A DNA stretch of 64,000 nucleotides from Nocardioides sp. SYSU D00038. Lineage in GTDB: Bacteria; Actinomycetota; Actinomycetes; Propionibacteriales; Nocardioidaceae. Shown here piece after piece: positions 1 through 64,000 of the stretch (positions are counted from its first letter, which is position 1; each line of letters starts with the position of its first letter). The notes below the pieces were generated by a model. That model did no database searches. It was not told the origin of the DNA and worked only from the letters and a program-made list of their open reading frames with translations. Location of the stretch: positions 62,001-126,000 of the forward strand of contig NZ_JAFFJT010000024.1 in the NCBI RefSeq assembly GCF_016924665.1, written 5' to 3'. A program made the translations under genes and the position numbers.

Positions 1-1116
1 GTCTACGAGCTGGCCCAGTCGGTGGTGGCGTCGGGGACGCCGGTGCTGGAGCGCTACGGCGTCTCCGACGACGAGGCGTTCGCCGTCGGGCTGACCTGCG
101 GCGGCATCCTCGACGTCTGGGTCGAGGAGGTCAGCCGGGAGACCTTCCCCGAGCTCGGCGAGGTCGCCGCCGACGTCGCTGCCGGCCGCCCGGTCGCCGT
201 CGCGACCGTCGTCGAGCACCCCGACCCCGCCTGGCTGGGCCGCCGGGTCGTCGTCCGTCCGGAGGGCCCCCCTGGGGTAGTCCCGGACGAAATGGCCCCC
301 TCCGGACCTCCCGGGGCGACCACTTCGTCAGGGACTATCCCGAATGGCCCCGCGGCGGTAGTCCCTGACGGTTCCGGGGTCCCGGCCGGGGTGTCGACCC
401 CGGAAACGTCAGGGACGACCCCGGCGGGGGGCACGTTGGGGTCGGCCCGGGCCGACGCCGCCGTCCGTGACGACGCGCTGGGGCTCCTGGCCTCGGGGCA
501 CCACGCGACGCTGACCTACGGGCCGGACGGCGAGCGGCGGGGGGAAGGCATGCGGGTCTTCGTGTGGGCGTTCGCGCCGCAGCCGCGGATGCTGGTGTTC
601 GGGGCGATCGACTTCGCGGCGGCGGTGGCGCGGGTCGGCACCTTCCTGGGCTACCGGGTGACGGTCTGCGACGCCCGCCCGGTCTTCGCCACCACCAGCC
701 GGTTCCCCGAGGCCGACGAGGTCGTCGTCGACTGGCCGCACCGCTACCTCGCCGCCGAGGCGGAGGCCGGCCGGATCGACCCGCGCACCGTCGTCACCGT
801 GCTCACCCACGACCCCAAGTTCGACGTCCCGCTGCTCGAGGTGGCGCTGCGCCTGCCCGAGCTGGCGTACGTCGGCGCGATGGGCTCGCGGCGCACCCAC
901 GACGACCGGCTGGCCCGGCTCCGCGAGGCGGGACTCACCGACGCCGAGATCGCCCGCCTCTCCAGCCCGATCGGGCTCGACCTCGGCGCCCGCACCCCCG
1001 AGGAGACCGCGATCAGCATCGCCGCCGAGATCATCGCCGGCCGCTGGGGCGGCACCGGCGAACCGCTGGCGGCCACCGAGGGCCGGATCCACCGGGAGGT
1101 GAACCCGCTCGGATGA
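1..1116 (+). CDS. XdhC/CoxI family molybdoenzyme maturation protein (5' end outside window)
   Basis: The reading frame is open from the first base (VYELAQ...), so the true start lies upstream and about 370 residues are visible. The N-terminal XdhC_CoxI domain (GLTCGGILDVWVEE) and the C-terminal Rossmann-like XdhC domain (from about base 567: MLVFGAIDF, then AYVGAMGSRRTH, SPIGLDLGARTPEE) are both present. Family members insert sulfurated molybdenum cofactor into xanthine-dehydrogenase-type enzymes, so the likely client is the CoxSLM enzyme 3.5 kb downstream. The roughly 60-residue linker (bases 265-440) is rich in Pro, Gly, Ser and Thr and is encoded by two long DNA inverted repeats, which is unusual inside a gene. 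It overlaps the next gene by ATGA. Confidence 0.88.
   Translation, partial: VYELAQSVVASGTPVLERYGVSDDEAFAVGLTCGGILDVWVEEVSRETFPELGEVAADVAAGRPVAVATVVEHPDPAWLGRRVVVRPEGPPGVVPDEMAPSGPPGATTSSGTIPNGPAAVVPDGSGVPAGVSTPETSGTTPAGGTLGSARADAAVRDDALGLLASGHHATLTYGPDGERRGEGMRVFVWAFAPQPRMLVFGAIDFAAAVARVGTFLGYRVTVCDARPVFATTSRFPEADEVVVDWPHRYLAAEAEAGRIDPRTVVTVLTHDPKFDVPLLEVALRLPELAYVGAMGSRRTHDDRLARLREAGLTDAEIARLSSPIGLDLGARTPEETAISIAAEIIAGRWGGTGEPLAATEGRIHREVNPLG
274..341. repeat. Inverted repeat inside xdhC, unit 1
   Basis: The arms at 274-295 and 320-341 match at 19 of 22 positions and both contain the core GTAGTCCC(G/T)GACGAA. The repeat is in frame with xdhC and encodes part of the linker between its two domains. 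It is the same family as the unit at 357-420 and resembles the element at 13192-13330. Confidence 0.85.
357..420. repeat. Inverted repeat inside xdhC, unit 2
   Basis: The arms at 357-381 and 396-420 are 25 bases long and match at 23 positions, with a 14-base loop. The core GGTAGTCCCTGACG is shared with the preceding unit. Together the two units form a 150-base palindromic block without breaking the reading frame. Confidence 0.87.
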
Positions 1117-2198
1117 GGAGGCTGCTCACGGCCGTGCTGCCGACCCTGGTGCTCGTGCTGCCGCTCGCCGCGTGCAGCGGCGACGACGAGCCCGGCGCCG
1201 CCCCGGAGGCCTCGGTCAGCACCTCGCCCAGCCCACCGGCCGGCGCCTCCGAGGCCACCCCCGAGGTCACCCCCGAGGCCCCGCCCGCGGACTCGATCGC
1301 CGACGAGCCTGCGCTCCCCGAGGTCCGCCACCCCGTCTCGCTGCCCGCGCTGATGCGGCAGGAGCCGCGCGGCGGCCGGCTCCGGGTCCTCCGCACCCTG
1401 GAGCGGACGCCGGCGTACACCCGCCAGGAGGTCAGCTACCGCAGCGACCGGCTGCGGGTCACCGGGCAGCTGCTGCGCCCCCGCGGTCGCGGCCCGTTCC
1501 CGGGCATCGTGCTCAACCACGGCTACATCGAGCCCTCGATCTACGTCAACGGCCAGGGCCTGGCCCGCGAGCAGGTCGCGCTCGCCACCGCCGGCTTCGT
1601 CGTGCTCCACACCGACTACCGCGGGCACGCCGGGTCGTCGCCGGTCCCCGAGCTCGACCGCGAGACCCGCCTCGGCTACACCCGCGACGCCGTCAACGCG
1701 GTCGCCACCCTCGAGTCCCTGCCCTACGTCGACGACGACCGGCTCGCGATGCTGGGTCGCTCGATGGGCGGCGGCGTCACCATGAACGCCCTGGTCACGC
1801 AGCCCGGGCTGGTCGACGCGGCGGTCGTCTACGCCTCGGTGAGCTCGCGGTTCCTCGACAACGTCCGCCACTTCAGCGAGCGCGGCCGGCCCGAGACGGT
1901 CGCGGCGTTCGTCGACCGGTTCGGCAGCCCCGAGGAGCGGCCGGGCTTCTACCGCGACCTCTCCCCGCGCACCTTCTTCGACCGGATCACCGAGCCGGTG
2001 CTCGCCCTGCACGGCGAGGTCGACGCCACCTGCCCGCCGCGCTGGGCGCGCGAGACCCAGCGCCTGATGCGGGCGGCGGGCGTGGACAGCCGGCTGCGGT
2101 TCTACGAGGGCGAGGACCACGCGTTCTACGACCGCTGGCAGGACTCCATGGACCTGACGATCCGGTTCCTGCGCCGGCAGTTCCGGGCGGCGGCCTGA
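1113..2198 (+). CDS. Lipoprotein alpha/beta hydrolase (dienelactone hydrolase/prolyl oligopeptidase-like)
   Basis: The protein has 361 residues and starts at the ATG that overlaps the xdhC stop (ATGA). It begins with a lipoprotein signal, MRRLLTAVLPTLVLVLPLAAC with Cys at the lipobox, followed by a Ser/Pro/Glu-rich spacer of about 45 residues. The hydrolase fold has an oxyanion-type NHGYIEPS, the nucleophile motif GRSMGGG, an acidic residue in LHGEVDATCP and the catalytic His in GEDHAF, so the triad is complete. It is probably exported and anchored in the membrane as an esterase or peptidase. The substrate cannot be told. Translational coupling to xdhC does not prove a shared pathway. Confidence 0.85.
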   Translation: MRRLLTAVLPTLVLVLPLAACSGDDEPGAAPEASVSTSPSPPAGASEATPEVTPEAPPADSIADEPALPEVRHPVSLPALMRQEPRGGRLRVLRTLERTPAYTRQEVSYRSDRLRVTGQLLRPRGRGPFPGIVLNHGYIEPSIYVNGQGLAREQVALATAGFVVLHTDYRGHAGSSPVPELDRETRLGYTRDAVNAVATLESLPYVDDDRLAMLGRSMGGGVTMNALVTQPGLVDAAVVYASVSSRFLDNVRHFSERGRPETVAAFVDRFGSPEERPGFYRDLSPRTFFDRITEPVLALHGEVDATCPPRWARETQRLMRAAGVDSRLRFYEGEDHAFYDRWQDSMDLTIRFLRRQFRAAA

Positions 2199-2199
2199 G

Positions 2200-2215
2200 T
2201 GTGACCCGGGTCACG
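2200..2215. promoter_or_regulatory. CRP/GlxR-like palindrome upstream of the GAF regulator
   Basis: TGTGACCCGGGTCACG contains the 14-bp perfect palindrome GTGACCCGGGTCAC and fits TGTGA-N6-TCACA with one mismatch, the site type bound by CRP-family proteins such as actinobacterial GlxR. It lies one base after the stop of the hydrolase gene. A TACCGT at 2226-2231 could be the -10 of the regulator gene, placing the palindrome at about the -35 region. The binding protein is inferred. Confidence 0.5.
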
Positions 2216-2259
2216 GCCCCGGTGCTACCGTGACCGGCACCGAGCCGATCGGGGGTCCG

Positions 2260-3501
2260 ATGCCACGCGACGAGCTGCACAGCCGCCGGGTCGAGGCGAT
2301 GCGCGCCTGGACCACCTTCGTCGAGGCCGGCGACGTGCCGGCCCCGCGGGTGCGGCCCGAGATCCTGCACAGCTGGGCGCGCTCCGGCGCCGCGGTGCCC
2401 ACCGACGTCGGCGAGGCCCCGCTGGCCGACGAGTCCGAGACCGCCGCCATCTGGCAGGACTCCGCGCTCCAGGTCGCGGTCGAGAACGTCGAGGCCGAGC
2501 TGCGCCGCACCGCCGAGGACGGCGACCTCGTCGTCGCCGTCACCGACGCCGAGACCCGGATCCTGTGGACCTACGGCGGCCGGGTGATGCGTCGCAAGGC
2601 CGAGACGGTCAACTTCGTGCCCGGTGGCCGCTGGGACGACCAGTCGGTCGGCACCAACGCCCTCGACCTCGCCAACCGGCTCGGCCAGCCCTCGATGGTC
2701 TTCAGCGCCGAGCACTACGCGCCGATCGTGCACAACTGGGTGTGCTGGGCCGCGCCGGTGCACGACCCCGTGACCGGCGCCCAGCTCGGCGTGCTCGACC
2801 TCTCCACGACCTGGGACCGCACCCACCCGATCGGGCTGGCCACCGCCCGGGTGATGGCCCGGCTGATCGAGCAGGCGATGCCGCGCAGCCACCACCACCC
2901 CTCCGCCGGCCCCGACGTCACCGGTGACCCCGGCCTGGTGATGTCGCTGCTCGGCACCGCCGAGACCCGGTTCGACGGGCAGCGGCTGCTGCTCAACCGC
3001 CGCCAGACCGAGGTGCTCGCCCTGCTCGCGCTCCACCCCGAGGGACTCTCGCTGGAGCAGCTGCACGCGATGGTCTACGGCGACCAGGCGGTCACGTTCT
3101 CCACGCTCAAGGCCGAGGTCAGCCACCTGCGGCACGCGCTCGGCGGCCAGCTCGCCTCGCGCCCCTACCGGCTGCTGATGCCGGTGGAGACCGACGTCGA
3201 GCACGTCCTCGGGCTGCTCCGCCGCGGCCAGGTGGGCCCGGCGGTCGAGGCCTACGGCGGCGACCTGCTGCCCGGCACGAACTCGCCCGCGCTCACCGAG
3301 CTGGCCGAGTACGTCGCGGTGGCGGTCCGCGAGGCGCTGCTGGCCGATCCGCAGCCCGACGCGGTGCTGCGCTACAGCGACCTGGCGCCCTACGACACCG
3401 AGGTCGTGGAGGCCTGCCTGGCCGCCCTCGGCACCATCGGCGGTCGCCCGCACCCCGCGGTCCCGTTGCTCAAGGGCCGGTTGGCCGCGGCGCGCGACTG
3501 A
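2260..3501 (+). CDS. GAF-domain transcriptional regulator with C-terminal winged helix
   Basis: The protein has 413 residues from the ATG at 2260, which has GGGGG six bases upstream; an in-frame GTG at 2230 would add ten residues. The first ~220 residues resemble the sensor half of AcoR-type activators, with the conserved DQSVGTNAL and VHNWVCWAAPVHDP stretches of a GAF domain. The AAA+ sigma-54 domain and Fis helix are absent. Instead residues from about 230 (LNRRQTEVLALLALHPEGLS, TLKAEVSHLRHAL) look like an OmpR/SARP-type winged helix. It probably senses a small organic molecule and controls nearby catabolic genes. The target is not shown by sequence. A CRP-like palindrome sits in its promoter. 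Confidence 0.8.
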   Translation: MPRDELHSRRVEAMRAWTTFVEAGDVPAPRVRPEILHSWARSGAAVPTDVGEAPLADESETAAIWQDSALQVAVENVEAELRRTAEDGDLVVAVTDAETRILWTYGGRVMRRKAETVNFVPGGRWDDQSVGTNALDLANRLGQPSMVFSAEHYAPIVHNWVCWAAPVHDPVTGAQLGVLDLSTTWDRTHPIGLATARVMARLIEQAMPRSHHHPSAGPDVTGDPGLVMSLLGTAETRFDGQRLLLNRRQTEVLALLALHPEGLSLEQLHAMVYGDQAVTFSTLKAEVSHLRHALGGQLASRPYRLLMPVETDVEHVLGLLRRGQVGPAVEAYGGDLLPGTNSPALTELAEYVAVAVREALLADPQPDAVLRYSDLAPYDTEVVEACLAALGTIGGRPHPAVPLLKGRLAAARD

Positions 3502-3510
3502 CGGAATAGA

Positions 3511-3536
3511 TCCGCACGTCCGTACGTTCGTGCGGA
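3511..3536. promoter_or_regulatory. Operator palindrome of the ArsR-type regulator
   Basis: TCCGCACG at 3511-3518 and CGTGCGGA at 3529-3536 form a perfect 8-bp inverted repeat around a 10-base centre, ending one base before the regulator's ATG. This size and placement is typical of ArsR/SmtB autoregulatory operators. An A/T-rich GAATAGAT directly upstream may contain the -10. Confidence 0.7.
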
Positions 3537-3537
3537 C

Positions 3538-3915
3538 ATGATCCGGCGACCGACCCATCCCCACCCGGTCTCGGGAGCCGCCGTCGAGCGGGTCCGCACC
3601 GACGGGCTCGGGGCCGACGACGCCGGCCGGCTCGCCGAGCTGATCGCACTCCTCGCCGACCCGGTGCGGCTACGGGTGCTGTTCGCGCTCGTCGCGGTCG
3701 ACGAGCTCTGCGTCGGCGACGTCGCGCTCGCCCTCGGCATCACCGACGACCAGTCGTCGTACGCCCTGCGCCAGCTGCGCGCGGCCCGCCTGGTCGCGAC
3801 CCGGCGCGCCGGCCGCGTCGTCCACTACCGCCTCGCCGACGGCTTCCCGCACGCGCTCCTCGAGCACTGCCTGCGCGAGCTGCTCGCCATCGCCACCCGG
3901 AAGGACCCCGCATGA
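3538..3915 (+). CDS. ArsR/SmtB-family metalloregulator
   Basis: This 125-residue winged-helix repressor matches the usual family size (about 100-130). The core runs from LADPVRLRVLFALV through the alpha3 segment ELCVGDVALALG to the recognition helix DQSSYALRQLRAARLV and the wing RRAGRVVHYRLAD. In ELCVGD one of the two cysteines of the classical ELCVCD metal site is Gly. A C-terminal HALLEHC stretch offers alpha5 ligands, so a CmtR/NmtR-like or alpha5 site is possible. It is coupled by ATGA to a His-rich DUF4396 membrane protein and preceded by a palindromic operator, which suggests a metal-induced two-gene operon. Confidence 0.85.
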   Translation: MIRRPTHPHPVSGAAVERVRTDGLGADDAGRLAELIALLADPVRLRVLFALVAVDELCVGDVALALGITDDQSSYALRQLRAARLVATRRAGRVVHYRLADGFPHALLEHCLRELLAIATRKDPA

Positions 3916-4568
3916 CCGCCCACCAGCACACCCACGACCACCAGGTGCCGCACGACGCGCACGGCAGTCACGACGGGCTGACCGCGATGGCGGTCAGTGC
4001 CACCCTCCACTGCCTCACCGGCTGCGCCATCGGCGAGGTGCTCGGCATGCTGATCGGCACCGCGGCCGGCCTCGCCACCGGGTGGACCATCGCGCTCTCG
4101 GTGAGCCTGGCCTTCCTCCTCGGCTACGCGCTCTCGACCCTGCCGCTGCTGCGGGCCGGGCTCGCGGTGCCCACCGCGCTGGGCGTCGTCCTGGCTGCCG
4201 ACACGCTCTCGATCCTGACCATGGAGGTCGTCGACAACGCGGTGATGGCGCTGGTGCCGGGCGCGATGGACGCCGGCCTGGTCAACCCGACGTTCTGGTG
4301 GGCGATGGCGCTCGCCCTCGCGGTGGCGTTCGTCGCGGCCGTGCCGGTCAACCGCCTGCTCCTGCAGCGCGGTCGCGGTCACGCCCTCACCCACGCCCAC
4401 CCCGGGACGGCGGCCCCCGAGGGCTGGCGGCGCCGGGTCCCCGACCTGTCCACGCCGGCCCTGGTCGCCGCGGTCGCGGCCTTCCTGCTCGGCGGCCTGG
4501 TCGTCTCCGCGGCGGCCGAGGACGACGCTGCGGCCGGCGGGCACGCCGCCGCCGTGACGAACCGGTAG
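3912..4568 (+). CDS. DUF4396 integral membrane protein with His-rich N-terminus
   Basis: The 218-residue protein starts at the ATG overlapping the arsR-type stop. The first 22 residues hold eight His and several Asp ([17 protein letters not shown]), a likely metal-binding tail. DUF4396 hallmarks follow: [16 protein letters not shown] and membrane helices with [23 protein letters not shown] separated into two segments. A second His cluster (HALTHAHPG) and a last helix near the C-terminus follow. Function of the family is not established. The coupling to an ArsR regulator makes metal export or tolerance a reasonable inference. Five or six transmembrane segments are estimated by eye. Confidence 0.8.
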
Positions 4569-4610
4569 CGGCCGGCCCGGCGACCAACCACCCGCCAACC
4601 CGCCCGCTCC

Positions 4611-4641
4611 TAGGTTGCCTGAGACGCAGGTCACACCTGCG
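4611..4641 (+). promoter_or_regulatory. Probable cox operon promoter and operator
   Basis: TAGGTT at 4611-4616 is a plausible -10 hexamer. Just downstream, CGCAGGT (4625-4631) and ACCTGCG (4635-4641) form a perfect 7-bp inverted repeat with a 3-base centre, at about the transcription start. A repressor bound here would block initiation of coxSLMG. The regulator is unknown; the GAF protein at 2260 is a candidate only by proximity. Confidence 0.45.
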
Positions 4642-4668
4642 ACGACGGACGACTCCAGGGAGCGGCGC

Positions 4669-5153
<485 letters not shown>

Positions 5154-5157
<4 letters not shown>

Positions 5158-7649
5158 CCGCGATCCAGGAGCGCCCGGCCGCCGAGATCGGCCAGGAGCG
5201 GCGCCGGAAGGAGGACCAGCGGCTGATCACCGGCCGCACCCGCTGGACCGACAACCTCACCCTGCCCGGGATGCTGCACCTCGCGATGGTGCGCAGCCCC
5301 TTCGCCCACGCCCGGATCGTCTCGATCGACGTCAGCGAGGCCAGGACGGCGCCGAACGTCGTCGACGTGCTCACCGGCGCCGACCTCGGCGAGTCGCAGG
5401 GCGTGAACATCAACGCCTGGCCGATCACGCCCGACCAGGTGGCCCCGGTGCACCTGCCGATGCCCAGCGACCGGGTCGCGTTCGCCGGCGAGGTGGTGGC
5501 GGTCGTGGTCGCCCGCAGCGCGGCCGAGGCCCGCGACGCCGCCGAGCTCGTCGACGTCGACTACGAGGAGCTGCCGGCGGCGCTCGACCTCAAGGAGGCC
5601 GCGGCAGCCACCGACCAGGAGGGTGTGCTGGCCCATCCAGACCTCGGCACCAACAGGTCGGCGTTCTGGAAGTTCGACTCCGCCGAGGCCGGCACCGGCG
5701 GCGACGTCGACGAGGCGATCCAGCAAGCCCGCGCCGACGGGATCGTCATCGAGCGCGAGTACCGCCAGCAGCGGCTGATCCCGGCGTTCATGGAGCCGCG
5801 CTCGGTCGTGGTCGACCCCACCGGCGAGCAGCTGACCATGTGGTCGGCCACCCAGGTGCCGCACATCCTGCGCTTCGCGCTGGCCGCCACCACCGGCGTG
5901 CCGGAGTCGAAGATCCGGGTGATCGCACCCGACGTCGGCGGTGGGTTCGGCGGCAAGCTGCAGACCACGCCGGAGGAGTGGATCACCTGGGCGGTGGCGC
6001 GGCGGATCGGCAAGCCGGTCAAGTACACCGAGACCCGCAGCGAGAGCCTGGTCAGCGGCCACCACGGCCGCGACCAGTGGCAGAAGCTGACCCTGGCGGC
6101 CGAGAAGGACGGCACCGTCACCGGGCTCAAGGTCGAGCTGCTCGCCGACATGGGTGCCTACGTGTCGCTGGTCGGCGGCGGGGTGCCGGTGCTCGGGGCG
6201 TTCATGTTCAACGCCATCTACAAGTTCCCCAGCTACCAGTTCAACTGCCAGACGGTGCTGACCAACAAGACCTGGACCGACGCCTACCGCGGCGCCGGCC
6301 GGCCCGAGGCGACGTTCGCCATCGAGCGGCTGATGGACGAGCTGGCCGCCGAGGTCGGGGTCGACCCGCTGGCGATCCGCGAGAAGAACTGGATCAGGCA
6401 CGAGGAGTTCCCGTTCACCACGGTCGCCGGCCTCGAGTACGACTCCGGCAACTACGAAGCCGCCACCGCGCGCGCCAAGGAGCTGTTCGGCTACGACGAG
6501 CTGCGCGCCGAGCAGCAGGCTCGCCGGGCCAGCGGCGACCGCGTGCAGCTCGGCATCGGGGTCTCGACGTTCACCGAGATGTGCGGCCTGGCGCCCTCGC
6601 GGGTGCTCGGGCAGCTCGACTACGGCGCCGGCGGCTGGGAGCACGCCAGCGTGCGGATGCTGGCCACCGGCAAGGTCGAGGTCGTCACCGGCGCCTCCGC
6701 CCACGGGCAGGGGCACGAGACGGCGTTCAGCCAGATCGTCGCCGACCGGCTGGGGGTGGCCTTCGAGGACGTCGAGGTGCTGCACGGCGACACCCAGATC
6801 TCCCACAAGGGCCTCGACACCTACGGCTCGCGGTCGCTGGTCGTCGGCGGCGAGGCGCTGGTGCGGGCGGCCGACAAGGTGATCGAGAGGGCCCGCCCGA
6901 TCGCGGCCCACATGCTCGAGGCCTCGGTCGACGACCTGGAGTTCTCCGGCGGCCGGTTCGCCGTCCGCGGCACCGACCAGGGGGTGGCGATCGGCGAGGT
7001 CGCGACCGCGGTCTTCGCCGCCCACGACCTGCCCGACGGGGTGGAGCCGTCGATCGACTCCGAGGCGACCTACGACCCGGTCAACTTCAACTTCCCCCAC
7101 GGCACCCACCTGTGCGCCATGGAGGTCGACACCGAGACCGGTGAGCTGAAGATGCGCAAGTACGTCTGCGTCGACGACATCGGCACCATCATCAACCCGC
7201 TGATCGTGGCCGGGCAGGTGCACGGCGGGCTGGTGCAGGGCATCGCCCAGGCGCTGTGGGAGGAGGCGGTGCACGACGAGTCCGGCACGCTGGTGTCCGG
7301 GTCGTTCGTCGACTACCTGCTGCCGACCGCGGCCGACACGATCAGCTTCGAGATCGACCACACCACCTCCCCGGCGACCACCAACTCGCTGGGCACCAAG
7401 GGGGTCGGCGAGGCGGGCACCATCGCCTCGACGCCGGCCGTCGTCAACGCGGTCGTCGACGCCGTGCGCCACCTCGGCGTCCACGACATCCAGATGCCCT
7501 GCACGCCCGAGCGGGTGTGGCGGGCGGTCAACGGCGCCGGCTCCGGCGGCTCGACCGAGGGCGCGGCGATGCCGCACTTCGGCGACCAGGAGGCGGCGGG
7601 CAACCAGGAACAGCCGGGCACGGCCAGCACGGAAGGAGCCGGGGCATGA
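5154..7649 (+). CDS. coxL: CoxL-type molybdopterin-binding large subunit, form II
   Basis: This 831-residue catalytic subunit starts at the ATG overlapping the coxS stop. It has the Ald_Xan_dh_C N-terminal domain ([13 protein letters not shown]) and the Mo-cofactor-binding domain with GGGFGGK (about 263-269), [12 protein letters not shown] and the active-site Glu at about residue 753 in KGVGEAG. The active-site loop reads AYRGAGR at residues 377-383. True form I CO dehydrogenases have AYxCSFR with a Cys that holds copper; the AYRGAGR form II enzymes have uncertain substrates. The enzyme therefore should be called a CoxL-like hydroxylase and not a proven CO dehydrogenase. The last 40 residues are a low-complexity Gly/Glu/Gln tail not usual in the family. 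Confidence 0.95.
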
Positions 7650-8500
7650 TCCCCGCCGCGTTCGACTACCTCGCCCCCAGCACCGTCGAGGAGGCGCTGC
7701 GGGCCCTCGCCGAGCACGGCGACGAGGCCAAGCTGATGGCCGGCGGCCAGAGCCTGCTGCCGGTGCTGCGGATGCGCCTCAACGCACCCGAGCTCGTCAT
7801 CGACCTCGGCCGGATCGACTCGCTGCGCGGCGTCCGCGACGACGGCGACGCGGTCGTCGTGGGCGCGATGACCCAGCACTCGGTGGTCGGCTCCGACCCG
7901 CTGGTGGCCCAGCACGCTGCGCTGGTGAGCAAGGCGATCGAGCACCTCGCCGACGCGCAGGTGCGCCACCGCGGCACCTTCGGCGGGGCGCTGGCCCACG
8001 CCGACCCCGCGGGCGACCTCGGCGCCCCGGTGCTCGCGCTCGGTGCCGAGCTCGTGGTCGCCGGGCCGGGCGGCACCCGGACGGTGCCGGCGCAGGAGTT
8101 CTTCGTCGACCTCTTCGAGACCGCGATCGGCGACGACGAGGTGCTCGTCGAGGTGCGCATCCCCAAGCACACCGGCTGGGGCGCCCGCTACGAGAAGTTC
8201 GTGCGGGTCGCCCACCAGTGGCCCATCGTCGCGGTCGCCGCGGCGGTGCGCACCGAGGGCGGCACCATCGCCGAGGCCCGGATCGGCCTGACCAACATGG
8301 GCTCGACGCCGCTGCGGGCGCACGCCGTCGAGGCCGCGCTGGTGGGCCGTCCCGCCACCGAGGACGGCGTCCGCGAGGCGGCCGCGCTCGCGGCGGAGGG
8401 GGCCAACCCGCCCTCGGACCTCAACGGCGACGCCGACTACCGACGCCACCTCGCCACCGTGCTCACCCGCCGCGCGGTGCTGGCGGCGGCGCAGGGCTGA
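7646..8500 (+). CDS. coxM: CoxM-type FAD-binding medium subunit
   Basis: The 284-residue flavoprotein subunit starts at the ATG overlapping the coxL stop (ATGA, with GGAAGGAG upstream). The FAD-binding fold has both signature loops: AGGQSLLPVLRMRL near residue 33 and RHRGTFGGALAHADPAGDL near residue 110. The C-terminal CO_deh_flav_C domain (GARYEKFVRVAHQWPIV, GLTNMGSTPLRA) is complete. It takes electrons from CoxS and passes them to an external acceptor, completing the L-S-M heterotrimer. The length matches the family (about 290). Confidence 0.95.
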   Translation: MIPAAFDYLAPSTVEEALRALAEHGDEAKLMAGGQSLLPVLRMRLNAPELVIDLGRIDSLRGVRDDGDAVVVGAMTQHSVVGSDPLVAQHAALVSKAIEHLADAQVRHRGTFGGALAHADPAGDLGAPVLALGAELVVAGPGGTRTVPAQEFFVDLFETAIGDDEVLVEVRIPKHTGWGARYEKFVRVAHQWPIVAVAAAVRTEGGTIAEARIGLTNMGSTPLRAHAVEAALVGRPATEDGVREAAALAAEGANPPSDLNGDADYRRHLATVLTRRAVLAAAQG

Positions 8501-8513
8501 GGACCGGGTCGAG

Positions 8514-9299
8514 ATGGACCTGCGCCACGAGTTCGCGGTGCCCACCGACGTCGAGGCGACCTGGGGGCACTTCCAGGACATCGCCCGCCTCGCCGAGTGC
8601 TTCCCCGGCGCCACGGTGACCTCGGTGGAGGGCGACACCTTCACCGGCACCTGCAAGGTCAAGCTGGGGCCGATCGCGCTCGTCTACGGCGGCTCCGGCA
8701 CCTTCGTGGAGAAGGACGACGTCGCGCACCGGTTCGTCGTCGAGGCCAAGGGCAAGGACAAGCGCGGCAACGGCACGGCCGGCGCGACCGTCACCCTCGC
8801 CATGGCCGCGGCGACGAGCGGCGGCACCGACGTGGAGGTGGTCACCGACCTCTCGGTCACCGGCAAGCCGGCGCAGTTCGGTCGGGGGGTGATGCAGGAC
8901 GTCTCCGACAAGCTGCTCGGGCAGTTCGTGGCCTGCCTGGAGCAGCGGCTCCAGGGGGACGCGCCGGCCGCCGCGATCCCCGCCACGCCCGTGACCCCCG
9001 CGGGTCCCGAGGACCCCGCGCCCACCCCACCCGCCGGACCCGTCTCGGACCCGGTCGCACCCCCGGAGCCGGCCGGCCCGGTGGGCTCGCTCGACGAGCC
9101 GACGCCCCCGCCCGCGAGGGAGGCGGTGCCCCCGCCGCCGTTGAGTCCCGCTGCCCCGGCGTCGCACCCGCCGGCGCGGAGGGACGACGCCCTCGACCTC
9201 GGCGCGACCGTGCTGCCGATCCTGCTGCGCACCTACTGGAAGCAGGCCGTGCTCGCCGCGGTGCTCATCGGCCTGCTGGTCTGGCTGCTGGTCGGCTGA
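8514..9299 (+). CDS. coxG: CoxG-type SRPBCC protein with C-terminal membrane anchor
   Basis: The protein has 261 residues, starting 13 bases after coxM. The first ~150 residues are an SRPBCC fold of the CoxG family (HEFAVPTDVEATWGHFQD, CFPGATVTSVEGD, FGRGVMQDVSDKLLGQF). A long Pro/Ala-rich linker (about 150-225) leads to a single hydrophobic helix, LAAVLIGLLVWLLVG, at the extreme C-terminus. In Oligotropha-type cox clusters CoxG recruits the hydroxylase to the membrane; here the linker plus tail anchor suits the same role. It is the last gene of the operon and ends 6 bases from the convergent MFS gene. Confidence 0.9.
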   Translation: MDLRHEFAVPTDVEATWGHFQDIARLAECFPGATVTSVEGDTFTGTCKVKLGPIALVYGGSGTFVEKDDVAHRFVVEAKGKDKRGNGTAGATVTLAMAAATSGGTDVEVVTDLSVTGKPAQFGRGVMQDVSDKLLGQFVACLEQRLQGDAPAAAIPATPVTPAGPEDPAPTPPAGPVSDPVAPPEPAGPVGSLDEPTPPPAREAVPPPPLSPAAPASHPPARRDDALDLGATVLPILLRTYWKQAVLAAVLIGLLVWLLVG

Positions 9300-9305
9300 C
9301 CCGGC

Positions 9306-10706
9306 TCAGTCGGGCACCGGCGGTGGCGAGCCGGCCACCGTGGTGATCGGCAGCACCGGCGCCCCGTCGGCCGGCTCCGGCGGTGGCACCCGCACGCCGT
9401 TCGCCCCCGGCGGCAGCTGCGGCTCCAGCCGGAGCACCGACACCGCGCAGCAGGCCAGGCAGCCGAGCAGCAGCAGCCCGATGTAGACCGGCGCGTGGCC
9501 GTGGCCGATCAGGAAGCCCGCGACCACCGGCGCCGTCACCGCGGCCAGGTTGAACACCCCCGAGCTCAGCGCGTTGTAGCGCCCGCGCAGGTGGTCGGGC
9601 GCCAGCTCGTTGACCAGCGCCGGGATGGTCGGCTGCATCATCGTCTCGCCGAGCGCGAACACCGAGGCGCACGCGGCCACCAGCAGGGTGGCGCCCACCG
9701 TGCCGCTGAGCAGGCCGGACACGCCGAGCAGCAGCCAGCAGGCCGCGAACGCGAGCGCCATCACCACGATCACCCGGGTGCGGCGGCGTCCCTCGATCCG
9801 GCGCAGCACCACCAGCTGGAGCAGCACGATCACCAGCGTGTTGGCGGCGAAGGCCAGGCCCAGACCGCGGGTGTCCACACCGGACACCTCCGAGGCGAAC
9901 GCCGGGAACCCGGTGTTGAGCTGGCCGTAGCCCACGAACGCCGCCACGAACGTCAGCAGCGTCAGCGAGCCGACGACCGGCTGACGCAGCACGGTGAGGT
10001 ACGACACCGGCGCGGCGTCGACGTCGTCCGGCGGCCGCGGGGCCTTGCCGCTGACGTGGCGCAGCGGCACCAGGAGCAGGAACAGCGCCGGTGCGTAGCT
10101 CGCCGCGTCGCACAGGTAGATCGCGCGGAACGTCGTCAGCCGCTCCACGTCGACGACGAAGCCGCCGACGACGCCGCCGATCCCGATGCCGAGGTTGAGC
10201 AGGGCGAAGTTGACGCCGAAGTAGCGCTGCCGCATCTGCGCCGGGATGATCGTCGCCACCAGGCTCTGCACCGCGGGGAACGACATCCCGAACGCCGCGC
10301 CGTTGAGCGCCAGCCCGATGCCGGCCAGGAGCTGGGTGTCGGCGAAGGCCAGCACCACGTCTCCGCACGCGAGCAGCAGCGCGGTCGAGATCATCACGAC
10401 CCGCGCCCCGAACCGGTCGATCGCCGCGCCGCCCGGGCCGACCATCAGCAGGCCGGCGAGCGGGGAGAGCGCGAGCAGCAGGCCGACGTCGCTGAGCGGG
10501 AAGTCGCGCACCTCGTGGAGGTAGACGACGTGGAACGGCAGCACCAGCCCGGTTCCGATGAACTCGAAGACGACCACCGAGAGCAGCAGCCGGCCCTCGC
10601 GAGGCAGGTCGGACCAGAACGACCGGAGCGAGAGGGGCGGGGTGGGGGGTGCCGGGGGAGCCATCGCCCGGCATCGTCTCAGCATCGGCGCGGCCGGGAA
10701 ACGCAT
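9306..10706 (-). CDS. MFS transporter
   Basis: The 466-residue frame shows about twelve hydrophobic segments. The family's loop 2-3 region appears as PLAGLLMVGPGGAAIDRFGARVV in two pieces, with LALSPLAGLL followed by GAAIDRFGARV. The second half begins around RQPVVGSLTLLTFVAAF. Three Met codons (10706, 10685, 10664) are possible starts; homologous sequence clearly begins after the one at 10664 (LSLRSFWSDLPREGR), and no strong ribosome site separates them. Substrate unknown. It is divergent from the DUF2207 gene with only 60 bases between, and convergent with coxG. Confidence 0.85.
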   Translation of the reverse strand: MRFPAAPMLRRCRAMAPPAPPTPPLSLRSFWSDLPREGRLLLSVVVFEFIGTGLVLPFHVVYLHEVRDFPLSDVGLLLALSPLAGLLMVGPGGAAIDRFGARVVMISTALLLACGDVVLAFADTQLLAGIGLALNGAAFGMSFPAVQSLVATIIPAQMRQRYFGVNFALLNLGIGIGGVVGGFVVDVERLTTFRAIYLCDAASYAPALFLLLVPLRHVSGKAPRPPDDVDAAPVSYLTVLRQPVVGSLTLLTFVAAFVGYGQLNTGFPAFASEVSGVDTRGLGLAFAANTLVIVLLQLVVLRRIEGRRRTRVIVVMALAFAACWLLLGVSGLLSGTVGATLLVAACASVFALGETMMQPTIPALVNELAPDHLRGRYNALSSGVFNLAAVTAPVVAGFLIGHGHAPVYIGLLLLGCLACCAVSVLRLEPQLPPGANGVRVPPPEPADGAPVLPITTVAGSPPPVPD

Positions 10707-10752
10707 TTGTGGGGATCGGGTCGGGCTACAGACGAACCACCCGCGCTGGCCC

Positions 10753-10769
10753 TAGTGTTCCTGCCCGTG
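10753..10769 (+). promoter_or_regulatory. Leaderless promoter of the DUF2207 gene
   Basis: TAGTGT at 10753-10758 is followed after 8 bases by the GTG start at 10767, the spacing expected if transcription begins at the start codon. There is no Shine-Dalgarno sequence. Confidence 0.55.
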
Positions 10770-12533
10770 AAGAGGATCGTCGGTTCGCTCATCGGTCTCG
10801 CGGTCGTGCTCGCCGTGCTGGCCTCGCCGGTGCTCGCCTGGAACCTCTCCTTCGGCGACCCCGGCTACGAGCCCACGTCGATCTCCGACTACGTCGCCGA
10901 CTTCACCATCGACGGCGACGGCGACCTCACGGTCGTCGAGACGCTCACGGTCAGCTTCCCCGGCTCCGACAAGCACGGCATCTTCCGGTTCTTCGACCGG
11001 GTCGACCCCGCCGCCGAGGACAAGCGCCGCGAGCCCGACGACATCTCGGTGACCCGCGACGGCGCCAACGAGCCGTTCGAGGTGCTCGAGGAGCAGCACG
11101 GCCGGCTGACCAACGTCAAGATCGGCTCGGCCGACACGTTCATCAGCGCCGGCGACCACGTCTACACGATCCGCTACACGATCGAGGACGTGATCGAGCC
11201 GGGGCAGGAGGTCGACGCCGAGAGCCAGTTCTACTGGAACCTCGTGCCCAGCGGCTGGCAGCAGGACATCGCCCGCTCCGAGCTCACCGTCAACCTCCCG
11301 GCCGCCTCGAGCACCGACGTGCAGTGCGCCGTCGGGGTGGGCGAGACCGGCGGCTGCGAGGTCGAGGGCGCGGGCACCCGCACCCTCGTCGTGCGCACCG
11401 GGCCGCTCGACGACCACACCCCGGTCACGATCAAGACCGGCGTCGACATGCCGACCCCCGACGACGGCGAGACCGTGCCGTGGCCGGCCCGGTGGGACCG
11501 GGTGCTCTCGACCAGCCCGGTGCTGCTCGGGCTGGTGCTGCTGGCGGCGCTCGGCGCCGGGCTCGTCGGCGCGACGCTGGGCGCCCGGTCGCGCGAGAAG
11601 CCGCCGGCCTTCCCGCTGCAGTACGCGCCGCCGGAGGGCATCGGGCCGGCCCAGGCGGCGTACGTGCTCACCGAGAAGACCGACAACACGGCGTACGTCG
11701 CGACGCTCATGCACGCCGCCGAGAAGGGCGCGATCTCGCTCGACCGCAACGGCGACTCCTGGACGATCACCGACCTCAACGCGCCGGACTCGCCGACGAA
11801 CAAGTGGAGCGGCCTCGACGAGGTGACGGTCGGCGCGGCGCACATCCTCAGCGGCCCGGGCAGCTCGTTCACGGCGTCGCGCACGAGCGTGTCGGCAGGT
11901 GAGCGGCTGCGCACCGAGCTCAGCAGCTTCGCCGACGACGTCAAGGGCTGGGCGCGCTCGTCGGGCAACGTGGTGCCGTCGGGGCTGGGCGGCTTCGGCG
12001 GCCTGCTCGTGCTGGCCTGCTTCGCGCTCGTGGTGGTCGCCGCGATCTGGAACCCCTTCGACATGACGATGGTGGGGCTGGTGCCGGGCGCGTTCGCCGT
12101 CGGCGGCGCGTCGCTGATGGCCACCGGCTCCGGCACCAGCCGCACCCGCAAGGGCCGCGACCTGTGGAGCCGCGTGGGCGGTTTCCACCGGGTGCTCTCG
12201 ACGCCGTCGAGCAAGGAGCGCTTCGACTTCTCCGGCCGCGAGGAGCTCTACACGGCGTACGTCCCGTGGGCGGTGGCGCTCGGCTGCGCCCAGGAGTGGG
12301 CGGCCAAGTACCGCTCCGAGGTCGGCGCCGAGCCGCCGGTGCCCGCCTACTGGGGCGGCTACGCCGGCGCCCACACCGCCGACCACGTCGACTCGATGGT
12401 CAGCGACTTCAGCTCGACCGTCGACAGCGCCATCTCCGCCTACAACGCGACCCAGACCTCCTCGTCCTCCGGCGGCGGTGGCGGGTTCTCCGGTGGCGGC
12501 GGCGGTGGCGGCGGCGGTGGCGGCTCCTGGTGA
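10767..12533 (+). CDS. DUF2207 domain membrane protein with poly-Gly tail
   Basis: The protein has 588 residues from GTG 10767; a GTG at 10755 overlaps the -10 and is less likely. It starts with a signal/anchor (GSLIGLAVVLAVLASPVLA). A DUF2207 extracellular domain follows, with DYVADFTIDGDGDLTVVETL and GIFRFFDRVDP. One membrane helix (LLGLVLLAALGAGLVGATLG, ~253) precedes a cytoplasmic part, and two more helices flank ~415-450. The end is 25 residues of Gly and Ser with a final Trp, a hallmark of this family. DUF2207 proteins commonly pair with LemA, as here. Exact function is unknown; a cell-envelope role is likely. Confidence 0.88.
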   Translation: MKRIVGSLIGLAVVLAVLASPVLAWNLSFGDPGYEPTSISDYVADFTIDGDGDLTVVETLTVSFPGSDKHGIFRFFDRVDPAAEDKRREPDDISVTRDGANEPFEVLEEQHGRLTNVKIGSADTFISAGDHVYTIRYTIEDVIEPGQEVDAESQFYWNLVPSGWQQDIARSELTVNLPAASSTDVQCAVGVGETGGCEVEGAGTRTLVVRTGPLDDHTPVTIKTGVDMPTPDDGETVPWPARWDRVLSTSPVLLGLVLLAALGAGLVGATLGARSREKPPAFPLQYAPPEGIGPAQAAYVLTEKTDNTAYVATLMHAAEKGAISLDRNGDSWTITDLNAPDSPTNKWSGLDEVTVGAAHILSGPGSSFTASRTSVSAGERLRTELSSFADDVKGWARSSGNVVPSGLGGFGGLLVLACFALVVVAAIWNPFDMTMVGLVPGAFAVGGASLMATGSGTSRTRKGRDLWSRVGGFHRVLSTPSSKERFDFSGREELYTAYVPWAVALGCAQEWAAKYRSEVGAEPPVPAYWGGYAGAHTADHVDSMVSDFSSTVDSAISAYNATQTSSSSGGGGGFSGGGGGGGGGGGSW

Positions 12534-12590
12534 CCGCCCCGCCCGTGCACCACTACCGTGTGACCTCCCGAGAGAACAGGAACTAGAACG

Positions 12591-13151
12591 ATGCTCATCG
12601 CCATCATCGTGATCGTGGTGATCGTGGCCCTGGTGGGCTTCGTGATCATGGGGTTCAACAAGCTCCGCACCAGCGACGTGAGCGCCGAGGAGGCCCTGGG
12701 CGGCATCGACGTCCAGCTCACCCGCCGCGCGGAGCTGATCCCCAACCTCGTCGAGACCGTCCGGGGCTACGCCAGCCACGAGAAGGCGGTCTTCGAGGAG
12801 GTCACCCGGGCCCGGGCCGGCGTCCAGGCCGCCGCGGCCGGCGACGACGTGCCGGCCAAGGCCGCCGCCGACGCCGCGCTGCAGCAGGCGCTGGTGCGGG
12901 TCAACGCGGTCGCCGAGGCCTACCCCGACCTCAAGGCCAACACGAACTTCCTCGAGCTCCAGACCCAGCTGGCCGAGACCGAGAACCAGATCGCCTTCGC
13001 CCGTCAGTACTACAACGACGCCGTCGCGACCCTCAACAAGCTGGTGCTCACCATCCCGTGGATGTTCTTCACCGGCATCGCCAACGTGCACAAGCGCGAG
13101 TTCTACGACGCCCCGGAGGGCCAGGCCACCGCCCCGCAGGTCGAGTTCTGA
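12591..13151 (+). CDS. LemA family protein
   Basis: The 186-residue protein starts at ATG 12591 with an AGGAAC ribosome site. It opens with a single membrane helix (IAIIVIVVIVALVGFVIMGF) followed by the LemA core: DVQLTRRAELIPNLVETVRGY, AYPDLKANTNFLELQ, LAETENQIAFARQYYNDAV split across residues 36-150. LemA proteins are helical-bundle envelope proteins of unknown biochemical role. A TACCGT 31 bases upstream could give lemA its own promoter, but the gene also follows DUF2207 by only 57 bases, a common pairing. Confidence 0.93.
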   Translation: MLIAIIVIVVIVALVGFVIMGFNKLRTSDVSAEEALGGIDVQLTRRAELIPNLVETVRGYASHEKAVFEEVTRARAGVQAAAAGDDVPAKAAADAALQQALVRVNAVAEAYPDLKANTNFLELQTQLAETENQIAFARQYYNDAVATLNKLVLTIPWMFFTGIANVHKREFYDAPEGQATAPQVEF

Positions 13152-13191
13152 CCGACGCCCCCGACGGGGCGGGGGCGGGGCCGCCCGGTGC

Positions 13192-13330
13192 GGTAGTCAC
13201 GGACGTGGGGGGGCCCCGACGGCCCCGGCCGCCCCCCCCACGCCCCCGCGAAACCCCCCCCGGGGGGGGTATCCCCGGCGGTCCGGCCGCCGACCGGGCG
13301 GCCCCCGCCGCCCCAACGCCCGTGACTACC
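13192..13330. repeat. Long inverted repeat between lemA and the SDR gene
   Basis: Arms at 13192-13211 and 13311-13330 match at 18 of 20 positions and share the core GGTAGTCACGG(A/G)CG with the xdhC repeats. The 99-base interior is nearly all G and C with runs of seven to eight C or G. The element fills the gap between convergent genes and may also stop transcription from both sides. Confidence 0.8.
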
Positions 13331-13353
13331 CCGGCCGGGCGCCGCTGGCCGGG

Positions 13354-14292
13354 TCACTCCGGCGTGACCCCCTGGAGGGTCCGGCGGACGTTGCGCACGA
13401 TGCCGGCGAGCGCGCCGCCGGGGTCGCCGCGCAGCGCGTTGCCGGCCTGCCGCGACTCCAGCACGTTGCCGGGGCCGGGCTCGACCGGGCGGTCGAGGTC
13501 GGTGGCGCCGATCGGGAACGCGCGCCCGATCAGCCGGACGTAGACCCAGGGCAGCGCGGTGTAGCCCAGCCGGAGCACGTCGTTGGTCACCGCCAGCTGC
13601 GGCGGCAGCCACGGGTGCCGCAGCCGGCGCAGCACCTGGCCGGCGACCCGCTCGGGGCTCGCGACCGGCGGCGGCGGACGCCCGACGAAGCCGGCGTAGT
13701 TGGCGGCCTGGGTGTAGATCGGGGTGTCGACACCGCCGGGCGCGACGTAGTCGACGTGCACGCCGGGCAGGTCGCGGTTCTCCAGGTCCAGGTGGCGGGC
13801 CAGGGCGCGCACCGCCCACTTGCTCACGGCGTACGGCGTCATCGACGGCACCCCGATGTGGCCGATGACCGAGCCGACCAGCACCAGGTGGCCCTCACCC
13901 TGCCGCCTCAGCACCGGTACGACGTGGCGGGCGACGTTCGCTGAGCCCAGCAGGTTGGTGCGCAGCACGCCGTCGAAGACCTCGACCGGAACGTCCTCGA
14001 CCCGGCCGTAGGCCACCACCCCGGCGGCGTTCACGACCGCGTCGATGGAGCGGTGCTGCTCCAGCGTGCGGGCCACCAGGCGCGCGACCGCGTCGTCGTC
14101 GCCGACGTCGGTGGGCTGCACGACGGTCGACGCGGCGCCCAGCCGGTCGCACTCGGCGGCGACCTCGTCGAGCGAGGCGCGACCGCGGGCGGCCAGCACG
14201 AGGTGGGCGCCGTCACGGGCGGCGTGGAGGGCGGTGGCGCGACCGATGCCGCTGGACGCGCCGGTCACGACGATCACGGGTGGGTTGCTCAT
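13354..14292 (-). CDS. SDR family oxidoreductase
   Basis: The protein has 312 residues with a classical short-chain dehydrogenase domain: the cofactor motif TGASSGIGRA (residues 10-19), NAAG (~88), the catalytic Ser in GSVIGHIG and the YAVSK Tyr/Lys pair (~155-159). The C-terminal ~80 residues, with hydrophobic TALPWVYVRLIGRAF, extend beyond the usual 250-residue size, as in the membrane-associated SDRs that act on lipids. The basic Arg after the Rossmann beta2 strand (LVLAARGRA) suggests NADP. Substrate unknown. It lies 39 bases after the aldo/keto reductase gene on the same strand and is probably co-transcribed with it. Confidence 0.9.
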   Translation of the reverse strand: MSNPPVIVVTGASSGIGRATALHAARDGAHLVLAARGRASLDEVAAECDRLGAASTVVQPTDVGDDDAVARLVARTLEQHRSIDAVVNAAGVVAYGRVEDVPVEVFDGVLRTNLLGSANVARHVVPVLRRQGEGHLVLVGSVIGHIGVPSMTPYAVSKWAVRALARHLDLENRDLPGVHVDYVAPGGVDTPIYTQAANYAGFVGRPPPPVASPERVAGQVLRRLRHPWLPPQLAVTNDVLRLGYTALPWVYVRLIGRAFPIGATDLDRPVEPGPGNVLESRQAGNALRGDPGGALAGIVRNVRRTLQGVTPE

Positions 14293-14331
14293 GCGCCCCG
14301 GTGCCCGCTCGGGCGAGGAGGAGACGGGCGC

Positions 14332-15195
14332 TCAGCCCGCCAGCGTGCCGAGCCGCGCGACCTCGTCGTCGGTGAGCGTGAGGCCGGCCGCCGCGGTGTT
14401 CTCCTCCAGGTGCGCCACCCGGGAGGTGCCCGGGATCGGCAGCACCACGGGCGAGAGCTGCAGCAGCCAGGCCAGCGCGACCTGGGTGACGCTGGCGTCG
14501 TGCGCCGCCGCCACCTCCTGCAGCACCCCGCCGTCGTCGAGGTGGTCCTTGACCGGCCGCCACGGGATGAACCCGATGCCGAGCTCGGTGCAGCGGGCCA
14601 GCAGGTCGTCGGCGGTGCGGGTGCCGAGGCTGAACCGGTTCTGCACCGTCGCGATCGGCGCCACCGCGCGGGCCGCCTCGAGCTGCTCGACGGTGATCTC
14701 GGAGAGCCCGAGGTGCCGGATCTTGCCCTCCTCCTGCATCGCCCGCAGCTCGCCGACCTGGTCCTCGAGCGGGTACGCCGGGTCGATCCGGTGCAGCTGG
14801 AACAGGTCGATCGACTCGACCCGCAGCCGCCGCAGCGACAGCTCCACCTGCTGGCGCAGGTACGCCGGCTGCCCCAGCATCGTCCACTGCCCGGGCCCCT
14901 GCCGGGTCCAGCCGGCCTTGGTCGCGATGACCACGTCGTCGGCGTAGGGGTGCAGCGCCTCGGCCAGCAGCTCCTCGGCCACCACCGGACCGTAGGAGTC
15001 GGCCGTGTCGAAGAACGTGATCCCGAGCTCGACGGCCCGCCGCAGCACCCGCACCGCCTCGTCGTGGTCCTCCGGCGGCCCCCACACCCCGGGTCCGGTG
15101 AGCTGCATGGTGCCGTAGCCGAGGCGGACCACGGGCAGCTCACCCCCGATCGCGAAGGTCCCGGACGCGGCGGCAACGGTGTCGGTGGAGGTCAT
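14332..15195 (-). CDS. Aldo/keto reductase
   Basis: The 287-residue protein is a TIM-barrel AKR. It has GYGTMQLTGPGVWG near the N-terminus and the catalytic Asp/Tyr region FFDTADSYGP. The catalytic Lys is in ATKAGW, and LFQLHRIDP carries the conserved His. The cofactor-binding end reads PIPGTSRVAHLEEN. Length and motifs match the oxidoreductases that reduce small aldehydes with NADPH. Start ATG 15195 has GGGGCGGG upstream, within the edge of the repeat cluster. Substrate cannot be assigned. Confidence 0.92.
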   Translation of the reverse strand: MTSTDTVAAASGTFAIGGELPVVRLGYGTMQLTGPGVWGPPEDHDEAVRVLRRAVELGITFFDTADSYGPVVAEELLAEALHPYADDVVIATKAGWTRQGPGQWTMLGQPAYLRQQVELSLRRLRVESIDLFQLHRIDPAYPLEDQVGELRAMQEEGKIRHLGLSEITVEQLEAARAVAPIATVQNRFSLGTRTADDLLARCTELGIGFIPWRPVKDHLDDGGVLQEVAAAHDASVTQVALAWLLQLSPVVLPIPGTSRVAHLEENTAAAGLTLTDDEVARLGTLAG

Positions 15196-15265
15196 GCCCG
15201 CCCCAACCCCCTCGACGCCCTCCCCATTCCGCCGCGGCCACCGCTGGTCGGAGAGGGCCGATGCC

Positions 15266-15299
15266 CCTCACTCGTTACCCGGTGAGCCGACCGCCCTCC
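15266..15299 (+). repeat. Direct repeat copy A (CCTCACTCGTT family)
   Basis: This 34-base segment begins CCTCACTCGTTACCCGGTGA and recurs at 15815-15848 with four or so differences. Both copies follow a CCGCTGGT(T/C)GAGGAGGG-like stretch, so the duplicated unit is nearer 55 bases. Confidence 0.75.
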
Positions 15300-15648
15300 G
15301 GTGCGTGGCGACTCCGCGGACGGGGCTCGGGGGGGCTGACCCCGGGTCGTGTGATCCAGCGGGCGGGTGACTGTTGGTGGGGTGGGAGCGGGGTGCCGCG
15401 CGGGGTGGGCACTACGACTGCTGCGCGCCGGACGTCGTTCGGCACTCGTTGCCGTGTCGCCGGACCCTGCCCTGCGGTTCCCCAGGTCGTCAGCGGCGCC
15501 ACGCCGCCGTTGACGTGCCGAACGCCGCCTGTCGCTCCGCCGCCTCCGTGCCGGGCGGCGCGGCACGCCGGCGTGCGTGCTGCTGGTCGAGCAGCGAGCG
15601 CCAGCGAGCGTCGTCGAGACCCCGTACGACGACCGCCCACCCTCACCG

Positions 15649-15683
15649 CTGGTTGAGGAACGACGAAGTCGTGTCTCGAAACC
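15649..15683 (+). repeat. GGTTGAGGA...TCTCGAAACC intergenic repeat
   Basis: The segment runs from CTGGTTGAGGAACGACGAAG to TCTCGAAACC. It is a familiar short palindromic repeat in genomes of Nocardioides and related actinobacteria. An inverted copy is at 15880-15917 and partial copies occur around 15580-15625, 15734-15783 and 15793-15812. Confidence 0.75.
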
Positions 15684-15814
15684 CGGTGAGAGGCAGAAGC
15701 CCTCCCGTTCCCACCGGGGGGCGTTCGACCGTCTGGGGTCTCGACCGGCGCTCCTCGCTGGCTCGTCGCTGCTCGACCACCGGTGGGCGCCGCTGGTTGA
15801 GGAGGGACGAAGTG

Positions 15815-15848
15815 CCTCACTCGTTGCCCGGTGAGCCAACAGCCCTCC
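15815..15848 (+). repeat. Direct repeat copy B (CCTCACTCGTT family)
   Basis: This is the second copy of the 34-base unit found at 15266-15299, beginning CCTCACTCGTTGCCCGGTGA. It is followed by GCCCTCCCGTTCCCACCGG, which also occurs at 15699-15717. Confidence 0.75.
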
Positions 15849-15879
15849 CGTTCCCACCGGAGGGCGTTCGGCCGGCGGG

Positions 15880-15917
15880 GGTTTCGAGACAGTTGCTAGC
15901 GCAACTTCCTCAACCAG
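15880..15917 (-). repeat. Inverted copy of the GGTTGAGGA repeat
   Basis: It reads GGTTTCGAGAC on the + strand and ends CCTCAACCAG, the reverse complement of the 15649-15683 unit. Its centre AGTTGCTAGCGCAACT is itself a perfect hairpin. It lies just past the stop of the AlkB-like gene and could act as its terminator. Confidence 0.75.
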
Positions 15918-15931
15918 CGTTGGGTCACGCC

Positions 15932-16543
15932 TCAGAAGACGTTGAGCGGGCGGAACTGCACGGAGATGCGGGGGCCGGCGCCGGCGACCTTGGGGACGGC
16001 GTGCTCCCAGGTGCGCTGGCAGGAGCCGCCCATGACCACGAGGTCGCCGTGGCCCATCTCGATCGAGATCGACTCGCCGCCCCACCGGGGGCGCAGGCAG
16101 AGCTTGCGGGGGTCGCCGAGGGAGACGATCGCGACCATGGTGTCCTGCAGGCGGCCACGGCCGATGGTGTCGCCGTGCCAGGCGACGCTGTCACGGCCGT
16201 CGCGGTAGTAGCAGCAGCCGGCGGTCACGAACGGCTCGCCCAGCTCGGGGTGGTAGTGGTCGGAGAGCCGGTCGCGGGCCTCCTCGAGCACCGGGTGCGG
16301 CAGCGTCTCGTCGAGCATGTAGGTGTGCAGCAGCCGGGGCACGTCGACCACGCGGTCGTACATCTGGCGGCGCTCGGCGCGCCACGGGACCTCGGAGACG
16401 AGGGTCTCGAACACCTCGTCGGCGCGGGGCACGAAGGCCCGCAGCACGTCGACCCACGCGCCGCGCTCGAGGGGCGTGCGCTCGACGTCGGCCAGGTCGG
16501 CGAAGGTGGTGGGGGACTCGAAGAGCGAGGTCTGGAAGTCCAT
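15932..16543 (-). CDS. AlkB-like 2OG-Fe(II) dioxygenase (probable DNA/RNA demethylase)
   Basis: The 203-residue protein has the AlkB core. The iron ligands are in WHGDTIG (HxD, around residue 127) and the distal His in WEHAVPK. The 2-oxoglutarate Arg is in PRISVQFRPL at the C-terminus, which also supplies the second conserved Arg. The substrate-lid region CCYYRDGRDSVAWH fits the family. AlkB enzymes remove alkyl groups from nucleobases by oxidation. A perfect LexA box lies 20 bases upstream, with a TAGCAT -10 at 16550-16555, so SOS-controlled, leaderless expression is likely. It is divergent from a GntR regulator. Confidence 0.88.
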   Translation of the reverse strand: MDFQTSLFESPTTFADLADVERTPLERGAWVDVLRAFVPRADEVFETLVSEVPWRAERRQMYDRVVDVPRLLHTYMLDETLPHPVLEEARDRLSDHYHPELGEPFVTAGCCYYRDGRDSVAWHGDTIGRGRLQDTMVAIVSLGDPRKLCLRPRWGGESISIEMGHGDLVVMGGSCQRTWEHAVPKVAGAGPRISVQFRPLNVF

Positions 16544-16563
16544 CCCCGCATGCTAGCCCACGA

Positions 16564-16579
16564 TCGAACAGGTGTTCGA
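16564..16579. promoter_or_regulatory. LexA (SOS) box
   Basis: TCGAACAGGTGTTCGA is a perfect inverted repeat and matches the actinobacterial LexA consensus TCGAAC-N4-GTTCGA exactly. On the minus strand it is 8 bases upstream of the TAGCAT -10 of the AlkB-like gene, so bound LexA would block that promoter. Confidence 0.85.
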
Positions 16580-16632
16580 CCAGGGCCGTCCGGAGTGTCG
16601 CGCCGCGCCGGGTTCTGGACCGAACACGAGAC

Positions 16633-16657
16633 GGAACACGTTCCACCTGTCTAGTCT
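16633..16657 (+). promoter_or_regulatory. GntR-gene promoter and candidate operator
   Basis: TAGTCT at 16652-16657 is six bases before the GTG at 16664, a leaderless arrangement. GGAACACGTTCC at 16633-16644 is a 5-bp inverted repeat around AC near the -35 position, and GAACACG is repeated at 16622-16628 and 16634-16640. GntR autoregulation through this site is inferred. Confidence 0.5.
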
Positions 16658-16663
16658 GGCGGG

Positions 16664-17380
16664 GTGGACAAGGTGCTGGCCCCGGACGCGCGTGCGCTCA
16701 AGCACGTCCAGGTCCGCGAGTACGTCCGCGCGCTGATCACCGATCTCGACCCCGGCTCGCCGGCGCCGTCGGAGCGCGAGCTGGTGCAGCGCTTCGGTGT
16801 GGCCCGGATGACGGTGCGCCAGGCGATGGACGCGCTCGTCGTCGAGGGGCTGCTCGAGCGGATCCCCGGCCGGGGCACCTTCGTGGCCACGCCGCGCCGG
16901 GTCGCGAGCACGATCACCAGCTACACCGACGACATGTCACGGCGCGGTCTGCTGGCCGAGTCGCAGACGCTGCTGGCCCGTCGCGAGCAGGCCGGCCCGG
17001 GCGTGGCCCGCGCGCTGAGCCTCACCGAGGGCGACCCCGTCATCCACTGGAAGCGGCTGCGGCGCGCCGACGGCCTCCCGATGTGCATCGAGGACGCCTA
17101 CCTCAACGAGGTGCTGCTCCCCGGTTTCCTGCAGAGCGGCATGCCGACCAGCCTGTACGACGCGCTCGCCCAGCGCGGGCTGCGGCCGACCTGGGCCGAG
17201 GACTCCATCACCGCCGACGCCGCCGGCGAGGAGGAGGCGGGGCTGCTCGAGATCGCGGCCGGCACCCCGGTGCTGCGCCACTCGCGCCGCGCGCTCGCGG
17301 GCGAGAAGGTCGTCGAGGTGTCGCGCACCGTCTTCCGCTCCGACCGCTACACGCTCTGGGTCCAGCTCAGCGACGGGTGA
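16664..17380 (+). CDS. GntR/HutC-subfamily transcriptional regulator
   Basis: The 238-residue protein starts with GTG 16664. The N-terminal winged helix (LKHVQVREYVRALI, PSERELVQRFGVARMTVRQA, GRGTFVA, residues 12-75) is classic GntR. The C-terminal ~160 residues form a UTRA effector domain (GDPVIHWKRLRRADGLPMCI, VLRHSRRAL) like DasR, NagR and HutC. Such regulators bind amino-sugar phosphates or similar metabolites. No sugar-transport genes lie nearby, so the regulon is elsewhere. Its 3' end overlaps the convergent hypothetical gene by 14 bases. Confidence 0.92.
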   Translation: MDKVLAPDARALKHVQVREYVRALITDLDPGSPAPSERELVQRFGVARMTVRQAMDALVVEGLLERIPGRGTFVATPRRVASTITSYTDDMSRRGLLAESQTLLARREQAGPGVARALSLTEGDPVIHWKRLRRADGLPMCIEDAYLNEVLLPGFLQSGMPTSLYDALAQRGLRPTWAEDSITADAAGEEEAGLLEIAAGTPVLRHSRRALAGEKVVEVSRTVFRSDRYTLWVQLSDG

Positions 17381-17726
17381 GCCGCAGGCCGCCCAGCGGT
17401 GCGACCACGTCGCCGGACTCCTCGCAGACCCACACCGGGTCCGGCCCGCCGAGGTCCGGCTGGATGTAGAGGCTGTGCTCCGGCCCCTCGCAGACCCGGC
17501 ACAGCGGCCACCGGCCGCGGCTCTCGAACAGCCCGTCCTGCACGTCCTGGGCGACCAGCCCGGCGACGTAGACCCGGCCCTCGGGCCACTGGTCGGCCCA
17601 CCACTCTCGGTCGGAGACGGCGTCCTCGAGGAGCGAGACCGCCTCGGGAGTCGCCTGGCCGCAGGCCTCGAGGTCCGCGAGGACCCGCGCCCTCGCCGAG
17701 AACAGCGGCTGGTTGTCCACAGCCAC
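17367..17726 (-). CDS. Conserved-looking hypothetical protein with Cys pairs
   Basis: The frame encodes 119 residues and I do not recognise a named family. The first half is helical and acidic (LADLEACGQATPEAVSLLED). The second half has CRVCEGPEHSLYIQPDLGG in its middle followed by VWVCEESGD, giving a possible CxxC...C metal site. CAGACT six bases upstream of the GTG at 17720 would support a leaderless start two codons inside the annotated one. Codon usage and the compact spacing to neighbours support a real gene. Confidence 0.65.
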   Translation of the reverse strand: MAVDNQPLFSARARVLADLEACGQATPEAVSLLEDAVSDREWWADQWPEGRVYVAGLVAQDVQDGLFESRGRWPLCRVCEGPEHSLYIQPDLGGPDPVWVCEESGDVVAPLGGLRLTRR

Positions 17727-17773
17727 AGTCTGCCGGGGTTTCCCAACCCGCGCCGCTCGGGCAGCGTCGGGCC

Positions 17774-18103
17774 ATGGACACCGACCTGCTCACCTGCTCC
17801 TGGCCCGACCTCGACCGGCTCCCGGTCCTCCTCGACGAGGCTGGCCGGGCCGCCGACCTGATCCTCGACCACGCCGTCACGTGGGCCTGCCGCGACGACG
17901 GGTTCGCGCCCAGCCCGGTGTGCGTGCTGCGGCCGCTCGCCGGCGTGCTCGACGAGGTAGCCGACGGGTTCGCCGCCGTACGCCGGGGACTGCTCGCCGA
18001 GCTGGCCGCCACCGGGGCCGCCGTGGCCGCCGCCCGGGGCGGGCTCGAGGCGACCGAGCGCGGCGTCGCCGACGGCTTCCGCGCGCTCGCGGGGGCGGTG
18101 TGA
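17774..18103 (+). CDS. Small helical hypothetical protein (ESX/EspC-like in character)
   Basis: The 109-residue protein starts at ATG 17774. It is predicted by eye to be mostly alpha-helical, with a heptad-rich second half (VLDEVADGFAAVRRGLLAEL, TGAAVAAARGGLEATERGVA). The composition (Ala, Leu, Asp, Arg, few aromatic residues) and length resemble small type VII secretion-associated helical proteins, but no diagnostic motif was found. It ends two bases before the next, also helical, gene and the two are surely one operon. Confidence 0.6.
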   Translation: MDTDLLTCSWPDLDRLPVLLDEAGRAADLILDHAVTWACRDDGFAPSPVCVLRPLAGVLDEVADGFAAVRRGLLAELAATGAAVAAARGGLEATERGVADGFRALAGAV

Positions 18104-18104
18104 G

Positions 18105-18845
18105 GTGCTGCCGGCGGTCGCTTCGCCCCGGTTCGCGGTGCCGCCGCGCGGCGAGCCGGTGCTCGTCCACGACGCGACGTTCGCGGCCTGGGACCGGTCG
18201 TTCTCGGCGATGCGCGACCTGGTCAACCTCGGCGTCGACGCGCTCAACGAGGTGGGCGCCGGCCTGCCGCGGCTCCCGGGCGGCAGCCTGGAGGAGCTCC
18301 TGGTCCTGCCGTTGACCGGCGACTACGGCGCGATCGCCCAGAACGCCACCGCCTGCCGTGACGTGGCCGACGCGCTGGGGGAGTGGGCCGGCGACGTGGG
18401 CCGGGTCGGCGCCGCGGTCGCCGTCGGTTGGCTCGGCAGGGCGGGGCTGGCCTGCGCGCTGCGGCTGGAGGCGCTCGCGGTCGGCTCGGTCGCCCTGGCC
18501 GGCCTGGTGCGCGCCGGGGCCTGCGTGCTCGACGACGTCGCGGTCACCAGTGAGCGGCTCGGGCGGGAGGTCGAGCGGCTGGTGGTCGAGCTGGGCGAGG
18601 CGCTGGCCCGCTGCGTGCGACGGCTGCTGACCCGGGTCTCGGGCCCGCTCGGCTGGGGCGTGCTGGCCGCCGAGGTCGCGCTCGAGGGGCTCTCGGCGGT
18701 GACCGACCTGGTCGACGACGTGCGCCGGGTGGTCTCGCTCGTCGACGCGCTGCTCGACCTGCGCGACACCGTCGCCGAGTGGGCGGGCGAGCAGGCCGAG
18801 CGGCTCCGGGTGCTGCGCGCCCTCCCCGACGCGCTGACTCCCTAG
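18105..18845 (+). CDS. Helical hypothetical protein with WXG-like segment
   Basis: The 246-residue protein has a GTG start at 18105, one base past the preceding stop. Around residues 65-110 it has the pattern of a WXG100 hairpin: CRDVADALGEWAGDVGRVG, then VAVGWLGRAGLACALRL in which WLG takes the WxG position. The rest is amphipathic helix (LGREVERLVVELGEALARC, DLVDDVRRVVSLVDALLDLR). No signal peptide or enzymatic motif is visible. It may be a secreted helical protein or a structural partner of the small upstream protein. Assignment is tentative. Confidence 0.55.
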   Translation: MLPAVASPRFAVPPRGEPVLVHDATFAAWDRSFSAMRDLVNLGVDALNEVGAGLPRLPGGSLEELLVLPLTGDYGAIAQNATACRDVADALGEWAGDVGRVGAAVAVGWLGRAGLACALRLEALAVGSVALAGLVRAGACVLDDVAVTSERLGREVERLVVELGEALARCVRRLLTRVSGPLGWGVLAAEVALEGLSAVTDLVDDVRRVVSLVDALLDLRDTVAEWAGEQAERLRVLRALPDALTP

Positions 18846-18854
18846 AGTGGAGGC

Positions 18855-19544
18855 ATGCCGCTGCTCGAGGTGCTCGTCCGCCACGAGCGCGACGTCGCCG
18901 GGGCGGTCGAGGGCGGGGCCGACCGACTCCACGTGGTCACCGCCGCGGGCACCTCCCCGGAGCCGGCCACCGTGTCGGCGGTGCGCCGCGAGAGCGACCT
19001 GCCGGTCTTCGTGGTGCTGCGGCTCGGCGACACCTGGACCACCACCGGAGGTGAGCTCACCCGGCTGGTCGGGCTGGCCCACGACTACCTCGGCATCGGC
19101 GCCGCGGGCGTCTCCTTCGCCTTCCTCGACAGCGAGCTCGAGGTCGACACCGAGGTCTGCCTCCATCTCGCCGGCGAGCTGCCCGGGGTGCCCTGGACCT
19201 TCCACTCCGCGCTCGACCACACCCTCGACCCGCGCCGCAGCTGGCGTCGGCTGCTCGGCCTGCCCGGGCTGGTCGGCGTCCACTCCGCCGGCTCGCCGCG
19301 CGGGATGGTCGAGGGCTACGACGACCTGCTCGCCACCGCCGAGGCCGACGACCGGATCGCCAGGCTCCTGGTGCCCGCGGGCGGCCTGCTGGCCGAGCAG
19401 GTGCCGTGGCTGGTGCGGGCCGGGGTGGCCCAGTTCCACGTCGACCGGCAGGTGCGCCCCACCGGCAGCGACCGCGCGTACGTCGACGCCGCGCTGGTGC
19501 GGTCGTGGCGGCGGCTGCTCGACGACGCCGGGGGTCGGGTGTGA
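18855..19544 (+). CDS. cutC: CutC family protein
   Basis: The 229-residue protein starts at ATG 18855, six bases after a TAGAGT -10. It is a TIM barrel resembling CutC: LLEVLVRHERDVAGAVEGG at the start, FVVLRLGD, AAGVSFAFLDSELEVDTE, WTFHSALDHTLDP and VGVHSAGSP. CutC was named for copper homeostasis, though its enzymatic role remains unsettled. This version is shorter and diverged from E. coli CutC. The downstream DUF4031 gene overlaps it by GTGA, so the two are co-translated. Confidence 0.75.
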   Translation: MPLLEVLVRHERDVAGAVEGGADRLHVVTAAGTSPEPATVSAVRRESDLPVFVVLRLGDTWTTTGGELTRLVGLAHDYLGIGAAGVSFAFLDSELEVDTEVCLHLAGELPGVPWTFHSALDHTLDPRRSWRRLLGLPGLVGVHSAGSPRGMVEGYDDLLATAEADDRIARLLVPAGGLLAEQVPWLVRAGVAQFHVDRQVRPTGSDRAYVDAALVRSWRRLLDDAGGRV

Positions 19545-19831
19545 TCATCATCGACCCGCCCAACGCCGCCGGGCACGGCCGGCTCTGGTCCCACCTGGCC
19601 AGCGACGAGTCCTACGCCGAGCTGCACGCCTTCGCGCGCGACCTCGGCATCCCCGAGCGGGGCTTCGACCGCGACCACTACGACGTGCCTGCGGAGTGGT
19701 ACGACCGGGTGCTGGCGCTGGGTGCCACCCCGGTCTCCTCCCGGGAGCTGGTGGCCCGCCTGGTGGCGGCCGGGCTGCGCCGGCGCAAGGGTGCGGCCCC
19801 CGGTCGAGGTGGGCGCTCAGCCGGCGCGTAG
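19541..19831 (+). CDS. DUF4031 domain protein
   Basis: The 96-residue protein starts with the GTG that overlaps the cutC stop. The DUF4031 signature is clear: IDPPNAAGHGRLWSHLASDE, ELHAFARDLGIPERGFDRDH, YDVPAEWYD and VSSRELVARLVAAGLRRRKG. Several invariant His, Asp and Arg suggest an enzyme, but no reaction is established. Its last 15 bases overlap the convergent DUF1360 gene. Confidence 0.88.
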   Translation: MIIIDPPNAAGHGRLWSHLASDESYAELHAFARDLGIPERGFDRDHYDVPAEWYDRVLALGATPVSSRELVARLVAAGLRRRKGAAPGRGGRSAGA

Positions 19832-20377
19832 CCGTTCGTAGGCGTGCTGCGCGGCGTCCGACAGCGCGCTGACCACGAGCACGGCGGCCGCCGTCCGGGT
19901 CGGTCGCGGCGCCAGGACCAGACCGGCGACGTAGGCGGTGGAGACCCACACGCCGAGGCAGAACGGGCAGGTGATGAGCTCGCCCACGGTGTGGCGCACG
20001 CCGTGGTCACCCCGGGCCTCCTCGGCGTGCTCGGACGCGCCGGTCGCCTCCCGGAACTCGGTGAACGGCGCGCGCAGCGGGCTCGCCACCGACGACTTGG
20101 ACAGCAGCCGGCTGAGCTTGTGGACCGCCAGCCCGCCGAGGGCCAGGTCGAGGGGGTGGTGCTGGTCGGGGAGCTCGCGCCCCGCGAGGCGGGCGCCGCC
20201 CACCAGCGCCGCGAGCGCGGTGGTGTAGGCCGCCAGGCTGCCGGCGGAGCCCGCGACGTCGACCTCGCCGGACGGGTCGTAGGCGTGCCGAAGGTGACCC
20301 AGCACGGTCACCAGCCCCCGGGCGGGCGCGCCCACAGCAGCCGGACCAGGAAGAGTCGCACGAACGTCATGCCCCAT
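19817..20377 (-). CDS. DUF1360 membrane protein
   Basis: The frame has 186 residues. The family core lies between 75 and 150: LALGGLAVHKLSRLLSKSSV, ASPLRAPFTEF, GELITCPFCLGVWVSTAYV. Two or three membrane helices surround it, and the CPFC pair could bind a metal or form a disulfide. The N-terminal ~35 residues are weakly conserved in character, so the true start may be internal (for example the GTG encoding VTVLGHLRHA). Function unknown. Confidence 0.78.
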   Translation of the reverse strand: MGHDVRATLPGPAAVGAPARGLVTVLGHLRHAYDPSGEVDVAGSAGSLAAYTTALAALVGGARLAGRELPDQHHPLDLALGGLAVHKLSRLLSKSSVASPLRAPFTEFREATGASEHAEEARGDHGVRHTVGELITCPFCLGVWVSTAYVAGLVLAPRPTRTAAAVLVVSALSDAAQHAYERLRAG

Positions 20378-20422
20378 CGGTGTCCGCAGCTGGGCCGGTC
20401 AACCCCACCCCGGGGAGTGAAC

Positions 20423-21037
20423 TCAGGCCGAGGCCCGCCCGTTCTCCAGCCGGTCGAGCTCGCGGGCCAGGTTGGCCCGGGCGGTGGCCTCCCAGTGGTC
20501 CCGGGCGTACGCCGTGTGGAACAGCGTCGGCTTGTCGTCGAGCCCCCGCAGCACCGCGGCCCGACCGAGGCGGAAGTCGTCGTCGCCGACGTGGGCGTAC
20601 TCGCGCCGCACCGCGGCGACGTAGTCGTCGTAGCGCGGGGCCGGCGCCGCCAGGATCGCCAGGTCGGCGTCGGACAGCGCGCACCCGTTGGTGTCGGCGT
20701 CCTCCGGGCGGTGGGTCTCGGTGAGCCGGACCAGCCGGGCGACCTCAGCGACCAGGGTGGCGTCGACCAGTGCGGGCAGCGCGTCCTCGGCCCAGCACGC
20801 CGACCGATCCTCGGCGTCGCGCTCGCCGTCGTAGACCCCGTCGTGGAACCAGGCGGCCAGCCGCACCGCCACCTCGTCGAAGCCGACTCCCGCAGCCGCG
20901 AGCTCGTCGAGCCGGTCGAGCACCTCGGTCAGGTGCAGGGTGTCGTGGTAGCCCCGCGCGGGGTCGGCGTACGCGGCGACCAGCTCGTCGCGCAGGTCGT
21001 GGGCGTCAGGGAGGGGCCATCTGTCACCGAGGTCCAT
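20423..21037 (-). CDS. HD-domain metal-dependent phosphohydrolase family protein
   Basis: The 204-residue protein is started at ATG 21037 (MDLGDRWPLPDAHDLRDELV), with GGAGCGCC upstream; the open frame continues 47 codons further but without homologous character. YHDTLHLTEVLDRLDELA supplies the first His, and the HD pair is in LAAWFHDGVYDGERDAED. Another conserved segment is VARLVRLTETHRPEDADTN. These match the predicted metal-dependent HD phosphohydrolases of about 200 residues, whose substrates are unknown. Confidence 0.85.
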   Translation of the reverse strand: MDLGDRWPLPDAHDLRDELVAAYADPARGYHDTLHLTEVLDRLDELAAAGVGFDEVAVRLAAWFHDGVYDGERDAEDRSACWAEDALPALVDATLVAEVARLVRLTETHRPEDADTNGCALSDADLAILAAPAPRYDDYVAAVRREYAHVGDDDFRLGRAAVLRGLDDKPTLFHTAYARDHWEATARANLARELDRLENGRASA

Positions 21038-21110
21038 AGGCGCTCCATCAAACCAGCGATACGGTGTCCGGCGGAACACCGCAGCCGGTGCAGGATTTCG
21101 AGAGGACCCC

Positions 21111-21485
21111 ATGGTGGCGACCCGCGAGCAGATCGAGCAGACCGTCCGGGCGTACGTCGACCGCGTCGCCACCGGCACGGCCGACCAGGTGCTGGAGCTC
21201 TACGCCGACGGCGCCACGGTGGAGGACCCGGTCGGCACCGAGGTGCGGACCACCCGGGAGTCGATCCGCGAGTTCTACGCGCCGCTGGAGACCATGGACC
21301 AGACCGGGCGGCTGGTCACGGTGCGGATCGCCGGCAACGAGGCTGCCTTCGAGTTCGAGCTGGTCTCGCGGGCCGGCGACCAGACCTACACGCTCTCGCC
21401 GATCGACGTGATGACCTTCGACGACGACGGGCGGATCACCAGCATGCGGGCGTTCTGGTCGGGCGAGGACATGGTCGTCGGCTGA
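21111..21485 (+). CDS. Steroid delta-isomerase-like (SnoaL/NTF2 fold) protein
   Basis: The 124-residue protein starts at ATG 21111 with GAGAGGA upstream. It has the NTF2-like fold and the residues of ketosteroid isomerase: Tyr15 in VRAYVDRV, the base Asp39 in VEDPVGT and a later Asp in SPIDVMTFDDDG. The length equals that of known isomerases (about 125). No other steroid catabolic gene is nearby, so the substrate could be a different enolisable ketone. Confidence 0.78.
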   Translation: MVATREQIEQTVRAYVDRVATGTADQVLELYADGATVEDPVGTEVRTTRESIREFYAPLETMDQTGRLVTVRIAGNEAAFEFELVSRAGDQTYTLSPIDVMTFDDDGRITSMRAFWSGEDMVVG

Positions 21486-21491
21486 CCCGCC

Positions 21492-22355
21492 TCAGGAGGC
21501 CCGGGGCTCCGGCGGGGTCAGCGCCCAGCGGATGGTGCCGGTGGCCAGCGAGCCGAGCCCGCGCACCACGGTGCGCTCGGTGACCGGCAGCCACGGCAGC
21601 CGCAGGTGGATGCGGGTCCAGGCCGGCATCAGGCCGATCGCGGCCGCCACCAGCACGCCGTACGGCGCCCGCGCGGCCAGCGGCAGCGGCGGCCGGAACA
21701 GCAGGTATCGCACCGCCTCGCGCGCCTCGGGGGTGCCGCGCAGCTCGGGGCGGTACGCCGCCAGCGCCTCGCGCAGCTCGGCCTCCGTGGTGGGCGGGTC
21801 GAGCACGCCGAGCTTGCGGGCCACCACGGCGGTCTCGGCGACGTAGCGGTCGCGGCCGGCCCGGTCGAGCGGCTCCCGGCCGTAGAGCGTGTGGGCGCGC
21901 AGGAAGCTGTCGACCTCGGCCACGTGCACCCAGCCGAGCAGGTGGGGGTCCGAGGCGGCGTACGGGGTGCCGTCGGGCATGGTGCCGGTGATCCGGTCGT
22001 GGATCGAGCGCACCATCCGCACCGCCGACTCGGCGTCGTCGGCGGTGCCGAAGGTGGTCACGGCGAGGAAGTGGCTGGTGCGGTGGAGCCGGCCCCACAT
22101 GTCGCCGCGGAAGCCCGAGTGCTCCGAGACAGCGCGCATCGCTGCGGGGTGCAGGGTCTGCAGCAGCAGGGCACGGATGCCCCCGACGAACATCGAGGCG
22201 TCGCCGTGCACGCGGGCGATCGCGCTGTCGGCCTCGAACCAGCGCGGCCCGGGCCGGCCGTGGATCCGCTCGCGGTGGCGCGGGCCGTCGGGCCCGGCCA
22301 CGCGGTGGAAGAGCGCCTCGCCGAGCCGGCTGCGGACCTCGGTCACCACTGCCAT
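21492..22355 (-). CDS. Oxygenase MpaB family (DUF2236) protein
   Basis: The 287-residue protein has the DUF2236 landmarks: ALLLQTLHPAAMRAVSEHSG (with the conserved His), WGRLHRTSHFLAVTTFGT, VRSIHDRITGTMPDG, HLLGWVHVAEVDSFL. The His residues are those expected to bind heme or metal in the latex-clearing protein/MpaB group. Members are probable oxygenases of hydrophobic substrates. A TACGCT six bases before the ATG indicates a leaderless promoter. It sits directly after the convergent isomerase-like gene. Confidence 0.87.
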   Translation of the reverse strand: MAVVTEVRSRLGEALFHRVAGPDGPRHRERIHGRPGPRWFEADSAIARVHGDASMFVGGIRALLLQTLHPAAMRAVSEHSGFRGDMWGRLHRTSHFLAVTTFGTADDAESAVRMVRSIHDRITGTMPDGTPYAASDPHLLGWVHVAEVDSFLRAHTLYGREPLDRAGRDRYVAETAVVARKLGVLDPPTTEAELREALAAYRPELRGTPEAREAVRYLLFRPPLPLAARAPYGVLVAAAIGLMPAWTRIHLRLPWLPVTERTVVRGLGSLATGTIRWALTPPEPRAS

Positions 22356-22418
22356 CCCTCGAGCGTACGCAGGACCTCCGAGCCCGGTCGGCGTCCGGCC
22401 CGGCCTCGAGCGCGGCGG

Positions 22419-22448
22419 GGCCCCGCCACGCGGGGACGTGGCGGGGCC
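22419..22448 (-). terminator. Hairpin after rtcB
   Basis: GGCCCCGCCACG and CGTGGCGGGGCC form a perfect 12-bp stem with a 6-base loop just beyond the rtcB stop codon. There is no T run, which is common for terminators in high-GC actinobacteria. Confidence 0.7.
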
Positions 22449-22460
22449 GGGCGAGGCGAC

Positions 22461-23642
22461 TCAGTCGCCCTTGACGTTGACCACCTGGCGCAGCACGTGC
22501 CGCACCTCCACGAGGTCCGCGGCGTCGGCCATCACGCGGTCGATGTCCTTGTAGGCGGCGGGGATCTCGTCGACGAAGGCCTCGCTGTCGCGGAACTCGA
22601 TGCCGGTCATGGCCTCGCGCAGCTGCTCGAGGGTGAACGTGCGACGCGCCCGCGACCGGGAGTACTCCCGGCCCGCGCCGTGGGGTGCCGAGCACAGCGA
22701 GACGGGGTTGCCCTTCCCCTCCACGACGTACGACGCGGTGCCCATCGAGCCGGGGATCAGGCCGGGCCGGCCCGCCTCGGCGTTGATGGCGCCCTTGCGC
22801 GAGAGCCACACGTCCTTGCCGAAGTGGCGCTCGCGCTCGGTGTAGTTGTGGTGGCAGTTGATCTCCTCCAGCCGCTGCACCTCCCGCTCGTCCGTGGCGC
22901 CCACCCACTCGGCGAACTCCCGGACGACCCGGTCCATCATCTCCTCGCGGTTGAGCAGCGCGTAGTCCTGCGCCCACCGCATCTCGCGGACGTAGGCCCA
23001 GAACTCGTCGGTGCCCTCGACCAGGTAGGCGAGGTCGCGGTCGGGCAGCGGGATCCACCACTGCTCGCAGAGCCGCCGGGCGACGGTGATCGCGTGCTGG
23101 GCGATCCGGTTCCCGACCCCGCGGGACCCGGAGTGGAGGAACAGCCAGACCCGGTCGAGCTCGTCGACGGTCACCTCGATGAAGTGGTTGCCCGAGCCCA
23201 GCGTGCCGAGCTGGAGCTCCCACGTCGCGGCGTACGCCCCGGGGTCGAAGCCGGCCTGCTCGGCGGCCACGGTGAGCCGCTCGAGGCGCTCGCGGGTGTG
23301 GTCGCGGGTGATCCGGCGGTTGGCGTTGCCGGCCGACAGCGGGACCGCCCGCTCGATGGCCTCGCGGAGCGGCCGGCGCTCGGCCGGGAGCTCGGCGCGG
23401 GTCCACTGCGTGCGGACGGCGATCATCCCGCAGCCGATGTCGACGCCGACGGCGGCCGGGATGATCGCGCCCAGCGTGGGGATCACCGATCCGACCGTCG
23501 CGCCGCGGCCGAGGTGGGCGTCGGGCATCAGCGCGACGTGGGGGTGGATGAACGGCATCGTCGCCGTCAGCACCGCCTGGTCGCGCGTGCCCTGCTCGAG
23601 GATCGAAGCCCAGCTGAGGAGCTTCGTGCTGATCTTCTCCAT
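22461..23642 (-). CDS. rtcB: RtcB family RNA ligase
   Basis: The 393-residue protein starts at ATG 23642, preceded by AGGGAAGGACC; an ATG 24 bases upstream is less likely. Catalytic features are MPDAHLGRGATVGSV, VGVDIGCGM (Asp68 and metal-binding Cys71), GSGNHFIEV, LHSGSRGVGN and SAPHGAGR, whose His is the residue guanylylated by GTP. RtcB joins a 2',3'-cyclic phosphate or 3'-phosphate RNA end to a 5'-OH. The usual partner RtcA or archease is not in the window. After the PHGAGR motif the sequence EYSRSRARR replaces the common MSR pattern, placing it among the diverged bacterial RtcBs. Confidence 0.92.
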   Translation of the reverse strand: MEKISTKLLSWASILEQGTRDQAVLTATMPFIHPHVALMPDAHLGRGATVGSVIPTLGAIIPAAVGVDIGCGMIAVRTQWTRAELPAERRPLREAIERAVPLSAGNANRRITRDHTRERLERLTVAAEQAGFDPGAYAATWELQLGTLGSGNHFIEVTVDELDRVWLFLHSGSRGVGNRIAQHAITVARRLCEQWWIPLPDRDLAYLVEGTDEFWAYVREMRWAQDYALLNREEMMDRVVREFAEWVGATDEREVQRLEEINCHHNYTERERHFGKDVWLSRKGAINAEAGRPGLIPGSMGTASYVVEGKGNPVSLCSAPHGAGREYSRSRARRTFTLEQLREAMTGIEFRDSEAFVDEIPAAYKDIDRVMADAADLVEVRHVLRQVVNVKGD

Positions 23643-23700
23643 GGTCCTTCCCTGTTCGGTGCGCACCGGGCGGTGCCCAGTCGGTCAAGGTAGGACCGCG

Positions 23701-23733
23701 AAAAGGGCTGGCACACCAGGTTTTCGGTGTGCC
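23701..23733 (-). terminator. Intrinsic terminator of serA
   Basis: On the minus strand an 8-bp perfect stem (GGCACACC/GGTGTGCC, 23710-23733) with an 8-base loop is followed by AGCCC and TTTT. It lies 13 bases after the serA stop and separates serA from rtcB. Confidence 0.75.
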
Positions 23734-23746
23734 TGCCGTGCCCGGG

Positions 23747-24946
23747 TCAGGCGTGCCAGCTCCGCACCCACACCGTGTGGGGCGACGACTCGAGCTTGGC
23801 CAGGGTGCCGGCCGGGAGCTCCTCGGGGGTGTCGGTGACGACGTAGCCCTGCTCGCCGCGGGTCGCGAGGTACTGGCCGGTGACGTTGACGCCGTGCTCG
23901 GCGAGCAGCCGGTTCACGTCGGCCAGCACGCCGGGGACGTTGACGTGGAGGTAGCCGACCCGGGTGCCCGAGACCAGCTGGGGGGCCTGGACGGCCGGCA
24001 GGTCGACGGAGAGCTCGGTGCGGCCCTCGAGCGCGAACCCGGCGAGCTTGCCGGCGACGAACCAGCCGATCTCCTCCTGCGCCTCCTGGGTGGAGCCGCC
24101 CACGTGGGGGGTGAGGATCACGTTGTCGAGGCCGCGCAGCACCGACTCGAACTCGTCGCCCTGGGCCTTCGGCTCGACCGGGAAGACGTCGAGGGCCGCG
24201 CCGGCGATGTGGCCCGACAGGATGTGGCCGCGGAGCGCGACGTCGTCGACGACCATCCCGCGGGCGGCGTTGATGAACAGCGAGCGGGGCTTCATCTTGC
24301 GGAACTGCTCGTCGCCGAAGAAGCCCGCGTTGCCGGGCCGGCCGTCGACGTGCAGCGTGACGACGTCGGCCTCGGCCAGCAGGTCGTCGAGGCTGCGCAT
24401 CCGGCGGGCGTTGCCGTGGGCGAGCCGGTCGGCGGTGTCGTAGAAGATCACCCGGAGGCCGAGCCCCTCGGCGACGTTCGAGAGCTGGGTGCCGATGTTG
24501 CCGTAGCCGACGATGCCGAGCGTGCGGCCGCGGATCTCGTGGCTGCCCTTGGCCGACTTGTCCCAGACGCCGGCGTGCATCTTCTGGGTCTTCTCCGGCA
24601 GCCGCCGGGCCAGTGCGATGATCTCGCCGATGACCAGCTCGACGACGCTGCGGGTGTTGGAGTACGGCGCGTTGAAGACCGCCACCCCGCGGGCGGCCGC
24701 GGCGACCAGGTCGACCTGGTTGGTGCCGATGCAGAAGCAGCCGATCGCCAGCAGGTCCTCGGCCGCGTCGAGCACGCGGGGGGTGATCGTGGTGTTGGAG
24801 CGGATGCCGAGCAGCGAGATGCCGGGCAGGGCGGCGACCAGCTCCTCCTCGCTCATGGAGGCGGCGCGGAGCTCGACCTCGAAGCCGTGGCGCTCCAGCG
24901 TCTCGACGGCGACCGGGTGGATGTTCTCGAGCAGCAGGGCCTTCAC
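23747..24946 (-). CDS. serA: D-3-phosphoglycerate dehydrogenase
   Basis: The 399-residue protein is taken from GTG 24946 (VKALLLENIHP); upstream the frame is open for 500 codons but only as an antisense shadow of the peptidase gene. The NAD-binding motif is GIVGYGNIGTQ. Catalytic residues fit SSR/RGMVVDD (Arg), the following Glu in FPVEPKAQ and LTPHVGGST (His). The C-terminal ACT domain (VGYLHVNVPGVLADVNRLL) allows serine feedback. Size and the IGCFCIGTNQVDL segment match the short E. coli-type SerA. It catalyses the first step of serine synthesis. TAGGCT seven bases upstream suggests a leaderless message. Confidence 0.93.
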   Translation of the reverse strand: MKALLLENIHPVAVETLERHGFEVELRAASMSEEELVAALPGISLLGIRSNTTITPRVLDAAEDLLAIGCFCIGTNQVDLVAAAARGVAVFNAPYSNTRSVVELVIGEIIALARRLPEKTQKMHAGVWDKSAKGSHEIRGRTLGIVGYGNIGTQLSNVAEGLGLRVIFYDTADRLAHGNARRMRSLDDLLAEADVVTLHVDGRPGNAGFFGDEQFRKMKPRSLFINAARGMVVDDVALRGHILSGHIAGAALDVFPVEPKAQGDEFESVLRGLDNVILTPHVGGSTQEAQEEIGWFVAGKLAGFALEGRTELSVDLPAVQAPQLVSGTRVGYLHVNVPGVLADVNRLLAEHGVNVTGQYLATRGEQGYVVTDTPEELPAGTLAKLESSPHTVWVRSWHA

Positions 24947-25051
24947 TCCTGCAAGCCTACGGAGGATCGCCCCCCACCACCGAACCCGCGACACCCCGTG
25001 GGACGGCCGTGCGAGCATGGCCCGGACCGGTTCGCTCTCGGAAGGACTGAC

Positions 25052-26638
25052 ATGCGACGTACCAGGCTCGCGGCCCTCGCCCTCGCGGTGGGTGCCCTCG
25101 CCGCCGGACTGCTCGTCCCCGCCACGACCGGATCGGCCGCCACCGCGGCCGCCCCGGCCCGCCCGGCCCTGGCCGGCATCACCTGGGGACAGTGCAACGA
25201 CCCCTACCTTGTGCAGGCGGGCGCCAAGTGCGGCACCCTCGCCGTGCCGCTCGACCCGGCCGACCCGGACGGGGAGAAGATCACCCTCGCGGTCTCGCGG
25301 ATCCTGGCCGACCCCGGCGCCGGGCCCTACCGCGGCGCGATGTTCACCAACCCGGGCGGCCCCGGTGGCTCCGGGCTCTGGGTCGCCGCCCTCGGCGCGG
25401 CGGTGCCGGGCAACGTCGGCCGCACCTACGACTGGTACGGCGTCGACCCGCGCGGCGTCGGCGACAGCCGCCCCGCGCTGAGCTGCAACGGGCGCTACTT
25501 CGGGTGGGACCGTCCCTCGTACGTGCCGACCAAGGCCTCGATCACCAAGCACTGGCGGAAGAAGACCGAGCGCTACGCGCGGGCCTGCGGCCGCTCGGCC
25601 GGCAAGAAGCTGCTGCCGCACCTGCGCACCACCGACGTCGTCGCCGACTTCGAGGCGCTGCGCACCGCGATCGGCGCCGAGAAGGTCAGCTTCTACGGCT
25701 TCTCCTACGGCACCTACATCGCGCAGGTCTACGCCACGCTCCACCCCGACCGGCTCGACAAGGTGGTGATGGACGGCGTGATCGACGCCAAGCAGGTCTT
25801 CTACCGCTCCAACCTCAAGCAGGACAAGGCGTTCGAGAAGGCGCTGACCAAGTTCTTCGGCTGGGTGGGTCGCCACCACAAGACCTACCAGCTGGGCCGG
25901 TCGGCCCGCGCCGTGCGCGGCGAGTTCGAGCGGCTCAAGCGCCGTCTCGACCGGCGCCCCGCCGGCGGCAAGGTCGGCCCGAGCGAGCTGACCGACGCGC
26001 TGCTGCCGGCCGGCTACACCGTGGGCGCGTGGCCGACGGTCGCCACGGCGTTCTCCGCGCTGGCCAACAAGGGCAACGCCTCGCTGGTCAAGCAGCTCTA
26101 CCGCAGCAGCAACCCGGTCGGGAAGGGCGCCGACAACGGCTACGCCGTCTACCTCGGCACCGAGTGCACGGACGCGCCGTGGCCGCGGAAGTGGCGGACC
26201 TGGGCCAAGGACAACTGGCGGGTGCACCGCTCGGCGCCGTACCTCACGTGGAGCAACGCCTGGTTCAACGCGCCGTGCCGGACCTGGCCGGTCAAGGCCG
26301 GCCCGCGGGTGCAGGTGACCCGCACCTTCGACCGGCCGGTGCTGCTCGTGAGCGAGACCTTCGACGGCGCCACGCCGTACGCCGGGGCACTGGCCACCCG
26401 TCGCCTGTTCAAGAAGGCCGCGCTCGTCGAGGGCCGCAACGGCACCACGCACTCCTCCTCGCTCAGCGGCGTGGCCTGCGTGGACGACACGGTCGCGGCG
26501 TACCTGCGCACCGGCGCGGTGCCGGCCCGTCGCACCGGCAACCGTTCCGACAAGGTCTGCCCCAAGCTGGCCGCCCCCAAGCCGTCGTCGGGCAAGCTCG
26601 CGCTGCTCGACCGGCTTCGCCTGGAGGCGTTCCGCTGA
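25052..26638 (+). CDS. Secreted S33-family alpha/beta hydrolase (tripeptidyl aminopeptidase-like)
   Basis: The 528-residue precursor starts at ATG 25052 with GGAAGGA upstream. A Sec signal peptide (residues 1-36, LAALALAVGALAAGLLVPA) precedes the hydrolase. It has the oxyanion loop NPGGPGGSG and VDPRGVGDS. The nucleophile is in GFSYGTYIAQVYA, and the Asp is in VSETFDGATPY. The catalytic His is in NGTTHSSSL. The C-terminal TAP-like domain supplies the last two. These features match Streptomyces tripeptidyl aminopeptidases and related exported proteases. Six Cys suggest disulfides. It is followed by a strong hairpin. Confidence 0.9.
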   Translation: MRRTRLAALALAVGALAAGLLVPATTGSAATAAAPARPALAGITWGQCNDPYLVQAGAKCGTLAVPLDPADPDGEKITLAVSRILADPGAGPYRGAMFTNPGGPGGSGLWVAALGAAVPGNVGRTYDWYGVDPRGVGDSRPALSCNGRYFGWDRPSYVPTKASITKHWRKKTERYARACGRSAGKKLLPHLRTTDVVADFEALRTAIGAEKVSFYGFSYGTYIAQVYATLHPDRLDKVVMDGVIDAKQVFYRSNLKQDKAFEKALTKFFGWVGRHHKTYQLGRSARAVRGEFERLKRRLDRRPAGGKVGPSELTDALLPAGYTVGAWPTVATAFSALANKGNASLVKQLYRSSNPVGKGADNGYAVYLGTECTDAPWPRKWRTWAKDNWRVHRSAPYLTWSNAWFNAPCRTWPVKAGPRVQVTRTFDRPVLLVSETFDGATPYAGALATRRLFKKAALVEGRNGTTHSSSLSGVACVDDTVAAYLRTGAVPARRTGNRSDKVCPKLAAPKPSSGKLALLDRLRLEAFR

Positions 26639-26657
26639 CGGGCTGATCGTCGTCCGA

Positions 26658-26691
26658 CGACCCCGTCACCCGAGTCCGGGTGGCGGGGTCG
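26658..26691 (+). terminator. Terminator hairpin after the peptidase gene
   Basis: CGACCCCGTCACCCG and CGGGTGGCGGGGTCG form a 15-bp stem with one mismatch (a G-T pair in RNA) and a 4-base loop, 19 bases after the stop codon. Confidence 0.75.
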
Positions 26692-26716
26692 TTGCGTGGG
26701 TGGCTGACTGGGACGT

Positions 26717-26794
26717 GAACCACGCAAAGGCGTGGTTCGTGCTGATGGGGCGGCCGGCGGATCGGCCTGAACGGCGCCCTTGCGTGGTTCGTGC
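26717..26794. repeat. Hairpin repeat copies 1 and 2
   Basis: Copy 1 (26717-26742) has perfect 9-bp arms GAACCACGC and GCGTGGTTC around AAAG. Copy 2 (26769-26794) pairs the left arm type GAACGGCGC with the right arm type GCGTGGTTC and so is imperfect. Both end GTTCGTGC. The start-to-start distance is 52 bases. Confidence 0.85.
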
Positions 26795-26976
26795 GGCTGG
26801 GGGCGCCCTCGATCGAGGTGCGGGGACGGCCGCGCGTAGCAGGCTGAGCCTCGGCGTCACGGGTTCGCTTCGCCGCTGCGCGCCCTTGACCCCGAGCCTC
26901 GCTCGGCCTGCCGGCCCGGCGCGCTGCCGGCACGGACTCCGCCCGCGCCGCCGCTGTGGCGGCCGCCAATCTGCCA

Positions 26977-27149
26977 GAACTACACAATCGAGCTGTTCGT
27001 GCAGCTTGAGGGGGCGATCCGAGTACGAACGGCGCCTTTGCGCCGTTCGTGCGAATCGAGGGCGCTATCCGAGGGACGAACCGCGCCTGTGCGCTGTTCG
27101 TGCCGACGGCCGGACGCGAATCGACCCGAACAGCTCGATCGAGGAGTTC
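26977..27149. repeat. Hairpin repeat copies 3 to 6
   Basis: Copies 3 (26977-27002), 4 (27027-27052) and 5 (27078-27103) are 26 bases each with 50-51-base periodicity; copy 6 (27124-27149) is inverted. Copy 4 has perfect 9-bp arms GAACGGCGC/GCGCCGTTC. The ~25-base spacers after copies 3 and 4 are themselves similar (GAGGGGGCGATCCGAG and GAGGGCGCTATCCGAG). All copies keep GAAC at one end and GTTC at the other. Confidence 0.85.
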
Positions 27150-27239
27150 CGGCTGTCGCACGCCGTCCGCACCACCGACCGGCCGCCGCAACGACCAGGA
27201 AGTGGTGCGGACGACGTGTTACACGCGGTCCGTGGCGCC

Positions 27240-28592
27240 TCAGACCTCGGGCACCCCGGCGAGGGCGGAGGCGAGGTCGGCGTCGGAGAGCGGGTCGTCC
27301 TCGAGGCGGCCCCCGAGGAACGCGTCGTAGGCGCCGAGCTCGAGCAGGCCGTGGCCGGAGAGGCCGATCACGATCACCTTCTCCTCGCCGCTGTCGCGGG
27401 CGGCGAGGGCCTCGCGGCGGGCCTGGGCGAGGGCGTGCGACGACTCGGGGGCGGCGACGATGCCCTGGGTGCGCGCGAACTCCAGGCCGGCCTCGAAGCA
27501 CTCGGTCTGGTCGAGGGCGGTGGCGTCGATCAGCCCCTCGTGCACGGCGTGCGAGACCAGCGGCGCCATGCCGTGGTAGCGCAGCCCGCCGGCGTGGATC
27601 GGCGAGGGCACGAAGTCGTGGCCGAGCGTGTACATCTTCATCAGCGGCGTCAGGCCGGCGGTGTCGCCGAAGTCGTAGCGGTACTCGCCGCGGGTCAGCG
27701 TCGGGCACGAGCTGGGCTCGACCGCCAGGATCCGCGGGTCCTGGGTGCCGGCGAGCTTCTCGCGCAGGAACGGGAAGGCCAGCCCGGCGAAGTTCGACCC
27801 GCCGCCCGCGCACCCGACGACCAGGTCGACCGCCGACTCACCGGCCTTGGCGAGCTGGCGCAGCGTCTCCTCGCCGATCACGGTCTGGTGCAGCAGCACG
27901 TGGTTGAGCACCGAGCCGAGAGCGTACTTCGTGTCCTCGGCCTGGGCGGCGACCTCGACGGCCTCGGAGATCGCGATGCCGAGCGAGCCGGAGTGGTCCT
28001 CGGGGAACGCCTTGCCCGACTCGGTGAGCCGGCTGGGCGAGCGGTGCACGGTGCCGCCGAAGACCTCGATCAGCGTGCGCCGCTGGGGCTTGGTGTCGAA
28101 CGACGCCCCCACCTGCCACACCTCGCACTGCACGTCGAACAGCGCGGCGGCGTACGACAGCGCGGTGCCCCACTGGCCGGCGCCGGTCTCGGTGGTCAGG
28201 CGGGTGATCCCGTGCAGCGAGTTGTAGTAGACCTGCGGGACCGCGGTGTTGGTCTTGTGCGACCCGGCGGGCGAGACGCCCTCGTACTTGTAGTAGATCC
28301 GGGCCGGGGTGCCGAGCCGCTGCTCCCAGCGGCGGGCGCGGAAGAGCGGGCTGGGCCGGTACTGGCGGTAGACCTCCCGCACCGGGTCGGGGATCTCGAC
28401 GTACCGCTCGGTCGTGACCTCCTGCATGATCAGCTCGATCGGGAACAGCGGGCCGAGGTCGTCGGGCCCGACCGGCTCGCGGGTGCCGGGGTGCAGCGGG
28501 GGCGGGGGTGGCGTCGGCAGGTCGGCCACGACGTTGTACCAGTGGGTGACCTGCTCGGACTCGTCGAGGGTGAACATCACCTGATCGCTCAT
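27240..28592 (-). CDS. TrpB-like PLP-dependent enzyme (TrpB2 type)
   Basis: The 450-residue protein has the PLP Lys113 in AGSHKTNTA. The glycine-rich phosphate loop is in [12 protein letters not shown], and the ETGAGQWG loop carries the catalytic Glu. Later conserved pieces are [13 protein letters not shown] and [10 protein letters not shown]. The ~40-residue N-terminal extension ([11 protein letters not shown]) and length of 450 mark the TrpB2 subfamily and not the 400-residue TrpB1 encoded with trpA. Such enzymes join indole and serine, or act on related substrates, without TrpA. No trp genes are adjacent. A TAGCCT six bases upstream of the ATG suggests leaderless expression. Confidence 0.9.
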
Positions 28593-28664
28593 GGGCGCAG
28601 GCTAGTGACGCGGGAGACCGGTCGGCAGTCCCCGTCTCGCCGCCGAGCCGCCACGCAGGCGGAC

Positions 28665-30314
28665 TCAGGGCGCGAGCGTCCCGAGGTCCTCGGCGTCGAC
28701 GATCCGGTAGGCGTACCCCTGCTCGGCCAGGAACCGCTGCCGGTTCTGGGCGAACTCCGCGTCGACGGTGTCGCGCGAGACGATCGTGTAGAAGCGCGCG
28801 ACCTTGCCGCCCTCGCCGGGGCGGAGCAGGCGGCCGAGGCGCTGGGCCTCCTCCTGGCGCGACCCGAACGAGCCGGAGACCTGGATGGCGACCTCGGCCG
28901 AGGGCAGGTCGATGGAGAAGTTCGCGACCTTCGAGACCACCAGCAGCCCCAGCTCGCCGGAGCGGAACGCCTCGAAGAGCCGCTGCCGCTCCGCCACCGA
29001 GGTGTCGCCCTTGATCACGGGGGCGTCGAGGGCGGCCGAGAGCTCGTCGAGCTGGTCGAGGTACTGACCGATCACCAGCGTCGGGCGGCCGGCGTGCCGC
29101 GCGACCAGGTCGCGCACCACGTCGACCTTGTGGTGGGTGCAGGCCGCGAGCCGGTAGCGCTCCTCGGGCTCCGCGGTCGCGTAGACCAGCCGCTCGGACG
29201 CCGGCAGCGTGACCCTCACCTCCACGCAGTCGGCCGGCGCGATCCAGCCCTGCGCCTCGATGTCCTTCCACGGCGCGTCGTAGCGCTTCGGCCCGATCAG
29301 CGAGAACACGTCGCCCTCGCGGCCGTCCTCGCGCACCAGGGTGGCGGTCAGCCCGATCCGGCGGCGGGCCTGGAGGTCCGCGGTCATCCGGAAGATCGGC
29401 GCGGGCAGCAGGTGTACCTCGTCGTAGACGATCAGGCCCCAGTCACGGGCGTCGAGCAGCTCGAGGTGGGGGTAGACGCCCTTCCGCTTCGTGGTCAGCA
29501 CCTGGTACGTCGCGATCGTGACCGGCCGGACCTCCTTGACCGCCCCGGAGTACTCCCCGATCTCCTCCGCGGTCAGCGAGGTGCGCCGGACCAGCTCGTC
29601 CTTCCACTGCCGGGCCGAGACGGTGTTGGTCACGAGGATCAGCGTGGTGGCCTTGGCCTCCGCCATCGCCGCCGCGCCCACCAGCGTCTTGCCGGCGCCG
29701 CACGGCAGCACGACGACGCCGGAGCCGCCGTGCCAGAACGACTCCGCCGCCTCGCGCTGGTAGTCGCGCAGGGTCCAGTCGGCCTGGTCGAGCTCGATGG
29801 GGTGCGACTCGCCGTCGACGTAGCCCGCGAAGTCCTCGGCCGGCCAGCCCAGCTTGAGCAGCGCCTGCTTGAGGTTGCCGCGCTCGGAGCCGTGCACCAC
29901 GACGCTGTCGTCGTCGATACGGGCGCCGAGCATGCCCTGCACCTTCTTGGCGCGCAGCACCTCCTCGAGCACCGGCCGGTCGGTCGAGGAGAGCACCAGC
30001 CCGTGGGTGGGGTGCTTCTCCAGCCGCAGCCGCCCGTAGCGGGCCATCGTCTCGGCGACGTCGACCAGCAGCGCGTGCGGCACCGCGTAGCGGCTGTACT
30101 CAAGGAGCGTGTCGACCACCTGCTCCGCGTCGTGGCCGGCGGCCCGCGCGTTCCACAGCCCGAGCGGCGTGAGCCGGTAGGTGTGGATGTGCTCGGGACT
30201 GCGCTCCAGCTCGGCGAAGGGGGCGATCGCCTTGCGGCAGTCGGCCGCGCGCTCGTGGTCGATCTCCAGCAGCAACGTCTTGTCGGACTGGACGATCAGG
30301 GGTCCGTCGTTCAT
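28665..30314 (-). CDS. DNA repair helicase of the XPB family
   Basis: The 549-residue protein has the XPB layout: an N-terminal damage-recognition-like domain (about 1-175), then helicase domain 1 with Walker A PCGAGKT (204-210), DEVH (298-301) and GLTATLVREDG, then helicase domain 2 with SKVANFSIDLPSAEVAIQ in parts and EEAQRLGRLLRP. XPB unwinds DNA 3' to 5' in eukaryotic nucleotide excision repair; actinobacterial versions are ATP-dependent helicases of less clear role. The helicase-associated gene at 31325-33607 on the same strand is its usual genomic partner (Rv0861c/Rv0862c in M. tuberculosis, from memory). TAGGCT precedes the ATG by seven bases. Confidence 0.95.
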   Translation of the reverse strand: MNDGPLIVQSDKTLLLEIDHERAADCRKAIAPFAELERSPEHIHTYRLTPLGLWNARAAGHDAEQVVDTLLEYSRYAVPHALLVDVAETMARYGRLRLEKHPTHGLVLSSTDRPVLEEVLRAKKVQGMLGARIDDDSVVVHGSERGNLKQALLKLGWPAEDFAGYVDGESHPIELDQADWTLRDYQREAAESFWHGGSGVVVLPCGAGKTLVGAAAMAEAKATTLILVTNTVSARQWKDELVRRTSLTAEEIGEYSGAVKEVRPVTIATYQVLTTKRKGVYPHLELLDARDWGLIVYDEVHLLPAPIFRMTADLQARRRIGLTATLVREDGREGDVFSLIGPKRYDAPWKDIEAQGWIAPADCVEVRVTLPASERLVYATAEPEERYRLAACTHHKVDVVRDLVARHAGRPTLVIGQYLDQLDELSAALDAPVIKGDTSVAERQRLFEAFRSGELGLLVVSKVANFSIDLPSAEVAIQVSGSFGSRQEEAQRLGRLLRPGEGGKVARFYTIVSRDTVDAEFAQNRQRFLAEQGYAYRIVDAEDLGTLAP

Positions 30315-30324
30315 CCCCTCCAGC

Positions 30325-30744
30325 CTACGGACCGGTGGAGGACCGGTAGAGGCAGAACGGGTGGCCGTCGGGGTCGAGCAGCACCCGCACGTCGTCCTGG
30401 GGCTGGTACGACGCCGGCTCGGCGCCCAGCGCCACCGCGTCGGCGACGGCCGCGTCGAGGTCGTCGACCTCGAGGTCGAGGTGCAGCTGCATCGTGGGCC
30501 GCCCGGGCGCCGACGGCCACACCGGCGGCTCGTGCCGCTCGTCGAGCTGGCAGGCGAGGTAGGCGACGCCGTCGGGCGGGCGCACCGTCACCCAGGCGTC
30601 CTCCTCGGTGCCGATCCGCCAGTCGAGCAGCTCGGCGTAGAAGCGGGCCAGTCGGTGCGGGTCTCGGCTGTCGAGCACCACGCCCCAGTAGTCGGTGCGC
30701 CGGTCGCGGTCGGGCTGGTCGTGCTGGGAGGTGCGGCCGCGCAT
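30325..30744 (-). CDS. VOC family (glyoxalase/bleomycin resistance-like) protein
   Basis: The 139-residue protein has one pair of beta-alpha-beta-beta-beta modules. It starts WGVVLDSRDPHRLARFYAEL, continues MQLHLDLEVDDLDAAVADA and ends RVLLDPDGHPFCLY, the normal VOC pattern. Metal ligands could be the two His in the second module and a Glu or Asp. It may be an isomerase, dioxygenase-like or binding protein; the substrate is unknown. Its -10 TAGACT (30751-30756) overlaps the TAG stop of the CGNR gene upstream. Confidence 0.85.
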   Translation of the reverse strand: MRGRTSQHDQPDRDRRTDYWGVVLDSRDPHRLARFYAELLDWRIGTEEDAWVTVRPPDGVAYLACQLDERHEPPVWPSAPGRPTMQLHLDLEVDDLDAAVADAVALGAEPASYQPQDDVRVLLDPDGHPFCLYRSSTGP

Positions 30745-30753
30745 CCGGCGAGT

Positions 30754-31314
30754 CTAGGCGCGCGCGCCGGGGGAGGGGGAGGGCGACGGCGCCGGGACGG
30801 CGGCCCGCTTGCGCGCCCGGTGGGCGGCGACGTTGGCGCGCGAGGAGCACCGCTCGGAGCAGTAGCGGCGCGAGGCGTTGGGCGAGGTGTCGACGAAGAC
30901 CCGGGTGCAGGGCACGGCGGCGCAGACGCCGAGGCGGCCGGGGCCGAGCTCGCAGACCAGCGTGGCCAGGCCGAGCAGCGACTCGCCCGTGAGCAGCTCG
31001 CCCACCGAGGCGTGCCGCGAGGCGACGTGGAGGTGGAGGTCGTCGGGATCGGTGGTCGAGATCTGTGGGGTGACGGGGTAGGTCACCAGCAGCGCGTTGA
31101 GGGTGTCGACGACCCGGCGGGTGTCACCGTCCCGGGCCGCTGCGAAGACCGGGCGCAGCTCGCGCTGGAGCCGGCGCACCAGCATGCAGTCGCGGTCGGT
31201 GACCTGCCCGGCGAGCCACGGCCGTCCGGCCAGCACGGCGCGCAGGTCGGCGACCTCGCCCACCTCGGCGTTGAGCAGGTCGGCGGCCGTCTCGGCGTAC
31301 CCGCGCACGTCCAC
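30754..31314 (-). CDS. CGNR zinc-finger (ABATE domain) protein
   Basis: The 186-residue protein starts at GTG 31314, seven bases after a TAGACT. The first ~125 residues are the ABATE ligand-binding-like region (YAETAADLLNAEVGEVADLR, HLHVASRHASVGELL). The C-terminal zinc finger has Cys in CAAVPC and YCSERCSSRANVAAHRARKR, the CGNR motif with SSRAN in place of CGNRV. These proteins are presumed DNA-binding transcription factors. The tail is Pro/Ser rich. The neighbouring VOC gene downstream is a possible target. Confidence 0.87.
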   Translation of the reverse strand: MDVRGYAETAADLLNAEVGEVADLRAVLAGRPWLAGQVTDRDCMLVRRLQRELRPVFAAARDGDTRRVVDTLNALLVTYPVTPQISTTDPDDLHLHVASRHASVGELLTGESLLGLATLVCELGPGRLGVCAAVPCTRVFVDTSPNASRRYCSERCSSRANVAAHRARKRAAVPAPSPSPSPGARA

Positions 31315-31324
31315 GCCGGGGAGT

Positions 31325-33607
31325 CTACGAAGCAGCCCCGTCGTCGATCGGGCGCACGAGCCCGATCCGGTGCACGGCGAAGGTGCGCTCCTCGCCGGTG
31401 CGGTGGTCGCGGGCGGTGAGCACCCCGCCCTCCACCGACCTGGGGTCGACGACCCGCTCGCTGCGCACGCCGTGGTTGTCGACGTAGCCGATCAGCACGG
31501 TGGCGCCCACCTCGACGGCCTCGCGCAGCGCCGCCAGCGACCCCGACGGCGTCAGCGCCGTCGACGACGCCGGCCGGTGCGAGGCGGCGACGTCGCCGGC
31601 GCGCACGGCGGCCACGACCTGCTGCACCCTGGCGGCGTCGCGTGCCGACCGCAGTCCGGCACCGCGGCGGTCGCGGGGCGTGCGGGCCCGCACCACGTCG
31701 CGGCGGGCCACGTGCACGCTGCCGTCGGCGCCCTCGACCACCGGGGCGGCGCCGAGCTCGCGGAGCCGGGGGAGCAGCACGTCGAGGGGCGTGGTGCTGA
31801 TGACGACGGTGGGCGCGATCCGCCGCAGCCCCAGCGAGGCGGCCCTGGGGTGGTGGAGCAGCTCGGTGAGCGCGGACTCGTCGTCGGCGCGCAGGAACGC
31901 CTCGGCGTGGCCGACCCGCACCGTGCCGAAGGTCCGCACGGTGTCGTCGACGAGGTAGGTGAGCGGCTGCGGCACGGGGGTGCGCGACACCGAGCCGAGG
32001 AACGCGTGCAGCTCGGCCGCCGACCAGCCCACGTCGAGGGCGCGCCGCACCGAGCCGGAGGTGAACCGGTAGACCGTCGCCCCGCCCCGGGACTCCACGT
32101 CGGCCACCAGCTGCAGCTGCCGGGCCAGCGCGGTCTCCAGGGGACCGGGGGCCACCGCGGTGAGGTCGGCCTGGAGCAGCACGTGGTCGACCGGCGCCGG
32201 CAGCAGGTCGGCCAGCGCGGCCGAGGCGCCGGCCGGGTCGCCGTCGAGCAGCGGCCCGGCGTACGACGCCACGCCGCCCAGCCCGGTCACGCCCAGGGTC
32301 GCCGCCTCGGCGACCGTCCAGGCGACCTGGTCGGCGCGGGTGCGCGGTCGACGCGGCCGCTGCCAGGTGAGCAGCGCCACCAGCGACGGCAGGCCGGTGC
32401 CGGCGGCGAGCACCTGCCCGGCCGGCAGCGCCGCGAGCGCGGCCAGCGTCATCCGTCGGGTCTCGGCCATGTGCACGCCGGAGAGCTCCGGCGACAGCGC
32501 GTTCCACGGCTTGCCGGCGGGGTCGCGACTGCCGACGAGCCCGGGCATCCGGGGGCTCTCGAGCCACGCGGAGACCAGCGCCGCCCAGCGCTCCTGCGAC
32601 GAGCGCGAGCTCCACTGGTCGAACTGGTCGGTGGGCGCCCAGGCGGGGTTGCCGTCGGCGTCGGCGGCGGTGGCGATGAGCCCGGCGCCCCACGCGACCT
32701 CGACCACCAGCGCCGTGGTCGCCTCGTCGAGCTGGAGGTAGCCCGCCGCGGCCCGCAGCTCGCGCACCCCCAGGCCGCCGCTGCGCAGCGCCGAGGGGGG
32801 CGTGGTGCCCCAGTGGTCGAGCAGCAGCTCCACCCGCCGCACCAGCTCGAACGCCGCGCCGGCGGCGGTGCGGTCGACGAGCGCGGCGTCGCGCTCGGTG
32901 GTCGCGACCTCGGGGACGTCGTCGACGGGCTCGGTCGTCGTGTGCCCGCCGCGCAGCGCGATGCCGACCTCGCCGGGCACCACCACCACGCTGCCGCGCG
33001 GCACCAGCAGCCGGCGGGCGAGCAGCTCCTCGGCGGGGGTCGTGGCGTCGGCCGGCAGCACGGTGTGCCGGGCCGAGCCGGTGGTGGCCTCGCCGCCGGC
33101 GTCGCAGACGTGCTCGAGCATGGCCCGGGCCGCGGGCGAGACCTCGGCGATCCGGCGGGCGGCCTCGGCGAGGGGCAGCGGGTCGGCGGAGGCGGTCTGC
33201 AGGCCGCTGCGGGCGTCGGCCGGGCCCGCCTGCAGGACGTCGGCGACACCGGTGAGCGGCCGCAGCCCCGAGGTCGACTGCCAGGCCAGGGCCAGGTCGG
33301 CGAGCCGCTCGACCGCCGCCCGGACGGCCTGCCGGTCGGCCCGCACCAGCTCCTCGAGCCGGGCGTCGGGGGTTTGACCTGCGACGACGAGGGCATCGAG
33401 TACGAAGAGCTCGAGCCGGTCCAGCTGGTCGAGCGCGCGCATCAACGAGGACCGGGTGGCGGCTCGCGAGGCCACCTGGCCGGAGTCTTGAGGGGCAGGA
33501 GTGGCGAGATCGGGACGGGCCGAGAGCAGTCGGGCGAGCCGCTCGTCGGGCCAGCCGCGCAGCTGGTCGGCGAGCGAGCGGTACCCCTGGGGCGCTCGGG
33601 CGGACAT
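31325..33607 (-). CDS. Helicase-associated (XPB/Ssl2-like) protein with C-terminal WYL-like domain
   Basis: The 760-residue protein is started at ATG 33607 ([20 protein letters not shown]), seven bases after TAGCGT; the frame upstream is antisense to the phosphatase. The N-terminal part ([34 protein letters not shown]) is the conserved start of the helicase C-domain-like family. The middle is a series of winged-helix-like repeats. [21 protein letters not shown] at the end resembles a WYL domain. There is no Walker motif. It is the partner of the XPB gene two genes downstream and probably acts with it in repair. Confidence 0.85.
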
Positions 33608-33667
33608 CCCTCCCACGCTATCCGCCGCACCCACGGCCCCGCCCACGCGCTGCCCCCGGAGGCGACG

Positions 33668-34492
33668 TTGACCCAGGTCGAGCTCCACCACGGCGCCACC
33701 ACCGACGTCGGCCGGGTGCGCGAGCAGAACGAGGACGCCTTCCTGGTCGCGCCGCCGGTCTTCCTCGTCGCCGACGGCATGGGCGGGCACGACCGCGGCG
33801 ACGCCGCCAGCCGGATCGTGGTCGAGGAGTTCGCCGGGCTGGCGGAGTCGGGCTACGACGCCGTGGCCGCGCGCGACGCGGTGACCCGCACCCTCGACGC
33901 CTGCCAGCGGCGGCTCGAGGAGTTCATGGCCGAGGCGCGCGCCGGCGGCTCGTCCGACTTCGTCACCGCCACCACCGCCGTGGGCGCGTTCCTCGCCCAG
34001 GCCGCGGACTGCTCCCCGGTGTGGCTGGTGATGAACCTCGGCGACTCCCGTGCCTACCGGCTCCACGACCGGCGGCTCCAGCAGGTCAGCACCGACCACA
34101 GCCTGGTGCAGGACCTGGTCGAGTCCGGCGAGCTGAGTCCCGAGCAGGCCCCGCACTTCGAGGGGCGCAACGTCGTCACCCGGTCGCTCGGTGGCACCGG
34201 CCGCGGCACCGCGGACTTCCACGTGCTGCCGGTGGCCGAGGCCGAGCGGCTGCTGCTGTGCAGCGACGGCGTCAGCGGGATGATCGACGACGCCGAGATC
34301 GAGCGGATCCTCCTCGACACCGGCGATCCCCGCGACGCGGCCGACCGGCTGGTGGCGGCCGCGGTGGCGGCAGGGGGACTGGACAACGCGACCGCCGTCG
34401 TGGTCGATGTGGTGGGATTGGTCGCCGACAGCAGCTACGACTCCGAGCAGCAGCGCGCGAGTCTCGAGCAGAAACTGGGGGTCCTGCCGTGA
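33668..34492 (+). CDS. PP2C-family serine/threonine protein phosphatase
   Basis: The 274-residue protein starts at TTG 33668, chosen because GGAGG lies five bases upstream and the homologous sequence begins at once ([20 protein letters not shown]). Metal-binding aspartates are in [28 protein letters not shown] and [10 protein letters not shown], and [10 protein letters not shown] is intact, so it should be an active Mg/Mn-dependent phosphatase. No membrane helix or PASTA part is present. It overlaps the FHA gene by GTGA. A Ser/Thr kinase partner is not in the window. Confidence 0.92.
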
Positions 34493-36213
34493 GCAACCTC
34501 GACGCCCCCGGCGCCCGGTCCTACCGGCCCGGCGCCTGGTTCGGCATCGTCGGCGACCACGCCACCGTGCTCCTGCCGCCCACCGAGAAGGCCCGTGTCG
34601 CGCGGCTGTGGGAGCTGGTCGACGACGGCGCGGGGTTCGACGTGACCCTCGACGCGCTGATCGCCGGCGGGCTGCGCGAGCTGCCCGGCTTCGTGCTGGT
34701 CAGCACCACCGACGACGAGACCAAGCTGGTGATCCGCGGCGAGGCGTCGGCCACCATCGTCCTGACCGACGACACCGTGGAGCTGGCCGGGTCCAGCGCG
34801 ACCACCTGGGTGGAGCGCTCGCTGCGCGGCGTCGAGCGGATGACCGTCGACGTCGGTGAGCCCGAGGGCGACGGCCGCAGCTTCCCCACCTCCGGCGGCC
34901 TGGTGCGGCTCTCGGCGCTCGAGCTGGGTCGTGCGCCGGACGGCCTGCCGCCGTTCGGCGAGGCCGACGTCGCCACCGCCGAGGAGCTCGCCGAGCCCGA
35001 CGACTGGGGCTCGACCCCCGTGGGCGCGGCCTCCGCCGCCGCCACCTCGGCGCCCACCACGGCCGCGCCCGGTCCCGCGATCCCGCTGCCGCCCCGCGAG
35101 CCGTCGCCCCTCGACGCGCCGTCCGACCTCCTGGCGCCGTCCGACGTCCAGCCCCAGGTCCAGCCCGACGTCCAGCCCGACGTCCAGCCCGACGTCGAGC
35201 CCGAGGCGACGGACGGGCCCGAGGTCGAGGAGGAGCCGGCCTTCCCGCCCTCGGCCCTCGACGCGCCGCTGGCCGACCTCGAGCCGGACGCCCCCGCGTC
35301 GAGCCCCGCGTCGAGCCCCGTGTCGAGCCCCGTGTCGAGCCCGGTGCCGACGCCGGTCGAGGACGCCGAGCCCGCCGACGCCGAGCCCGCCGACGCTGAG
35401 CCGGTCGAGGAGGTGCCGGTCGAGGAGGTGCCGGTCGAGGAGGTGCCGGTCGAGGAGGTGCCGCTGGACGCCCTCCTCGGCCCTGCGACCGACGAGCCCG
35501 ACGTCGACGTGGTCGAGACCGAGCTCCTCGAGCAGCAGGCCCTCCCTGCCGAGTCCGAGCGCGCGGCCGAACCGCCCGCGTGGACGCCGGCACCGCCGGC
35601 ACCACCCGCTCCTGCGGCTCCACCGGCGGCCCCGCTGTTGCCGCCGCCCCCGCCGCCGCTGGAGCCGCCGCCGGGCTGGGGTGCCCCTGCCGCGGACGAG
35701 ACCGCCGACGACGCCGATGACGCGGACGCGGCCGCCGACACCGGCGTGCTGCCGGTGACCGACCACGACGGCCTCACCGCCTCCTCCGACCACGACCCGT
35801 ACGCCCGTCCGGCTCCCGGCATCCCGGGGCAGCCGCCGGCGCCGCCGGTGACCAGCCGGCCGGTCGCCCGCCTGGTGCTCTCCAGCGGCGGGGTGGTCGA
35901 CGTCGACCGCAGCGTGCTGCTCGGCCGGGCCCCCGAAGCCCGGCGGGCCGGTGCCGGCGCCGTCGACCCGCGCCTGGTCACGGTGCCGAGCCCCCACCAG
36001 GAGATCTCCTCGACCCACGTCGAGGTCCGGCCGGGCGCCGGTGCCGACCACGGCAGCGCGGTCGTCACCGATCTCGGCTCGACCAACGGCACCGTGCTCG
36101 TCCAGCCCGGTGTCGGGCCGGAGGAGCTGCGGCCGGGCATCACCGTCCAGCTGGTGCCGGGGGCCGTGATCGACCTGGGTGACGGGGTCACCGTCCAGGT
36201 GACCCAGCCCTGA
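34489..36213 (+). CDS. FHA-domain protein with long repetitive linker
   Basis: The 574-residue protein has a GTG start overlapping the phosphatase stop. Residues 1-165 form an unnamed N-terminal domain ([20 protein letters not shown]). A 300-residue Pro/Glu/Ala/Val linker follows, containing tandem peptide repeats such as PVEEV (four perfect 15-bp DNA copies at 35404-35463). The C-terminal 115 residues are an FHA domain with LLGRAPE, SSTHVEV and [11 protein letters not shown], which binds phosphothreonine. The protein is a likely phospho-adaptor counteracted by the upstream phosphatase. The repeat number could vary between strains. Confidence 0.88.
35142..35463 (+). repeat. Tandem repeat tracts inside the FHA gene
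   Basis: Four adjacent short tandem arrays occur: a 12-bp unit (GACGTCCAGCCC) around 35142-35203, a 12-bp unit (TCGAGCCCCGTG type) at about 35298-35345, a 15-bp unit (GCCGAGCCCGCCGAC) at about 35368-35399, and four perfect 15-bp units (GTCGAGGAGGTGCCG) at 35404-35463. All are multiples of three, so copy changes keep the frame. Confidence 0.9.
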
Positions 36214-36226
36214 CCGCGGCCGCCCC

Positions 36227-37378
36227 ATGAGCGACTCGGCGACCCACGTGGCAGCCCTGCTCCCGGCGGGGCTGGACCGGCGCTTCTACGCGTTCGTGCT
36301 GGACCGGCTGGTGGCCTGGACGGTGTACGCCGCCGCGGTCTACGCCGCCGTGGTGCTGTTCGGCGACGACGACCGCTGGCTCCCGGGGGTGGCGCTCGTG
36401 GTCGGCACGGTGGTCGTGGTCTGGCTGGTCGGTGCCTTCGTGCTGGGGCTGCTCGGCACCTCGCCGGGGCGCGCCGCCACCGGGCTGCGGGTGGTGACCG
36501 AGGGCACCACCGCCCCGATCGGCGTCGGCCCCGCACTGCTGCGCACGCTGGTGGTGGGCGTCGCCACCCTCCCGACGTTCGGCTTCGGCGCCGCGGCGCT
36601 GGCCTGGACGGCGCTGGCCGACCCGAGCGGAGCCCGCCGCGGGTGGCACGACCGGCTGGTGCGCTCGGCGGTGGTCGACGTCCGGCCGCGCCGGGAGGTC
36701 GCGGCCCCCGAGCCCGAGCGGCCCCGCCCGGTGGTCAACCTCACCGCGATGCGGCTGGTGCCGGCCTCGCCGACACCGCCGCCCACCGTGCCCGACCGGC
36801 GTCCGGCCGCGCCGCCGCCCGGCCCGACCGCCCCGGACGGCACGCCACCGGCCCCCGCGACCGCGCCGGTGCCCCAGGTCGCCACGCCGGCCGCGACGCC
36901 CGCCAACCCCCCGACCGTCACGCCGCGCCGCTCGCTCGGCTGGCCGCTGGTCGGGCCGCCCACACCCGAGCCGGCGGCCCAGGCCCAGCCACCCGCTCCC
37001 GCGCCGTACGACGACCTCGAGACGACCACCGTGCGGCGGCCCCCGGCCGCCTGGCGGGTCGCCTTCGACACCGGCGAGGAGTTCGAGGTCGACGGGCTCA
37101 CGCTGGTCGGCCGGCGCCCCGAGCCGCGGCCCGGCGAGCCGGCCCGGCGGCTGGTGCGGCTGCCGTCACCGGACCTGTCGCTGTCGAAGACCCACGCGCA
37201 GTTCCAGGTGGTGCCCGACGGCGCGCTGGTCGTGATGGACCGGGGGTCGACCAACGGCTCGTTCCTGCTGCGCGGCGGCACCGTGCGGCGCCTCGAGCCC
37301 TCGGCACCCGCGACCCTCCGCGACGGCGACGTCGTCCGCTTCGGCGACCGCGAGATGCGCGTCTCGCGCGCCGGTTGA
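36227..37378 (+). CDS. RDD membrane protein fused to an FHA domain
   Basis: The 383-residue protein has two parts. Residues 1-150 form an RDD domain with membrane helices (LDRRFYAFVLDRLVAWTVYA, VVVVWLVGAFVLGLL, GRAATGLRVV, GWHDRLVRSAVV). A Pro/Ala/Thr-rich linker runs to about 270. The last 110 residues form an FHA domain (LVGRRPE, LSKTHAQFQV, MDRGSTNGSFL). It can bring FHA recognition of phosphothreonine to the membrane. It follows the soluble FHA gene by 13 bases and completes a phosphatase-FHA-FHA operon. Confidence 0.9.
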   Translation: MSDSATHVAALLPAGLDRRFYAFVLDRLVAWTVYAAAVYAAVVLFGDDDRWLPGVALVVGTVVVVWLVGAFVLGLLGTSPGRAATGLRVVTEGTTAPIGVGPALLRTLVVGVATLPTFGFGAAALAWTALADPSGARRGWHDRLVRSAVVDVRPRREVAAPEPERPRPVVNLTAMRLVPASPTPPPTVPDRRPAAPPPGPTAPDGTPPAPATAPVPQVATPAATPANPPTVTPRRSLGWPLVGPPTPEPAAQAQPPAPAPYDDLETTTVRRPPAAWRVAFDTGEEFEVDGLTLVGRRPEPRPGEPARRLVRLPSPDLSLSKTHAQFQVVPDGALVVMDRGSTNGSFLLRGGTVRRLEPSAPATLRDGDVVRFGDREMRVSRAG

Positions 37379-37405
37379 GCCCGATACCCCCTAGGGTCCG
37401 TGCGC

Positions 37406-37822
37406 ATGGACTTCCACTACACCCGCACCGAGGCCACGACCGCCGCCCCCGCCGCGGTCTGGGCGCTGTGGAGCGACCCCGGCACCTGGGCGGCCTGGGA
37501 CCCGGCCGTCGACGCGGTCACCCTCGACGGCGACTTCGCCGAGGGTGCCGCGGGGACGATGGTGCTCAGCGGCGGGATCGAGACGCCGTTCACGCTCGAG
37601 GTGGTCGAGCCAGGTGCCCGCTACCTCGACCAGCTGACCATGGGCGAGCTGGTGATCCGGATCGACCACGTGGTCGTCGCCACCGAGACCGGGTCCGACG
37701 TCACCGTCACCACCGCGATCTCCGGGCCGGGTGCCCAGGACATCGGCCCGCTGGTGACCCGGGACGCGCCGACGGCGATGGCGACGCTGGTCGCGATGGC
37801 CGAGGGGCGGCCACCGGCCTAG
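37406..37822 (+). CDS. SRPBCC family protein
   Basis: The 138-residue protein starts at ATG 37406, eight bases after TAGGGT, so is probably leaderless (a GTG at 37400 is also in frame). TTAAPAAVWALWSDPGTWAA is the typical START/SRPBCC opening, followed by DGDFAEGAAGTMVLSGG and a terminal helix. These small helix-grip proteins bind hydrophobic ligands. It lies 6 bases from the convergent racemase gene. No specific role is indicated. Confidence 0.82.
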   Translation: MDFHYTRTEATTAAPAAVWALWSDPGTWAAWDPAVDAVTLDGDFAEGAAGTMVLSGGIETPFTLEVVEPGARYLDQLTMGELVIRIDHVVVATETGSDVTVTTAISGPGAQDIGPLVTRDAPTAMATLVAMAEGRPPA

Positions 37823-37828
37823 CCGGGA

Positions 37829-38545
37829 TCACGCCGGCTGCAGGGCGCCGCAGGCCAGGTCGACAGCGGCCTCGGCGTGCACCCGCATCGAGTCCAGGAC
37901 GGGGACCGGGCAGTGGTCGGCCCCCACCAGCAGCTCGATCTCCGTGCAGCCGAGCACCACGGCCTGGGCCCCCGCGGCCACCAGCCGCTCCATCACCGCG
38001 GCGTAGGTGGCCCGCGAGGAGTCCAGCACCGTGCCCTGGGTGAGCTCGTCGAAGATCACCCGGTCGACCTCCGCGCGGTCGGCGGCGTCGGGCACGCGGA
38101 CCTCGAGGCCGGCGGCGCGGAGCCGGCCGACGTAGAAGTCCTCCTCCATCACCCAGCGGGTCGCCAGCACGCCGAGCCGGTCCCAGCCCTCGCGGCGGGC
38201 CCGGGCGGCGATCGCGTCGGTGATCCGCAGCAGCGGCACGTCGAGCGCGGTCTCGACCTCGTCGGCGACCTTGTGCATCAGGTTGGTGCAGATGAGCACG
38301 AAGTCGGCGCCGGCGTCCTGGCAGCGGCGGCCGGCGTCGGCGAGCAGCCGTGCGGCCCCGGCCCAGTCCTCCTGCTGCTGCAGGGCGCGCACCTCGGAGA
38401 AGTCCAGCGACTGCAGGGCGATCCGCGCCGAGGCGTGACCGCCGAAGCGGCGCTGGACCTCCTCGTTGATCACGCGGTAGTACTCGGCGGTGGAGTACCA
38501 GCTCATGCCGCCGATCAGGCCGATGGTCTTCGGGGTGCTGTCCAT
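37829..38545 (-). CDS. Aspartate/glutamate racemase family protein
   Basis: The 238-residue protein is started at ATG 38545 (MDSTPKTIGLIGGMSWYST). The two catalytic thiols of the family are present: LICTNLMHKVADEVE (Cys ~84) and VLGCTEIELLVG (Cys ~195), with the phosphate-free binding loop GGMSWYSTAEYY. This fits the YgeA/RacD type amino-acid racemases of about 230 residues. A LysR-type gene is transcribed divergently from an 82-base region, and probably regulates it. Confidence 0.88.
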   Translation of the reverse strand: MDSTPKTIGLIGGMSWYSTAEYYRVINEEVQRRFGGHASARIALQSLDFSEVRALQQQEDWAGAARLLADAGRRCQDAGADFVLICTNLMHKVADEVETALDVPLLRITDAIAARARREGWDRLGVLATRWVMEEDFYVGRLRAAGLEVRVPDAADRAEVDRVIFDELTQGTVLDSSRATYAAVMERLVAAGAQAVVLGCTEIELLVGADHCPVPVLDSMRVHAEAAVDLACGALQPA

Positions 38546-38602
38546 GGCCCCAGCGTGACGGCTGGCGGGCCCCCAAGGTAGCCCTGTATTTCTTCGCCGA
38601 GC

Positions 38603-38621
38603 CATAACTACTGCTTATGAT
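38603..38621 (+). promoter_or_regulatory. LysR-type operator and promoter
   Basis: CATAA (38603-38607) and TTATG (38615-38619) form an inverted repeat fitting the T-N11-A LysR box. TATGAT (38616-38621) overlaps it and is six bases before the regulator's ATG, so binding would repress the regulator itself. The site is also about 60 bases upstream of the divergent racemase start. Confidence 0.6.
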
Positions 38622-38627
38622 GCCCGG

Positions 38628-39515
38628 ATGGACCCCCGCCGCCTGCTCATCTTCCGCGAGGTGGCCCGGTCGGGCTCCATCAGCGGGGCCGCCCGGGCGC
38701 TGGGCTGGACCCAGCCCGCGGTGAGCCAGCACCTGCGGGCGCTGGAGCGCGAGGCCGGCTGCACCTTGCTGCTGCGGGCCACGACCGGGGTGGAGCTCAC
38801 CGAGCCAGGCCGCGCGCTGCTGGCCCGGGCCGACGCGGTGGCCGGCGAGCTGCACGTGGCCCGCGAGGAGCTGGCCGAGCTCACCAGCCTGCGCCGGGGC
38901 CGGGTGCGGCTGGCGGCGTACCCCTCCGCGGCCGCGACCCTGGTGCCGCGGGCGATGGCCCGGCTGCGCGCCACCCACCCCGACGTCGACGTCGCGCTGA
39001 CCGAGGCCGAGCCGCCCGAGGCGCTGGCGCTGCTCGAGAGCGGCGACGTCGACCTCGCGCTGGTGTTCGGCTACGACGACCCGGGCGACGATCCCGCCGG
39101 CGGGCGGGCGCTGGTCTGGCGGCCGCTGGTCGACGAGCCCGTCGACCTGATGCTGCCGCCCGACCACCGGCTCGCCCGCCGCCGCTCGGTGGCGGTGGCC
39201 GACCTGGCCGACCAGCCGTGGATCGTGGGCTGCGTGCGCTGCCGGGCGCACACGCTGCGGGTCTGCGCGACGGCCGGCTTCGAGCCCGACGTCCGCCACG
39301 AGAGCGACGACTACGTCGTGGTGCAGAACCTGGTGGCGGTCGGTCTGGGCGTGGCGCTGCTGCCCCGCACCGCCACCGAGGCGTTCCGCCACGCCGACGT
39401 CGTGGTCCGGCCGGGTCGCGCGTTCGGCACCCGCACCTACGGCACCGTCCACCGGGAGGGCGCGCTGGGCGTGCCTGCCACGGCCGCGCTCGCGGCGGTG
39501 CTGGCGACCGGCTAG
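38628..39515 (+). CDS. LysR-family transcriptional regulator
   Basis: The 295-residue protein has the standard N-terminal winged helix (LLIFREVARSGSISGAARAL, TQPAVSQHLRALEREAGC, residues 1-60) and a periplasmic-binding-like effector domain from about 88 (GRVRLAAYPSAAATLVPRAM). The CVRCRAH motif in the effector domain has two Cys three apart. It overlaps the lepB stop by four bases at its 3' end. Its divergent racemase neighbour suggests an amino acid as effector. Confidence 0.92.
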   Translation: MDPRRLLIFREVARSGSISGAARALGWTQPAVSQHLRALEREAGCTLLLRATTGVELTEPGRALLARADAVAGELHVAREELAELTSLRRGRVRLAAYPSAAATLVPRAMARLRATHPDVDVALTEAEPPEALALLESGDVDLALVFGYDDPGDDPAGGRALVWRPLVDEPVDLMLPPDHRLARRRSVAVADLADQPWIVGCVRCRAHTLRVCATAGFEPDVRHESDDYVVVQNLVAVGLGVALLPRTATEAFRHADVVVRPGRAFGTRTYGTVHREGALGVPATAALAAVLATG

Positions 39516-40237
39516 TCCGAGGCGGGGTCGGCGACCGAGTCGAAGACGTCGGGGCGGCCGGTGAGGTCGGCCCGGCCGGGCGGCCAGACCAGCGCGAAGA
39601 CCTTGCCCACGACGAGGTCGACGGGCACGTAGGCCGCCTCGGGGTCGCACCCGGGGTTCTTCTCGCGGCACAGGTGCACGGTGGAGTCGGCGGAGTCGTC
39701 GCGGTTGTCGCCCATCACGAACAGCATCCCGTCGGGCACCGGCCCGGCGGTCCACGAGCAGTCGAACTTCATCGGGCCGTCGCAGTCGGTCTGCGGGTCG
39801 ATGAAGGAGTCCTCGTCGAGAGCGGTGCCGTTGACCGACAGGCGCCCCTCCTCGTCGCAGCACTCGATGGTGTCACCGCCGACGCCGATCACCCGCTTCA
39901 CCAGGTGGCCGCCGGTGGGGTAGAGCCCGATCTTGGCCAGCAGCGCCGCCACACCGGACGGCTCGGGCTCGTCGACGGCCAGCCAGTCGCCGGGGTCGTC
40001 GAAGACCACCACGTCGCCGCGCTGCGGCTCGCCCCCGAACCAGTACGACGGCTTCTGCACCAGGATCCGGTCGTTGACCTGGAGGCCGGGCTCCATCGAC
40101 TCCGACGGGATGTAGAACGACTGCACCAGGAACGTCTTGACGACCAGCGCGAGGAGCACGGCGAAGACCAGGAGGAGGACCGTCTCGCGCACGACCTTGC
40201 CGGCCGGCTGCCTGGGCCGGACCTCCCCGTCACTCAT
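39512..40237 (-). CDS. lepB: Signal peptidase I
   Basis: The 241-residue protein is started at ATG 40237, seven bases after TAGGGT. A membrane anchor (ETVLLLVFAVLLALVVKTFL) is followed by the catalytic Ser in IPSESMEPGL and the general-base Lys in GGHLVKRVIGVGGD. MGDNRDDSADST is the conserved box E. It removes signal peptides on the outer face of the membrane. There are two Cys pairs in the inserted beta region (ECCDEEG, DCDGPMKFDC) that could form disulfides. It lies isolated from the rplS/rnhB genes with which lepB clusters in many actinobacteria. Confidence 0.95.
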   Translation of the reverse strand: MSDGEVRPRQPAGKVVRETVLLLVFAVLLALVVKTFLVQSFYIPSESMEPGLQVNDRILVQKPSYWFGGEPQRGDVVVFDDPGDWLAVDEPEPSGVAALLAKIGLYPTGGHLVKRVIGVGGDTIECCDEEGRLSVNGTALDEDSFIDPQTDCDGPMKFDCSWTAGPVPDGMLFVMGDNRDDSADSTVHLCREKNPGCDPEAAYVPVDLVVGKVFALVWPPGRADLTGRPDVFDSVADPASD

Positions 40238-40308
40238 GGCTGTGACCCTACCCACCGCTCCCGCAGTCGCCGGCGGCGCACAGCGGCCCGGGTCCTACCC
40301 TTGTGCCC

Positions 40309-41742
40309 ATGTCCTCGACCGCCGGCCCCGCCCCGCTGGTGGTCGGCTTCGACCTCGACCTGACGCTCATCGACACGGTCGCGGGCTTCGGCGACGTGCT
40401 CCGGGTGCTCGGCGCCGAGCTGGGCGTGGAGTTCCCCGTCGAGGAGATGACCAGCCGGCTCGGCCCCCCGCTCGAGGTGCTGCTCGAGCCCCACCTCGCC
40501 GCCGAGGAGGTCGCCCCGGCCGGCGACCGGTTCCGCGAGCTCTACCCCCACCACGCCATCGAGACCGTGCCCGCGCTCCCCGGCGCCCACGAGGCGCTGG
40601 CCGCCGTACGTCGTCGCCGGGGGCGGGTCGTGGTCGTCACCGGCAAGCACACCCCCAACGCCCGGCTGCACCTCGACCACGTCGGCTTCGACGTCGACCA
40701 CCTCGAGGGCCGGGTCTGGGGCGTGGGCAAGGCCGACGTGCTGGTGCGCGAGGGGGCGTCGATCTACGTCGGCGACCACGTCCACGACGTCGAGGGCGCG
40801 CTCGCCGCCGGCGTCACCAGCGTCTCGGTGCTCACCGGCGGCTGCACCCGCGAGGAGCTCGAGGCGGCCGGCACCCACGTCGTGCTCGACTCGCTGGCCG
40901 ACTTCCCGGCCTGGCTCGACGACCACCTGCTCGAAACCCGGCTGGCCGCGCTCGAGTCCGACCTGCGGCGGCGCGGCTCGGTGCTGGTGGCCTACTCCGG
41001 CGGCGCCGACAGCGCGTTCCTGCTGGCGGCCGCGGTGCGCGCCCTCGGCCCCGACCGGGTGGTCGCGGCCACCGGCTACTCGCACTCGCTGCCGCAGGCC
41101 GAGCGCGACCCGGCCCGCGACTTCGCCGCCTCGCTCGGCGTCGAGGTGCTCACGCCCGAGACCCACGAGATGGACCGCGAGGGCTACCGCGCCAACTCCG
41201 GCGACCGCTGCTACTTCTGCAAGGCCGAGCTGGTCGACGTGCTGGGGCCGCTGGCCGAGGCGCGCGGTCTGGCGGTGGTCGCCACCGGCACCAACGCCGA
41301 CGACGCGGTCGCCGGGTTCCGGCCCGGCATCCGCGCGGCCGACGAGCGCGGCGCCGTGGCGCCGCTGCGCGACGCGGGGCTGACCAAGGACCAGGTGCGC
41401 GCGGCCTCGCGACGCTGGGGCCTGCCGACCTGGGACAAGCCGGCCGCGGCCTGCCTCTCCTCCCGGGTGGCGTACGGCGTCGAGGTGACCCCCCACCGAC
41501 TGGCGCGCGTCGAGCGCGCGGAGGCCGCGGTCCGGGGCCTGCTGGCGCCGCTCGGGGTGCGCGACCTGCGGGTGCGCGACCTCGGCGACCGGGCCTCGGT
41601 GGAGGTCGACCGCGCGCTGCTGCCGCTGGCCCCGGAGGTCGAGCAGGCGGTGCTGGCGTCGGTCAGGGGCGCGGGCTTCGCCGAGGTCGCGGTCGACGAC
41701 CGCGGCTTCCGGTCCGGGTCGCTCAACGAGCTGCTGGGCTGA
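40309..41742 (+). CDS. Fusion of HAD phosphatase and LarE-type sulfur transferase
   Basis: The 477-residue protein starts at ATG 40309, seven bases after TACCCT. Residues 1-215 are a HAD hydrolase of the phosphoglycolate phosphatase type: FDLDLTLIDT (nucleophile Asp15, Asp17), VVVTGKHTPN and YVGDHVHDVEGA. Residues 217-477 are LarE-like: the PP-loop AYSGGADSAF (228-237), RCYFCK (Cys301, Cys304) and KPAAACLSSR (Cys382). LarE adenylates and sulfurates the nickel-pincer cofactor precursor. The three-Cys set is that of iron-sulfur-cluster LarE types. LarA, LarB and LarC are not in the window. No stop or frameshift separates the halves. Confidence 0.9.
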   Translation: MSSTAGPAPLVVGFDLDLTLIDTVAGFGDVLRVLGAELGVEFPVEEMTSRLGPPLEVLLEPHLAAEEVAPAGDRFRELYPHHAIETVPALPGAHEALAAVRRRRGRVVVVTGKHTPNARLHLDHVGFDVDHLEGRVWGVGKADVLVREGASIYVGDHVHDVEGALAAGVTSVSVLTGGCTREELEAAGTHVVLDSLADFPAWLDDHLLETRLAALESDLRRRGSVLVAYSGGADSAFLLAAAVRALGPDRVVAATGYSHSLPQAERDPARDFAASLGVEVLTPETHEMDREGYRANSGDRCYFCKAELVDVLGPLAEARGLAVVATGTNADDAVAGFRPGIRAADERGAVAPLRDAGLTKDQVRAASRRWGLPTWDKPAAACLSSRVAYGVEVTPHRLARVERAEAAVRGLLAPLGVRDLRVRDLGDRASVEVDRALLPLAPEVEQAVLASVRGAGFAEVAVDDRGFRSGSLNELLG

Positions 41743-41751
41743 GGCCGTCGG

Positions 41752-42465
41752 GTGTCGACCCTCGCGGAGGCCTGGGACCGCGCCACCGCGGTGCAGCCGG
41801 TGCCCGAGCCCGCGGTGGTCGCCGCCACCGGCGCGGTCGCGCTGCTGCTGGTGCTCGCGCCGGTGACCTGGCGCCGGGTGCGCCTCGGCGTCACCGTCGT
41901 GCACGAGGCCGGGCACGCGGTCGTCGGCGTGCTGGTCGGCCGGCGGCTCGAGGGCATCCGGCTGCACTCCGACACCTCCGGGCTCACCGTCACCCGCGGC
42001 CGGCCCCGCGGGCCGGGCATGGTGGCGATGCTCGCCGCCGGCTACCTCGCCCCCGCCGCGGTCGGCCTGCTGGCCGCGGTGCTCCTCGGTCGTGGCCGAG
42101 GGGTCGGGCTGCTGTGGCTGCTGCTGGTGCTGCTGGTCGCGCTGGTGGTGTGGATCCGCAACGGCTACGGCCTGCTGACCGTCGTGGTGCTGGGCGCGGG
42201 GCTGCTCGCGCTGACCTGGTGGGCCCCGGTCGAGGCGCAGTCGCTGGTCGCCTACCTGATCGGGTGGCTGCTGCTCCTGGCCGCGCCCCGGCCACTGGTC
42301 GAGCTGCTGCGCTCGGGCCGCGCGCGGCGCCGTACGTCGGACCCCGACCAGCTCGCCGGGCTGACCCACCTGCCCGCCGTGCTGTGGATCCTGCTGCTCC
42401 TGGCCGCCAACCTGGCCGGCCTGGTGCTGGGCGCCGGGCTGCTGGTGCCCGAACTGGTTGGCTGA
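41752..42465 (+). CDS. M50-like membrane metallopeptidase family protein
   Basis: The 237-residue protein has a GTG start at 41752, nine bases after the LarE fusion. The zinc motif HEAGH is in VTVVHEAGHAVVGVLVGR (~residue 51), and DPDQLA near the C-terminus resembles the third ligand site of M50B peptidases. Six or so hydrophobic helices follow (MVAMLAAGYLAPAAVGLLAA, LLWLLLVLLVALVVW). It may perform intramembrane proteolysis. The substrate is unknown. Confidence 0.82.
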   Translation: MSTLAEAWDRATAVQPVPEPAVVAATGAVALLLVLAPVTWRRVRLGVTVVHEAGHAVVGVLVGRRLEGIRLHSDTSGLTVTRGRPRGPGMVAMLAAGYLAPAAVGLLAAVLLGRGRGVGLLWLLLVLLVALVVWIRNGYGLLTVVVLGAGLLALTWWAPVEAQSLVAYLIGWLLLLAAPRPLVELLRSGRARRRTSDPDQLAGLTHLPAVLWILLLLAANLAGLVLGAGLLVPELVG

Positions 42466-42482
42466 CGCGCGCGAGCAGCGCC

Positions 42483-42488
42483 TAGGCT
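42483..42488 (+). promoter_or_regulatory. -10 element of the cold-shock gene
   Basis: TAGGCT lies 46 bases upstream of the GTG start, leaving an untranslated leader of about 40 bases (GC-rich CCGCCGCGGCGACG palindromic stretch). A structured leader is common for cold-shock genes. Confidence 0.5.
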
Positions 42489-42534
42489 GGCCGCCGCGGC
42501 GACGACGCCGCGGACGACACGAAGGGTCAAGGCA

Positions 42535-42930
42535 GTGCCGACTGGCAAGGTGAAGTGGTTCGACGCCGAGAAGGGCTTCGGCTTCCTCTCGCAGGAGGAC
42601 GGCGCCGACGTCTACGTGCGCGCCGACGCCCTCCCCGAGGGCGTGACCACCCTCAAGGCGGGCACCCGGGTCGAGTTCGGCATCGCCCAGGGCCGCCGCG
42701 GCGACCAGGCGCTCCAGGTCCGGCTGCTCGACGCCCCGGCCTCGGTGCAGCGCAACCAGGCCGTGGCGATGCGCAAGCCCGTCGACGAGATGGCCACCCT
42801 GGTCGAGAGCCTGATCGTGCTGCTCGACGGCGTGGGCGAGGACTACCGCCACGGCCGGCGACCCGCCCGCGACTCCGCGCGCCAGACCGCCAAGGTGCTG
42901 CGCGCGCTGGCCGAGCAGCTCGAGCTCTAG
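42535..42930 (+). CDS. Cold-shock domain protein with C-terminal extension
   Basis: The 131-residue protein starts at GTG 42535. The first 66 residues are a cold-shock fold with RNP1 KGFGFLSQ and the RNP2-like DVYVRADAL, where V replaces the usual F of VFVHFS. GKVKWFDAEKGFGF is unmistakable. The ~65-residue helical extension (VDEMATLVESLIVLLDGVGE) is absent from classical 67-residue Csp proteins but typical of the actinobacterial CspB-like gene next to MFS/DUF3027 genes. Confidence 0.92.
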   Translation: MPTGKVKWFDAEKGFGFLSQEDGADVYVRADALPEGVTTLKAGTRVEFGIAQGRRGDQALQVRLLDAPASVQRNQAVAMRKPVDEMATLVESLIVLLDGVGEDYRHGRRPARDSARQTAKVLRALAEQLEL

Positions 42931-42949
42931 GCGCGGAGCCCGCCGAGCC

Positions 42950-44530
42950 CTACTCCCAGCGCTCGCCGTCGGTCTCGGGGTCGTCGCGACGCCACACCTG
43001 CATCGGCTGGGTCGGCGGCAGGTCGTCGGCCGCCACCCGGCGCCGGGTCGGGCGGACGGCGGTGGCCGGCACCTCGGACTCCGCGTCCGCGTCCACCACC
43101 GGCGCGGGCGGACGGCGGCGCGCTGCCCGCCGCCCGGCGAGCACGTAGATCGTCCACGCCAGCAACACCGCGAACGCCACGCCCAGCCCGAGGCGGGCCG
43201 GCTCGAGCGGCAGCGCGATGCCGATGAAGCCGCCGATCACCCAGGCCAGCTGGAGCGTGGTGTCGCTGCGGGCGAACGCGCTGGCCTGCACCCGGGTCGG
43301 CACGTCGCGTTGGATCGTGGCGTCGAGGCAGAACTTGGCCAGCGACTGGGCGAGCCCGGCCACCAGGCCGAGCAGCGCGATGGTGAGGACGCCGTAGAAG
43401 AGCATCGCCAAGGTCGCCACCACGAGGTCGGCGACCAGTGCGAGCACCACCGTGACGGCGGGGTTGATCCGCTTGAGCAGCGAGGCGGCCAGCACGCCGA
43501 GGGCGTTGCCGGCACCGGCGGCGCCGACCACCAGGCCGACCAGCAGCTCCTCGCGCAGCCCCGATGGTGGCGGGTTCTCGCGCAGCAGGAAGGCCATGAA
43601 CATCAGCAGGAAGCCGGTCAGCCAGCGGGGCCCGCAGTTGGCCCGCAGCGCGAAGGCGACCGGCCCGGGGATCCGGGTGCGCGAGCGGCCCTTGCGCGAG
43701 ACGCCGGCCTCGAGGGGGCCGCGCAGCACCAGGTCGCCCTCGCCGGCGCTGGAGTCGACCTTGTCGGGCAGCCGGATCGCGCAGACGGTCGCGACCACGA
43801 AGAGCAGGAAGGCGTAGCGCAGCGACCACTCCGGCCCCGCCAGTGACGCGAGGCCGGCGATCGGCGCCGACACCGAGGCGCCGACGATGCCCGACATCGA
43901 CACCCGGCCGTTGGCCTTGACCAGCGTGAAGCCGTGGGGGAGCAGGCGCGGCACGGCGGCGGCCCGCGTGACGCCGTACGCCTTGGACGAGACCAGCACG
44001 CCCAGCGCCGCGGCGAACAGCCACGGGGAGTCACCGGTGATCGAGGTCGCCAGCGCCCAGCAGAGGAAGGCGCGCAGCGCCATCGTGGCGCCGATCGCCC
44101 AGCGCCGGCCGTGGGCGAACCGGTCGAGGAACGGTCCGATCAGCGGCGCCACGATCGCGAACGGCAGCATCGTCAGCCCGAGGAACAGCGCGACCTGCCC
44201 GCGCGCCTCGCCCGAGGGGACCTGGAAGAACAGCGAGCCGGCGAGCGAGATCGCGACCGCGGCGTCGCCGGCGGTGTTGAAGAAGTGCATCTGGATCAGC
44301 CGGGAGAGCCCGGACTCGCCGGCGCCCTCGGCCTCGGCGGCGCGCTGCGCCTGCTTGACCGTGAACCGGCTGGCCCGGCCGGTCACCCTGGCCAGGCCCG
44401 CGATCCCGCGCCCGGTCGCCCGGACGCCCTTGGCCACCGGGCTCGGCCCCTCGCGAGGGGTGTCGCGGGGACCGTCGTGACGGGGAGCGGGGTCGGGGTG
44501 GGGGTCCCGCCAGCGCTGCTCGTCGGACAT
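42950..44530 (-). CDS. MFS transporter
   Basis: The 526-residue protein is taken from ATG 44530; an ATG three codons earlier is equally in frame, but CAGGAT sits seven bases before the chosen one. An 80-residue charged N-terminus (RFTVKQAQRAAEAEGAGESG) precedes 12 membrane helices starting HFFNTAGDAAVAISLAGSLF. IGPFLDRFAHGRRWAIG matches the MFS loop 2-3. The C-terminus is a 70-residue charged tail. The same type of MFS gene is found near the cold-shock and DUF3027 genes in other actinobacteria. Substrate unknown. Confidence 0.87.
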   Translation of the reverse strand: MSDEQRWRDPHPDPAPRHDGPRDTPREGPSPVAKGVRATGRGIAGLARVTGRASRFTVKQAQRAAEAEGAGESGLSRLIQMHFFNTAGDAAVAISLAGSLFFQVPSGEARGQVALFLGLTMLPFAIVAPLIGPFLDRFAHGRRWAIGATMALRAFLCWALATSITGDSPWLFAAALGVLVSSKAYGVTRAAAVPRLLPHGFTLVKANGRVSMSGIVGASVSAPIAGLASLAGPEWSLRYAFLLFVVATVCAIRLPDKVDSSAGEGDLVLRGPLEAGVSRKGRSRTRIPGPVAFALRANCGPRWLTGFLLMFMAFLLRENPPPSGLREELLVGLVVGAAGAGNALGVLAASLLKRINPAVTVVLALVADLVVATLAMLFYGVLTIALLGLVAGLAQSLAKFCLDATIQRDVPTRVQASAFARSDTTLQLAWVIGGFIGIALPLEPARLGLGVAFAVLLAWTIYVLAGRRAARRRPPAPVVDADAESEVPATAVRPTRRRVAADDLPPTQPMQVWRRDDPETDGERWE

Positions 44531-44625
44531 GGGGGACATCCTGCCCCCTCGGCCCGACGCCCGCGCACGGGGCGCGCCACGACCCGACCTGACAGCGGGC
44601 GGGTCGATCAGTCACACTGCGGTCC

Positions 44626-45402
44626 GTGGACACCGAGCTCGCCGCCCAGCCCGACGCCGCCATCGCTGCCGCCGTCGACACGGCCCGCGAGGCGCTGCTC
44701 GCCGAGGTCGACGGCGCCGACGTCGGCGACCACCTCGGCGTCGTCGCCGAGGGCGACCGGATCGCCACCCACCAGTTCGTGTGCACGCGGGCGGGCTACG
44801 TCGGATGGCGCTGGTCGGTCACCCTGGGCCGGGCCGCCCGCCAGCGCCACGCCACCGTCATCGAGGTCGTGCTGCTGCCGGGCGACGAGGCGATCGTCGC
44901 GCCGGAGTGGGTGCCCTACCGCGAGCGGCTCCAGCCCGGCGACCTGTCGCCCGGCGACCTGCTGCCGGTGCCTGACGACGACCCGCGGTTGGTGCCGACG
45001 TACTCCTACGGCGACGACCCGCTCGACCCGGACGACAAGGCGCAGATCCGCCAGGTCGCGCAGGACCTCGGCCTCGGCCGGGTGCGCACCCTCTCCCGCG
45101 AGGGCCGCGACCTGGCCGCCGAGCGCTGGGCCGCCGGCGACGGCGGGCCCGACTCGCCGATCGCCCAGGCCGCGCCCCACCACTGCCACTCCTGCGGGTT
45201 CCTCGTGCGCATCGCCGGCCCGTTGGCGGAGATGTTCGGCGTCTGCGCCAACGGCGACGCCAACGACGACGGCCGGGTCGTGACCTTCGACCACGGCTGC
45301 GGCGCCCACTCCGAGGTCCGGCTGGCCAAGAAGCACGAGCCGGTGCCCGTGCCCGAGCCGGTCTTCGACACCCTCAGCCCCGACGAGGTCGAGACGTTCT
45401 GA
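44626..45402 (+). CDS. DUF3027 protein
   Basis: The 258-residue protein has a GTG start at 44626. DUF3027 features are seen throughout: DHLGVVAEGDRIATHQFVC, GYVGWRWSVTLGRA, EWVPYRERLQPGDL. A zinc-binding region near the C-terminus has HHCHSCGFLVR, MFGVCANG and DHGCGAHSEV. No reaction is known. Its neighbour on the other side, DUF2530, is the usual partner (Rv0883c and Rv0882 in M. tuberculosis, from memory). It stops at the base of a strong hairpin. Confidence 0.9.
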   Translation: MDTELAAQPDAAIAAAVDTAREALLAEVDGADVGDHLGVVAEGDRIATHQFVCTRAGYVGWRWSVTLGRAARQRHATVIEVVLLPGDEAIVAPEWVPYRERLQPGDLSPGDLLPVPDDDPRLVPTYSYGDDPLDPDDKAQIRQVAQDLGLGRVRTLSREGRDLAAERWAAGDGGPDSPIAQAAPHHCHSCGFLVRIAGPLAEMFGVCANGDANDDGRVVTFDHGCGAHSEVRLAKKHEPVPVPEPVFDTLSPDEVETF

Positions 45403-45437
45403 CGCCAGCGCCCCGAGGAACGAGGGGCGGTGGCGTC
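45401..45437 (+). terminator. Terminator hairpin of the DUF3027 gene
   Basis: GACGCCAGCGCCCC (45401-45414) and GGGGCGGTGGCGTC (45424-45437) form a 14-bp stem with one mismatch and a 9-base loop, beginning within the stop codon. A partial TGGTCGAGCA repeat follows to about 45480. Confidence 0.72.
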
Positions 45438-45522
45438 GCTGGTGGTCGAGCAAGGCCGCACGACCGAGGGACGAGGTCGTGACCGGTCGGGTCGGGACCG
45501 AGTGGTCCCGGCCGGGGAGCGA

Positions 45523-45822
45523 TCAGGCCGCCTGCTCGGCCTCGTCGTCGAGCTCGGCGCGGGTGACGCGCCGGCGCCGGCAGTACTCCAGGCCGAACAG
45601 CCCGAGCCCGCCGCCGGCCAGGCAGGTCCACAGCCACCAGGTGCGGCCGTCGTCCTGCAGCGAGCCGGCGAACGGCAGCAGCGCGACGAACATCAGCAGG
45701 AACGCCGCCGTGCCGACCTGCACGGTGACCACGCCGTCGACGTCCAGCGGCTCGACGTCGGCCACGATGAACGTGCGGTTGCCGATCTCGTGCGCCTTGG
45801 TGTTGTCGTCGCGGAGCTCCAC
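45523..45822 (-). CDS. DUF2530 membrane protein
   Basis: The 99-residue protein is started at GTG 45822 (VELRDDNTKAHEIGNRTFIV), six bases after a TACCGT, and has two membrane helices (VTVQVGTAAFLLMFVALLPF and TWWLWTCLAGGGLGLFGLEY). The short N-terminus, VEPLDVDGV and the basic YCRRRRVTRAELDDE tail match DUF2530. Function unknown. The genomic pairing with DUF3027 is conserved across actinobacteria. Confidence 0.87.
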   Translation of the reverse strand: MELRDDNTKAHEIGNRTFIVADVEPLDVDGVVTVQVGTAAFLLMFVALLPFAGSLQDDGRTWWLWTCLAGGGLGLFGLEYCRRRRVTRAELDDEAEQAA

Positions 45823-45883
45823 GGGTCCACGGTAGCCCCCTGCCCGTTCCGGTGCGGCCGCGCTTCTGCCACGATGTGGGCCC

Positions 45884-47341
45884 GTGAGCACGCTGACGCC
45901 CGGGACCTCCCGCCTCGACCGCTACTTCTCCATCACCGACCGCGGCTCGACGCTCGGCCGCGAGGTCCGCGGCGGCGTCGTCACCTTCTTCACGATGGCC
46001 TACATCGTGGTCCTCAACCCGCTGATCCTCGGCTTCGTCGCCGACGTCGACGGCAACTTCCTCGGCGGCGGCACCGGCAACGGCGAGAACCTGCCGGCGA
46101 TCGCGGCCGGCACCGCGCTGGTCGCAGGGGTGGTCACGATCCTGATGGGCGTGGTGGCCAACTACCCGATGGCGCTCGCCACGGGCTTGGGCCTCAACGC
46201 CTTCGTGGCGTTCTCCATCGCCAGCCAGATGACCTGGGCCGACGCGATGGGCCTGGTGGTCATCGAGGGCCTGATCATCCTGCTGCTGGTGCTCACCGGC
46301 TTCCGGCAGGCGGTCTTCCACGCCGTGCCGACCCAGCTGAAGGTCGCGATCTCGGTGGGCATCGGCCTGTTCATCGCCCTGATCGGCTTCGTCGACGCCG
46401 GCTTCGTCGGCCGGATCCCCGACATCGCCGGCACCTCGGTGCCGGTGCAGCTGGGCCGCACCGGCCAGCTGGCCGGCTGGCCGGTCCTGGTCTTCGCCCT
46501 GGGGCTGCTGCTGCTCATCGCGCTGTGGGTGCGCAAGGTGCGCGGCGCCATCCTGATCTCGATCGTGGTCATTACCGTCGTCGCGATGGTGGTCGAGGCG
46601 ATCGGTGACCTCGGCAGCGCCAACGAGGGACCCACCGGCTGGGCGCTCACGGTGCCCAAGCTCGACGACGTCTTCCGCTCGCCCGACTTCGGCACGCTCG
46701 GCGAGTTCAGCCTGCTCGGGTCGTTCGAGGAGGTCGGCGTCGTCACCGCGCTGCTGCTCGTCTTCACGCTGATGCTGGCCGACTTCTTCGACACGATGGG
46801 CACGATGACGGCCATCGGCGCCGAGGCCGGCCTCAACGACGAGGAGGGCACGCCGCCGAACGCGCAGCGGATCCTGGCCGTCGACTCGGTCGCCGCCGCG
46901 GCCGGCGGCCTGGCCGGCGTCTCGTCCAACACCAGCTACATCGAGTCGGCGTCCGGCGTGGGCGAGGGCGCCCGCACCGGCCTCGCGTCGGTCGTGACCG
47001 GCGTGCTGTTCCTGCTCACGATCCTGGCCGCCCCGCTCGTGGCGGTGATCCCGTCGGAGGCGGCGGTCCCGGCGCTGGTGCTGGTCGGGTTCCTGATGAT
47101 GCAGCAGGTCACCGAGATCGACTGGGCCGACCTCGAGATCGCCATCCCGGCGTTCCTCACGATCGTGCTGATGCCGTTCACCTACTCCATCACCGTCGGC
47201 ATCGGAGCGGGCTTCCTGGCCTACACGCTGATCAAGGTGACGCTGGGCCGGGCCCGCGAGCTGCACCCGCTGATGTGGGTGGTCGCCGCGCTGTTCGTCG
47301 TCTACTTCGGCATCAACCCGATCAGCGACTGGCTCTCCTGA
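45884..47341 (+). CDS. NCS2 family purine permease (AzgA type)
   Basis: The 485-residue protein starts at GTG 45884. About 12-14 hydrophobic segments are visible. AzgA-type motifs are REVRGGVVTFFTMAYIVVLN, TGLGLNAFVAFSI, LADFFDTMGTM, and GVSSNTSYIESASGVGEGAR in helix 10. These match permeases for guanine, hypoxanthine and adenine (PbuG/GhxP group). It transports purine bases with protons. A MarR gene follows, with no evidence that it regulates this one. Confidence 0.92.
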   Translation: MSTLTPGTSRLDRYFSITDRGSTLGREVRGGVVTFFTMAYIVVLNPLILGFVADVDGNFLGGGTGNGENLPAIAAGTALVAGVVTILMGVVANYPMALATGLGLNAFVAFSIASQMTWADAMGLVVIEGLIILLLVLTGFRQAVFHAVPTQLKVAISVGIGLFIALIGFVDAGFVGRIPDIAGTSVPVQLGRTGQLAGWPVLVFALGLLLLIALWVRKVRGAILISIVVITVVAMVVEAIGDLGSANEGPTGWALTVPKLDDVFRSPDFGTLGEFSLLGSFEEVGVVTALLLVFTLMLADFFDTMGTMTAIGAEAGLNDEEGTPPNAQRILAVDSVAAAAGGLAGVSSNTSYIESASGVGEGARTGLASVVTGVLFLLTILAAPLVAVIPSEAAVPALVLVGFLMMQQVTEIDWADLEIAIPAFLTIVLMPFTYSITVGIGAGFLAYTLIKVTLGRARELHPLMWVVAALFVVYFGINPISDWLS

Positions 47342-47370
47342 CGCCGGCCCGCACCGGCCGGCCAGGCGTC
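47340..47370 (+). terminator. Possible terminator of the purine permease gene
   Basis: GACGCC (47340-47345) and GGCGTC (47365-47370) bracket a GGCC...GGCC stem, starting at the stop codon. The inner pairing is imperfect, so this is a weak call. Confidence 0.35.
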
Positions 47371-47395
47371 CCCAGCGGTTGGGGGCGGCGGAATA

Positions 47396-47423
47396 GTTAG
47401 CACGGGTAATGACTTATGCTAAC
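47396..47423 (+). promoter_or_regulatory. MarR operator and leaderless promoter
   Basis: GTTAGCA (47396-47402) and TGCTAAC (47417-47423) are a perfect 7-bp inverted repeat. TATGCT (47415-47420) overlaps the right arm and lies six bases before the marR-type ATG at 47427. Binding of the regulator would cover the promoter of the MarR-MFS operon. Confidence 0.68.
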
Positions 47424-47426
47424 GAC

Positions 47427-47894
47427 ATGCCGACCGCGCAGCGCACCTCCCGCACCCGCTCCGACGCGGGGCTCGCCTCCGAGCTCCGCTACGCGGTGAT
47501 GCGGCTGCGCCGCCGGCTCGCCGCCGAGCGCCACCCCGACAACGAGCTCGGGATGAACGCGATGGCGGTGCTCGGTGCGCTGCACCGGCGCGGCGACCTG
47601 ACCGTCGGCGAGCTGGCCCAGCACGAGCAGGTGCAGCCGCCGAGCATGACCCGCACGGTCACCTGCCTGGTCGAGGGCGGCTACGCCACCCGCCGTCCCC
47701 ACGACACCGACGGCCGCCAGGTCGTCATCAGCATCACCGAGGCCGGCCTGGCCGCGGTCCGCGCCGACCGCCAGCGCCGCGACGAGTGGCTCGCGCGCCG
47801 GCTGCGCGGGCTCTCGCCCGAGGAGCGCGAGGTGCTCCGGGCGGCCGCGCCGATCCTCGAGAGACTCGCACTCGACTCCGAACCGAAGGACTGA
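47427..47894 (+). CDS. MarR-family transcriptional regulator
   Basis: The 155-residue protein is started at ATG 47427; an ATG at 47409 would lie within the promoter. The winged helix has LGALHRRGDLTVGELAQHEQ, PPSMTRTVTCLVEGGYATRR and the wing DTDGRQVVISITEAG. Flanking helices give the usual dimer. It is followed by an MFS transporter gene, the common arrangement for a drug- or metabolite-responsive efflux pair, and by a palindrome upstream that fits autorepression. Confidence 0.92.
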   Translation: MPTAQRTSRTRSDAGLASELRYAVMRLRRRLAAERHPDNELGMNAMAVLGALHRRGDLTVGELAQHEQVQPPSMTRTVTCLVEGGYATRRPHDTDGRQVVISITEAGLAAVRADRQRRDEWLARRLRGLSPEEREVLRAAAPILERLALDSEPKD

Positions 47895-49165
47895 GCACCA
47901 CGTCACCCACCTTCCGATCCCTGCACAACCCCAACTACCGCACCTACGCCGCCGGCAGCCTGGTCTCCAACGTCGGCACCTGGCTCCAGCGCGTCGCCCA
48001 GGACTGGCTGGTGCTGCTGCTCACCGCCAACAGCGCCGCGGCCATCGGCATCACCACCGGCCTGCAGTTCCTCCCGTTCCTCCTGCTCTCGCCGTTCGCC
48101 GGCCTGGTCGCCGACCGGATCCCCAAGCGCCGCCTGCTCCAGCTGACCAACCTCGGCATGGCCGTGCCCGCGGTGGTGCTCGGGCTGCTCGCCGTCACCG
48201 GCACCGCGCAGATCTGGCACGTCTACGTGCTCGCGCTGACCCTGGGCGTCGCGTCGGCCTTCGACGCGCCCGCCCGCCAGTCGTTCGTCTCCGAGCTCGT
48301 CGACCCCGACGACCTGACCAACGCCGTCGGTCTCAACTCCGCGAGCTTCAACGCCGCGCGCATCCTCGGTCCGGCCATCGCCGGCGTCTCGATCGCCGCC
48401 CTCGGGTCCGGCGTCACCGCCACCGGCTGGGTGATCCTGGCCAACGGCCTCAGCTACCTCGCGCCGATCCTCACCCTGCGCCACCTCGACGCCCGCCTGC
48501 TCCACCCCAGCGACCCGGTGCCGCGCTCGCCCGGGCAGATCCGCGAGGGCGTCGCCTACGTGCGCAGCCGCCCCGACCTGATGCTGATCCTCGGCATCGT
48601 GTTCTTCGCGGGCACCTTCGGGCTCAACTTCCAGATGACCTCCGCCCTGATGGCCACCCAGGTCTTCGACAAGGGCGCCACCGAGTACGGCCTGCTCGGC
48701 ACCTTCATGGCGGTCGGGTCGCTCACCGGCGCGCTGGTCGCCGCGCGGCGGGTCCGGGTGCGGCACCGGCTGGTGATCGGCGCGGCGGTGGCCTTCGCCC
48801 TGGTCGAGGTCGCCGCCGGCCTGGCGCCGTCGTACCTGGTCTTCGCGCTGCTCTGCCCGCTGCTCGGCGTCTCGGCGCTGACGATGATCACCGCGGCCAA
48901 CGCGTTCATGCAGCTGCACACCGAGGCGGGAATGCGGGGCCGGGTGATGGCGCTCTACCTGATGATCTTCATGGGCGGCACCCCGCTCGGCTCGCCGCTG
49001 ATCGGGGCGCTCGGGGAGGCGTTCGGGGCCCGCTGGACGCTGATCCTGGGCGGCCTGCTCACGCTGGCCGGCACCCTCGGCGCCTCGGCGTGGTACGTCG
49101 TGGCGGCCCGCCGCCGGGCCGCCGTGCCGGCCCCGCGGCGGCTCGAGGAGCCGGTGCCGGCCTGA
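47786..49165 (+). CDS. MFS transporter (EntS/TCR type), start uncertain
   Basis: The MFS sequence begins at about base 47891 (LSTTSPTFRSLHNPNYRTY) and has 12 segments with NVGTWLQRVAQDWLVLLLT, LLSPFAGLVADRIPKRRLLQ and FDAPARQSFVSELV. No ATG, GTG or TTG exists in frame between 47786 and that point. The annotated GTG 47786 adds 35 Arg/Ala-rich residues that overlap marR and are probably not translated. A CTG at 47891 overlaps the marR stop (CTGA) and an ACG at 47900 follows AAGGA; either may be the real initiator. Likely multidrug or metabolite efflux under MarR control. Confidence 0.85.
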   Translation: MARAPAARALARGARGAPGGRADPRETRTRLRTEGLSTTSPTFRSLHNPNYRTYAAGSLVSNVGTWLQRVAQDWLVLLLTANSAAAIGITTGLQFLPFLLLSPFAGLVADRIPKRRLLQLTNLGMAVPAVVLGLLAVTGTAQIWHVYVLALTLGVASAFDAPARQSFVSELVDPDDLTNAVGLNSASFNAARILGPAIAGVSIAALGSGVTATGWVILANGLSYLAPILTLRHLDARLLHPSDPVPRSPGQIREGVAYVRSRPDLMLILGIVFFAGTFGLNFQMTSALMATQVFDKGATEYGLLGTFMAVGSLTGALVAARRVRVRHRLVIGAAVAFALVEVAAGLAPSYLVFALLCPLLGVSALTMITAANAFMQLHTEAGMRGRVMALYLMIFMGGTPLGSPLIGALGEAFGARWTLILGGLLTLAGTLGASAWYVVAARRRAAVPAPRRLEEPVPA

Positions 49166-49192
49166 GCGGCGGCGGGAGCCCGCTGCCGCGTT

Positions 49193-49465
49193 TTGACCGG
49201 TGTGGGGGCGGCCGGTAATCTCATTCCTCGTGTCTGGGACGACCAGGCCGTTGCGCGTGCCCGGAACCCGCCGCGAGGAATGAGCGTGGTGGGCGGGCAT
49301 GAAAGCCACCGATCCCCTGCGTGGGGATCGGCCGTGCGCCGGGCGACACGCCCGACCTCGGGGGTGAGCTCGGCGGGCCGACGCTGCACCGCCCACGACA
49401 CCGCAGTTCGATCGAGCCCGGCACCGTGCCGGGTCCTGAGAGTGAAACAGGAAGGGAACCACCCG
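49193..49465 (+). promoter_or_regulatory. str operon promoter and 240-base leader
   Basis: TTGACC (49193-49198), a 17-base spacer and TAATCT (49216-49221) make a near-consensus vegetative promoter. The leader has CATTCCTCG (49222-49230) paired with CGAGGAATG (49274-49282) and a perfect hairpin CGATCCCC/GGGGATCG (49310-49330). It ends with GGAAGG before the rpsL GTG. Apart from these the interval 49166-49465 has no gene. Confidence 0.8.
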
Positions 49466-49837
49466 GTGCCCACCATCAACCAGCTGGTCCGCAAGGGCCG
49501 CCAGGACAAGGTGTCGAAGAACAAGACGCCTGCCCTGAAGGGTTCGCCCCAGCGACGCGGCGTCTGCACCCGCGTCTACACCACCACCCCGAAGAAGCCG
49601 AACTCCGCCCTCCGCAAGGTCGCCCGCGTGCGCCTGTCGAGCGGCGTCGAGGTCACGGCGTACATCCCGGGTGTGGGCCACAACCTCCAGGAGCACTCGA
49701 TCGTGCTCGTCCGCGGCGGCCGGGTGAAGGACCTCCCCGGCGTCCGCTACAAGATCATCCGAGGCACCCTCGACACCCAGGGCGTCAAGAACCGCAAGCA
49801 GGCGCGCAGCCGCTACGGCGCGAAGAAGGAGAAGTAG
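49466..49837 (+). CDS. rpsL: 30S ribosomal protein S12
   Basis: The 123-residue protein starts with GTG ([12 protein letters not shown]), ten bases after GGAAGG. In-frame sequence continues upstream through the leader but is not part of S12. [12 protein letters not shown] and [13 protein letters not shown] contain the two Lys where streptomycin-resistance changes occur; both are wild type. S12 sits at the decoding centre. It is the first gene of the str operon, two bases before rpsG. Confidence 0.98.
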
Positions 49838-49839
49838 AG

Positions 49840-50310
49840 ATGCCGCGCAAGGGTCCGGCCCCGAAGCGGCCGATCGACGTCGACCCGGTCTACGGGTCGC
49901 AGCTGGTCACCCAGCTCGTCTCCAAGGTGCTGCAGGACGGCAAGAAGCAGGTCGCCCAGCGCATCGTCTACAGCGCGCTCGAGGGCTGCCGCGACAAGAC
50001 CGGCACCGACCCCGTCGTCACGCTCAAGCGGGCGATGGACAACGTCAAGCCGGCCATCGAGGTCAAGTCCCGCCGCGTCGGCGGTGCGACCTACCAGGTC
50101 CCGATCGAGGTCAAGGGCACCCGGGGCACCACCCTGGCCCTCCGCTGGCTGGTCGGCTACGCCGCCGACCGTCGCGAGAAGACCATGTCGGAGCGCCTGA
50201 TGAACGAGATCCTCGACGCCTCCAACGGCCTCGGTGCCGCGGTGAAGAAGCGCGAGGACACGCACAAGATGGCCGAGTCCAACAAGGCCTTCGCCCACTA
50301 CCGCTGGTGA
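49840..50310 (+). CDS. rpsG: 30S ribosomal protein S7
   Basis: The 156-residue protein starts at ATG 49840, two bases after the rpsL stop, with AAGGAGAAG upstream. It starts [11 protein letters not shown] and has the canonical [20 protein letters not shown] segment in parts and [18 protein letters not shown] at the end. S7 nucleates assembly of the 30S head and, in other bacteria, represses its own operon by binding the intercistronic RNA. Confidence 0.98.
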
Positions 50311-50314
50311 GGCG

Positions 50315-50344
50315 TGCGGGTGCACCCGAAGAGGTGCGCCCGCA
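50315..50344 (+). promoter_or_regulatory. rpsG-fusA intercistronic hairpin
   Basis: TGCGGGTGCACC (50315-50326) and GGTGCGCCCGCA (50333-50344) form a 12-bp RNA stem with one G-U pair and the loop CGAAGA, four bases after the rpsG stop. It could attenuate, protect or process the transcript, or act as a site for S7 control. Confidence 0.6.
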
Positions 50345-50392
50345 ACCGCCCGCTCGAACCAGCAACACTCCTACCTAAGGAACACAGACACA

Positions 50393-52504
<2,112 letters not shown>

Positions 52505-52576
52505 CGTCCGGAACCTTCGGCAGCACCACCCAGCCAGTACGAGTCAGCAACACACAACACCCAGGAGGAGCCCACC

Positions 52577-53770
<1,194 letters not shown>

Positions 53771-53791
53771 TCGACTGATCCCAGCTCCACC

Positions 53792-53824
53792 GAGGGGCCC
53801 CCAGCCACTGGCTGGGGGCCCTTC
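53792..53824 (+). terminator. Terminator of the str operon
   Basis: GGGCCCCCAGCC and GGCTGGGGGCCC form a perfect 12-bp stem with an ACT loop, extended by three more pairs, and followed by TTCGTC. It lies 21 bases after the tuf stop and is the strongest terminator in the window. Confidence 0.88.
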
Positions 53825-53910
53825 GTCATGCCCGGGCCGTGGCCGGGTCGGGATCCGTGGCCGGGGGTGGTGGCCGTCCGGGACGGACCCGTCGTGGGAG
53901 GATGCGGGCC

Positions 53911-54339
53911 ATGAGCGAGACCCCCCAGAACCCGTCGGGCGACCAGCCGCCGCAGGGCGAGCCGCAGCAGCCCTACGGCGCGCCGCAGCAGCCCTACGGC
54001 CAGCCGCAGTACAGCCAGCCGCCGTACGGGCAGCCGCAGGCCAACCAGTACGGCCAGCCGCAGTACGCCGCCGCGCCGGACCACCCGCAGGCGACCACCG
54101 TGCTGGTCCTGGGCATCCTGGGGCTCGTGCTCTGCCAGGTGCTGGCGCCGTTCGCCTGGGTGATGGGCAACCGGGTGGTCAGGGAGATCGACGCCAGCGG
54201 CGGGGCCTACGCCGGCCGCGGCTCGGCCAACGCCGGCCGGATCTGCGGCATCGTCGGCACCGTGCTGATCGGCGTGACGGTGCTGATCTTCGCGTTCGTG
54301 CTCGTCGTCGCGATCGGCACCAGCACCGCCCTCACGTGA
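53911..54339 (+). CDS. DUF4190-like membrane protein
   Basis: The 142-residue protein is taken from ATG 53911, seven bases after GAGGAT. The first 65 residues are Gln/Pro/Tyr/Gly repeats (PYGQPQ and similar). Two membrane helices follow (TTVLVLGILGLVLCQVLAPF and GTVLIGVTVLIFAFVLVVAI), with WVMGNRVVREIDASGG between. This is the usual layout of DUF4190 proteins, of unknown function. It is coupled by GTGA to trmB. Confidence 0.83.
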   Translation: MSETPQNPSGDQPPQGEPQQPYGAPQQPYGQPQYSQPPYGQPQANQYGQPQYAAAPDHPQATTVLVLGILGLVLCQVLAPFAWVMGNRVVREIDASGGAYAGRGSANAGRICGIVGTVLIGVTVLIFAFVLVVAIGTSTALT

Positions 54340-55064
54340 CCGACGGAGTCCCACCCGCCCGGCCGCACCACAAGCTGACCGCCGACGGCCGGCGGGTGCG
54401 CGAGGTCCTGTCCTACTCCCGCCGCGGCAACCGGTTCACGCCCAACCAGGCGGCCGCCTGGGCGGCGCACCACGAGGCGTGGGTGATCCCGGACGAGGCG
54501 GTCGACCGGCCCGGGTTCCGCTTCGAGACCTGGTTCGGCCGCGAGGCGCCGTTGGTCGTCGAGATCGGCTCGGGCGTCGGCGAGGCGACCGCCGTGCTCG
54601 CGGCGGCCCGGCCCGAGGCCAACGTGCTGGCCCTGGAGGTCTGGCGCCCCGGGGTCGCCGACACGCTCTGGCGGGCGGCCGAGGCGGGCGCCGACAACGT
54701 GCGCCTGTGCGGCGTCGACGCGGTCTGGTCGCTGGAGCACCTGCTCGGGCCGGGCTCGGTCGCCGAGCTGTGGACCTTCTTCCCCGACCCGTGGCACAAG
54801 ACCCGGCACCACAAGCGCCGGCTGGTCGACGCGCCGTTCGCCCGGCTCGCGGCCTCGCGCCTCGCCCCCGGCGCCGCCTGGCGGCTCGCCACCGACTGGG
54901 CCGACTACGCCGAGCAGATGCGCACCGTCCTCGACGCCGAGCCGGCCCTCGAGGGCGGCGAGGTGGAGCGCTGGGCCGAGCGCCCGGTGACCAAGTTCGA
55001 GCGCAAGGGCCTCGAGGCCGGCCGCACCATCACCGACCTCCTCTACCGCCGCCTCCCCGGCTGA
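54336..55064 (+). CDS. trmB: tRNA (guanine-N7-)-methyltransferase
   Basis: The 242-residue protein starts at GTG 54336 overlapping the DUF4190 stop. The AdoMet-binding motif is VVEIGSGVGEATAVLAA, and the family's WTFFPDPWHKTRHHKRRLV, with the catalytic Asp in PDPW, is intact. It methylates G46 of tRNAs. SYSRRGNRFTPNQ near the start is typical. It ends just before a nested palindrome. Confidence 0.95.
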   Translation: MTDGVPPARPHHKLTADGRRVREVLSYSRRGNRFTPNQAAAWAAHHEAWVIPDEAVDRPGFRFETWFGREAPLVVEIGSGVGEATAVLAAARPEANVLALEVWRPGVADTLWRAAEAGADNVRLCGVDAVWSLEHLLGPGSVAELWTFFPDPWHKTRHHKRRLVDAPFARLAASRLAPGAAWRLATDWADYAEQMRTVLDAEPALEGGEVERWAERPVTKFERKGLEAGRTITDLLYRRLPG

Positions 55065-55074
55065 CTCCCACCCC

Positions 55075-55154
55075 GCCGAGCCGTCGTTACTCGGCACGAG
55101 TAACGACGCCCCCGCCCCGCGGGGTTAACGCGCCCCGTTAACCGCCGGCTCGGC
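55075..55154. repeat. Nested palindrome that can fold as a three-way junction
   Basis: GCCGAGCCG (55075-55083) pairs with CGGCTCGGC (55146-55154). Inside are two perfect hairpins: GTCGTTACTCG/CGAGTAACGAC (55083-55107) and GGTTAACG/CGTTAACC (55123-55143). It sits between the convergent trmB and RDD genes, so may terminate both, but the nested layout is unusual. Confidence 0.82.
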
Positions 55155-55157
55155 GCC

Positions 55158-55964
55158 TCAGGAGCGGGTCAGCCGGCGGCGAAGGTCGTCCTCGCGGCGC
55201 AGCCGGGCCAGGTCGCGCTCGCGGCGGCTGGCCACCACCGCGGCGAGGAACATCTCCGGCGGGGTGCCGGGCGGCGGCGGGGGAGCGACGTGCTCGGCGA
55301 CCTCGACGGCGAGCCGGTGGCCCACCTCGGTGCGGGCGCGGGGGTCGAGGGTGGGCAGCCGGGTGATGTACTGGCGCACCGCGAGCGCGAGGCCGGTGGG
55401 CAGGCTGGCCATGTCGGCGGCGGCGGCCCAGGCGGCGAGCGGCGGCGGCATCTGCGGGGGCGGCTGCAGCTGGAGCCGCACCCGCTCGCGCACGACGTAG
55501 GTGCCGGCGGCGTAGTCGCCCAGCCGCTTGCCGCGGTGGCTGAGCATGATCGAGAAGAACGCCGGCACGCCGGTCAGCGCGTAGATCTCGACGAAGCCGA
55601 CCAGCGCCCGCACGAACGCATGCTGCACGGTGATCGGCCCGGCGTCGTCGCGCACGGTGCGCAGCCCCATCGCGAGCTTGCCGAGCGACTTGCCGCGGGT
55701 CAGCGTCTCGAGCGTGGTGGGGAAGACGAGGAAGACCGTGATCATGGCGCCCACCAGCGCCACGTGCAGGAGCGCGCCGTCGGTGCGGATCGCCGCGGTG
55801 AGGTAGACGAACAGCACCGCGAACAGCAGCACCAGGGTGGCGACGCCGTCGATCAGCCCCGAGACCAGCCGGCTGCCGAGCCCGGCGGGGGGCAGGTCGA
55901 GCGCCACCGCCTCGCCGGTGACGAGGTCGTCGGCGGTGAGGGTGGCGTACTCGGGGGTCGACAT
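55158..55964 (-). CDS. RDD family membrane protein
   Basis: The 268-residue protein has an RDD domain: LGSRLVSGLIDGVATLVLLF, RGKSLGKLAMGLRTVRDDA, RGKRLGDYAAGTYVV. Three to four membrane helices occupy residues 30-150, followed by a charged 110-residue tail ending in RRERDLARLRREDDLRRRL. A TAGACT seven bases upstream of the ATG faces the divergent SpoIIM promoter. The pairing RDD-SpoIIM next to DUF58 and MoxR recurs in actinobacteria (Rv3691-Rv3695 region in M. tuberculosis, from memory). Confidence 0.9.
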   Translation of the reverse strand: MSTPEYATLTADDLVTGEAVALDLPPAGLGSRLVSGLIDGVATLVLLFAVLFVYLTAAIRTDGALLHVALVGAMITVFLVFPTTLETLTRGKSLGKLAMGLRTVRDDAGPITVQHAFVRALVGFVEIYALTGVPAFFSIMLSHRGKRLGDYAAGTYVVRERVRLQLQPPPQMPPPLAAWAAAADMASLPTGLALAVRQYITRLPTLDPRARTEVGHRLAVEVAEHVAPPPPPGTPPEMFLAAVVASRRERDLARLRREDDLRRRLTRS

Positions 55965-56019
55965 CGCCGCCAGTCTAGGGACGACGCCCGGCGGCGGGGG
56001 ACGACCGTAGGGTGGGCGC

Positions 56020-57015
56020 GTGGACCTCGACGCCTACGTGCTCACGCACGCCCACGAGTGGCAGCGGCTCGAGGAGCTCGTGGGTCGGGGCCGGCTGACC
56101 GGGCCGGAGAGCGACGAGCTGGTCGAGCGCTACCAGCAGGTCGCCACCCACCTGTCGGTGGTGCGCACCTCCGCCCCCGACCCCTCGTTGGTGGCCCACC
56201 TGTCGTCCCTGCTCGCCCGGGCGCGCAACAAGGCGGTCGGCACCCGGGTGCCGGCCTGGCGGGGGGTGCAGCGCTTCCTCACCCACCGCTTCCCGGCGGC
56301 CCTCTACCGGCTGCGCTGGTGGTGGCTCGGCTGCCTGGCCCTCAACGTGCTGGTGACCGCGGTGATGATCTGGTGGCTCCTCGAGCACCCCGTCGCCGAG
56401 CAGTCGCTGCTCTCACCGGGCGAGGTCGACGCGCTGGTCGACCACGAGTTCGAGGACTACTACAGCGAGTACGCCGCCAGCCACTTCGCCGCGCAGGTCT
56501 GGATCAACAACGCCTGGGTCTCCGCGCTCTGCCTGGCGCTCGGCATCCTCGGGCTGCCGCTGGTGTACCTGCTCTTCAACAACATCGCCAACCTCGCGAT
56601 CATCGGCTCGATCATGATCCGCCACGACCACGGCGGCCACTTCTTCGGGCTGCTGCTGCCCCACGGGCTGCTCGAGCTCACCGCGGTGTTCGTCGCCGGC
56701 GGCGTGGGCGCCCGGCTGTTCTGGTCGTGGATCGAGCCTGGCTCGCTCACCCGGAGCCAGTCGATCGCCCGCGAGGGCCGCACCGCCGGCACGGTCGCGC
56801 TCGGCCTGGTGCTGGTGCTCTTCGTGAGCGGGGTGATCGAGGCGTTCGTGACGCCGTCGGGCCTGCCGACCTGGGCCCGGCTGGCGATCGGGGTGCTCGC
56901 CGAGCTGGTGTTCCTCGCCTACGTGTTCGTGCTCGGCCGGCAGGCGGTCGCCGAAGGCGAGACCGGCGACGTCGACGAGCGGTGGCTCGAGGACCGGCTC
57001 GCCACCCAGGAGTGA
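56020..57015 (+). CDS. SpoIIM-family membrane protein
   Basis: The 331-residue protein starts at GTG 56020, six bases after TAGGGT. It begins with WQRLEELVGRGRLTGPESDE and ERYQQVATHLSVVRTSAPDP, the N-terminal part typical of actinobacterial SpoIIM homologues. Membrane helices follow, with NNIANLAIIGSIM and HGLLELTAVFVAGGVGARL. The sporulation name is inherited; the organism is not expected to sporulate this way, and the role here is unknown. Confidence 0.92.
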   Translation: MDLDAYVLTHAHEWQRLEELVGRGRLTGPESDELVERYQQVATHLSVVRTSAPDPSLVAHLSSLLARARNKAVGTRVPAWRGVQRFLTHRFPAALYRLRWWWLGCLALNVLVTAVMIWWLLEHPVAEQSLLSPGEVDALVDHEFEDYYSEYAASHFAAQVWINNAWVSALCLALGILGLPLVYLLFNNIANLAIIGSIMIRHDHGGHFFGLLLPHGLLELTAVFVAGGVGARLFWSWIEPGSLTRSQSIAREGRTAGTVALGLVLVLFVSGVIEAFVTPSGLPTWARLAIGVLAELVFLAYVFVLGRQAVAEGETGDVDERWLEDRLATQE

Positions 57016-57055
57016 GCGCCCGACCGAGCTGAGCAGCCCGGTCAGAGCAGCCAGG

Positions 57056-58348
57056 TCAGAGCAGCCCGGAGGCCTTGAGCACCAGGTAGTGGTCGGCCAG
57101 CGCCGGCGGCAGCGCCTCGGCGTCGGCGTCGACCACGTCGACGCCCAGTGCCCGCAGCAGGTCGGCCGTACGACGGCGCCGCAGCGCCGCCTGCTCGGCC
57201 GCCGCGGCGTCGTAGACCTCGTCGACCGTGCCGCGGGTCGCCGCCAGCTGGTCGAGGGCGGGGTCGCGCACGGACGCGAGCACCACCCGGTGGTGGCGGG
57301 TGAGCGTGGTGAGCACCGGCAGCAGTCCCTCCTCGACCGCCGACGGCTCCAGCGGGGTGAGCAGCACCACCAGCGCGCGCTGCCGCCCGAACTCGGTGAC
57401 CGCACCGGCCAGCGCCCGCCAGTCGGCCTCGGCGATCACCGGCTCGAGGTCGGCCATCGTGTCCTGGAGCCGGGCGGCGACGTCGCGGGCGCCGGCGGCG
57501 CGCAGCCGGGCCCGGACCCGGCGGTCGCCGGCGACGAAGTCGACCCGGTCGCCCGCCCGCGCGGCGAGGGCGGCCAGCAGCAGCGCAGCGTCCATCGCCG
57601 AGTCGAGCCGCGGCACGTCCTCGACCCGGCCGGCCGAGGTGCGCGAGGTGTCGAGCACCAGCACCACCCGCCGGTCGCGCTCGGGCTGCCAGGTGCGGAC
57701 GACGACCGTGCGGTTGCGGGCGCTGGCCCGCCAGTCGATCGAGCGGACGTCGTCGCCGCGCACGTACTCGCGCAGCGAGTCGAACTCGGTGCCCTGCCCC
57801 CGCACCCGCACGGCGGAGCGGCCGTCGAGCTCGCGCAGCCGGGCCAGCCGGCTCGGCAGGTGCTTGCGCGACTCGAACGGCGGCAGCGAGCGCACCGAGC
57901 CGGGCACCTCCAGCGTGCGCTGCCGCGAGGCCAGCCCGAGCGGGCCGTGCAGCCGCACGGTGACGCCGAGCGCGCGCAGGTCGCCGCGGCGCCGTGGCAC
58001 CAGCGGCGTACGCAGCCGGGCCCGGGCGCCGGGCGCGAGCCGCAGGCGGTGCCGGTTCTGCCGGGCCCCCGCCGAGGGCTGCCAGGCGTCGCGCAGCACG
58101 CCGCGCACCCGGCGGCCGCCGGGGTTGCGCACCCGCAGGTCGGAGAGCGCCGGGTAGCCCATCCGCACGGCGCCGACCGGCTCGCGGTGCACCTCGAGCC
58201 GCTGGGGACGCGGCGCCGCCAGCCAGTCGGCGACCACCATCGCGGCGACCACCAGCAGCCACAGCCCGAGGGTCGACGAGCTCGGCCGCAGCACCAGCGG
58301 CACCAGGCCCACCAGGAGCAGCAGCGGAACGCGCCACGAGACGACCAT
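57056..58348 (-). CDS. DUF58 domain protein
   Basis: The 430-residue protein has an N-terminal membrane hairpin (VPLLLLVGLVPLVLRP, LWLLVVAAMVVADWL), a beta-rich middle and the DUF58 core at ~190 with GTEFDSLREYVRGDDVRSID, WRASARNRTVVVRTWQPERD and VVLVLDTSRTSAG, a vWA-like MIDAS start. It is the usual partner of the MoxR ATPase, encoded 7 bases upstream in the same operon. The pair is thought to act in protein maturation or envelope stress. Confidence 0.92.
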   Translation of the reverse strand: MVVSWRVPLLLLVGLVPLVLRPSSSTLGLWLLVVAAMVVADWLAAPRPQRLEVHREPVGAVRMGYPALSDLRVRNPGGRRVRGVLRDAWQPSAGARQNRHRLRLAPGARARLRTPLVPRRRGDLRALGVTVRLHGPLGLASRQRTLEVPGSVRSLPPFESRKHLPSRLARLRELDGRSAVRVRGQGTEFDSLREYVRGDDVRSIDWRASARNRTVVVRTWQPERDRRVVLVLDTSRTSAGRVEDVPRLDSAMDAALLLAALAARAGDRVDFVAGDRRVRARLRAAGARDVAARLQDTMADLEPVIAEADWRALAGAVTEFGRQRALVVLLTPLEPSAVEEGLLPVLTTLTRHHRVVLASVRDPALDQLAATRGTVDEVYDAAAAEQAALRRRRTADLLRALGVDVVDADAEALPPALADHYLVLKASGLL

Positions 58349-58355
58349 CAGCAGG

Positions 58356-59353
<998 letters not shown>

Positions 59354-59357
<4 letters not shown>

Positions 59358-60529
59358 GGTCGGCGTACCTCTTTCTCGAGCTCGGCCAGGTCGGTGGCCA
59401 GGGTGATCAGGTCGCGGTCGGTGGCGGGCGTGGACGCGGTGTCGCCGAGCAGCCGGCGCACCGCCTCGAGGTCGCGGCCGGTGTGGCGGGCGGCGGCGTC
59501 GGCCACCTCGTCCGGCCCCGCGGCGGAGCCCAGCCGCAGCGCCTCGGCGCAGCGGGCGCGGGCGGCGGCCCGCAGCGCCGACGCGGCGTGGCCGCGGTCG
59601 CCGGCGCGGCGGTAGAGCCGGCCCCGGCTGCGCGTGGTCTCGACCGCGCGGACGACGACCGGCAGCGGCTCGGAGGCCAGCGGGCCCAGCCGGCGCCCGC
59701 GCCACAGCACCAGCGCGACGAGCACCGCCAGCCCGAGCCACAGGCCGGGCCGCACCCAGCGCGGGAGCAGGCTGCCGAGGCTGACGCCGTCGCCGGCCAG
59801 CAGGTCCTCGAAGGTGGGGACGTACCAGACCAGCCGCTCGTGCTGGCCCAGCAGCCGCAGCGCCACCGCGGCGTTGTCGGCGCGCAGCACCTGGTCGTTG
59901 GTCAGCGCCTCCTCGGCGCCGAAGAGCGTGGTCCGGCCGGAGCGGACCAGCAGGGCGCGGGGGCCGGAGGTGAAGCAGCCGTCGCCGGGGTAGGCGTAGG
60001 CGCGCTCGACCTCCACCCGCAGCCCGCCGAGGCCCGCCACGTCGCACCCGGCGGCCAGCGGGTCGGTGACCGGCACCCGGTCCGGCGAGGCGACGTCGGC
60101 CACCAGTTCGCTGGTCATCGGCCCAGCACCGGCGACCACGAGCCGGGCCCGCCGGGTGGCGTCGCGGAGCCGCTCGACCGTGCTGTCGCCGAGGTTCTCG
60201 GGCCCGACCACGAGCACCGTGGTGTCCGGGCCGAGGCCGGACCGGTCGTCGGCCAGGTCATCGAGCTCGTCGGCCGAGCGGGCGACCGTCACGTCGACGC
60301 CCTGGTCCTCCAGCACCCGGGCCAGGGCCTGCCCACCGGTGGGGCCGGGGTTGTCGGGGTCGAGGGGGGTGCCGGTGCGCGGGCCGCCGCCGACGAGCGC
60401 GGCGAGCACCAGCGCGAGCAGCAGGGAGCCCCCCACCACGAGGGCGGACCGGTGCCGGCGCAGGGGCCCGCCGGCGCCCCCGGCCGCCGGGGCCGCGGGG
60501 GAGGCGGGTACGGCGGTCGTGGCGGTCAC
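59354..60529 (-). CDS. DUF4350 membrane protein
   Basis: The 391-residue protein starts with GTG 60529 overlapping the upstream DUF4129 stop. It has a first membrane helix (ALVVGGSLLLALVLAALVGG), then the DUF4350 domain (PTGGQALARVLEDQGVDVTV, TTVLVVGPENLGD), a second helix (LWLGLAVLVALVLW) near residue 270 and a soluble helical tail. DUF4350 is similar to GATase-like domains without the catalytic triad. It belongs to the MoxR operon. Confidence 0.9.
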
Positions 60530-61173
60530 CGCACCCCCGCCAGCTCGGCGTCGAGCGCCAGCACCCGGGTCGCCTGCTCGGAGGTGGCCGGGCGGTCGCC
60601 GTAGAGCACGCCGTCGAAGAGCAGCGCCGCGGCGAGCACCGCGTCGGCGCGGCCCGGGTGGTCGTCGCCGAGCAGGGCGGCCACCTCGTGGGCGGTCGCG
60701 CCGGGCACGTCGGGGAGCACGCCGAGCTCGACCTGCGCCACCACCAGGGCCCGGAAGCCCTCGACGACCGCGTCCTCGTGACGGCCCTCGGCGAGTGCGG
60801 TGCGGGCGCGCTCGCGCAGCTCGTCGGCGGTGACCCGCTCCTCGGCCAGCACCGCGCCCTCGCCACCGGGGGCCCGGGTGGTGCGTCGGGCCCGCGAGAC
60901 CAGGAACGCCAGCCCGGAGACCAGCGCGACCAGCACCAGCATCCAGGCCAGCGTCGAGAGGGCGGAGGTGTCGGACGCCGCCCGGAGCCCGCGGTCGAAC
61001 TGGCGGGAGAACCAGTCGACGACCCGCTGGACCAGGTTGGTCTCGTGGTACTCGGGCCGCAGCAGCTCGCGGCGCAGCAGCGACCGGCCGTCGTCGCCCG
61101 AGGGCGCGAGCGGTGGGCCGTCGGCGCGCACCAGCGGCCCGGCGGCGAGGTGGACGAGCCGGTCGGTGCTCAC
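60526..61173 (-). CDS. DUF4129 membrane protein
   Basis: The 215-residue protein is started at GTG 61173, overlapping the upstream gene by GTGA. A short N-terminus (SLLRRELLRPEYHETNLVQR) precedes one helix (LAWMLVLVALVSGLAFLVS), and the DUF4129 core follows: ADELRERARTALAEGRHEDA, VVEGFRALVVAQVELGVLPD, GATAHEVAALLGD. It resembles the C-terminal part of transglutaminase-like proteins but without catalytic residues. Conserved component of the MoxR cluster. Confidence 0.9.
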   Translation of the reverse strand: MSTDRLVHLAAGPLVRADGPPLAPSGDDGRSLLRRELLRPEYHETNLVQRVVDWFSRQFDRGLRAASDTSALSTLAWMLVLVALVSGLAFLVSRARRTTRAPGGEGAVLAEERVTADELRERARTALAEGRHEDAVVEGFRALVVAQVELGVLPDVPGATAHEVAALLGDDHPGRADAVLAAALLFDGVLYGDRPATSEQATRVLALDAELAGVR

Positions 61174-62315
61174 CCGGCGAGCCCCGCCTGGCGCATCAGC
61201 TCGACGTCGTAGGCCTCCTTGCGCATCCGTTGGTCGAGGTACTGCAGCGAGGTCACCGCGCCGGTGAACGGCGTGACGAAGGCGGCGGTCACCACCATGG
61301 TCAGCGACTGGACGACGACCAGCGTGAGCAGCGAGTACTGCTCGGGCACGAACGCGTCGGCGACCACGCCGAGGATGCCGAGCGGCAGGCCGAGCACCTG
61401 CCCGGCGATGCTGACCAGCAGCAGCGTCAGCAGCGCGACGCCGAGGATCCGCCAGAACTGGCGGTGGCTGAGCCGGGCGGCCCGGCCGAGCGAGGCGAAC
61501 ACCCCGAGCCGCTCGACCATCAGTGCCGGCGTGGAGAGCAGCGCCACCCGGACCCAGAAGAACAGCAGCGCGAACAGCACGGCCGGCACGCTGACCAGCC
61601 CCCAGACCACCAGGACGGCGACGTTCTCGCCGAGGGCGAGCAGCACCCAGACGACGACGTAGACGGCCAGGCCGAGGACCACCAGCGCCAGCTGGAGCAC
61701 CGCGAGGCCGATCAGCCGCCAGCGGCCGCCGCGGGTGGAGGCCCAGGCCTCGCCGAGCGACATCCGGCGACCCAGCGCGGCCGCGTGGGTGACCTGGGCG
61801 AGCATGCCGGTCACCAGCACGGTGCCGACCATCTGCAGGAGCGCGCCGATGCCGAGCGAGCCCATCGAGCCCACGATCGCGAGCGCGTCGCCCTCCGAGA
61901 GCGGGTCGGTGCTCTCGCCGTAGAAGTCGTAGGAGGCGTCGACGGTCCAGGTCAGCACCGCGGTCACCAGCAGCGGCAGCACCATCGCCACCGCGCTCAC
62001 CAGCACGGCCGCGCCCACGGTGGCGCGGGGGTTGAACCGGATGATGCGGAAGGCGCCGTCGTACATGTCGCCCAGCGAGAGCGGGCGCAGCGCGATCGCA
62101 CCCGGCTTGTGGGCCGCACCCAGCATGCCGGGCGGTGGGGCCCAGCCCCCCGCCGGCGGCGGGGGAGGGTACGCCGCGGGGGCGGCCCACCCGGGCGGGG
62201 GCGCCGGCTGGTGCGTGGGTGGGGCCACGTGGCCGGGCGGCGGGTAGGCCGGGGGGCCGGGCGGAGGCGGCTGGCTCCCGGGGGGCGGGAAGGCCCCTCC
62301 TCCAGGGTCGGACAT
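61170..62315 (-). CDS. Membrane protein with glycerophosphoryl diester phosphodiesterase-type membrane domain
   Basis: The 381-residue protein is started at ATG 62315 (MSDPGGGAFPPPG); the frame also extends 16 codons upstream. Residues 1-80 are Pro-rich and probably disordered. Six or so membrane helices follow: GDMYDGAFRIIRFNPRATVG, LIGLAVLQLALVVLGLAVYV, FWRILGVALLTLLLVSIAGQ. The MYDGAFRIIRFNP segment matches the DUF7847/GDPDase membrane-region family. It is the first gene of the operon and overlaps DUF4129 by GTGA. No catalytic domain is present, so no enzyme role is implied. Confidence 0.83.
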   Translation of the reverse strand: MSDPGGGAFPPPGSQPPPPGPPAYPPPGHVAPPTHQPAPPPGWAAPAAYPPPPPAGGWAPPPGMLGAAHKPGAIALRPLSLGDMYDGAFRIIRFNPRATVGAAVLVSAVAMVLPLLVTAVLTWTVDASYDFYGESTDPLSEGDALAIVGSMGSLGIGALLQMVGTVLVTGMLAQVTHAAALGRRMSLGEAWASTRGGRWRLIGLAVLQLALVVLGLAVYVVVWVLLALGENVAVLVVWGLVSVPAVLFALLFFWVRVALLSTPALMVERLGVFASLGRAARLSHRQFWRILGVALLTLLLVSIAGQVLGLPLGILGVVADAFVPEQYSLLTLVVVQSLTMVVTAAFVTPFTGAVTSLQYLDQRMRKEAYDVELMRQAGLAG

Positions 62316-62432
62316 CCTCGTCCCTTCGACCGACACGACCGGGCGGGTCCCGGCGCCGCCCATCCTGTCAGGTCCGGCGGAGCGGCACCGAGGGTCGCCG
62401 AGGTGTCCGGCGCGCCGGGTTCGGCGAGGGGC

Positions 62433-62924
62433 TCAGCGCCGGCTGAGGTGGGAGGGCAGCACGCAGGCGGTGTCGAGGCCGAGCACCCGGTTGAGCCGGC
62501 CGAACGCGATCCACGAGCCCAGGCACATCGACAGCTCGACGATCTCGCGGTCGGAGTAGTGGGTCTTCATCCGGGTCCAGAACCCGTCGTCGAGGCCGTG
62601 GTGGTCGAGCGCGTAGCGCTCGGCGTACTCGGCGGCCAGCCGGGTGCGCTCGTCGAAGGCCTGGGTGGTGCGCCAGCCCTTGACCGCGTCGTCGAAGCCG
62701 TCCTCGACCTTGACGCCGTCGCGCTCGGTGCGCCAGTCCTGGCAGAACAGGCACCCGTTGAGCTGCGCGATCCGCAGCCGGGCCGCCTCGAACTCGCGCA
62801 GCCCCAGCGTGGTGTGCTCGTAGACGCTCTGGGCGAACGCCGCGGCCGCCGGGCCGATGCCGGGGACCATCGAGCCCCAGACGTGGACGATGGGGTCGGC
62901 GCCCTCGGGGATGTCGATGATCAT
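62433..62924 (-). CDS. Carboxymuconolactone decarboxylase family protein
   Basis: The 163-residue protein is taken from ATG 62924 (MIIDIPEGADPIVHVWGSM), overlapping the upstream stop by ATGA. The CMD/AhpD-type motif is LNGCLFCQDWRTERDG, with a CxxC in place of the usual CxxC-x3-H motif (His is absent), and DREIVELSMCLGSWIAFGRL is the second conserved helix. It could act in redox or as an aromatic ring enzyme. It probably forms an operon with the reductase upstream. Confidence 0.87.
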   Translation of the reverse strand: MIIDIPEGADPIVHVWGSMVPGIGPAAAAFAQSVYEHTTLGLREFEAARLRIAQLNGCLFCQDWRTERDGVKVEDGFDDAVKGWRTTQAFDERTRLAAEYAERYALDHHGLDDGFWTRMKTHYSDREIVELSMCLGSWIAFGRLNRVLGLDTACVLPSHLSRR

Positions 62925-64000
62925 GCGCTGGTCCTTCCGATGCGGCCCACGGGGGGAGAGAGGGGTACGTCGAGCCCGTCGTAGAGGCCCGGCTCCGCGG
63001 CGAGCAGCCACGGGACGGCGTTGACCAGCCGGTTGGCGGCGGTGGCGTTGCCCCCGGCGGCGCGGTTGCCGCCCTCGTCGGTGGCCTCCACGTTGACCAC
63101 GATCCGGGGCCGGCCCTCGATCACGACCTGGTGGGCGCCGGCGCCGCCGTCGGGCGGCGTGGGCCAGTCGGGCGCCACGTCGGGGGCGATCCGGGTCACG
63201 TGCTCGACGACGATCACCGGCTCGCCGTCCACCACGCCCTGCACCTCGAAGCGCAGGGCACCCTGGGTGCCTGCCTCGAAGAGCCCCATCGCGTTGGTGA
63301 CGTCGTGCTCCAGCGGACGACGCTCCAGCGTCTCGCGCACCTCGTCGAGCTCGACGCCGAGCGCGCGGGCCACCAGCCGCACCTGCCCGCCCCACACCAT
63401 CGACGGGACGCCGGGCAGCACCATCGGGGGGTCGTAGTCCATGGGGTGCCCCATGCCGACCAGGTCGCGCACCGAGCCGGGGGCGTCGTAGGTGGAGTAG
63501 TCGAACACCTCCAGGCAGCGCACCTGCTCGACGGTGCCGGCCAGCGAGCCGACCAGCACCGGCAGCAGGTCGTTGCCCCAGCCGGGGTCGATGCCGCTGA
63601 CGAAGAGAGAGGCGCCGCCCGCACGGGCGGCGTCGAGCAGCGGGTCGCGCAGCGCGGTGGGCGCGCTGCGCGGGTCGTAGAGCGCGTAGACCGAGGGGGT
63701 CACCACGCTCGCCCCGGCGCGCAGGCACCGCTCCAGGTCGCGCACGGCGTCGTCGGGCCGCACGTCGCCGGACGCCGTGTAGGCGACCGCACCGCCAGCG
63801 GCCAGCGCGAGGGCGGCGTCGACGTCGGTGGTCGCCGCGACCCCGAGCGGCGCGTCGAGACCGGCGAGGTCGGCAGCGTCGCGGCCCGCCTTGGCGGGGT
63901 CGTGCACCAGCACGCCGGCCAGGCGCAGCCCGGGGTGCGCGGCGACCGCGCGGATCGCGGCGCGACCCATGTTGCCGGTGCCCCAGACGACCACCGGCGC
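62921..64000 (-). CDS. Dihydrodipicolinate reductase-like protein (5' end outside window)
   Basis: 360 codons are visible. The frame runs to the window edge with GTG 63994 the only candidate start inside it; the first visible residues VVVWGTGNMGRAAIRAVAAH are already the Rossmann motif, so the gene should start a few codons beyond. The fold, VSGIDPGWGNDLLPVLVG and LFEAGTQGALRFEV resemble DapB-like/2,4-diaminopentanoate dehydrogenase-type oxidoreductases, often in aromatic or steroid catabolic clusters. Substrate unknown. Confidence 0.8.
   Translation of the reverse strand, partial: APVVVWGTGNMGRAAIRAVAAHPGLRLAGVLVHDPAKAGRDAADLAGLDAPLGVAATTDVDAALALAAGGAVAYTASGDVRPDDAVRDLERCLRAGASVVTPSVYALYDPRSAPTALRDPLLDAARAGGASLFVSGIDPGWGNDLLPVLVGSLAGTVEQVRCLEVFDYSTYDAPGSVRDLVGMGHPMDYDPPMVLPGVPSMVWGGQVRLVARALGVELDEVRETLERRPLEHDVTNAMGLFEAGTQGALRFEVQGVVDGEPVIVVEHVTRIAPDVAPDWPTPPDGGAGAHQVVIEGRPRIVVNVEATDEGGNRAAGGNATAANRLVNAVPWLLAAEPGLYDGLDVPLSPPVGRIGRTSA

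Follow-up and report, generated by a model that had tools for sequence, protein, structure and literature searches.

Within the window, the whole 64,000-nucleotide stretch of Nocardioides DNA analysed here, an ArsR/SmtB-type regulator gene and a gene for a DUF4396 membrane protein were found as a pair behind a candidate operator. The pair is probably a metal-responsive two-gene module, with copper as its most likely metal. That it forms an autoregulated operon is very probable, a role in metal tolerance is likely, and copper is a fairly good choice for the main metal. Taken as a whole, the reading we favour on balance is that a metal-tolerance module of two genes, most likely directed at copper, was inserted at this place. 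In relatives, both families lie near copper-type genes, for HMA more often than by chance, and a fusion of a P-type ATPase with DUF4396 is the strongest single clue.

The regulator gene (3538..3915, forward strand, 125 aa) was identified from its open reading frame, family models and alignment to solved structures, and the DUF4396 gene (PF14342; 3912..4568, forward strand, 218 aa, five predicted long helices) from its open reading frame, Pfam and a predicted model. The ArsR stop codon overlaps the DUF4396 ATG as ATGA. Because the ArsR ATG follows the end of the operator by one base, the transcript of the pair may be leaderless. No promoter or terminator was detected in a scan of 3380-4760 with the sigma-70 consensus, which fits GC-rich actinobacteria poorly. 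A first-pass annotation of this DNA had named a palindromic operator (3511-3536), an ArsR-type repressor, a DUF4396 gene and their ATGA coupling, all of which were confirmed by sequence and family models. The upstream neighbour was a regulator gene (2230-3501; DhaR-like by a match far below the model cut-off), with an XdhC gene also upstream of the pair, and the downstream neighbour was a 2Fe-2S subunit gene (4669-5157). Neither a copper ATPase or chaperone gene nor a DUF305 gene adjoined the pair in the window. Two HMA matches were present in the window genome, both on contig C30 and one of them within a 791-residue open frame.

The candidate operator is a 26-bp imperfect inverted repeat (3511..3536), recognized by dyad geometry and by conservation in relatives. 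Its arms, TCCGCACG (3511-3518) and CGTGCGGA (3529-3536), are perfect over 8 bp each and lie 10 bp apart, and 11 of the 13 pairs of the 26-bp dyad are symmetric. Read as a 12-2-12 imperfect inverted repeat, the form given for operators of SmtB/ArsR repressors in the accessible part of PMC8790569, it matched at 10 of 12 arm positions. Since 308 of 3000 120-bp stretches drawn at random from the window (about 1 in 10) held an equally good dyad, the palindrome by itself says little; palindrome strength was rejected as the sole measure of the operator, and conservation was used instead.

Relatives of the regulator were collected from 341 Nocardioidaceae genomes, of which 33 gave 38 matches at E ≤ 1e-15. 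Of the 37 matches that lie outside the window, 35 were fetched with their surroundings (those left out were in G294 and a third copy in G256), and genes were called with a simple custom caller, not a standard program. The resulting 32-row set lost L119, L135 and L140, where ArsR was not called, and L138, where another gene was taken; L091, L106, L109 and L111 stood outside the ArsR alignment, and removal of near-identical copies reduced the 32 rows to 27 distinct loci.

An 18-bp operator core, TCCGTACGTTCGTGCGGA (3519..3536), was delimited by its conservation in these relatives and its exact match to the pattern TCCGYRCNNNNGYRCGGA (consensus TCCGTRC...GTRCGGA). With at most one mismatch, the pattern occurred at 12 sites within 200 bp upstream of homologous regulators, in 10 of the 27 distinct Nocardioidaceae loci (a count that takes in the window; their upstream DNA totals 5.4 kb), against 5 sites in the remaining 332 kb of these loci; this contrast is strong but not fully independent, because the pattern was picked by eye from the same upstream regions that were later counted. 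Three of the five sites elsewhere precede a DUF326 gene (L116), a row of genes led by DUF326 (L131) and a permease-like gene before ArsR (L114), and the other two are in the window, with no called gene starting in the 250 bp downstream of either. Counting against a conserved operator, 17 of the 27 loci had no close core match upstream, and in seven of these (L118, L120, L121, L122, L125, L127 and L136) a core with two mismatches was found there. The exact copy of TCCGYRCNNNNGYRCGGA at 3519-3536 is the only one in the 4.34-Mb genome, which means little since about 1.6 copies per genome (0.00007 per 200 bp) are expected by chance from base frequencies; its position before ArsR and its recurrence in relatives carry the argument. 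A regulon search of the whole genome with up to two mismatches gave no signal (423 matches per strand vs 358 for a reversed control pattern). The extra half-site upstream of the core (3511-3518) makes a doubled arrangement that was also seen in L145 and L113; L112, which is as close as these two, had no doubled half-site.

The regulator scored above cut-off with the ArsR/SmtB metalloregulator model NF033788 (67.7 bits, cut-off 55) and with PF01022 (23.7 bits, cut-off 22), and its closest solved protein was SmtB (1r1t; E 1.4e-17 over residues 24-114). Its ELCVGD motif had been described in the first-pass annotation as lacking one Cys of the usual site, so that its metal might differ. The single Cys was indeed seen, but it is not odd and does not carry that inference, since SmtB (1r1t, 1smt) carries the identical ELCVGD; for the same reason, a damaged CadC-type site was rejected. 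The 12-2-12 inverted-repeat operator is a further likeness to SmtB. The accessible part of PMC8790569 defines the alpha3N site as two Cys in helix 3 plus an N-terminal Cys, and the alpha5 site as DxHx10Hx2E. By the definitions given there, both were absent from the window ArsR: it has one Cys in the motif and none before it in the 125-residue ORF, and DGF replaces DxH, while the two remaining alpha5 positions are Glu and Ala. This absence bars the label of an alpha3N or alpha5 sensor, not membership of the ArsR/SmtB family. Unlike SmtB, the window ArsR has conserved H7xH9, D61 and H110-C111 in place of the alpha5 pattern, and its operator core and its target, DUF4396, differ as well, the target of SmtB being metallothionein.

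In the 32-row ArsR alignment, which includes the window and in which five rows repeat others, C58 and D61 were kept in 32/32 rows, H110 and C111 in 27/32, and H7 and H9 in 24/32. Five outlier rows lack the His-Cys pair, and four of them have a Cys pair in helix 3. We infer from these residues that HxH, C58/D61 and H110-C111 may make up one sensing site, and likewise which metal it might bind. Judging by titles that PMC8790569 cites, BxmR is an SmtB/ArsR repressor that responds to Cu(I)/Ag(I) and to Zn/Cd, and the window ArsR would resemble it in sensing Cu(I) if the copper reading is right. Compared by description only, and from part of the source, BxmR has alpha3N and alpha5 sites, whereas the window ArsR has neither.

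Pfam searches of the 114 genes flanking the ArsR subfamily in 32 regions (four of these genes adjoin the wrong gene, in L138) found DUF305 17 times, DUF326 12 times and Oxidored_q4 9 times, followed by YHS, HMBD and E1-E2 ATPase (6 each) and cation efflux (5); ArsP_1 permease (3), multicopper oxidase (2), DUF4396 (2) and ZnuA (1) were rarer. The counts are inflated because near-identical copies of loci were included. In L131, genes for DUF326, DUF4396, ArsR and DUF305 were consecutive. DUF326 proteins are presumably copper-binding four-helix bundles, and mycobacterial Rv2963 is a protein that we take to be of the ArsP_1 kind. In the parts of the sources available, CopM, a DUF305 protein, is described as copper-binding and copper-induced (PMC4335983), and the putative permease Rv2963 as controlled by the copper repressor RicR (PMC10961391).

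Other genes were also seen beside the ArsR subfamily. A NuoA-like gene (PF00507, Oxidored_q4) adjoined it at L122:4878-5219 and also in L097, L098, L099, L105 and L107, often together with another gene that, judged by eye, resembled NuoB. Genome G256 held three equal-scoring ArsR matches, in L132 (1508900-1521200), in L133 (2444000-2456300) and on contig C2; DUF305 and ATPase-type neighbours were shared by L132 and L133, which suggests recent duplication or mobility of these copies. Mutator-type transposases made up 3 of the 114 flanking genes.

The DUF4396 protein matched PF14342 over residues 26-155 (140.3 bits, cut-off 27). Its predicted model (mean pLDDT 83.8, pTM 0.71) contained five long helices (16-51, 56-81, 86-114, 126-152 and 181-216), of which the Pfam domain spans only the first four. 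In an alignment of 74 DUF4396 sequences, which excludes L012, L013, L017, L030, L052, L058 and L081, the invariant residues were H33, C34, C38, E42, D97, M104, E105, D108, N109, W129, N147, H157 and H161; H33, C34 and C38 form an HCxxGC-type motif in helix 1, and D97, M104, E105, D108 and N109 lie in helix 3. The N-terminal tail (3912..3977, forward strand) is rich in His as the first-pass annotation had stated, although with 7 His in 22 residues by count, not eight. Such a tail is not peculiar to this gene: at least four His precede the core in 43 of the 74 aligned homologues. The loop 153-180, the only one rich in Lys/Arg, would be cytosolic by the positive-inside rule, and the His-rich N-terminus would likewise lie inside. 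The C-terminus of CopA-type ATPases is cytosolic; a cytosolic DUF4396 N-terminus agrees with the fusion described below, where the ATPase C-terminus is joined to it. Foldseek found no match of the model to solved folds at E ≤ 0.001, and the best VIA-align result (Z 6.5, 124 residues, 3.7 A) was in a range common by chance among helical proteins. ABCG5, from a profile search against solved structures (E ~0.11), was taken as noise. As no solved fold matches convincingly, transport is proposed from context and residues, and direct transport by DUF4396 is somewhat doubtful.

DUF4396 was present in 205 of the 341 Nocardioidaceae genomes, with one copy in the window genome, and also in other bacteria and haloarchaea. 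An ArsR of the window type adjoined it in four of these 205 genomes, namely that of the window, G252 (L002/L083/L145), G244 (L091/L119) and G218 (L104/L131), and lay within 6 kb of it in one further genome (G018, L118). The ArsR-subfamily profile gave an adjacent match in 4 of 79 scored DUF4396 loci from named genomes (80 minus L013, where no DUF4396 was called): L002, L006, where the match is a DtxR-type repressor, L018, which carries ArsR-type HTH models, and L036. The first-pass annotation had held that a metal link would be refuted by a lack of metal induction, or if DUF4396 genes rarely had a metalloregulator beside them. Such rarity was found for this ArsR (4/79 and 4/205), but the metal link survives through other neighbours and the fusion. 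Its metal role for DUF4396, given without a particular metal, gains support from HMA, CopA-type ATPase, DUF305 and DUF326 neighbours together with the fusion, and these indicate copper.

HMA was the commonest domain (8) among 150 genes flanking DUF4396, a count that leaves out two genes of L081 and skips genes below 60 residues; DUF305 and MFS (7 each), DUF4142 (6), Oxidored_molyb (5) and E1-E2 ATPase (3) followed. Four seeds (CopA, CopZ, DUF305 and the CopA-adjoining protein of L008) were compared with the DNA up to about 5 kb on each side, and one or more of them matched in 22 of 80 loci; the 58 loci without any of these copper-type seeds count against the copper reading. An HMA domain lay within 5 kb of DUF4396 in 5 of 33 genomes vs 0.14 for random positions (at most 3 in 5000 trials); the 28 genomes without one within that distance again count against copper. 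These 33 genomes were hand-chosen among the matches listed, nearly all single-contig and with one DUF4396 place each; the window genome, in which HMA and DUF4396 are on different contigs, stood outside them. The L008 protein, unassigned and with a repeated His motif (L008:5789-6619; also the C-terminal part of L017:2667-6497), is encoded between the CopZ and CopA genes in L008; 8 of 80 loci had a protein of this type near DUF4396, and Pfam gave it a match below cut-off only.

The fusion was found in L017, where a 1276-residue frame comprises HMA, E1-E2 ATPase, hydrolase and DUF4396 and then a stretch resembling the L008 protein; the ATPase-DUF4396 order is repeated in L058, which comes from a different Thermoleophilaceae MAG. 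Both fusions carry PF14342 as the window protein does (127.2 and 126.5 bits). DUF4396 is covalently joined to P-type ATPase domains in L017 (with HMA) and L058, whereas in the window it stands alone.

Plasmids gave a similar context. There were 27 plasmid records with a DUF4396 match, and among the 10 whose neighbourhoods were inspected, copper-type neighbours were annotated in four: pKRAD01, a Streptomyces liliifuscus plasmid, pFRL5 (DUF305) and NBC_01175. In NBC_01175, DUF305 was near DUF4396, which was followed by a product named four-helix bundle copper-binding protein. The pKRAD01 row held DUF305, a metal-sensitive regulator, an HMA protein, a P-type ATPase and DUF4396. In Halorussus, a permease and an HMA protein were within 6 kb of DUF4396. 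An Ensifer plasmid record was unannotated at DUF4396, and four of the 10 inspected plasmids had no copper-type neighbours. Actinobacterial copper islands such as pKRAD01 thus share the DUF4396 gene with the window; unlike pKRAD01, the window pair has its own ArsR and no adjoining ATPase, chaperone or DUF305 gene.

For the window pair, the following mechanism is proposed. An ArsR dimer bound to the operator, where its own transcript starts, would repress both genes. A metal present in excess in the cytosol, most likely Cu(I), would bind a non-classical site composed of the HxH arm at the N-terminus, C58/D61 near helix 3 and the helix-5 pair H110-C111, and would thereby free ArsR from the operator, so that DUF4396 could be made. 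As a membrane protein of four to five helices with a cytosolic His-rich tail, conserved residues in helix 1 and helix 3, and H157/H161, DUF4396 might take cytosolic metal and pass it into or across the membrane. It would act either as an exporter or together with a CopA-type ATPase as its transfer partner; such an ATPase is probably encoded at another place in the genome, as HMA on contig C30 suggests. A bolder form of the proposal, which we consider doubtful, is that DUF4396 represents a new type of copper carrier in the membrane, working with CopA-type ATPases or alone under an SmtB-clade repressor that would sense Cu(I) through an undescribed HxH, Cys/Asp and His-Cys site. In the accessible parts of the literature searched, a scope outside which most subscription journals lay, DUF4396 came up in a single paper, which names it in passing next to a metal-resistance cluster, and no description of an ArsR-DUF4396-type module was found among the top-ranked papers listed; PF14342 was not mentioned in the literature searched. 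With its two genes and a defined operator, the module opens the function of DUF4396 to a simple experiment. If this regulator subfamily does sense metal without either classical site, the view of how SmtB-type proteins read metals would be widened.

The same operon logic could serve zinc, cadmium or another divalent ion, in which case DUF4396, with its His-rich tail, would export or buffer metals in general. SmtB as the closest solved relative, the cation efflux (5) and ZnuA (1) genes among the 114 ArsR-subfamily neighbours, and the DtxR-type repressor adjoining DUF4396 in L006 are consistent with this, but the alpha5 ligands of zinc-sensing SmtB, as defined in the accessible part of PMC8790569, are absent, and copper-type neighbours and CopA-type fusions outnumber zinc ones; we regard such a metal as unlikely here. 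Two conserved Cys, the lack of both classical metal sites and a weak similarity to BigR (40.1 bits, cut-off 155) might instead point to a sensor of a thiol, persulfide or oxidant acting through C58/C111, with DUF4396 in redox or membrane homeostasis. A non-metal signal is nevertheless very unlikely, given the NF033788 metalloregulator match above cut-off, the conserved HxH and Asp that accompany the Cys, and neighbours that are metal genes, P-type ATPases included. The DtxR-type repressor gene of L006 (L006:5759-6541; PF02742, PF01325) comes immediately after DUF4396 and is itself followed by one for a small membrane protein that, judged by eye, resembled a manganese exporter.

A further explanation would make the pair an accessory of the surrounding molybdenum-hydroxylase cluster, serving cofactor insertion. 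The pair is on the same strand between the regulator (2230-3501) and the 2Fe-2S gene (4669-5157), and no terminator-like site was found between those genes. The upstream regulator had a match at E ≤ 1e-40 in 274 of the 341 family genomes, some clearly distant, and the 11 closest relatives (L188-L198) were inspected. In five of them (L188, L190, L192, L196 and L197) the regulator stood directly before the 2Fe-2S gene with a gap of 86-246 bp and without the pair; in the window this gap is 1167 bp and holds ArsR-DUF4396. Other genes were at the junction in L191, L194 and L195, while L189, L193 and L198 do not show it. In addition, the pair was found in other contexts in L145, L119/L091 and L131. 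Since relatives have the junction without the pair, its membership of the molybdenum-hydroxylase operon is disfavoured, and a part in cofactor insertion is most improbable. We favour insertion of the pair at a site that varies between relatives, with loss from the other genomes as the alternative. At L191:550-1436, the junction was occupied by two opposite-strand genes, the second of which resembled a ZIP metal transporter by eye.
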